From Pseudomonadota bacterium (GTDB lineage Bacteria; Bdellovibrionota_B; Oligoflexia; Oligoflexales; CAIYRB01), in assembly GCA_026390445.1 (NCBI GenBank), contig JAPLFX010000259.1:1-33605 (forward strand): DNA of 33,605 bases. The letters are read 5' to 3'. A program made the position numbers and the translations under genes. Below, one piece after another: positions 1 through 33,605 of the stretch. The notes under the pieces are model-generated. The model ran no database searches. It was not told where the DNA came from and saw only the letters and a program-made list of their open reading frames with translations. Each line of letters starts with the position of its first letter. The first letter of the stretch is position 1.

Positions 1-1
1 A

Positions 2-229
2 GGTCTGGCAAAAGATCCGATCAAAGGCGATATCACCGACGGCTTGATGGACAAGGCGCTGCATGGTGAAAAGATAGCGATCGTCGGCGACGCCATCTGG
101 ATCGATTTTGCCAAGAGTGTGGGGAAGTCAAAGCTTACTCCGGCAGTGTTTGATAAAGCTGCCGGATCGACGGTCACTTTGAGAAATTGGAATACGGTCG
201 TTAAGATCCATGACATGCTTAACGAATAG
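2..229 (+). CDS. C-terminal part of an unidentified protein (5' end outside window)
   Basis: Frame is open from base 2 (GLAKDPIKGDITDGLMDKALHGEKIAIVGDAIWIDFAKSVGK...) to the stop at 229; no family confidently recognised. Confidence 0.6.
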   Translation, partial: GLAKDPIKGDITDGLMDKALHGEKIAIVGDAIWIDFAKSVGKSKLTPAVFDKAAGSTVTLRNWNTVVKIHDMLNE

Positions 230-250
230 CCATCTAGAGCCACTGCTCCT

Positions 251-391
251 TCAAGGTGCGTCTTTCGAGAAGTAATAGGGATCATGATAAACGATTTCGA
301 TCATGATCCTGTCTAGGTCTTCGAATGAGAAGCAGTAGTAGCCCCTGCGGTAACCACTTTCGACCTTGCCGGCACCAAGCGGTTGCACACC
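251..391 (-). pseudogene. C-terminal remnant of a VOC/glyoxalase-fold protein
   Basis: Minus-strand translation GVQPLGAGKVESGYRRGYYCFSFEDLDRIMIEIVYHDPYYFSKDAP* resembles the C-terminal strand of VOC proteins (..YYxxFxDxDxxxIEIVY..). It is preceded in frame by a TAG (392-394) and the N-terminal half is absent. Confidence 0.55.
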
Positions 392-446
392 CTAAAGGTA
401 GCGGTCATGGACGCGATTCCTGGTGAGTTTCTGCTGCCAGCAAAGA

Positions 447-1007
447 CTAATACCGAGCCATTCCATGCGCCACAGTCCGCGCCCAGAGGTCGACACCACC
501 GACCAAACTGGTCGCGCCAGCCACCCCATGCTGGCGCAGATACATCGCCGCGCTATATGAGCGCACCCCGTGGTGGCAGATCGCCACGACATGCTTGGCC
601 TGCTGCAACTTCGGTAATAAATTGGGAAAATCCTGGTCGCTCAGCAGCAAACTGCCAGCCAGATGGCAGATCTCATACTCCCAAGGCTCCCTGACATCGA
701 GCAAAACGGGCTGATCTGCGACCTCGGTTGCGGCCAAAAGCTGAAGCAAGTCTTGCGGCTGGATCTCAATTCCCGTACTCATGCGTAGAATGACCTTTAT
801 GCGACTAATAACCGCCGCGACATCAAGTCCGGCTGCAGCTGCTAAGTCCGCCACCGTGGCGGGCACGACGGCCTCGGGAAAGAGCTGGGGCGGTGGGACG
901 CTGAAGAGTTCATCGAGGACCAAAGCGGCGTGCGGCAAGGCGATAGACGCGAGGAGCGTCTCGCCATTCAGGCTTTCGGTCAGATCTTGCACAGCTGCCA
1001 CCACGAT
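447..1007 (-). CDS. Rhodanese-like domain protein
   Basis: VLLDVREPWEYEICHLAGSLLL...VVAICHHGVRSYSAAMYLRQHGVAGATSLVGGVDLWA is a rhodanese fold with C-H-H-G-V-R active loop. The ORF extends to 1166 but the upstream part overlaps the carbonic anhydrase gene; start near 1007 is a guess. Confidence 0.8.
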   Translation of the reverse strand: MVVAAVQDLTESLNGETLLASIALPHAALVLDELFSVPPPQLFPEAVVPATVADLAAAAGLDVAAVISRIKVILRMSTGIEIQPQDLLQLLAATEVADQPVLLDVREPWEYEICHLAGSLLLSDQDFPNLLPKLQQAKHVVAICHHGVRSYSAAMYLRQHGVAGATSLVGGVDLWARTVAHGMARY

Positions 1008-1023
1008 GTGAGGAGTGTTAACG

Positions 1024-1551
1024 ATGCGAATGCCCCAAGTAACGGTGATGCCCTTTGCCGGCAAAAGCCCAGTGATCGCTGACGATGTCCTGTTGGCCAG
1101 CGGGGCGCAACTGATCGGCGACCTAGAGATTGGCCCCGCCTCCAGTGTCTGGTTTAACGCCGTCATCCGCGCCGATGTTCATTACATCAGAATCGGTACG
1201 CGTTCCAACATCCAAGATAACAGCACGGTTCACGTCACCAGCGGCGGCGCCCCCTGTATCATCGGCGACGACGTCACCGTCGGCCACAACGTCGTCCTCC
1301 ACGCCTGCACGATCGAGGACTATTGCTTGATCGGCATGGGCGCCATCATCCTCGACGAGGCGGTGATCGGCCGCGAATGTTTGGTGGGTGCAGGCGCTTT
1401 GGTCACCGCCGGTAAGGTCTTTCCGCCGCGTTCGATGATCCTTGGGTCACCGGCGCGGGCGGTTAGGACCTTGACGGATGCCGAGATCGCGCATCTGCAT
1501 GCGTCGTCGGTGCATTATGTGCGCACGGCGCAACGCTATAGCCAGGGCTGA
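1024..1551 (+). CDS. Gamma-carbonic anhydrase family protein (left-handed beta-helix, hexapeptide repeat)
   Basis: SSVWFNAVIRADVHYIRIGTRSNIQDNSTVHV...VTVGHNVVLHACTIEDYCLIGMGAIILDEAVIG is typical of YrdA/PaaY-like gamma-CA; AGGAG at 1011-1015 upstream of ATG 1024. Confidence 0.93.
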   Translation: MRMPQVTVMPFAGKSPVIADDVLLASGAQLIGDLEIGPASSVWFNAVIRADVHYIRIGTRSNIQDNSTVHVTSGGAPCIIGDDVTVGHNVVLHACTIEDYCLIGMGAIILDEAVIGRECLVGAGALVTAGKVFPPRSMILGSPARAVRTLTDAEIAHLHASSVHYVRTAQRYSQG

Positions 1552-1634
1552 GCTGGCGTCCCCACGCCCGGGCTGTGGGACAAAGTCAGCTCGAGATGTC
1601 CTGGTTCTTGTCACGGATACACCTCTGCAATAAC

Positions 1635-1787
1635 ACCTTTCTGACAGGTTTTGTTGCAGAACTCCTGCCCTCCAGCCTTCCCGCCCTGCCAGTTGCAGGA
1701 AGTAAAGCCGCTGCCCAAAAACTGGGAGGGCGGGAAGGCTGGAGGGCAGGAGTTCTGCAGGATTTCTGCAACAAAACCTTTCTGACA
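1635..1787. repeat. Long inverted repeat (39-bp arms, 1 mismatch) bounded by a 12-bp direct repeat
   Basis: Left arm 1656-1694 gcagaactcctgccctccagccttcccgccctgccagtt; right arm 1720-1758 is its reverse complement with one mismatch; loop 1695-1719. acctttctgaca occurs at 1635-1646 and 1776-1787. Confidence 0.9.
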
Positions 1788-1935
1788 CCGTAACAGCCCA
1801 ATATCAGAAATTTCTTTTGCCTCTCTCAAGTTTTTTCAACAGCCTGCCGATACGACTTTAAGACTCCCTAAAAAGGCCACCGCAGGTCTTGACCCGAACG
1901 GCCCCCATGGACCTGTTAAACCATCGAGGAATGTG

Positions 1936-2577
1936 ATGAAGATTTTCTTACACCCAGCGATGATCGCCCAATTTGCCGTGCTCGCAATGCTCACCTCAGC
2001 GTGCGACCAAACCAGCTCGTCGCCGCCACCCGCGCCGCGCGCCGCCACCATAGGACAGGATGGTGGAACGTCTGGCGGTGGGCAAAACCTCAGTCCGCTA
2101 GCACAGCTGTCGGCCTCCGGTGATGGCAACATTGAAGTACGTGATCGCCAACTTGGGTCGCTAAAGAAACAACGCGACTCGTACGTTAACCAGCTGGTCA
2201 CGCTGCAGTCCTTCGCCGATCAGTTGTTCAGCACCGATACCGACGTCCAGCAAACCGCCTTACGCAGCATCGAAAAGACCTCCCTAAAGGCTGGGGCAGC
2301 CGGTTCTGCTGTCGCAGTCGGAGGTGGAGCCATCGTTGGAGCCATCACTGGGAACTGGGCGGGGGCCTTGATTTCGACGCTTCCGACGGCAGCGACCTTG
2401 ATTAGTAACGGGGTCGCCGCAGACAGTGCGCAAGCCAAAAGCAACGCTGCCACCGCGACGATTTCGGCCGAGTTACAGGCTCAGCGCGACCTGGTTAAAG
2501 CGCAGCTCGCGAATCTTCAGGCGAAGATCGCGGCTCTCGACGCCCAGATCGACTCACTCAATGCGGTTAAATTGTAA
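1936..2577 (+). CDS. Predicted lipoprotein with glycine-rich hydrophobic segment and C-terminal coiled coil (paralogue 1)
   Basis: Signal peptide with lipobox (..LAMLTSAC), Pro-rich linker, VRDRQLGSLKKQRDSYVNQL, Gly/Ala segment, then QAQRDLVKAQLANLQAKIAALDAQIDSLNAVKL; gagga upstream of ATG. Confidence 0.8.
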   Translation: MKIFLHPAMIAQFAVLAMLTSACDQTSSSPPPAPRAATIGQDGGTSGGGQNLSPLAQLSASGDGNIEVRDRQLGSLKKQRDSYVNQLVTLQSFADQLFSTDTDVQQTALRSIEKTSLKAGAAGSAVAVGGGAIVGAITGNWAGALISTLPTAATLISNGVAADSAQAKSNAATATISAELQAQRDLVKAQLANLQAKIAALDAQIDSLNAVKL

Positions 2578-2717
2578 GCAGCCATAACCGCAAAAATGCA
2601 GCTAAACCTGCGATACGCTTATGATCAAAAGATTTTTTAAAGTTTTACCACGAATCGACCGATAAGAATCTTAACAGTCAGCTACATCATCGAATTTAGA
2701 GACACAAGGAGCGAGCG

Positions 2718-3452
2718 ATGCAGTTCAGCCGCAGCAACCAACTAAATCGTAGAGAAACCAACCTAAGCCAATCGATCGTCGCCATCGCAATCCTAGCGTT
2801 GGTCCAGGTCAGCTGCGCCCAAAGCTCCGGAGCGCCACCAGCGCCGACCGTGTCCAAGCAAGAAAGCGCGGCTACGGCTGACAGCGCCGACAAAAAAGAC
2901 TCCAGCGGGCTAGCCGGCATCCTCGGCGGCGGCAACAAAACCGAAAGCGACTACGATGTGCGTGCCCGTCAGCTGAAACAACTCGCTGACCAACGCGCCT
3001 CGTATGAAAACCAAATGCTGCAATACCAAAGCTACCGGACCACACTGGTACAAACCCAGGCGGGGATCGAAGACACTGGCATCACCTCCGCAGCCAAGGG
3101 TAGCCTCAACGCGAGTCTCGCTGGCGGCGCCGTCTCAATTCTTGGCAATTTGGCCGCCGGTGGTTTAACCGGCTCAGCAACTCCCACCACGGGCGGCAGT
3201 GGCGCCCCCACGGGCGGCGGCGGATCCGCTGCTGGGCTCGGTTCTGCATTCGGCAGCGTCGGCACCGGCGTCACCAACGGCATTGCCGCCGACGATTACA
3301 ATAAGCAGTTGACCGCAGGCACCAAAGTCGTCGCGGGGAGTGTCCAATCGCAACGCGATCAATATGACGCCATCATCGCCAATCTGCAGGCGAAGATCGC
3401 CGCGATCAACGCCCAAATCGATACGCTTAACGCGCAAAAGCTCCAGAATTAA
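2718..3452 (+). CDS. Predicted lipoprotein with glycine-rich segment and C-terminal coiled coil (paralogue 2)
   Basis: Signal peptide with lipobox (LALVQVSC), VRARQLKQLADQRASYENQM, Gly-rich region, C-terminal QSQRDQYDAIIANLQAKIAAINAQIDTLNAQKLQN; RBS aaggag upstream. Confidence 0.82.
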   Translation: MQFSRSNQLNRRETNLSQSIVAIAILALVQVSCAQSSGAPPAPTVSKQESAATADSADKKDSSGLAGILGGGNKTESDYDVRARQLKQLADQRASYENQMLQYQSYRTTLVQTQAGIEDTGITSAAKGSLNASLAGGAVSILGNLAAGGLTGSATPTTGGSGAPTGGGGSAAGLGSAFGSVGTGVTNGIAADDYNKQLTAGTKVVAGSVQSQRDQYDAIIANLQAKIAAINAQIDTLNAQKLQN

Positions 3453-3473
3453 CCTTGAGCCTCTCGCCTCGTT

Positions 3474-4097
3474 TTAGAGAAGCCGTTTTGAACTGATCAG
3501 CAGCGTTGCCGACAGCCAACTACGAAAATTACGCTGTGAAGCGCCCAGGGTCGGGCGCTCCGGGTAATAAAACTGCACGGTATCGGCGATCATGGCGATA
3601 TCGACCGCATTGGTGGCAAAGCGTTTGGCATTGCTCAGCTCGTGCACATAAGCCTGACGCTCGGCTGCACCAGTCCCGTCCATACCAAGAAAGTCCATGA
3701 CGTAAATCGTTAGGAAGTTCTGCTGGCAGTGGACTTCTAGCTCGTGCGCCAGAGTCGACCCAAGCAGCGCCCAGCTGGTAAATGCGGCGGGGCCAATGGT
3801 GACATGCGCCCTTTCCATAAAGGCTCCGCGCGAGGTCAAGCCACGGTCATTGAGTTCGGGATCAAAGACCGGGTGCTCGGCGCCTAGCGGCACATCGATG
3901 CTAAACAAGACCAAGGCGAGGTCGATGCTTTCTTGGTTCAAACTCGGCACTCCTGCCGGTGCGGCCACAGGGATGTCGACCAAGGAGCGGTCAAAAGCCC
4001 TTTTTTCTTCAACCTGGGCGTGGGCATAAAAAACCGCACCGCTCAGGCCCAAGGTGAACACCACTTTAAACAGGACGGAGAGTGAGCCTAGGCCCAC
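3474..4097 (-). CDS. Secreted or membrane-anchored protein with zincin-like HELEVH motif
   Basis: Hydrophobic N-terminus VLFKVVFTLGLSGAVFYAHA, then LLGSTLAHELEVHCQQNFLTIYVMDFLG...AAERQAYVHELSNAKRFATN. ORF is open to 4331, but the extra N-terminus is low-complexity and probably not coding; GTG at 4097 chosen by inference. Confidence 0.65.
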   Translation of the reverse strand: MGLGSLSVLFKVVFTLGLSGAVFYAHAQVEEKRAFDRSLVDIPVAAPAGVPSLNQESIDLALVLFSIDVPLGAEHPVFDPELNDRGLTSRGAFMERAHVTIGPAAFTSWALLGSTLAHELEVHCQQNFLTIYVMDFLGMDGTGAAERQAYVHELSNAKRFATNAVDIAMIADTVQFYYPERPTLGASQRNFRSWLSATLLISSKRLL

Positions 4098-4109
4098 GAA
4101 ACGAGACGA

Positions 4110-4290
4110 CAAACCCACGGGGAACTCCACGGCAGAAGCAGCTGGAACAGCAGGGGGAAGAAGAGGATCAACAGGGGAAGGGAACAGGAACGAGAATGGG
4201 ACATTGGGGTCTGGGCACTGGACACGGGCGAAGGCAAAAGACGGGTCAGGACAAAGGACAGCGGACAGTAGACACAGAACAGGGGGAGGG
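4110..4290. repeat. Purine-biased low-complexity tract with recurring GGACA
   Basis: Plus strand is purine-rich (cagcagggggaagaagagga...), with recurrent ggaca in ...ggacacgggcgaaggcaaaagacgggtcaggacaaaggacagcggacagtagacacagaacag. Confidence 0.6.
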
Positions 4291-4447
4291 AACCGAGTGC
4301 CAACGCCGGATGCGCTGGTGTCTCGCAGCAATAAGCAAGTTCCAGACCACCGCCCATGAACGCGCGATGACTTTTGCTACCTAAACAAAATCAACATACT
4401 AAACATACAGTCGGTGGGCAGAGCGAAGGTCCTGGCGCAGTCAGGTG

Positions 4448-7075
4448 TCAAACTTTTAGGCAGTTGCTGTCCTCTTTGATCACCTTGCCACCAGCAGCAG
4501 CAGACCCAGGGCCCAGTTCGATCACCCAATCCGCCGCCTGGATCACGTCGGGGTGGTGCTCACTGGTCACCACGGTCGCCCCAGCCTCGACGAGCCGGCG
4601 CAGGACTAAGAGGAGGCGCTCGACGTCTTCAAAATGCAGGCCGGTGGTCGGTTCATCGAGGATGATCAGACTGCCTTCGCCGAGGCGTTTGGTTAAAAAT
4701 GGCACTAACTTGAGCCGCTGCGCCTCACCGCCTGACAAGCTCGCGCTTGGTTGCCCAAGCTTGAGGTAGCCTAGTCCCAGTTCGACGGCCGGGGTGAGGC
4801 GTTGCACGATCTTGCGGTGATTCTTGAAGTGCTCCAGAGCTTCGTCCAAGGTGAGTTCCAGTACGGCGCTTAGCGAGAGGCCTAAATAGCTCACGCCGAG
4901 TACGGCGCTTTGAAAGCGCGCGCCCTTGCAGACGGGGCAGCGCACGCGGGCGTCGGCGAGAAAGCGCATGGTCAGACTGAGTTCGCCGCGCCCCTTGCAC
5001 TCGGGACAGCGGCCACCCTCGACCGATAAGGAAAAGGCTCGCGCCGTCAGGCCGAGCACCTGCGCATCCGGCTGCGCCGCATAGAGATCGCGTAATTCAC
5101 CCATAATCTCTAGGTAGGATACCGGCATGCTAACGCTGCTTTTTGCAATCGGGCGGCGATCGACCAGCGACACATTGGTCAGGGCATCAAGGCCACTGAC
5201 GGCACGGCAGTGCAACACGCGTGGAGCGGCCCCGCGCGCTGCAGGTGCCGCGCGCGGCGCCGGCTTTGCCTTGGCGCTGCGTGGAATGATGGGCTCAGGC
5301 GCTGGCCGCGTTTTCGCCGCACCGGTCGCCTGGATAAAAGCCGCCGCATTGGGGTAGAGCGTCTGCATGACCAGACTGCTTTTACCGGCGCCAGAGACAC
5401 CCGTCACAACGGTGAACGCACCGAGCGGAAAGCGCACCGCATCGATGCGCAGGTTGTGTAGCCTTGATCCTTCCACCACGATGGCCGGCACGGTTGCGCT
5501 TAGCCGGCGCCCAGGCACCCCCAAGGTGGCACCCTCAGCGTGTGCGGCGAGGTGTTTGGCGGTCACCGAGTATTGGACAAACTGTGCGGCTTCTGCCGGC
5601 TTAAACTTTGCCATCAAGCGACCACCGCGGGCGCCACCACCGGGACCTAGGTCGATGATCCAATCGGCGGCCCGCATCAGCTGTTCGTCATGGTCGACGA
5701 TCAAGACGGTGTTGCCCGCAGCTTTAAGCCGCTGCAGCGAGGCGATCATCAGGTCCAGCTCGAGCGGATGCAAGCCCTGGCTGGGTTCATCAAGAACGTA
5801 GAGGACGCCACGCAGATTCTCGGCGAGGATACCGGCCAATTTCAAGCGCTGGGCTTCGCCGCCGGACAGGCTGCGCATGCGCCGCGCGAGCATTAAATAG
5901 CCAAGTCCGACCTCGTTAATCCGCTGCAAGGTGGCGGCCGCTTCCGTCGCGACCCGCAGCAAAGCTTGGTTGCTTGCCAGCGGCGATTTCACCAGGAGTC
6001 GCAGCCATTCGAGTAAATCACTCAGCGGCAGCGTCTGCAGATCCTGTGGCGTGCGCCCGAGCAAGCGAATACCGCGCAGGGTCGCGGCTAATCCCGTACC
6101 CTGACAGGACACGCAGGCGCTGTTTAGTCCCGTGCGTTCGCGTAGGTTCAGAGCACCCTCATCATCGTCGTCCGCTTGCGCCGCGGCGAGTCCCGCAGCA
6201 TCAAAGCCTAGACCCAAGCACTCGGGGCATTGGCCAAGCGAGTTGGCGGAAAAGTGCCGGGAATCAAGCCTTGGCCAACTAAATGCGCACTGCGGGCACC
6301 CACCCTTGGTGGAGTACATGGCGCCGCTAGTGGCAGCAAAGGCCTCACCCTTGGTTGCAAAGACCTCGACAAAGCCTTGGCCTTCGCTCAGCGCGGTATC
6401 GACGGCGCGTTTCAGCCTGGCCAGAGCTGCGGGCTTGATCGGAATATAATCAATGATGAGTTTAATAGTGTGCTTGTCGGCTTTGGCCAAGACCGGTAGC
6501 GGCGTCAGTGGGACCACCTCGCCATCGATGTGGGCTTTGAGAAAGCCGCGAGCGGCAAAGGCGGTCAGTTCCTTTTTGAAAATCCCCTGCTTTGCCGTGA
6601 CCACGGGAGCGCATAGCACGACGGTTTGCCCGGCAAATTGCCGCTCGATATGCTCGACTAGGGCGTCGGGCGTCAGCGCCAAAGTCGGCAGCCCGTGCGT
6701 CGGGCAAGATTGTTCACCGTGGCGCGCTAGCAGCACCGCTAGGAGTTCGCTCAGATCGGTCAGGGTGCCGACGGTGGCACGGCGTGAGGCCTGGGTTTCA
6801 TTTTGTGCCAGGGCCACGGCCGGCGACAAGCCGGTCAGGGACCGCACCGCAGGCCTGGCCGAAAGATCGAGGAATTGGCGGGAATAATGCGACAGGGTAT
6901 AGAAAAATCGCCGTTGCGCCTCGGCCAACACGGTGTCAAAGGCGAGCGAGCTCTTACCCGAGCCGCTGACGCCGGTGATCACCGTGATTGCGCCGCGGTC
7001 GATACTGGCGTCGATGTTGCGCAAATTGTGTTCGCATGCGCCGCGGACCTCAATGGTCGGCGCCGGTAAGGCCAT
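4448..7075 (-). CDS. uvrA: Divergent UvrA (excinuclease ABC subunit A) homologue
   Basis: Two ABC modules: GVSGSGKSSLAFDT / LSGGEAQRLKLAG / LYVLDEPSQGLHP and GVSGAGKSSLVMQT / LSGGEAQRLKLVP / LIILDEPTTGLH. Zn-finger CxxC pairs, UvrB-binding-like region (GFLKAHIDGEVVPL...KHTIKLIIDYI). ATG at 7075; alternative TTG at 7081 overlaps the pdxA stop. Confidence 0.92.
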   Translation of the reverse strand: MALPAPTIEVRGACEHNLRNIDASIDRGAITVITGVSGSGKSSLAFDTVLAEAQRRFFYTLSHYSRQFLDLSARPAVRSLTGLSPAVALAQNETQASRRATVGTLTDLSELLAVLLARHGEQSCPTHGLPTLALTPDALVEHIERQFAGQTVVLCAPVVTAKQGIFKKELTAFAARGFLKAHIDGEVVPLTPLPVLAKADKHTIKLIIDYIPIKPAALARLKRAVDTALSEGQGFVEVFATKGEAFAATSGAMYSTKGGCPQCAFSWPRLDSRHFSANSLGQCPECLGLGFDAAGLAAAQADDDDEGALNLRERTGLNSACVSCQGTGLAATLRGIRLLGRTPQDLQTLPLSDLLEWLRLLVKSPLASNQALLRVATEAAATLQRINEVGLGYLMLARRMRSLSGGEAQRLKLAGILAENLRGVLYVLDEPSQGLHPLELDLMIASLQRLKAAGNTVLIVDHDEQLMRAADWIIDLGPGGGARGGRLMAKFKPAEAAQFVQYSVTAKHLAAHAEGATLGVPGRRLSATVPAIVVEGSRLHNLRIDAVRFPLGAFTVVTGVSGAGKSSLVMQTLYPNAAAFIQATGAAKTRPAPEPIIPRSAKAKPAPRAAPAARGAAPRVLHCRAVSGLDALTNVSLVDRRPIAKSSVSMPVSYLEIMGELRDLYAAQPDAQVLGLTARAFSLSVEGGRCPECKGRGELSLTMRFLADARVRCPVCKGARFQSAVLGVSYLGLSLSAVLELTLDEALEHFKNHRKIVQRLTPAVELGLGYLKLGQPSASLSGGEAQRLKLVPFLTKRLGEGSLIILDEPTTGLHFEDVERLLLVLRRLVEAGATVVTSEHHPDVIQAADWVIELGPGSAAAGGKVIKEDSNCLKV

Positions 7076-7077
7076 GA

Positions 7078-8088
7078 TCAAGACTCCGACGGCGCGAATG
7101 CGCGCAGGTGATTTAGCGCAAGCGACAGAGCCAGCTCCATACTGGCGCTGGACGCTCGATGCTGGAGAAATAGATCGCGCGCCGGTCCGTGATCGGGCGA
7201 CGCCCGAAAGTGCTTTAGGCCACCAGAGACGTTGACGGCGGTATCAAAATGGACGGTTTTTAGCGGTCCAAGTCCCTGATCGTGATACATCGCTAGCACC
7301 GCCGCAAACTCGCCGTGATAGGCGCGGTGAAAGGCCGTATCCGCGGGCAGTGGTCCAGAGATGACAACACCGCTCCGAGCAGCCACTTGCTCGGCTTGAA
7401 CGCGGAGGATCGCAGGCGTGATGATCAGCCGCTCCTCATCGCCAAACAGCCCGCTATCGCCGGCGTGCGGATTGAGGCCACAGACCGCGATGCGCGGCTG
7501 GACCTGGGCAAACACCGAGGTCAGGCTTGCGATTAAGAGGTTTAATTTTGCGACGATGAGGTCTTCGCTCAGGGCATCAGCAACATCGCGCAGCGGCAGG
7601 TGATTGGTCGCCAGACCGACTCTCAGGCGTGGTCCGGCGAGGATCATCACCGCTTCACCACCCCAGAGATCGGCGAAAAACTCCGTCTGTCCGCCGTGGG
7701 TGAATCCAGCTTGCGCACAGGCATATTTATCGATGGGAGCGGTGACCACGGCGAGGCGCTGCAGGTCGTTCGGGCACTGGCGCAGCCAGGCCAAAGCACG
7801 CAGGCTCATGGCACCGCGCACGACTGGATCCAGGGTTTCCGCCGGGGCTGCACCTTCATGCGGGCCGACCTCAGCAAGGTACAAGCCAGGGCCTTGCACC
7901 TGCGCTGGCGACTTGATCAACTGTGGCGAGCCACCATCAAAACCCAGGCGCTGGCATTGATCGCGCCACTGCCAGGCGCTGCCAACCAACACCACCGGTG
8001 TCGCTTCAAGCAGGCCGGGCTTGCGCAGAAGCGGAGCGAGGAGTTCGATATTGACGCTATGAGGATCGCCGAGGGTGATAACCAGCAT
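7078..8088 (-). CDS. pdxA: 4-hydroxythreonine-4-phosphate dehydrogenase (PdxA) family
   Basis: VTAPIDK...AGFTHGGQTEFFADLWG, GLNPHAGDSGLFGDEE, AMYHDQGLGPLKTVHFDTAVNVSGGL, SPDHGPARDL are PdxA motifs. Confidence 0.88.
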   Translation of the reverse strand: MLVITLGDPHSVNIELLAPLLRKPGLLEATPVVLVGSAWQWRDQCQRLGFDGGSPQLIKSPAQVQGPGLYLAEVGPHEGAAPAETLDPVVRGAMSLRALAWLRQCPNDLQRLAVVTAPIDKYACAQAGFTHGGQTEFFADLWGGEAVMILAGPRLRVGLATNHLPLRDVADALSEDLIVAKLNLLIASLTSVFAQVQPRIAVCGLNPHAGDSGLFGDEERLIITPAILRVQAEQVAARSGVVISGPLPADTAFHRAYHGEFAAVLAMYHDQGLGPLKTVHFDTAVNVSGGLKHFRASPDHGPARDLFLQHRASSASMELALSLALNHLRAFAPSES

Positions 8089-8198
8089 GGGAACGTCCTT
8101 TTGCGACAGGCGCTAGCCCCGCTACCTTAGCGGAGGAGCCGGCGCAAAAGCAATCTCCGGCTCGCCTGCTGGGAACGTCCCCTGGGATGAAGCTCAGG

Positions 8199-9320
8199 CT
8201 ATAGATAGGCCTTGAGGGCGGGGTTATCATGCCGCCATATGACGTTGTCGATGAAGTAATGGTGGATGTTGATAAAGGTGATAAAGACGAACATCGCTAG
8301 CTGCGGGCCAAAGACCTGCTTGTCATAGGTCAAGACGTAGGTGTCGAGAAAATACGGAATACCATCGAAGGCAAGAAAGCCAAAGGCCGCGACGATCGCC
8401 ACGAACTTGACCACCTGAGTGGCAAACAATCGACGCACCTTGGCACCGTCGCCACCACCCTGCGCCGCCTTCGCTGCGAATTCATTTTTTTTCAGGGTCG
8501 AGACAAAGAGTAGATACTGCAGCGAGTGAAAAAACGGAATGGTGAACCAAAAGAGCGCGTGGTACAGGCCAGGCAGGTACCAGACATAGATGGCGACGAA
8601 AGAACAGGCGGCGGGCCACCCTGGCAGCTTGCCGGTTTGCATCCACTTGCGGCCAAAAATCCAAGCGACGCCAGCCAAACTCACGCCGACCAGGACGTAG
8701 TTGGCGGTCAGGACTTCCGGCGGAAAGGCGAAGGTGTGGTAGCCGATGCCATAATGCAAAATCTCGCGGATACTCAGATTGCCGCCGATAAAGGACATGA
8801 ACCACACCGGAAAAAGGTTGGCCTTCAGCCAGCGGCTCTCGGTCTTGGTGAAATAGCAGCCGCGCCTCGCGGCAGTGACGACCATGGTGCCGTAGATCTG
8901 TTTGATGTAGTGCCAGCCGACCGTGAAGTACATGACGTTGACGGCGTAGCTTAGATACTGCGGCGAACGAGCGACGATGCAAGCACCCATGTAACCAAGG
9001 ATCAGCAGCGGAGCGACCACTCCGGCCCAGAAAAATTGCGGACGTTTGAACAATTCATGGCGCTTGTCTTGGTACAGCAGCACATAGGATGCGGCAAAGT
9101 GCGGATTATTGACGGCAAACGCCAGGTAAAACATCGTCCAGGAGATTTGAGTGGTGTTCGCGTTCTTGTCGACAAAGACGTAGGCGAAGAGAAAGAGCAG
9201 CAAGGAGGCGCCGCCGATCAACATCACATCGACACCAGGAGACAAGAGCCAACGTGGTTTAGCTGCGGTTGCCTCAAAGGTCGTGGCTTGTGGGATGGCT
9301 CTGGCCGCTCGATTCATGCG
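8199..9320 (-). CDS. Polytopic membrane protein with conserved-looking histidine motifs, function unknown
   Basis: Many hydrophobic helices; NNPHFAASYVLLYQD, GWHYIKQIYG, PFFHSLQYLLF, INIHHYFIDNVIWRHDNP. Start chosen at internal ATG (MRMNRAARA). Confidence 0.7.
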   Translation of the reverse strand, partial: RMNRAARAIPQATTFEATAAKPRWLLSPGVDVMLIGGASLLLFLFAYVFVDKNANTTQISWTMFYLAFAVNNPHFAASYVLLYQDKRHELFKRPQFFWAGVVAPLLILGYMGACIVARSPQYLSYAVNVMYFTVGWHYIKQIYGTMVVTAARRGCYFTKTESRWLKANLFPVWFMSFIGGNLSIREILHYGIGYHTFAFPPEVLTANYVLVGVSLAGVAWIFGRKWMQTGKLPGWPAACSFVAIYVWYLPGLYHALFWFTIPFFHSLQYLLFVSTLKKNEFAAKAAQGGGDGAKVRRLFATQVVKFVAIVAAFGFLAFDGIPYFLDTYVLTYDKQVFGPQLAMFVFITFINIHHYFIDNVIWRHDNPALKAYL

Positions 9321-9459
9321 CATCGCCCCTGGTAAATCCGGTCTAGCTTTCAGCTCCAGTCCTGTTGGTCGGACCTCAGCCAAAAAACTTTACCAAGCCG
9401 CTCCCCCCAAGGAGGCGACCGTGTCGGTGATCCCACCAATATAATTGATCTGTTGCCGC

Positions 9460-10647
9460 TTAAGCCAGGTCGCGACCAAAATAACAGGCACCGGTGGCGA
9501 CCAGGCGACTCAGTAAGGTGAGGCCGTCTTGGCGCCTCTTGCCACGCGGCAGGGACTTGGCCAACTCTAGGCCTGGGTGACAGCGTTTAGCACACAGCTG
9601 CTGCACCAAGGGCAACAGGGATGGGTGCAGCACCCACTCCTCGCCATGGACGTAAAAGAACAGTTCATTGCCGATCGGTGCGAGGTAGACCATGCGTTGG
9701 GCATCACTGCGCCACAAGGCTCCATGGCCGGAGAGTAGCTTGTCCATTCGTGCTGCCGTCGGCCGCCGGGAGCCACCGGGAGCGGCAGTCAAATCGCCTG
9801 GTTTAGTCACATAGGCAGCCAACCACCGTGGCAGTAGAGTGGGATGCTGCAAGGGAGCTAGGACCATGGCTTTGAGCTTGGCCACTGCGGCTGCGGACAA
9901 TTCACCTGGATTGTCCTGCAGCGTCAGGTCGGGATCGGTATACAGGTCCTCGGACTGCAGCAATCCGGCCAAGGATTCTGGCAACTGAAATAGGTCAGCC
10001 ACCAGATCTTGCTTGGCTGGCGCGCGAAAGCCGATGGAGTAGGTCAAGCACGCATCGGCGGCGACGCCGTAGTGGGCGACTCCAGGCGGTAGGTAGAGCA
10101 TATCGCCCGGGTTCAAGACCCACGATTCCTCACTTTTAAAGCTTTTTAGCAATCGCAGATCGAGGCCAGGGCGCCAGCGCAGGTCCGGATCTCTTTGGAT
10201 CTGCCAATGGCGGTGCCCCTGCCCCTGCAGCAGAAACACATCATAGCTATCGACATGCGGACCGACCGACCCCTGCGGCGGGGCAAAACTGATCATCAGG
10301 TCGTCGGCCCGCCAGTGCGGGATAAAGGTAAAGGCATCGAGCAGTTTGGCACAGGCCTCCGACCACAGCTCGACCTGCGAGACGAGCAGCGTCCAGTGGC
10401 TTGGCGGCAGGCTGCGTAGGGTCTTTTCTTTGAATGGTCCGTGGCTGAGCTGCCAGGGCCTTTGGCCCCCCTTTTCTTGCACCAGACGGGCCCGCACGCC
10501 GTCCTCCATAGCCAGGCCGGCCAACTCGTCGACACTGATCGGATCTTTAAATCCCGGCCAAGCACCACGGATGAGCAGCGGCTTTTTTTGCCAATACTGG
10601 GCCAGAAATTCAGCGGCGCTGAGGCCACCGAGGAGCTGTTGCTTCAC
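9460..10647 (-). CDS. roxA: Cupin/JmjC-type 2OG-Fe(II) oxygenase of the YcfD/RoxA (ribosomal protein L16 arginine hydroxylase) family
   Basis: FLAQYWQKKPLLIRGAWPGF, SFAPPQGSVGPHVDSYDVFLLQGQGHRHWQIQ (HxD), NPGDMLYLPPGVAHYGVA. GTG start at 10647 preceded by gaggaataac; ORF extends to 10728. Confidence 0.85.
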   Translation of the reverse strand: MKQQLLGGLSAAEFLAQYWQKKPLLIRGAWPGFKDPISVDELAGLAMEDGVRARLVQEKGGQRPWQLSHGPFKEKTLRSLPPSHWTLLVSQVELWSEACAKLLDAFTFIPHWRADDLMISFAPPQGSVGPHVDSYDVFLLQGQGHRHWQIQRDPDLRWRPGLDLRLLKSFKSEESWVLNPGDMLYLPPGVAHYGVAADACLTYSIGFRAPAKQDLVADLFQLPESLAGLLQSEDLYTDPDLTLQDNPGELSAAAVAKLKAMVLAPLQHPTLLPRWLAAYVTKPGDLTAAPGGSRRPTAARMDKLLSGHGALWRSDAQRMVYLAPIGNELFFYVHGEEWVLHPSLLPLVQQLCAKRCHPGLELAKSLPRGKRRQDGLTLLSRLVATGACYFGRDLA

Positions 10648-10753
10648 GCTTGTTATTCCTCGTATAAACCGATTAAAAGAAGAACGGGCTTGGGCTTCAG
10701 GCGAGCCATGGCTCACCCAGGGTTCCACCGCCTCACATTAGCAAAGGCCGTCC

Positions 10754-11269
10754 TTGTCTACACCTGCACACCGCTACCTCGTCGCCCTTGGCAGCAATTT
10801 AGGCGAACGCCTGAAGGTCCTGCACCAGGCTCGAGTGGAGGTCGCAGCCGATATCGGCACGGTTACGGCTCATGCCTCCTACTATGCCACCAAACCGATC
10901 GGAGCCGCCGATCAGCCCTTTATCAATTCAGCGCTGATCGTGACGACGGAGATTGCCCCCGAAGCCATGCTTAAGGCCCTCCTCGGTATCGAGTCAAGGC
11001 TCGGCCGGGTCCGCCGCGAGCGCTGGGGCAACCGCTTGATCGACCTGGATATCCTGCTCTGGCAAGGATGGGAAGGCGGCGCCTGGCGCAGTCAAGAGTG
11101 GCATGCGGAGGCCCTACACATCCCGCATCCGCAGCTGTTGCTGCGCGATTTTGCCCTGGTGCCAGCAGCCGAAATCGCCGGCGACTGGTGGCACCAGGCC
11201 GGCGCCACCACCTTGAGTGCGGCCGCCGCGGCCGCTTCGTTTCAGCTCACAGCTATGGAGCCAGGTTAA
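10754..11269 (+). CDS. folK: 2-amino-4-hydroxy-6-hydroxymethyldihydropteridine pyrophosphokinase
   Basis: YLVALGSNLGERL, SYYATKPIGAADQPFINSAL, RRERWGNRLIDLDILLW, IPHPQLLLRDFALVPAAEI; TTG start. Confidence 0.93.
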   Translation: MSTPAHRYLVALGSNLGERLKVLHQARVEVAADIGTVTAHASYYATKPIGAADQPFINSALIVTTEIAPEAMLKALLGIESRLGRVRRERWGNRLIDLDILLWQGWEGGAWRSQEWHAEALHIPHPQLLLRDFALVPAAEIAGDWWHQAGATTLSAAAAAASFQLTAMEPG

Positions 11270-13098
11270 ACCAGCAGCTGCCGGCCAGCCAATTCAGCAT
11301 AATAGCCACCGCGAGCCATCAACTCAGCATGGGTCCCCTGCTCGATGATCTGCCCCTTGGCAAACACCAAGATCTTGTCGCACTGGATGATCGTACTCAA
11401 GCGGTGGGCGATGACAAAGCAGGTGCGACCGCGCATCAACTTGATCGTTGCGGCCTGGATCAGTGATTCGCAGAACTCGTCGATATTCGCCGTGGCTTCG
11501 TCGAGGATCAGCAGCTTTGGACCTCGCAGCAGCATCCGTGTGAAGGCAACTAACTGGCGCTCGCCCACGCTTAAATTGTCACCGCCTTCGACGATTTGAT
11601 AGTCGAGGCCACCCTTAGTGTGCAGCAGGACTTTGCTGAGGCCAGTCTCGGCAGCTGCGGCGAGCAGCACGCTGTCAGCGACTGGACGGTCTAAAGCCGC
11701 CGTTAAATTCTCACGCAAGGTCCCGGAAAACACCACGAGGTCCTGGCTTACATAACCCAACTGGCGGCGCAGGCTGGCGCGCTCGAGCGAGGCCAAGGGC
11801 AACCCGTCGAGCAGGATGTCTCCGCGCAGCAAGGGATAGAGCCGCGGCAAGAGATTGATCGTCGTCGTCTTACCCGAACCGGTCGCACCCACCAGTCCGA
11901 CCTTCATCCCTGGTTCAGCGCTAAAGGTGATGCCCTTGAGCACCGGCGCACCGTCGCCGTAACTCATCCACACGTCGCGGTACTCGACCTTGCCGCCCAG
12001 CTCAGGCGTCAGCTCGCCGTCGACGCCAAGGCTGTCCTTTTCCTCCGGCTCTTGCAGCATGCGTCGCACGCGCTCGCTGGACACCACGGCCTCCTGAATG
12101 TTTTGCACCTCCTGCGAGATGACGCGGATCGGCGCGACGAAGCGCTCGCTAAAGCGGACGAAGGCCACGAGCATACCCAGCTGCATGGCGCCCTCCACAA
12201 CCTGCGGGCCACCAAGGGCGAGTACCAACAACGAGGGCAAAGAGCAGAGAAAGACGGCAACGGGGCGGATAAAACTATTCCAGTTGAGGGTATGAATGCC
12301 TGCGCTCAGCAGCTCATCGGCGGCGGCGGTAAACTGCCGCTGCGTCCACCCCTCTAAACCAAATATCTTTATGACGGGCAGCCCGTTCAAAAACTCGGCA
12401 AGCTTCGCATTGACGTGTGCCGAGCGGCGCTTATAGGTGCGTAGCCAGTATACGATGGGGCGACGCATGACGACAGTGAACAGGAGTGCCGGCACGCAGA
12501 CGGCAACGATGGTACTACCAAAGCGTAGGTCGGTCAGCACCATGGCCACCAGCACCGAGGCGATGTTGATGGTCGCGATCAAGACGCGGGCCAAGGTGCC
12601 GTTAAAGAAGGTCTCGATGCCTTCGACATCTGAGGTCAAGCGGGTGATGGTCCGACCAAGCGGCTGCACATCGAAGTAGGCGATCGGCAGGCGGCTCATC
12701 TTTTCAAACAGCTGGGTACGAATCCGGTAGGTGATTTCGATCGTCGCTTTTGCCAGACTGACGCGACCGAAATACTGGGCCGCCACGGCGAGCGTTTCCA
12801 ACACCATAAAGGACAAGCTATAGCGCCAGCGCAGGTCGACGCCACCGCGCGGATCGACCAAGGTCTCGACCAAGCGACCCAGGCAGCGGGCAGATAGCAT
12901 CACCGCTGCCGATGCGCTTAAAATCCAGGCCAAAGAACCAGCTAGGCGCCAGTATAAGCCACTCCCCATCCGCACCATCTGCAGGATCCCGATGACATCA
13001 CTACCGACTGCGGCGATCTTGTCGTCGGATTCGAGACCACCTTGCACCACCGGGGCTTTTAGCGGCTCGGGAGCGAGCGTGCCTTTAGAGCTAGTCAT
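11266..13098 (-). CDS. ABC exporter half-transporter (TMD-NBD), canonical Walker B, atypical signature LSVGE
   Basis: GLVGATGSGKTTTINLLPRLYP, NLSVGERQLVAFTRMLLRGPKLLILDEATANID, VIAHRLSTI; six-TM-type N-terminal domain. ATG 13098 overlaps the upstream stop by 8 nt. Confidence 0.92.
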   Translation of the reverse strand: MTSSKGTLAPEPLKAPVVQGGLESDDKIAAVGSDVIGILQMVRMGSGLYWRLAGSLAWILSASAAVMLSARCLGRLVETLVDPRGGVDLRWRYSLSFMVLETLAVAAQYFGRVSLAKATIEITYRIRTQLFEKMSRLPIAYFDVQPLGRTITRLTSDVEGIETFFNGTLARVLIATINIASVLVAMVLTDLRFGSTIVAVCVPALLFTVVMRRPIVYWLRTYKRRSAHVNAKLAEFLNGLPVIKIFGLEGWTQRQFTAAADELLSAGIHTLNWNSFIRPVAVFLCSLPSLLVLALGGPQVVEGAMQLGMLVAFVRFSERFVAPIRVISQEVQNIQEAVVSSERVRRMLQEPEEKDSLGVDGELTPELGGKVEYRDVWMSYGDGAPVLKGITFSAEPGMKVGLVGATGSGKTTTINLLPRLYPLLRGDILLDGLPLASLERASLRRQLGYVSQDLVVFSGTLRENLTAALDRPVADSVLLAAAAETGLSKVLLHTKGGLDYQIVEGGDNLSVGERQLVAFTRMLLRGPKLLILDEATANIDEFCESLIQAATIKLMRGRTCFVIAHRLSTIIQCDKILVFAKGQIIEQGTHAELMARGGYYAELAGRQLLV

Positions 13099-14824
13099 GG
13101 CCCGGCGCCTCCAAGGCAAAGGTCGGGCGCACGGCTGGCGTCAGAACGCCGGCTTCGATGCGAAACACCCGGTCGCACAACCGCAAGGTCGAGAGCCGGT
13201 GCGCCACCCACACCACGGTGATCCCACGTAAAGGACGGTCAAGGCGGCGCAGGATCGCCTCCTCAGTGACCGCGTCAACCGCACTGAGACAATCGTCTAG
13301 CAGCAGGACGGTACGCACCCGCAGCAAGGCCCGAGCTAAGGCCAAGCGTTGCTTTTGACCACCGGACAGGTTGATCCCCCACTCGCCGACCCAGGTGTCC
13401 AATCCACCTTCGAAGCCACGCACATCGGCGGCCAGTTGCACCGTGTCCAGCACCTCCCACAGTCGCTCGTCGCTGAACTCGCCTTCCAGCTGGAGATTGT
13501 AGCGCAGCGTTCCAGCGAACAAAAAGGCTCGCTGTGGCACCATCGCCACGTGCTGCGCCAACCAGTCGCGCGCCACCGGTTGAATGTCTGCACCGGCAAT
13601 CAGGATGCGCTGCTCTGGACCATCCAGCAAGCCGGAAAGCAAGGACAGTAAGGTGGTCTTGCCAGCTCCGATCGGTCCAGCAATGCCGATGCGTTCACCG
13701 CTTTTTATGCTCAGGTTGATGTCGTCCAAGATCAGCCGTTCGCCCGCGTCAAAGCGAAAATCGAGGCCATGCACCTCGATGGTGGCACCATGGCGGGCTA
13801 GGTCAGGCACCAAGGATTTGGCACTAAAGACATCTGCCAGTCGTTGCAGGTTAAAGATTTCCACCATGCGGCTCAAGCTAGCGAAGCCACGCTGCCATTC
13901 CGCGATAATGTCACCTAGGTCAAAGAGCGGGCCCTGGAGCATCAAAACGTAGGAGAGTAGTGCCACGAATTGGCCGACGCTCAAGGTCCCAAGGCTGATT
14001 TTCTGCACGCCAAACACCAGCAGGACGCCATAGGCAATCAGCGTTGGTAGAGCACCGAGGGGAAAGATCCGCCAACCGGTCTTAACCACGGCAAAGCGCT
14101 TTTCGGCATAGTCGCGGGCCTCGGTCCGAAGCCTAGCCTGCCACAGCTCATCGGTATTGGTCGCGCGCTGCAAGCGGATCGTCGAGAGCGCCTGGGCAAC
14201 GGCATCTGACAGGTCGCCTAGCTTCTCCTGGGCGACGATATGCAGGTCGTGCTCCTTGCGGGCCAGCTTGAGGATCCAATAGGGCAAAAATGGGAAAATG
14301 AATAAACAATAAAGTGTTAAGCCAAGGTCGATCGACAGCATCGACACGACGCTCAGGACGGTGAAGAAGATCATGTCGAGCGTCGCCACCACGGTAAAAC
14401 CATGGATGGCCCGGCTAGCGTTCCAATCACCGGTCGCCCGGTTCATGAGGTCGCCCAAGGGATAGGCGTGAAAGGTACGCAGTGGTAACAGGCGCAGGAC
14501 CTGCCAAAAGCGAACTTTGAGCTCGCGTCCGGCAATATGGGTTTGCCGTGCCAGTAATTGGCGCCAGCCAACCCGGCCGATCAAGCCGATCACCAGAGCC
14601 AACAACAGACCATAGATCAAGGCTTTAAGCGCCAGCAGCGGCGTCGCCCGAGCAAACCACAGCGGGATCTGGGCGTCCGTATGACCGATGGTATCGAGCG
14701 ACCACTGGACAAAGCGCGGGATCAGCACCTCGGAGATGCTGCACGAAAACAAGGCCACCACTCCCGCGACATAGGATGGCCAGTGCTCCCGCAGCGAGCG
14801 CCGGTATAATGTGCCAGCAGTCAT
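13091..14824 (-). CDS. ABC exporter half-transporter (TMD-NBD) with Walker B DD (degenerate catalytic residue)
   Basis: GIAGPIGAGKTTLLSLLSGLL, NLSGGQKQRLALARALLRVRTVLLLDDCLSAVD, VAHRLSTLRLCD. ATG at 14824 preferred over 14899. Confidence 0.92.
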   Translation of the reverse strand: MTAGTLYRRSLREHWPSYVAGVVALFSCSISEVLIPRFVQWSLDTIGHTDAQIPLWFARATPLLALKALIYGLLLALVIGLIGRVGWRQLLARQTHIAGRELKVRFWQVLRLLPLRTFHAYPLGDLMNRATGDWNASRAIHGFTVVATLDMIFFTVLSVVSMLSIDLGLTLYCLFIFPFLPYWILKLARKEHDLHIVAQEKLGDLSDAVAQALSTIRLQRATNTDELWQARLRTEARDYAEKRFAVVKTGWRIFPLGALPTLIAYGVLLVFGVQKISLGTLSVGQFVALLSYVLMLQGPLFDLGDIIAEWQRGFASLSRMVEIFNLQRLADVFSAKSLVPDLARHGATIEVHGLDFRFDAGERLILDDINLSIKSGERIGIAGPIGAGKTTLLSLLSGLLDGPEQRILIAGADIQPVARDWLAQHVAMVPQRAFLFAGTLRYNLQLEGEFSDERLWEVLDTVQLAADVRGFEGGLDTWVGEWGINLSGGQKQRLALARALLRVRTVLLLDDCLSAVDAVTEEAILRRLDRPLRGITVVWVAHRLSTLRLCDRVFRIEAGVLTPAVRPTFALEAPGHD

Positions 14825-14861
14825 CGTCACATCGTCCTCACCTGACCTAAAAACCAAAGGT

Positions 14862-16871
14862 TTAACCCTGGCGCGTCTTGGCCCAAGCGATGAAATCATC
14901 CAGGGACTCGGGGTTACCGATGGCGGCGAGGTTCACCACGGCTTCGCCATGCAGCACCTGGGTGACCGCAAGCTCGACCTTTTTGCCGCTTCGGGTGTAG
15001 GGGATATCTTGCACCTGCACCACATCCTTGGGCACGTGCCGGGGGGTAAGAGCTTGTTTGATACTCGCTTTGATTTGTGCCGTCAATGCCGGGTCGAGCA
15101 CGAGACCGGGAGCAAGCTTGACGAACAACACAATGGCCTCGTCGCCACCTTCGCGGTGCGCCACGGCAATGGCATCGACCACCGCGCTCAGTCCTTCAAC
15201 CTGGCGATATAGCTCGGCCGTGCCGATGCGCACGCCGCCTGGATTTAACGTCGCATCCGACCGGCCGTAGACGATCACACCACCGTGCGGCGTGATTTCG
15301 ATAAAGTCACCGTGCCGCCACACCTCAAGACCTAGGTCCTGAAAATAATCGAAATAGGCATGGTGATAGCGCTTGTCACCTGGGTCGCGCCAAAAGCCCA
15401 GCGGCATAGCCGGAAATGGCTGGGTACAAACAAGCTCGGCCTTGGCACCGCGAACCGACTGCGCCTGTTCGTCCCAGGCGTCGATCGCCATCCCGAGACC
15501 GGCGCACTGGATCTCTCCTGCGCGCACCGGCAAGGTCGGTGAGCCGAGCATAAAGCACGAGATGATGTCGGTGCCGCCACTGATCGAGGCCAAATGCAGC
15601 GACGACCCAGGTGCCGGCACCTGGGCGTAGAGCCAGGCAAAATGTTCCGGCAACAGCGGCGCTCCGGTCGTCAAAACGGTTTTCGCTGCGTGCTCGCCGA
15701 GGATGGAACGAACCTCCACCTGCTGACTCATACAGGTGGCCACAAACTTCGGGCTGGTCCCTAACGCGGTGACGCGAAGATCGCGCACGGCACGCCACAG
15801 CACGCCTAGATCTGGCGTGGCGACGGAGCCCTCAAACAGCACCAGCGAAGCACCGGTGGCCAGGGCCGATACGCTCCAGTTCCACATCATCCAACCGCAG
15901 GTGGTATAGAACAGCAGGCGTGAACCAGGCCCAATATCGGAATGGAGCATCAGCTCCTTTTTATGCTGCAACAGAGTCCCACCAATGCCATGGACGATGG
16001 CCTTGGGAACACCGGTCGTACCCGATGAAAACATGATAAACAAAGGATCGTTAAAGGCTCGGCCGACAAAGGTCAAGGGACGAGGTGGAGCAAGATCTAG
16101 GGCATCGTCCCACCAACAAACGGCCGCCTCCATCCCGGCAAAGGCGGCTGGCAACGCCGCAGGAGCTGGCTCAAGATGGGTGACCAGGACCGTTTTGACC
16201 ACCGTCGGCAGGCCTGCGACCACCGCTCGGGTGGCTGGCACACAATCAAACAGCTTGCCACCGTAGACATAGGCCGAGGTGCAAAACAGTACCTTGGGTT
16301 CGATCTGCGCAAAGCGGTCGCGAACAGCCGCAGCGCCAAAATCAGGCGAGCATGATGACCATACGGCGCCCAGCGAGGTCGTCGCCAACATCGCGATGAC
16401 CGCCTCTGGCGTGTTGGACATCACTCCGGCGACGCGGTCGCCTGGACCGACCCCCCACTGCTGCAAGGCTGCGGCGCAGCGCGCGACTTCGTGGCGCAGA
16501 CGCGCCAAGCTAAAGCTGCGACGCGGCGCTCCTTCCGCTAACGCCACCAAGGCCGCAGGGCGATCGTCGCCGGCAAGCAGATGTTCCGCATAATTCAACC
16601 GCGCACCTGCAAACCATGTTGCCCCGAGCATCTTGCCAGCCGGAGGCGGCGACCATACCTGGTGCGCGGGTTGCTGGAACATGATGCCGACGGACTCAGC
16701 TAGAATGTGCCAAAACGCCGCCGGCTCGGCGATCGACCATGCATGCAAGGCGCTATATGCACTTAGATCCGCACCCGCGCGTGCAGAGGCGATGCGGGCA
16801 AACCTTGCCATATGGCTATGGGTCAGTTCGTTCGCGCCGGGTTGCCAAAGGATGTCGCCGTAGGCCGTCAT
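14862..16871 (-). CDS. aacS: Acetoacetyl-CoA synthetase (AMP-forming acyl-CoA synthetase family)
   Basis: GATWFAGARLNYAEHLL, SLGAVWSSCSPDFGAAAVRDRFAQIEPKVLF, FIMFSSGTTGVPKAIVHGIGGTLLQHKKELMLHSDI, TTCGWMMWNW, YGRSDATLNPGGVRIGTAELY, GKKVELAV. Confidence 0.92.
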   Translation of the reverse strand: MTAYGDILWQPGANELTHSHMARFARIASARAGADLSAYSALHAWSIAEPAAFWHILAESVGIMFQQPAHQVWSPPPAGKMLGATWFAGARLNYAEHLLAGDDRPAALVALAEGAPRRSFSLARLRHEVARCAAALQQWGVGPGDRVAGVMSNTPEAVIAMLATTSLGAVWSSCSPDFGAAAVRDRFAQIEPKVLFCTSAYVYGGKLFDCVPATRAVVAGLPTVVKTVLVTHLEPAPAALPAAFAGMEAAVCWWDDALDLAPPRPLTFVGRAFNDPLFIMFSSGTTGVPKAIVHGIGGTLLQHKKELMLHSDIGPGSRLLFYTTCGWMMWNWSVSALATGASLVLFEGSVATPDLGVLWRAVRDLRVTALGTSPKFVATCMSQQVEVRSILGEHAAKTVLTTGAPLLPEHFAWLYAQVPAPGSSLHLASISGGTDIISCFMLGSPTLPVRAGEIQCAGLGMAIDAWDEQAQSVRGAKAELVCTQPFPAMPLGFWRDPGDKRYHHAYFDYFQDLGLEVWRHGDFIEITPHGGVIVYGRSDATLNPGGVRIGTAELYRQVEGLSAVVDAIAVAHREGGDEAIVLFVKLAPGLVLDPALTAQIKASIKQALTPRHVPKDVVQVQDIPYTRSGKKVELAVTQVLHGEAVVNLAAIGNPESLDDFIAWAKTRQG

Positions 16872-16926
16872 ACTCTATGTAAGTAAGCGGAAATGCCCAC
16901 GACGGAAACACTTTTTTCTGCGGATG

Positions 16927-17844
16927 TTAGGTCTTCGCCTTCGGCCCCTTGTCCAGCCGCCTAGCTAGCTCACGCAGCCGGTCCATTCCACCCTGGCTAG
17001 TAGGCCTAGAGCCAGGCGCCGCTGCCGCTGGTGACGCTGGTGCCTGGTCCGCAGACTGCGGGATCGCCGCCGCAGCTGGTGGCGCGCGGCGCGTCGCCTT
17101 CTCCGTTGCACCATACGTCGAGGCCGCGTAGGAGCGCGGCATCGCTCCATCCGGCGGGACACTAATCCCCGCTAGCGTCGCACCCTGCTGATCAATCGCT
17201 GGTACCGCCAAGTGGCCTTGGCCAATCTGCTGCTCGGCATCGAAAAAATCCACTGGCCCGCTATGCGTGCCGCTGAGTTCTTGCAGCCGACGCGCCAGGC
17301 ACGCCGCGGTGACGCCAAAAAAGGCCGCGACCTTCGCCGGGTCCTGCAGTTTGCCGAGAGCCTTGCGCAGCATTCCCCGCGGCAACAACAAGGCGGCAGC
17401 GAATTGATCGGCCCGAGCTTCGACCTTCGCGCCGCGCGGGTCGTCATGAGCCAGCGCAGTGGCGGCGCCGTAGCGGTCCAGCGGATGAATGGATTCCTGA
17501 TACCCCGAGACTTGCCAATCGCCGCGCGCGATCAAAGGCTGAACATCCAACAGATAATGACCAAGCAAGTGAGCGAGAAGAAAGCGCTCCGCCAGAGCAT
17601 CGGCTCGTTCCTGCACGACCATCACGATGGTGAATGCGCCGCGTTCATCCTTGGCTAGCAAAGCGCCATGCATCGGCAGCGCCGTGCGCTTTAATGTCAG
17701 CCCAAAGCGTTGGATCAGGGCATCCACTTGTGGCTTCGGTGCAAAGGTTTGCGTTCCGCCAAAATACCGGCGCACCAGAATGGCTAAACTTTCGACATCA
17801 CCGGTGGCAGCGCTGGCGGCGATTTCCGGGAAAATTGCGATCAT
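16927..17844 (-). CDS. ImmA/IrrE-family protein with degenerate zinc-protease motif (HLLGH) and Ala/Pro-rich C-terminal tail
   Basis: RFLLAHLLGHYLLDVQP aligns with the IrrE/ImmA RFxxAHExGHxxL; downstream KVEARADQFAAALLLPRGMLRKAL matches the second conserved block. ATG 17844 with ggaggg upstream. Confidence 0.82.
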   Translation of the reverse strand: MIAIFPEIAASAATGDVESLAILVRRYFGGTQTFAPKPQVDALIQRFGLTLKRTALPMHGALLAKDERGAFTIVMVVQERADALAERFLLAHLLGHYLLDVQPLIARGDWQVSGYQESIHPLDRYGAATALAHDDPRGAKVEARADQFAAALLLPRGMLRKALGKLQDPAKVAAFFGVTAACLARRLQELSGTHSGPVDFFDAEQQIGQGHLAVPAIDQQGATLAGISVPPDGAMPRSYAASTYGATEKATRRAPPAAAAIPQSADQAPASPAAAAPGSRPTSQGGMDRLRELARRLDKGPKAKT

Positions 17845-18195
17845 CGACTGACCCTCCGAGGAATGATTGAGGCGCACGAACGCAAAGGGGGACAGGGGGT
17901 GGCGGTCAGAGGCAGGTTTTTTGGCCTGCAGCAGCGGCGGCGGCAAAGGGGATGCCTCTTATTGTACGACCTTTTGCCGGGAAGCGCTGCAGCGCTACCT
18001 AGCGGGCAACACGGTCCAGCGAAAAACCACCGCAAGGCGGCTTCACCACCGGTTTAGAAGACCACGGTATTATCATGTTTTGATTGAATTAATACATTAC
18101 GCTAAGGTTTTTGCGCAAGCTCCCCGATGGAGCCTATGAAGAAATTAAGTAGGCAACTTGCAGCGAGTGCTGCGTGAACAAGCTGGGAGACTGTC

Positions 18196-18537
18196 ATGGG
18201 TTTGGCTCTATTTAAAGAACGCCGCGCCGGCGACCGCAAAAGACTTACCGGGCTACTACCCGGCCGCTTGATCTTTGCTGCCAATCAGCAAGACCTCGTC
18301 TGCAGACCCACTGATGTTTCGGCGCACGGCTTAGGCGTCGTGGTGACGGGTGACAACAAGAAAATTGAGGTCGGCACGACATTGCATCTATTGCTGCCTG
18401 ATCGAATGGTGGAGATGCAGGTCGCCTGGAGTCGGCCCGACTTTGGCAAGCAGGATTCGACGCGCTACGGCATCGTCACGGCTGATGCGAGCTTGGACTT
18501 GGAAGCCCTATTCACCGCCACTGGCTGCCTCAGATAG
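18196..18537 (+). CDS. PilZ-domain protein (putative c-di-GMP receptor)
   Basis: ERRAGDRKRLTGLLPGRLIF...PTDVSAHGLGVVV has an R-rich N-terminal motif and D-x-S-x-x-G typical of PilZ; tgggaga upstream of ATG. Confidence 0.72.
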   Translation: MGLALFKERRAGDRKRLTGLLPGRLIFAANQQDLVCRPTDVSAHGLGVVVTGDNKKIEVGTTLHLLLPDRMVEMQVAWSRPDFGKQDSTRYGIVTADASLDLEALFTATGCLR

Positions 18538-18896
18538 TCGTTCAACCACTTTCGACCGGTCGCCTAAGCACCTAAGAGCAGCGGCAAGTCCGCCGCTATT
18601 TGATGATTTCAAAGCCGCCGCATTCAGCTCTGGACGGGGCTTTGAAGGCCGCAGTGAGGCCACAGCAAAGATATCCTGCACAGCGCCCTTTGGCGCGCGC
18701 ATGGCGCAAAAGCGACACCGCGCAAAATGCCATCCTGCAAATTATTTTTTGCGGGGACGTAGATTGGGCTAAATATTTAAACCGAACTGCCGATCAGAGA
18801 TCATCTGCAGCGTGAAGACGCACACAGATGGAGTGCGGTGACGAGGTACGCAGCAGAACATTCGGACAGGTTTGGGAGACGCACTTGCGAAATAGT

Positions 18897-18925
18897 TTGA
18901 AAACGCAAGATACATTCGGTAAAAA
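18897..18925 (+). promoter_or_regulatory. Possible sigma70-type promoter TTGAAA-17-TAAAAA upstream of the lysine-rich gene
   Basis: ttgaaa 18897-18902, 17-nt spacer, taaaaa 18920-18925. Confidence 0.3.
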
Positions 18926-19054
18926 ATTATTAACAACGTCGCATGTCGTGATACGATGGATTTAACGACAACGATTCGAAGTGGTCGTGACTGAATGTGT
19001 GGGTAGGGTGCCCGAGGGTTTCGGGTGCTTTAATGTTTAAGGAGGAGATTGGCC

Positions 19055-19288
19055 TTGGTAAAAAGAAAAAAGAAAGCGACTAAGAAGAAGACGGCAGCGA
19101 AACGCAAAAAAGTCGGTACCGCGAAGAAAAAAGCGGGCCGCAAGAAGAAGAAGACCGCCGCAGTAGCCTCTGGCACCGCTGGCGCCGTCGTCAAGAAAAA
19201 AGCCCGTAAGAAGAAGAAGAAGACCGGTGCGAAAGCTGTGAAGAAGAAGACTGGCGCAAAGCGCAAGAAGAAGAAGAAAAAAGCGTAA
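19055..19288 (+). CDS. Extremely lysine-rich small basic protein (histone H1-like C-terminal-domain type)
   Basis: VKRKKKATKKKTAAKRKKVGTAKKKAGRKKKKTAAVASGTAGAVVKKKARKKKKKTGAKAVKKKTGAKRKKKKKKA; ggagga 19041-19046 is best spaced for the TTG at 19055. Confidence 0.8.
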   Translation: MVKRKKKATKKKTAAKRKKVGTAKKKAGRKKKKTAAVASGTAGAVVKKKARKKKKKTGAKAVKKKTGAKRKKKKKKA

Positions 19289-19331
19289 TTTTACGCTGAT
19301 TTTATCTTCACTAGTGCTGTAGCCAAAAATT

Positions 19332-19371
19332 AAGCCGTCTGCCAGAGAGCTCGTGGCAGACGGCTTTTTTT
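19332..19371 (+). terminator. Intrinsic terminator
   Basis: aagccgtctgcca (19332-19344) pairs perfectly with tggcagacggctt (19354-19366), followed by a T run. Confidence 0.93.
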
Positions 19372-19425
19372 GCGCCCTAATGCGCCCCCTCGCGAGGTCC
19401 TTCCGGCCCCGTCTTTAGGGAGGCA

Positions 19426-19531
19426 GTCCGAAAATTCCTGGTCTACCTACTTCCGCGTCTTCGTGGTGAAACTCAAGCGCCTAGTTTTAACCACGAAGGC
19501 GCGGAAGTAGGGAGACCAGGAACTATCGGAC
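19426..19531. repeat. Intergenic imperfect inverted repeat (about 42-bp arms)
   Basis: gtccgaaaattcctggtctacctacttccgcgtcttcgtggt versus the reverse complement of the right arm gtccgatagttcctggtctccctacttccgcgccttcgtggt. Confidence 0.88.
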
Positions 19532-19538
19532 CCCGTCC

Positions 19539-20324
19539 TTAGCCCCGGGACCAGACGATGCGGGCATAGCAGTCATGGGCATGGATGGACTCCCGGTTGA
19601 TCGCCTGAATCTGAAAGGCGCTGATCCCCGGAAGCTGCACCAACTGCGTTGCGGCGTTGCGGACGATGTCCTCGACGAAGACCGGGTTGTCATAGGCGGC
19701 TTCGGTGACATATTTTTCGTCGTCGCGCTTCAGCAGGGGATAGATCGGAGAGCTAGCGCTCTGCTCCAAAAGAGCGAGCAGGGAAGACATCGCCGGCTGC
19801 GTTGCAGCCGGCTCGTAGTCGATCTGGACTTCGATATCGGAACGCTGGTTGTGGGCGCCCCGATCGGAGACCGCCTTTGAACACGGGCAGAGAGCTTTCG
19901 CGGCGACCTGTACGCGTAGAGTCTTCTGTGGCGACGCACCGGTCACGGCGCGGTAGCCAATCTTGCTCTCCAGCTGCGCGGCTTGGCCGGTGACTGGCGC
20001 TTTGACCAAGCGAAACCAGGTAAACTCGGTTTCGATATCAGCGCGCTCGGCGCCGAGCAGCTGCGTCAAATGCTCGGCGAAGTGCCAATGCTCAGTGAGT
20101 CCAAGGGGGCGTCTACCGCGCGCTTCGAGCGCCGCGACAAAGCGGGACATGTGCGTGCCGCGCTTGTCCGCTGGTAAGGCCACGGCCATTCGCCAGGTGG
20201 CCAGAGTGGCTTGTTCTTCGCCGGTCACATCGTCTCGTGCGACCAAGGGGTAGCGCAGTCCGGTGACCCCAACCGACTCAATCGCAAAGCCTGAAGTCGC
20301 CCGACCAGACTGGATGTCGATCAT
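19539..20324 (-). CDS. folE2: GTP cyclohydrolase FolE2 (type IB)
   Basis: KRGTHMSRFVAALE, LCPCSKAVSDRGAHNQRS, YDNPVFVEDIVRNAA, INRESIHAHDCYARI. ATG at 20324 (MIDIQSG) with aggggg upstream; ORF extends to 20399. Confidence 0.93.
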   Translation of the reverse strand: MIDIQSGRATSGFAIESVGVTGLRYPLVARDDVTGEEQATLATWRMAVALPADKRGTHMSRFVAALEARGRRPLGLTEHWHFAEHLTQLLGAERADIETEFTWFRLVKAPVTGQAAQLESKIGYRAVTGASPQKTLRVQVAAKALCPCSKAVSDRGAHNQRSDIEVQIDYEPAATQPAMSSLLALLEQSASSPIYPLLKRDDEKYVTEAAYDNPVFVEDIVRNAATQLVQLPGISAFQIQAINRESIHAHDCYARIVWSRG

Positions 20325-20408
20325 AAAACCCCCTATGCACAGCAGAACCGTCGTGTATAGCGAACCTCCTGGTAAAAGTCCAATTTGCCGACGGCACATG
20401 TTGGCAAC

Positions 20409-20431
20409 AAGCCTAAATAATTAGGCTTTTT
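20409..20431 (+). other. Small hairpin with T run (terminator-like, plus orientation)
   Basis: aagcctaa-ataa-ttaggctt followed by Ts. Confidence 0.4.
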
Positions 20432-20440
20432 CGAGCAATA

Positions 20441-20451
20441 CCCCCCCCCCC
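20441..20451. repeat. Homopolymeric C11/G11 tract
   Basis: Eleven consecutive C on the + strand between yejE and folE2. Confidence 0.95.
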
Positions 20452-20472
20452 ACCACCGCGACGCCTCTGGCA

Positions 20473-21501
20473 TCAGCCCACAGCGCGCGGGTCAAAGGCC
20501 TTTTGCACTGCTTCACCGATGAAATTCAACAGGGTAATTAATGTAATGATCACCACAAACACCGAAGTGATGATCCACCAACTGGTCAGGTTGGACTTAC
20601 CCTGGTTCAGTAGCTCACCAAGACTCGGCGTCGGCGCTGGAACGCCCAGCGAGAGGAAGTCGAGCGCCGTCAGTCCCATGATGCCCTCGGCGAGCCGAAA
20701 GGGAAAAAAGGTGATCACCGGCATCATGGCGTTAGGCAAAATATGCTTGGTGATGACCCGCAGCCGCGTGCTCCCCATCGCCACCGCCGCCTGAACATAT
20801 TCAACCTGGCGCATGCGGAGAAATTCCGCTCGGACATAGGCTGCCAGCCCCATCCAACCGAACAGCGACAACAAGACAAAGATTAAACCGAGCGAGGGCT
20901 CAAAGATGGAACTAAGGATAATCAACAAAAAGAGCTCATTTTGCGACGACCAAACCTCGCATAAGCGCTGAAACAGCAGGTCGAAAGTGCCACCAAAATA
21001 GCCCTGCAAGGCGCCGATCAATACCCCCACCGCCGAGCCGAACAGGGCGAGCAGCAGACCGAATAGCAACGACAGGCGAAAGCCGTAGATCAGACGAGCC
21101 AGAACGTCACGGCCGCGGTCATCGGTGCCAAGCAGATGCTGACTATCCGGCGGCGACGGCGCCGGGTGACTCAGTGTGGTATCGATGTAAGCGTAGTCAA
21201 AGGTGACGGGCGGAAAGACGACGCGTCCATCACCGGCGGAGATCATCTTGAGCACCGCAGGATCAAGGTAATCAGCCTCGGTATCGAAGGTACCGCCAAA
21301 GGTCGTCTCGGCATAGGAATGGACGATGGGGAACAACCAACGCCCGCCAAAGGAAACAAATAATGGCCTGTTATTACAGATCAATTCAGCAGGAAGCAGC
21401 GCCACGAAGAGGCTGGCTAAGATGATGGCCGAGGCATAACCGCGGCGGTGCGCCTTGAACACGCGCCAGCGCCGCTTGAGGAGCGAATCGGTTTGCCCCA
21501 T
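20473..21501 (-). CDS. yejE: Peptide ABC transporter permease, YejE-like
   Basis: HLLGTDDRGRDVLARLIYGFRLSLLFG, YFGGTFDLLFQRLCEVWSSQNELFLLIIL, SLGVPAPTPSLGELLNQGKSNL match the YejE/DppC family. Confidence 0.87.
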   Translation of the reverse strand: MGQTDSLLKRRWRVFKAHRRGYASAIILASLFVALLPAELICNNRPLFVSFGGRWLFPIVHSYAETTFGGTFDTEADYLDPAVLKMISAGDGRVVFPPVTFDYAYIDTTLSHPAPSPPDSQHLLGTDDRGRDVLARLIYGFRLSLLFGLLLALFGSAVGVLIGALQGYFGGTFDLLFQRLCEVWSSQNELFLLIILSSIFEPSLGLIFVLLSLFGWMGLAAYVRAEFLRMRQVEYVQAAVAMGSTRLRVITKHILPNAMMPVITFFPFRLAEGIMGLTALDFLSLGVPAPTPSLGELLNQGKSNLTSWWIITSVFVVIITLITLLNFIGEAVQKAFDPRAVG

Positions 21502-21503
21502 GA

Positions 21504-22556
21504 CTAATCCGCCATTCGGTCGAAGGTGATGCGGGGATCAACAACGACGTACATGATATCACTGAGTAGATTGCCGACGACAAAGAGCAGCGAAAAGAAG
21601 AACTGACTGGCCATGACCACAGGGTAGTCGCGGGTCATCACCGAGCGGTAGGACAGCAGGCCAAGACCATCCAAGCTAAACAAGGTTTCAATCAATAAGC
21701 TGCCGCTGAAAAACATCGTCAGGAAGCTACCGGCAAAACCCGTCACCAATGGGATCATCGAATTACGCAGCACGTGCTTCCAGACCACCCACCGCGTTCT
21801 AACCCCCTTAGCCCTTGCCGTCAGCACGTACTGCTGCTGCATGTTTTGCAAGACCGAGTTCTTGGTGAGCGAGGTCATGACGGCAAAGCTACCGACGTTC
21901 AGGCAAATCAGCGGCAACACCAAGTGGTGCAGGGTATCTTTGAGGTGTGGCCAAAACGGCAAGGTATCGGCGTGATCCATATGCAGCCCGCTGATCGGAA
22001 AGACGTCCCAGACGCTGCCGCCACCGAACAGCCACAGGAGCAGAACGCCGAGAGCAAAGCCGGGGATGCTGTAGCCAACCAGGACGACCAGGCTGGTGAT
22101 CAGGTCAAAGGCTGTCCCCTCGCGCACCGCCTTGGCGATACCCAGTGGAATGCACAGTGTATAGGTCAAAAAGAACGAGGTGACCCCGAGCCAAATCGAC
22201 ACCGGCAGCTTTTGCGCGACTAAATCCGTGACCTTTTGGTGGTGAAAATAGGAATCGCCAAACTGCCAGGTCATCAAGCGCCAGACCCAGGACCAAAGAC
22301 GCTGGTACCAAGGTTTGTCAAACTCGTAGAGCTTGCTCAAGGCGGCGATCTGGTCGCTGTCCAAGCCCTTGCGCATGGCGTTGCTCATGTCGCCGCCACC
22401 ACCCGCCTCCCCGCCCATGACCTTGCCGCGCGACTTAGCGATCATCTGTTCGACCGGCCCGCCGGGCACGAGTTGGATGATGGCAAAATTGATGAATATC
22501 ACCCCTAGCAAGGTTGGCAGGAAGAGCAGTAGGCGCTTTAGGATGTAGGTCTGCAT
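21504..22556 (-). CDS. yejB: Peptide ABC transporter permease, YejB-like
   Basis: YILKRLLLFLPTLLGVIFINFAIIQLVPGGPVEQMIAK, insertion GGEAGGGGDMSNAMRKGLDSDQ, QYVLTARAKGVRTRWVVWKHVLRNSMIPLVTG. Confidence 0.88.
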   Translation of the reverse strand: MQTYILKRLLLFLPTLLGVIFINFAIIQLVPGGPVEQMIAKSRGKVMGGEAGGGGDMSNAMRKGLDSDQIAALSKLYEFDKPWYQRLWSWVWRLMTWQFGDSYFHHQKVTDLVAQKLPVSIWLGVTSFFLTYTLCIPLGIAKAVREGTAFDLITSLVVLVGYSIPGFALGVLLLWLFGGGSVWDVFPISGLHMDHADTLPFWPHLKDTLHHLVLPLICLNVGSFAVMTSLTKNSVLQNMQQQYVLTARAKGVRTRWVVWKHVLRNSMIPLVTGFAGSFLTMFFSGSLLIETLFSLDGLGLLSYRSVMTRDYPVVMASQFFFSLLFVVGNLLSDIMYVVVDPRITFDRMAD

Positions 22557-24409
22557 CAGCGCAGAGGCAGGCCTTTCGCCTGCGCCTCACTGAGCTGGGC
22601 GGCACGGGCCGGGTCATACCACATCAGGCTGAAGAACTGCCGCAGCGAATAATACAGGGGCAACACCTGCGGGTGGCCGTACTTATCCCAGTAAGCCAGC
22701 CGGTGTGCCGGACTAAACCAATTTTGCACCATCAAGTGCGAATGATAGAGGACCCGGTCTAAACAACGCGTACTTAGTTCGAGTTCGGCGCGGGTTTTGG
22801 CGTAGATGACCCGGTCGACCAGGGCATCCACCGCCTTATTACTCAGGCCGGAGTAATTGCGCGAATAGTTTTGCTGCGCCGCCGCTGAGCCCCAGAAATC
22901 GCGCTGCTCGTTTCCTGGGGATTGCGACTGGCCAAAAATAACCGAGGTCATATCGAAGGCCCGACTCTCCAGCCGTTTGGTGAACACGCTTGCTTCCTTT
23001 TCGTCGATGCTCACCTGCACGCCTATCTTGCGCAGATTTTGCAGGTAGGGCTCGATCACCCGCTGGAAGCCGCCACCACCGAGCAAGATGCGAAACGCCA
23101 ACTTGCCGCCAGGCCCCTCGGCGACCCCGTCTTTGACCTTGTAGCCGGCTTGCTGCAATAATCCTGCGGCTGCGCGCAGACGCTCTTTAATCGCTTGCCC
23201 CCGACCCAACCAACCCATCTCTTTGGTAAAGACCTCAGCCGGCAGGTCGGCTTTGAGCGGGGTAAGGATGGCAAGCTCTTCGGCCGAGGGCAGACCGTGC
23301 GCTGCCAGCGGGGTGTTTTGGAAAAAGCTTTCGCTTTGCTGATACTGATTGAAGAACAGGTTCTTATTCGACCAGTCAAAGTCAAAGGCCAAGGCCAAGG
23401 CTTGGCGCACCCGAATATCCTGAAACAGCGGCAGGCGCAGGTTAAAGACGAAGCCCTGACCACCCTGGGCATTGCTGTCGGTCAGCAACTCACGTTTGAT
23501 ATAGTGCAGCGTATCGAACTTGTCGCCGGTCAGATCGGTCGCCCAGACCTTGGCGGAGGTGACCTGAAAGACGGTAAAATCGCCCTTCTTAAAGGCCTCG
23601 CCAAGGGCCGTTGGATCCTTGTAGTACTTGACTTGAATTTCATCGAAATTGTATCGCCCCTTGTTAATCGCCAGGTCCTTGCCCCACCAGTCCGGTTGGC
23701 GCGTCAACACCACCGCCGCGCCTGGGCGAAGCTCCTTGAGAACATAGGGCCCGGAGCCAATCGCTTGATCGGCAAACTCACCCTTTTCGTAGACGTGCTT
23801 CGGCAGGATCGGAAGCTCGGTGATGATCAGTGCGAGCTCGGGATTTTCCTTGGCGAAGGTGAACTTGACGGTCTTGGCATCTAATGCCTGCGCCTGCTTG
23901 ATGTCGGACCAATAGGACTTGTAAAAGGGTAAGACCTTATCGGAGCGAAAGAGCTCGAAGCTAAAGACGACGTCGGCTGCCGTGACCGGATGGTGATCGG
24001 AAAACACCGCTTCGGGGCGAATCTTTACCACCAGGGAGAGGTGATCGGGGGCTATCGCAAAGCTCTCCGCCAAGCTTGGATAGCGCGTAAAGGGTTCATC
24101 CAACGAACTCTCACCGAGCTCTTGAAACACCAGCTTTTCGACCTCAAACGAACCCTCGCCTTTCAAGGCGAAAGGATTGCGCGTATCGACCCCACCGTCT
24201 TCGCCAAGGATTAGTGAACCACCCTTAGGCGCCTGCGGATTGACGTAATCGAAGGCCTTAAAGCCCGGCGGATATTTGGCTTCGGCGCGCATCGCCAGAC
24301 CCGCACCAGATTCACCAGCAGCGAAGCCGAGCGAAGCCAAAGGTCCTATCAGGAACAAAGGTGCGATCAGAAACAAGGTCGCGGTCAGCGGTCGCCACAG
24401 TCGCATCAT
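22556..24409 (-). CDS. yejA: Extracellular solute-binding protein, YejA-like
   Basis: Signal peptide; FDYVNPQAPKGGSLILG, SLVVKIRPEAVFSDHHPVTAADVVFSFE, GSGPYVLKELRPGAAVVLTRQPDWWGKDLAINKGRYNFDEI, VRQALALAFDFDWSNKNLFFNQYQQSESFFQNTPLAA. Confidence 0.92.
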   Translation of the reverse strand: MMRLWRPLTATLFLIAPLFLIGPLASLGFAAGESGAGLAMRAEAKYPPGFKAFDYVNPQAPKGGSLILGEDGGVDTRNPFALKGEGSFEVEKLVFQELGESSLDEPFTRYPSLAESFAIAPDHLSLVVKIRPEAVFSDHHPVTAADVVFSFELFRSDKVLPFYKSYWSDIKQAQALDAKTVKFTFAKENPELALIITELPILPKHVYEKGEFADQAIGSGPYVLKELRPGAAVVLTRQPDWWGKDLAINKGRYNFDEIQVKYYKDPTALGEAFKKGDFTVFQVTSAKVWATDLTGDKFDTLHYIKRELLTDSNAQGGQGFVFNLRLPLFQDIRVRQALALAFDFDWSNKNLFFNQYQQSESFFQNTPLAAHGLPSAEELAILTPLKADLPAEVFTKEMGWLGRGQAIKERLRAAAGLLQQAGYKVKDGVAEGPGGKLAFRILLGGGGFQRVIEPYLQNLRKIGVQVSIDEKEASVFTKRLESRAFDMTSVIFGQSQSPGNEQRDFWGSAAAQQNYSRNYSGLSNKAVDALVDRVIYAKTRAELELSTRCLDRVLYHSHLMVQNWFSPAHRLAYWDKYGHPQVLPLYYSLRQFFSLMWYDPARAAQLSEAQAKGLPLR

Positions 24410-24538
24410 CGGCCCCTTTGGTCTAGCTTTACGCGGAGGGTTGGACCAGATGATCCAACTGAAAGCAGAGGTAGACTACGGCACCTTGGCGCAAATTGTA
24501 AATTACAGAGTGCCACCGACCATGGCAGTATACGAACC

Positions 24539-25678
24539 ATGGGACGTCTTTTGCATCTTTACCTTCTTTGGTGGCTGGGTCTCAGCCATCGGCTGCGCCA
24601 TGATTTAGCGCGCGAGCTGACCTTTGCCATAGCCAGCTGCGTGCTGATTGCGACCTTCTTTTATGTCTTCAACGACTTTCTCAACGTCCAGGTCGCCGCG
24701 CTCTCGGCAGCCATGCATCAGCGCTTTGCCAAGTTAGCGAGCATCGCGCTGTTGCTACTCACAGGTGCTAGAGCGGCGACGTGGTTAAGGCACGAACGTT
24801 TTGCCGCAACCGGTGTCAGACAGATGGCGCGTCACTTGGGCGAGAAGCGGACGACACTACAGGCTTGGTCGTGGCTCTATACCCTCACCTTGACCAGCTT
24901 CAGCCACGGCCTATGTTGGTGGATCATCCACCGCTACTTGACGCCCTGGTCGTTACCTCAAGCGGCGCTGTTTGAAGCGATGCTCCTAGTGACAACGGCG
25001 CTGGTGGTGCGCTGGCCAGCAGCGCCGCAGCCCGCCATGCAGCGAGATAGCGCACTCGAAAGAGACCGTAGCCTCGGCCTGACCCTGTACCTTTGGCGCC
25101 TCAGGCAGATCGTCGGACGCAACCGCGCGAGTCAATTTGCCCTTATCCTTAGCACGATGTTTTTACTCTTGGTCGCACTGGCTGCGATGCGGACCTTACC
25201 GCTATTCGTCGCCGCACTGTGCTCCTTGGCAGCAGGCTATACCTCGACGGCAGCACTCATCTTTCACCTCGCGGATGATCTACCTAGTGCTTGGACCGAG
25301 CGCGGTTCTGGCGTGACCCACGACCGCTTTGTAACGACTTATTTTTGGCTTGGTGCCACCCTGGCTGGGGCCTACGCGCTGGCAGCAAGCTGCGCCTACC
25401 TTAGCGGGACCGCAGCCCTCGGTGGTGGCGAGTTAGGTATCGCAACGATTGGCCAGGCCCTGCAGCTTGCCGCGGTAGCCATCGTTCCAGGTCTCACGGC
25501 GCCGATGCTGTGCATGCAAATCGATGGTCGCCGCAGCGGCATCAATTTGCTGCTGCTGCTGATAGCGGCGCTGTTTGTCGGCACTGCGGTGTTCGCTCAC
25601 TGGCTCGGGCTAGGTCTTATCCCCGTCCTAGGATCATTTGCCCTCAAGTCCCAAGCAGGGAGATTTTACCGAGCATGA
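24539..25678 (+). CDS. Polytopic membrane protein, probable permease partner of the downstream ABC ATPase
   Basis: Multiple hydrophobic helices; stop overlaps the start of the ABC ATPase (ATGA). Confidence 0.65.
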   Translation: MGRLLHLYLLWWLGLSHRLRHDLARELTFAIASCVLIATFFYVFNDFLNVQVAALSAAMHQRFAKLASIALLLLTGARAATWLRHERFAATGVRQMARHLGEKRTTLQAWSWLYTLTLTSFSHGLCWWIIHRYLTPWSLPQAALFEAMLLVTTALVVRWPAAPQPAMQRDSALERDRSLGLTLYLWRLRQIVGRNRASQFALILSTMFLLLVALAAMRTLPLFVAALCSLAAGYTSTAALIFHLADDLPSAWTERGSGVTHDRFVTTYFWLGATLAGAYALAASCAYLSGTAALGGGELGIATIGQALQLAAVAIVPGLTAPMLCMQIDGRRSGINLLLLLIAALFVGTAVFAHWLGLGLIPVLGSFALKSQAGRFYRA

Positions 25679-26430
25679 CGGAACCTAGCACCAACACGCC
25701 GCAAGCGCTGCTGCAGACCAAGCAACTGACCATGCGCTTTGCCCCGAGCTATCAGCTCGGACCAGTCGACCTACACCTCGCTGCAGGCGAAACCGTCGGG
25801 GTGGTCGGCAGAAACGGCGCCGGTAAAAGCACTCTGTTTCAACTCCTCACCGGCAACCTCGATGCCAGTAGCGGTGAGGTCCATGTCGATGGGCACCGCT
25901 TGACTCCAGATACACCCCGTATCAAGCGACTCATCGGTTATCTGCCGCAAGATCCGGTTCTACCACGCTGGGCGACCGGCCGGGAGGTCCTCGGCTACGC
26001 CGCGCGGCTCTACGAATTACCGGACATCGCCAAACGCGTCCCCGCGGCAGAAGCCTATTGGGACTGCGGCAGCTTTCGCCAAAAGCCGCTGAGTACGCTA
26101 TCATACGGCATGCAAAAGCGCGTCGCCCTGGCCCTGGCCACACTCCATGAACCACGCCTGTTGATCCTCGACGAGCCTTTTTCTGGTTTAGACCTAAATC
26201 ACATTAAGGCGCTCGAAGAGCTTCTGACAACGCGCGGCAGAAAAGGCCTAACGACCGTGCTCAGCACCCATGTGACGGCCTTTTGTGCGCGCCTGTGCAG
26301 TCGCGTCTGGAGCATTCAGGATGGCCGCTTAGAGAGTATCGAGCCGTGGCAGAGCCTTGACCAAGGACCACGCGAACAAGCGATCGAAGCCCGCTTTTTT
26401 GCTGCGCCTGCACCGCTGGCCCGTCCATGA
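25675..26430 (+). CDS. ABC transporter ATP-binding protein (ABC-2/CcmA-like)
   Basis: GVVGRNGAGKSTLFQLLTG, LSYGMQKRVALALATLHEPRLLILDEPFSGLD, LSTH; starts within ATGA overlap at 25675. Confidence 0.92.
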   Translation: MTEPSTNTPQALLQTKQLTMRFAPSYQLGPVDLHLAAGETVGVVGRNGAGKSTLFQLLTGNLDASSGEVHVDGHRLTPDTPRIKRLIGYLPQDPVLPRWATGREVLGYAARLYELPDIAKRVPAAEAYWDCGSFRQKPLSTLSYGMQKRVALALATLHEPRLLILDEPFSGLDLNHIKALEELLTTRGRKGLTTVLSTHVTAFCARLCSRVWSIQDGRLESIEPWQSLDQGPREQAIEARFFAAPAPLARP

Positions 26431-28211
26431 GCGACCACCCAGGGCCAAGGTCGGCAAAGTCGCAGGTTTTCGGCTTCGGCGCATTCACCAAACGCTTTGC
26501 GCTGCCGCTTTGGCCATGGTACGCCGGCGGCTTCTTGCTGCTCGCCGCCGTCAACTTAGTCAGTCTGCAGATTCCCCAACTGGCTAAGATCATCATCAAT
26601 AGCTTGACCACTGGCGCCGACCTAAATGGTCTGCGCGGTGTGGCTTTGGCGATCGTCGGCTTAGGCTTTTTACTCATCATCATCCGGTCGCTATCGCGCA
26701 TCGTCATCTTCTGGCCGGGAAGGCGAGTTGAAACCGCCAGCAAATCGTACTTTTTCGGCCGCGTGCTGCGACTTAGCGAGGAGTTTTTTACCAGCCATGG
26801 CATGGGTGACCTGATCTCGCGCCTGGCCAATGACATCGCCCAGCTGCGCGCCTTTTATGCCTTTGGCGTGCTCCAGGTCCTGAACGTCATATTCCTCACC
26901 GTCTTCGCCATAGCCCGCATGGCCAGCGTGCATCTCATGCTGACTATCTGCAGCCTGATCCCTCTTGGCGTCATGTTCATCATCACCCGCTTTGCGATGC
27001 CACGCATGCATACCTACTCGCGCGACAATCTGGCTGCGCTTGGGACTTTGACCAATCGGGTGACCGAAGCCTTTGTCAATGTCCACGTCATCCAGGCCAA
27101 CGGTGCGACTCCAAGCTTTGCCGCCAGAGTGGAAGCACAAAATGCTGAGGTCCTCCGCACCAGCCTGCGCCTCGTCTATGTCCGCATGTTTGTGTTTCCG
27201 CTGATGACTTGTTTGGCCGGCGTGTCGCAGCTCATCGTGCTTTTTTATGGTGGGCAAGAGGTCATCGCCGGGCGCTTGTCGGTCGGCGATATCCTCGCCT
27301 TCAATGTGTATATCGGCCTGCTGACCTTTCCGTTGTCGGCCATGGGTATCATCTTGGCGCTATATCAACGCGCCAAAACGGCCCTCGAACGGATTGGCGA
27401 CATCGAACTAGCGGTGCCGCAGGGACGATTAAGCCCTGAGCCTGGCAGCAACTCCGACGCGCCGAAGCAGCACCCCCCGCCGCTGCTCGAGGTACGCGGC
27501 TTGAGTTTCCGGTTTCCGAGTAGCGCAAGTTCGAGCGAAAACGAGCCAACCCCTTTGGTCCTCGACGACGTCAGCTTCAGCCTAGCGCCGGGTGGACGTC
27601 TCGGCCTCTTTGGCAGCATCGGCAGCGGTAAATCCACCTTGTTTAACCTGATCACCCGGATCTATGAACCTCCGGCCGGGACCATCTTTTGGCGCGGAGT
27701 CGACGTTAGAAGCCTAGAGCCCATGGCACTGCGCCAGGAGATCGGCTACGCGTTGCAGCAAGTGCACCTGTTCTCGGCTAGCATTCGCGCCAATCTCGCC
27801 TTTGGCCTGACGCCCGTGCCGCCCGAGGTGGTTCTCGAAGAAGCCGCCCGCGGCGCCCAGATCCTCCCAGAAATCTTGGCCTTTGCTCAAGGCTGGGACA
27901 CCGAGATCGGCGAACGCGGCGTGCGCTTGTCTGGTGGCCAAAAGCAACGCCTCGCCTTGGCCCGCCTGTTGGTACGCAAACCACCGCTGCTGCTGCTCGA
28001 TGATGTCCTTTCGGCGCTGGATCAAGTCACCGAAACGAAACTGCTCGAATACATCTATGCCGTCGGTTCGGGCCTCATCATCGCCTCGCACCGAGGCTCA
28101 GCTCTGGAGCGCTGCGACCAAATTCTGATCCTTGAGCACGGCAAGATCGCCGCAAGAGGCTGCTACCTCGACTTGGTCGAACGCTATCCGGAGTTGGATA
28201 GTACCAAGTAA
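26427..28211 (+). CDS. ABC exporter half-transporter (TMD-NBD) with Walker B DD
   Basis: GLFGSIGSGKSTLFNLITRIYEPP, RLSGGQKQRLALARLLVRKPPLLLLDDVLSALD, IIASHRGSALERCD; ATGA overlap with previous gene. Confidence 0.92.
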   Translation: MSDHPGPRSAKSQVFGFGAFTKRFALPLWPWYAGGFLLLAAVNLVSLQIPQLAKIIINSLTTGADLNGLRGVALAIVGLGFLLIIIRSLSRIVIFWPGRRVETASKSYFFGRVLRLSEEFFTSHGMGDLISRLANDIAQLRAFYAFGVLQVLNVIFLTVFAIARMASVHLMLTICSLIPLGVMFIITRFAMPRMHTYSRDNLAALGTLTNRVTEAFVNVHVIQANGATPSFAARVEAQNAEVLRTSLRLVYVRMFVFPLMTCLAGVSQLIVLFYGGQEVIAGRLSVGDILAFNVYIGLLTFPLSAMGIILALYQRAKTALERIGDIELAVPQGRLSPEPGSNSDAPKQHPPPLLEVRGLSFRFPSSASSSENEPTPLVLDDVSFSLAPGGRLGLFGSIGSGKSTLFNLITRIYEPPAGTIFWRGVDVRSLEPMALRQEIGYALQQVHLFSASIRANLAFGLTPVPPEVVLEEAARGAQILPEILAFAQGWDTEIGERGVRLSGGQKQRLALARLLVRKPPLLLLDDVLSALDQVTETKLLEYIYAVGSGLIIASHRGSALERCDQILILEHGKIAARGCYLDLVERYPELDSTK

Positions 28212-28316
28212 ACAGCCGATTAGCACGTGCATGGTCAAGGCCCATGCTTCAGTTGCGCGGCAATCGTACCGAGATCCAATACAAGCGAACCGTGGCAACC
28301 CCTTGGTTGGGAACGT

Positions 28317-30230
28317 ATGGGCAGATGGTCGAAAAAATTTAGCCTTCACCAACCGACGATCACCCGGGACCTAACCCTCGGCTTGCTCGCCGTCGTGGCT
28401 GTGGTGTTGGCGATCTCCGGCCTAGCCAATTATTTTTACACCGAATACCACGACCAGCTGCAGTTGGAGGGGAAGGCCGTAGAGCTAGCCAATGATATGG
28501 CTTCGGTTTTAGCCACGCCGATGTGGAACCTCAATATCGAAGAGGTGAAAAAGATCGTCTCTATCTATCGCCGCTCTGATCTCGTCCTTGACCTGAGCGT
28601 GGTTGACGATGTTGGCGCAGACGTGGTTCCCTACAGCAAAAATCGGGACAACGCCATGCTCGAGCTAACCAGGGCGATCCACCTCGGGGAGCGTAATATC
28701 GGTACGCTGCATATCGCCTTCATCGACCAAGGCAGCCACGCTCGTTCCCTACAGATGCTGCTCTATTCCCTAAGTGTTTTTTCGCTTCTCACCAGCGCCA
28801 TCGCTACAGCCCTGACCGCACTGCTCAGGCGAGTCGTGAAGGAGCCGCTGACGCGCCTAAGCGCCGGCCTGGCCGACATTGCCGGTGGCAACTATGACCA
28901 CCAATTTGAGATGGTGCGCCAGGTCGACATGAACCAAATTACCGACAAAGTCACCGTCATGTCCCAAGAGATCGCCAAGCGCGAACGCTCCCTCAACCAC
29001 AACCGCAATCAGTTGGAGACGCTGAATCAAGCGATCCTGGACATCTTTTCCTGCTCCGATGCGCCGCTGCTGGTACGTCAGACTCTGGCTATGGCCTACC
29101 GGGTCTGCGGCGTCGACCACAGCTGGTTTGTCGCCGACGTTGACCAATCCAACACACCAGGCGGGGACAAGCTGACACCGCTGGCGGCCGTTCGCGGCCA
29201 GCTCTTTCCCGCCACGGAACGCGAGGTCCGGTTGCAGATGGAGAAGCAGGATGGTGAACGGACCTTCTCCTTCCCGATTCGTTCGCGCAGCCACAACGTC
29301 GGGCACTTCACTCTGGCTTTTCCGACCAAGCCAGAGGCCACCGTCGCCGCCCTCCTCCGCTCGTTGATGTCGATCGCCACTTTGGCGATGATGCGGCTGT
29401 CGCTGATTCGCGAGACTGCCCTCATTGCCGCCGAACTTCAAGTTGCCGAGACCGTGCAACGGTCGATGATCATCGACGAGGCCAAACTGCCACCGATCGC
29501 CGCCTTCGCCTTCCACTACGAACCGGTCTTGCGCGTCGGCGGCGACTGGTTCAGCGTCACCCAGTCCGGTGATGGCAGCAGCGTCTACGTCATCCTTGGC
29601 GACGTCACCGGCCACGGCTTGGCCCAAGGACTGATCACCACGGCGATGGCGGGTGCGATGAATATCATCGAGGCGATGATCCATGATTTCGACCAAGGCT
29701 CCATCTCGCGTCCAGCGCAGATCGTCACCCTGCTCAACAACGTGATGAATAAGCTGGTCGGTAAAAGCAATCTGCGCATGACCTGCGTCGCCGCACAGCT
29801 CGACTTTGCGGCGATGCAGCTGACCATCTGCAATGCTGGCCACACCTTTCCGCTGATTCTGCGCCAAAGCGGTAGCACCAAGCCGAAGCTCGAGTCGTTA
29901 GCAAAAAATCAGCAGTTCATGCTTGGTGACGACAGCACCCCCGAAATCGCCTCCCACCAGTACACCGACACCACCTACAGCTTCAGTGCAGAGGACTTGC
30001 TGCTATTCTATACCGATGGCCTGACCGAGGCCCTGGATAAAGACGGTCGTCCTTTTGTACGCAAGTTTCAACGCCACATCAGCAAGGTTGCCTCGGCCCA
30101 GCAGGTCAGTGATCTATGCCAGGAAGTCCTCACCCTGTTTCATGATCACGTGAAGGACGTCCCGGTCAAAGATGACATTTGCCTGGTGGTCGTTGGGAAA
30201 AAGCCGCTATCAGGTGTCAAGGCTGCATAA
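28317..30230 (+). CDS. Membrane-anchored signalling protein with C-terminal SpoIIE/RsbU-type PP2C phosphatase domain
   Basis: N-terminal TM helix, extracytoplasmic region, second TM and HAMP-like linker, then FHYEPVLRVGGDWFSV...VYVILGDVTGHGLAQGLITTAMAG...LTICNAGHTFPLIL...LLLFYTDGLTEALD...DDICLVVV. ORF starts at 28227; ATG 28317 preferred. Confidence 0.9.
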   Translation: MGRWSKKFSLHQPTITRDLTLGLLAVVAVVLAISGLANYFYTEYHDQLQLEGKAVELANDMASVLATPMWNLNIEEVKKIVSIYRRSDLVLDLSVVDDVGADVVPYSKNRDNAMLELTRAIHLGERNIGTLHIAFIDQGSHARSLQMLLYSLSVFSLLTSAIATALTALLRRVVKEPLTRLSAGLADIAGGNYDHQFEMVRQVDMNQITDKVTVMSQEIAKRERSLNHNRNQLETLNQAILDIFSCSDAPLLVRQTLAMAYRVCGVDHSWFVADVDQSNTPGGDKLTPLAAVRGQLFPATEREVRLQMEKQDGERTFSFPIRSRSHNVGHFTLAFPTKPEATVAALLRSLMSIATLAMMRLSLIRETALIAAELQVAETVQRSMIIDEAKLPPIAAFAFHYEPVLRVGGDWFSVTQSGDGSSVYVILGDVTGHGLAQGLITTAMAGAMNIIEAMIHDFDQGSISRPAQIVTLLNNVMNKLVGKSNLRMTCVAAQLDFAAMQLTICNAGHTFPLILRQSGSTKPKLESLAKNQQFMLGDDSTPEIASHQYTDTTYSFSAEDLLLFYTDGLTEALDKDGRPFVRKFQRHISKVASAQQVSDLCQEVLTLFHDHVKDVPVKDDICLVVVGKKPLSGVKAA

Positions 30231-30288
30231 GCGACGATTTAGGTCTAGGTGGTTGCGCAGAGTTGGCCGCATCTGATAGCTTCGCACG

Positions 30289-32181
30289 ATGAGCGCAGCG
30301 GTGAAAGACCAGTCCGAGGAGCAGGCAGGTAGTGAGCGAAGACGCGGCATCATCGCCGACGTCACTCGCTTGCGCATGCTGTGGCCATACCTTAGAGCTG
30401 ACAAGCGGCTCATCCTGTTCGCCGGCGCCCTGATTCCCATGATCTCCGGCGTGGAGACCGCCTTGCCTTTGGTCCTAAAACAGACCATCGATCACGGCAT
30501 CGTCGGCAAGGACATGCCCGCATTGCTACGCTATGCCGCTTGGTATCTGCTGCTGATCCTGCTGGCTTATGCCGCGCGGTCAGCGCAATCCGTGGCCACC
30601 GCTCTGGCCGTTTTGCGCATGATCAAAACCATGCGCGAGAAGCTGTTTTGGCATGTCATGAGCCTAAAAGCGGCGTTTCATGACCGGTCGATGAGCGGGG
30701 CTTTAGTCACTAGAGCGACCAGCGATTTTGATAACCTGAGCGAAACTCTAAACATGGGCGTGTTGACTTCGGTCGTCGACGTCGCCGTTCTCATCGGCTG
30801 CATCGGCGGGATGTTTACACTCAATTGGCGACTGGCGCTCTGTGCCCTGGTCATATTGCCGGTGGTTGGCGCCGTCGTGCAGTGGTTCTCTAAGGGACTA
30901 AAAGCGGCGATGCTCCAAGCCAGGGTCAAGATCGCCGCACTCAATGCCTTCACCCAGGAATGCCTCTTTGGCCACACCACCATCAAGCTCCTGAGTGCCG
31001 AAGCGAGGGCTGAGAGCGAGTATCATCTCCTAAACATCGAGTACCGCGATGCGCAAATGGGTAGCGTCATACTCGACGCCACGATGTTTGCCGTCCTCGA
31101 CGGCATCGCTTCGATCACCCTAGGCCTGGTACTATGGGTCGTGGTTGCAGGGGTGACCAAGACCTCGCTGGCCCAACCAAGCTGGGGAGATGCCCTCAGC
31201 GCGGGCGTCATCGTTGCTTTTGTCGCCTATATCCAGCAGCTCTTTGAACCGCTGAAGCAACTCGGCAACAAAATGGCCATGCTGCAAGGCGCCTTCACCT
31301 CCATCGACCGAATCTTTGGCGTCCTCGGTCGCGGCGAACAGGTCCATGGCACGGTGGTCCTGGACACGCTGCGCGGTGACGTGACCTTTGAACACGTATC
31401 CTTTGGCTACGGCGACGTCCAGGTACTAAAGGACGTGAGCTTTACGCTTAAAGCCGGCCAGAGCCTGGCCTTGGTCGGCGCAACCGGCAGCGGTAAATCG
31501 ACCGTCGTCAAGCTCCTCGCCAAGCTCTATGACGGCTACACGGGGCGCATCCTAGTCGATGGTCACGACCTGACCGAGCTAGAGCCTCAGGCCCTGCGCC
31601 AACTACTCGCAATCGTGCCGCAGGACATCGTGCTGTTTGACGGTAGCATTGCCTTCAACATCGGCCTTGGCCTCCCCGGCGCCACCCCAGAACGCATCGC
31701 CAGAGCCGCCAAACAGGCGAGTGCCGAGGCCTTTATCGCGCGTCTGCCAAAGGGCTTGAACGAGGATATCAAAGAGCAGGGCAGCAACCTTTCGCATGGT
31801 CAGCGCCAGCTCCTTGCCTTTGCCAGGGCCCTGGTCAAGGCGCCTAATCTGGTTATTCTAGACGAAGCAACCTCATCGATCGACCGCGAGTCGGAGCGCA
31901 CGATTCAAGTGGCGACCCAGAGCCTGCTCAAAGACCGCTCGGTGATCGTCATCGCCCACCGACTGTCGACCATTCGGCAGTGCGATCACATCCTAGTCGT
32001 CGATAAAGGGCGGATCGTCGAAGCGGGTAATCACGTCGAGCTGCTCGCCAAGCGCGGCGCTTATTTCGACCTATATAAGGGCTTTGTTGCCGCGGAGTCC
32101 TCGGAGTTGCAAGGGGACTCCAGTGACCTGATCCAAAAACAAGGAGCCCCGGAAGCCTTGCGGCCTCCGGGGCTATCATGA
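30289..32181 (+). CDS. ABC exporter half-transporter (TMD-NBD), canonical Walker B, atypical signature LSHGQ
   Basis: ALVGATGSGKSTVVKLLAKLYDG, NLSHGQRQLLAFARALVKAPNLVILDEATSSID, VIAHRLSTIRQCD. Confidence 0.93.
   Translation: MSAAVKDQSEEQAGSERRRGIIADVTRLRMLWPYLRADKRLILFAGALIPMISGVETALPLVLKQTIDHGIVGKDMPALLRYAAWYLLLILLAYAARSAQSVATALAVLRMIKTMREKLFWHVMSLKAAFHDRSMSGALVTRATSDFDNLSETLNMGVLTSVVDVAVLIGCIGGMFTLNWRLALCALVILPVVGAVVQWFSKGLKAAMLQARVKIAALNAFTQECLFGHTTIKLLSAEARAESEYHLLNIEYRDAQMGSVILDATMFAVLDGIASITLGLVLWVVVAGVTKTSLAQPSWGDALSAGVIVAFVAYIQQLFEPLKQLGNKMAMLQGAFTSIDRIFGVLGRGEQVHGTVVLDTLRGDVTFEHVSFGYGDVQVLKDVSFTLKAGQSLALVGATGSGKSTVVKLLAKLYDGYTGRILVDGHDLTELEPQALRQLLAIVPQDIVLFDGSIAFNIGLGLPGATPERIARAAKQASAEAFIARLPKGLNEDIKEQGSNLSHGQRQLLAFARALVKAPNLVILDEATSSIDRESERTIQVATQSLLKDRSVIVIAHRLSTIRQCDHILVVDKGRIVEAGNHVELLAKRGAYFDLYKGFVAAESSELQGDSSDLIQKQGAPEALRPPGLS
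32145..32174 (+). other. Strong GC hairpin overlapping the 3' end of the ABC gene
   Basis: agccccgga pairs with tccggggct, with further inner pairing; no T run follows. Confidence 0.6.
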
Positions 32182-32236
32182 ACCATATTTTGGAACCATC
32201 TGGGCGCTGGTTAGAGTCAGCCCAGACCTCAGGGGC

Positions 32237-33604
32237 TTAGTGCAGGATGCTGAAGTTGGTGAGCGATGCAGCCATCTGCTCCCTGGCAAAGTCGTTCTCG
32301 TTTTTGCCGGAAGTGCCAACCTTGCCGACGACCGTGACTTCAACCAGGGCACTGTAGCTGGAGGAGGCAAGGAACACCTTCTTCTCGCACTCGTCGTAGC
32401 CACCGATGTGACAAGGCACACTGGCGATCAGGTTGTTGGTCTCGTCGACTTGGGCGATGAATGAGGCGACAAAGTACTCGTTTTGGTTGAAGCTACCGTC
32501 GGCGACTTGACCAAGGGAGAAGGCTGGGGCCAAGTTGGTGCGGCACACCGCGATTTGCGACATCACCGTCGGCCAGCCGAAGAAGTCACGCATCACTGGG
32601 ATGGTGGGAGTCACGACGACCGTGCGGTGCTGACAGAGGTTCCAGAACTGCGAGCGGTTGCGGAAGAAACCTTGGTGGTAGTCGTAGACGTTGACATCGA
32701 CATGGGTCTCTTTGCCAGCGAGTACTAGATCGGCGTTGGTATTGGTTTCGATATGGTTGGGGGCGTAGTACGGCAAGCCCGTGTATTGGCCGTCACTAAG
32801 GATCGTCGTCTGACAGTAGTTGTAGACGTTTTTCGCTGAGTCCGAAGACTTGATACTGCGGTCCGCGTTACGATTGCAGGACGAGTTACCAATGTAGGCC
32901 AAGTCATCTTGCGCGGCGATTTGGTAGGCCACCAAAGAGGCCTTGTAGTTCAAAGTCGAGACGTACTCAGTGACGTGCGAGTCCGTGGGGACCGTGTACA
33001 TCAAACGCGAACCGATCAAGAAGTTCAGAGGTATCATCGGGACCACGACTGGCTGATCGACTGGCTTCTTACCGTCACCAGTAGTGCCAGGACCGTTACC
33101 GTTACCGGCAACGTTACCGTTACCTTCACCAGCTGCGGGAGCCTCGGCCAATCCAGCGGCCGTAAAGCTAACCGAGTCGCTGCCAATGACGGCGCTCGTC
33201 GCCTTATTCGTTGCTTGCACCGTCAAGTTGTACTGGGTCTTGTTGGTCATGCCCAGAAAGGTGAAGTAGGTGGCGCCGGTGCAATCCTTAAAGGCCGTAT
33301 CGCCGTTCAACTTGCACTGAAAGGTATAGTTGCTCAAGGCATCGCTGGTGCCGCGACCTGAGACATCAAAGGTCAAGGTCAAGGCCGCAGGGGTCGTTGC
33401 TAGAGTAGTCTCAGCCTTGTTTGAAATCACGACCTGAAGAGCTGCCGGAGCAGGTGCGACAGGGACGAGCTTCGCTTCTGGCGTAGGCGCAGGAGCTGCA
33501 CGTGTCTCAGGGGATTGGTTTCCCGCTGTGTTGTTGCCTGGGGTTGCCTCAATCGGCGCAACCGCTTCCGGAGTGGCGGGCGTGTCATCCGATTTGTTCT
33601 TCTT
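32237..33604 (-). CDS. Large secreted or surface protein, partial (N-terminus outside window); Ig/FN3-like module plus unknown C-terminal domain
   Basis: Frame is open to the window edge: KKNKSDDTPATPEAVAPIEATPGNNTAGNQ...APAPAALQVVISNKAETT... Pro/Ala-rich linker, beta-rich module with Cys pair (FQCKLNGDTAFKDCTGA), GNGN linker, Cys-containing C-terminal region. Confidence 0.72.
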   Translation of the reverse strand, partial: KKNKSDDTPATPEAVAPIEATPGNNTAGNQSPETRAAPAPTPEAKLVPVAPAPAALQVVISNKAETTLATTPAALTLTFDVSGRGTSDALSNYTFQCKLNGDTAFKDCTGATYFTFLGMTNKTQYNLTVQATNKATSAVIGSDSVSFTAAGLAEAPAAGEGNGNVAGNGNGPGTTGDGKKPVDQPVVVPMIPLNFLIGSRLMYTVPTDSHVTEYVSTLNYKASLVAYQIAAQDDLAYIGNSSCNRNADRSIKSSDSAKNVYNYCQTTILSDGQYTGLPYYAPNHIETNTNADLVLAGKETHVDVNVYDYHQGFFRNRSQFWNLCQHRTVVVTPTIPVMRDFFGWPTVMSQIAVCRTNLAPAFSLGQVADGSFNQNEYFVASFIAQVDETNNLIASVPCHIGGYDECEKKVFLASSSYSALVEVTVVGKVGTSGKNENDFAREQMAASLTNFSILH

Positions 33605-33605
33605 G

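What the first reader, a model, noticed from the sequence alone, without database searches (positions are those of the whole stretch)
16927..17844. ImmA/IrrE homologue whose zinc-protease motif reads HLLGH instead of HExGH
The codons CAC TTG CTT GGT CAT give H-L-L-G-H where ImmA/IrrE proteases have H-E-x-G-H. Both zinc-ligand histidines are kept but the catalytic glutamate is Leu, while the surrounding fold motifs (RFxxAH..GHyLL; ARADQFAAALLLP) are intact. This predicts a catalytically dead pseudoprotease acting as a binder or sensor. It carries a long Ala/Pro-rich tail and lies divergently to a PilZ gene, with no obvious Xre-type repressor partner nearby.
Basis: partly seen in the sequence, partly recalled or inferred. 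Interest (0 to 1): 0.66.

Follow-up and report, generated by a model that had tools for sequence, protein, structure and literature searches.

The report
Order-wide dead ImmA/IrrE-type protease family
One group of bacteria (the Oligoflexales) keeps a protein shaped like a stress-response protease, but every copy found lacks the residue that cuts; it usually sits next to a gene for making acetoacetyl-CoA, so the old protease has probably become a binding or regulatory protein.

Summary
The 305-aa protein at 17844-16927 (-) matches Pfam Peptidase_M78, and its active site reads H92-L-L-G-H96. It is not a sequencing error. In 30 orthologues from 8 families of the order Oligoflexales, none has Glu at the catalytic position (20 Leu, 4 Ile, 3 Met, 1 each Gln/Ser/Cys). 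The gene is under strong purifying selection (dN/dS 0.05 over the fold). The three putative zinc ligands (His, His, Glu) remain in 23 of 30 and were lost at least three separate times. AlphaFold2 plus Foldseek confirm the fold (CapP, IrrE/PprI, PrpR); the IrrE-type GAF-like domain is absent and replaced by a disordered linker and a conserved terminal helix. No M78 protein with HExxH was found in the own assembly. The gene lies directly upstream of acetoacetyl-CoA synthetase in 24 of 27 loci where this can be seen, usually divergent from a PilZ gene. Best reading: a fixed pseudoprotease that acts by binding, probably as a local regulator linked to acetoacetate metabolism. Mycobacterium PrpR, a CoA-binding transcription factor of the same fold with the HEXXH residues lost, is a solved precedent. 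Partner, metal and ligand were not tested. New variant of a known kind.

The parts
16927..17844 (-). pseudo-M78 protein, 305 aa (P0001)
   Evidence: PF06114 45.8 bits; orthologues
17557..17571 (-). H92-L93-L94-G95-H96, the position of HExxH; catalytic Glu replaced by Leu
17419..17421 (-). E142, third putative zinc ligand (E in ExxAD), kept in 25/30
   Evidence: assignment as ligand from knowledge of the M78 family
17380..17418 (-). ARADQFAAALLLP fold motif
17272..17340 (-). helix-turn-helix-like segment (residues 169-191), F176 and R186 invariant in 30/30
17821..17844 (-). conserved N-terminus MIAIFPEI
16948..16989 (-). conserved C-terminal helix GMDRLRELARRLDK after a disordered linker (R291 and A294 in 27/30)
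17960..17967 (-). GTACAATA, a -10-like element found exactly upstream of 11 orthologues and with changes upstream of others
14862..16871 (-). acetoacetyl-CoA synthetase, 55 bases downstream on the same strand
   Evidence: TIGR01217 746.8 bits, cut-off 520.9
18196..18537 (+). divergent PilZ-type protein, 113 aa, with RxxxR and DxSxxG motifs by eye

Best explanation
The gene encodes a member of an order-wide family of stand-alone M78 (ImmA/IrrE) proteins that most likely lost protease activity in their common ancestor and were kept for a non-catalytic job. Shown by computation: the M78 fold, absence of the catalytic Glu in all 30 orthologues, purifying selection, absence of the IrrE GAF-like domain, and a conserved gene order with acetoacetyl-CoA synthetase (AACS). 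Inferred: the folded part (peptidase-like plus HTH-like) binds a partner without cutting it. In most species it may still hold a structural zinc through H92, H96 and E142. The conserved C-terminal helix, on a flexible linker, docks to the partner or to a second subunit. The most likely setting is regulation of the operon it shares with AACS, that is, acetoacetate or storage-polymer use. Confidence: about 0.9 that it is not an M78-type protease, about 0.35 that its role is specifically tied to AACS.
For: 0 of 30 orthologues have Glu at the catalytic position, against 20 Leu, 4 Ile, 3 Met, 1 Gln, 1 Ser, 1 Cys. Canonical HExxH M78 proteins exist in the same class and are recovered by the same method (G024, G010, G025, G044). 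dN/dS 0.05 over residues 1-193, and no non-synonymous change in the last 22 residues. Zinc triad kept in 23/30, lost at least 3 times. Fold: Foldseek to CapP 1.4e-5, IrrE 2.2e-4, PprI 2.7e-4, PrpR from 2.4e-3. The best PDB sequence hit of the family profile is PrpR, E 0.0014, a CoA-binding regulator in which the HEXXH residues are not conserved (PMC6765138). Directly upstream of AACS on the same strand in 24 of 27 loci where the neighbour is visible. A promoter-like element of its own is conserved. The own genome's other two M78 proteins also lack the motif.
Against: AACS is near-universal in the order, including genomes without this gene, and in family f8 PilZ and AACS lie on either side of two methyltransferase-like genes with no M78 gene; so the neighbourhood may be inherited rather than functional. 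Three orthologues are not next to AACS (G010, G013, G021). In PrpR the CoA pocket needs the GAF-like domain, which is absent here. No metal, ligand, partner or DNA binding was tested. The fold model rests on 9 sequences (mean pLDDT 70; about 70-95 over the folded part).
Confidence: 0.6

Rival explanations
1. It is a stand-alone transcription regulator of its own operon, binding DNA through the HTH-like segment, with an acyl-CoA or metal as signal (a reduced PrpR/RamB-like regulator).
For: HTH-like segment with invariant F176 and R186; PrpR is the best PDB sequence relative; adjacent gene makes an acyl-CoA; divergent PilZ-M78 intergenic region.
Against: An HTH-like segment also occurs in the protease PprI, where it is partly buried (PMC10904395); no XRE-type DNA-binding domain was found; no GAF-like domain to complete the CoA pocket; among shared 8-mers upstream only a -10-like element stood out.
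Confidence: 0.2
2. It is a decoy or inhibitor that competes with an active M78 protease for an XRE-type repressor, or binds such a repressor itself without cutting it.
For: A non-proteolytic mode is reported for the M78-type protein Rir of Streptococcus thermophilus (reported in PMC7907104). CapP and PprI are the closest folds and both act on repressors.
Against: No active M78 protein was found in the own genome (three hits, all without HExxH), and no repressor gene travels with it.
Confidence: 0.1
3. It is still an active hydrolase with an altered catalytic base.
For: Zinc triad kept in 23 of 30.
Against: The replacing residues are mainly Leu, Ile and Met, which cannot act as a base; the position varies among non-acidic residues; the ligands themselves are lost in three lineages while the gene stays intact. 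HEXXH is stated to be essential for IrrE activity (PMC7907104).
Confidence: 0.04
4. A decaying pseudogene or a sequencing error.
For: None beyond the missing residue.
Against: Open reading frame in nearly all orthologues, dN/dS 0.05-0.15, and no Glu in any of 30 genomes.
Confidence: 0.01

Closest known systems
CapP (CBASS-associated M78 protease, PDB 7t5t)
   Same: Best Foldseek match, E 1.4e-5, and best PADLOC match, E 1.1e-12 over residues 40-191.
   Different: CapP is an active protease that cuts the repressor CapH (PMC10904395). Here the catalytic Glu is absent and no CapH-like or CBASS gene appeared among the neighbours scanned.
IrrE/PprI of Deinococcus (PDB 3dti, 8sln)
   Same: Peptidase-like domain plus HTH-like segment; the histidines even carry the same numbers as in D. 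geothermalis PprI (His92, His96).
   Different: Glu93 is Leu93; the GAF-like domain, needed for ssDNA binding in PprI, is absent.
PrpR/RamB (ScfR) regulators, Mycobacterium tuberculosis PrpR (PDB 6cyj, 6cz6, 6d2s)
   Same: M78-like fold with the HEXXH residues lost; linked to short-chain acyl-CoA metabolism; best PDB sequence match of the family.
   Different: PrpR has an N-terminal DNA-binding domain, a GAF-like domain and a 4Fe-4S cluster; none of these is seen here.
ImmA-type proteases of integrative elements and phages
   Same: Same Pfam family.
   Different: These work with a neighbouring ImmR-type repressor and have HEXXH (as in TnSmu1, PMC10233336); neither is present here.

Membership tests
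Pfam PF06114 Peptidase_M78 (fold family) | Profile score above gathering cut-off | tested here: met
   45.8 bits vs 22
Pfam PF06114 Peptidase_M78 (fold family) | M78 fold | tested here: met
   AlphaFold2 model matches CapP, IrrE, PprI and PrpR
Catalytically active ImmA/IrrE protease | HExxH with catalytic Glu | tested here: not met
   HLLGH; 0 of 30 orthologues have Glu
Catalytically active ImmA/IrrE protease | Zinc ligands His, His, Glu | tested here: met
   Residues kept in this protein and in 23/30; lost in 7/30. Metal binding itself not tested
Catalytically active ImmA/IrrE protease | Adjacent XRE-type repressor substrate | tested here: not met
   None among the neighbouring genes scanned with Pfam
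IrrE/PprI | C-terminal GAF-like domain | tested here: not met
   Residues 194-283 predicted disordered
CapP/CapH | CapH partner and CBASS genes nearby | tested here: not met
   Conserved neighbours are AACS and PilZ; no Pfam match of that kind near the gene
PrpR/RamB (ScfR) regulator | N-terminal DNA-binding domain, GAF-like domain and 4Fe-4S Cys motif | tested here: not met
   Single PF06114 hit in the protein; no C-X2-C-X4-C motif in the sequence
PrpR/RamB (ScfR) regulator | Binds CoA or acyl-CoA | not testable with these tools
   Needs a binding assay

The most novel reading that the evidence does not exclude
A new regulatory class: a pseudo-M78 protein without separate DNA-binding or GAF-like domain that works as a metal- or acyl-CoA-responsive binding subunit controlling acetoacetyl-CoA synthetase (protein or operon), possibly coupled to c-di-GMP through the divergent PilZ gene.
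Probability: 0.2. Interest if true: 0.65.

Novelty: new variant of a known kind. Interest (0 to 1): 0.47.

Why it matters
ImmA/IrrE proteins are usually annotated as proteases that cut repressors. This is an order-wide, chromosomal subfamily in which the catalytic residue is gone and the gene is linked to a metabolic enzyme instead of a repressor. With PrpR/RamB it suggests that the M78 fold has been reused for non-proteolytic roles near acyl-CoA metabolism more than once. It also warns that PF06114 hits should not be called proteases without checking the Glu. Species that keep the zinc site and species that lost it exist within one genus, which makes the role of the metal directly testable.

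Tried and rejected
Relatives in plasmids and phages: none at E 0.01. Viral contigs: two weak partial matches only, not followed. No orthologue in the 15 genomes of the same class outside the order. Literature searches for ImmA/IrrE pseudoproteases found no described equivalent in the open library; a review of inactive metallopeptidases does not mention M78. Co-occurrence with AACS across genomes is uninformative because AACS is near-universal in the order. I suspected hidden, more divergent orthologues between PilZ and AACS in family f8; two methyltransferase-like genes sit there instead. No shared operator-like word stood out upstream besides the -10-like element. The short motif MIAIFPEI was one of the search patterns, so its conservation was judged only on the pattern-free searches.

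Full report
Observation. The ORF at 17844-16927 (-) encodes 305 aa. The segment at 17571-17557 reads CAC TTG CTT GGT CAT, H92-L-L-G-H96. Pfam finds only Peptidase_M78 (45.8 bits, cut-off 22). The rest of the M78 pattern is intact: RFLLAH, GHYLL, ExxAD (E142, D146) and FAAALLLP.

Conservation. All six genomes of the genus carry the gene. Across the order 30 orthologues were found in 43 genomes, covering 8 of 11 families, and none in the 15 other genomes of the class. Record L011 is titled 'Oligoflexales bacterium' and its match has the same coordinates as G017 C579, which the tool lists as 'same order', so the order is Oligoflexales (inference; lineage). In the alignment of all 30 the catalytic position is Leu 20, Ile 4, Met 3, Gln 1, Ser 1, Cys 1, and never Glu. 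H92 is kept in 25, G95 in 30, H96 in 26, E142 in 25. The full triad is kept in 23. A tree needs three changes between triad kept and triad lost, all forced by well-supported branches: the G001/G003 pair in the window's own genus, genus g21, and G009. The simplest reading is that the catalytic residue went first, in the common ancestor, and that the metal site is being lost piecemeal.

Control. The same method finds canonical HExxH M78 proteins in the class (HELGH in G024; HELFH in G010 and G044; HELAH in G025), so a missing Glu is not an artefact of the alignment. The own genome has three M78 hits. The other two (L002, L003) read KELFKH and KAMAHH, so no competent M78 protease was found in this 93%-complete assembly. 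This speaks against a decoy role towards an active relative.

Selection. Between the window gene and its 95%-identical orthologue dN/dS is 0.12 overall, 0.05 in the fold (residues 1-193), 0.18 in the linker, with no replacement in the last 22 residues. The gene is under purifying selection.

Structure. AlphaFold2 from 9 sequences gives mostly confident blocks for residues 1-190, disorder for 194-283 and a helix at 285-298 of moderate confidence. Foldseek matches CapP, IrrE, PprI and PrpR. The folded part is therefore the peptidase-like plus HTH-like unit. [quoted passage not shown]

Neighbourhood. The gene is followed on the same strand by acetoacetyl-CoA synthetase (TIGR01217, 746.8 bits) in 24 of 27 loci where the next gene is visible; in G017 the synthetase and the tail of the gene lie together on another contig. 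Exceptions are G010, G013 and G021. The divergent PilZ gene is conserved in most loci; in four genomes of the genus a glycosyltransferase-like gene lies between. A -10-like element GTACAATA upstream is shared, consistent with one promoter for the pair. Caution: in family f8 PilZ and AACS lie on either side of two methyltransferase-like genes with no M78 gene, so the order of genes alone does not prove a shared function.

Mechanism. What is shown is the loss of the catalytic residue, the fold, the selection and the gene order. What is inferred is action by binding. M. tuberculosis PrpR provides the precedent: an IrrE-like fold with the HEXXH residues not conserved, CoA in a cavity, control of propionate genes (PMC6765138). 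The family profile finds PrpR as its best PDB sequence relative, weakly (E 0.0014). A second precedent for a non-proteolytic mode is Rir, reported in PMC7907104. Because the GAF-like half of the PrpR pocket is missing here, CoA binding at the same site is uncertain, and partner binding with a structural zinc in most species is the more cautious reading.

Verdict. It is a new, order-restricted, probably non-proteolytic branch of a known fold family, with a plausible but unproven link to acetoacetate metabolism.

Noticed in passing
L002 727-1770 and L003 835-1794 (own genome G000:C141 and G000:C82): Two further M78-domain proteins with a long N-terminal part that Pfam does not identify; their sites read KELFKH and KAMAHH. 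The first is a mirror image of the window protein: Glu kept, first His lost. Relatives are widespread in the order.
   Followed up: partly
window 17960-17967 (-): GTACAATA, a -10-like element conserved upstream of orthologues across the order.
   Followed up: partly
L174 2511-4154; L175 2890-4596: In family f8 two adjacent methyltransferase-like genes (they look like CmoA and CmoB) occupy the place between PilZ and AACS.
   Followed up: no
G024 (loci L046, L104-L111): One genome of the order carries eight M78 hits, nearly all with canonical HExxH, an unusual expansion.
   Followed up: no
window 9460-10728 (-): JmjC/ROXA-like protein (PF08007 with ROXA-like winged helix), a likely ribosomal-protein hydroxylase.
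   Followed up: no
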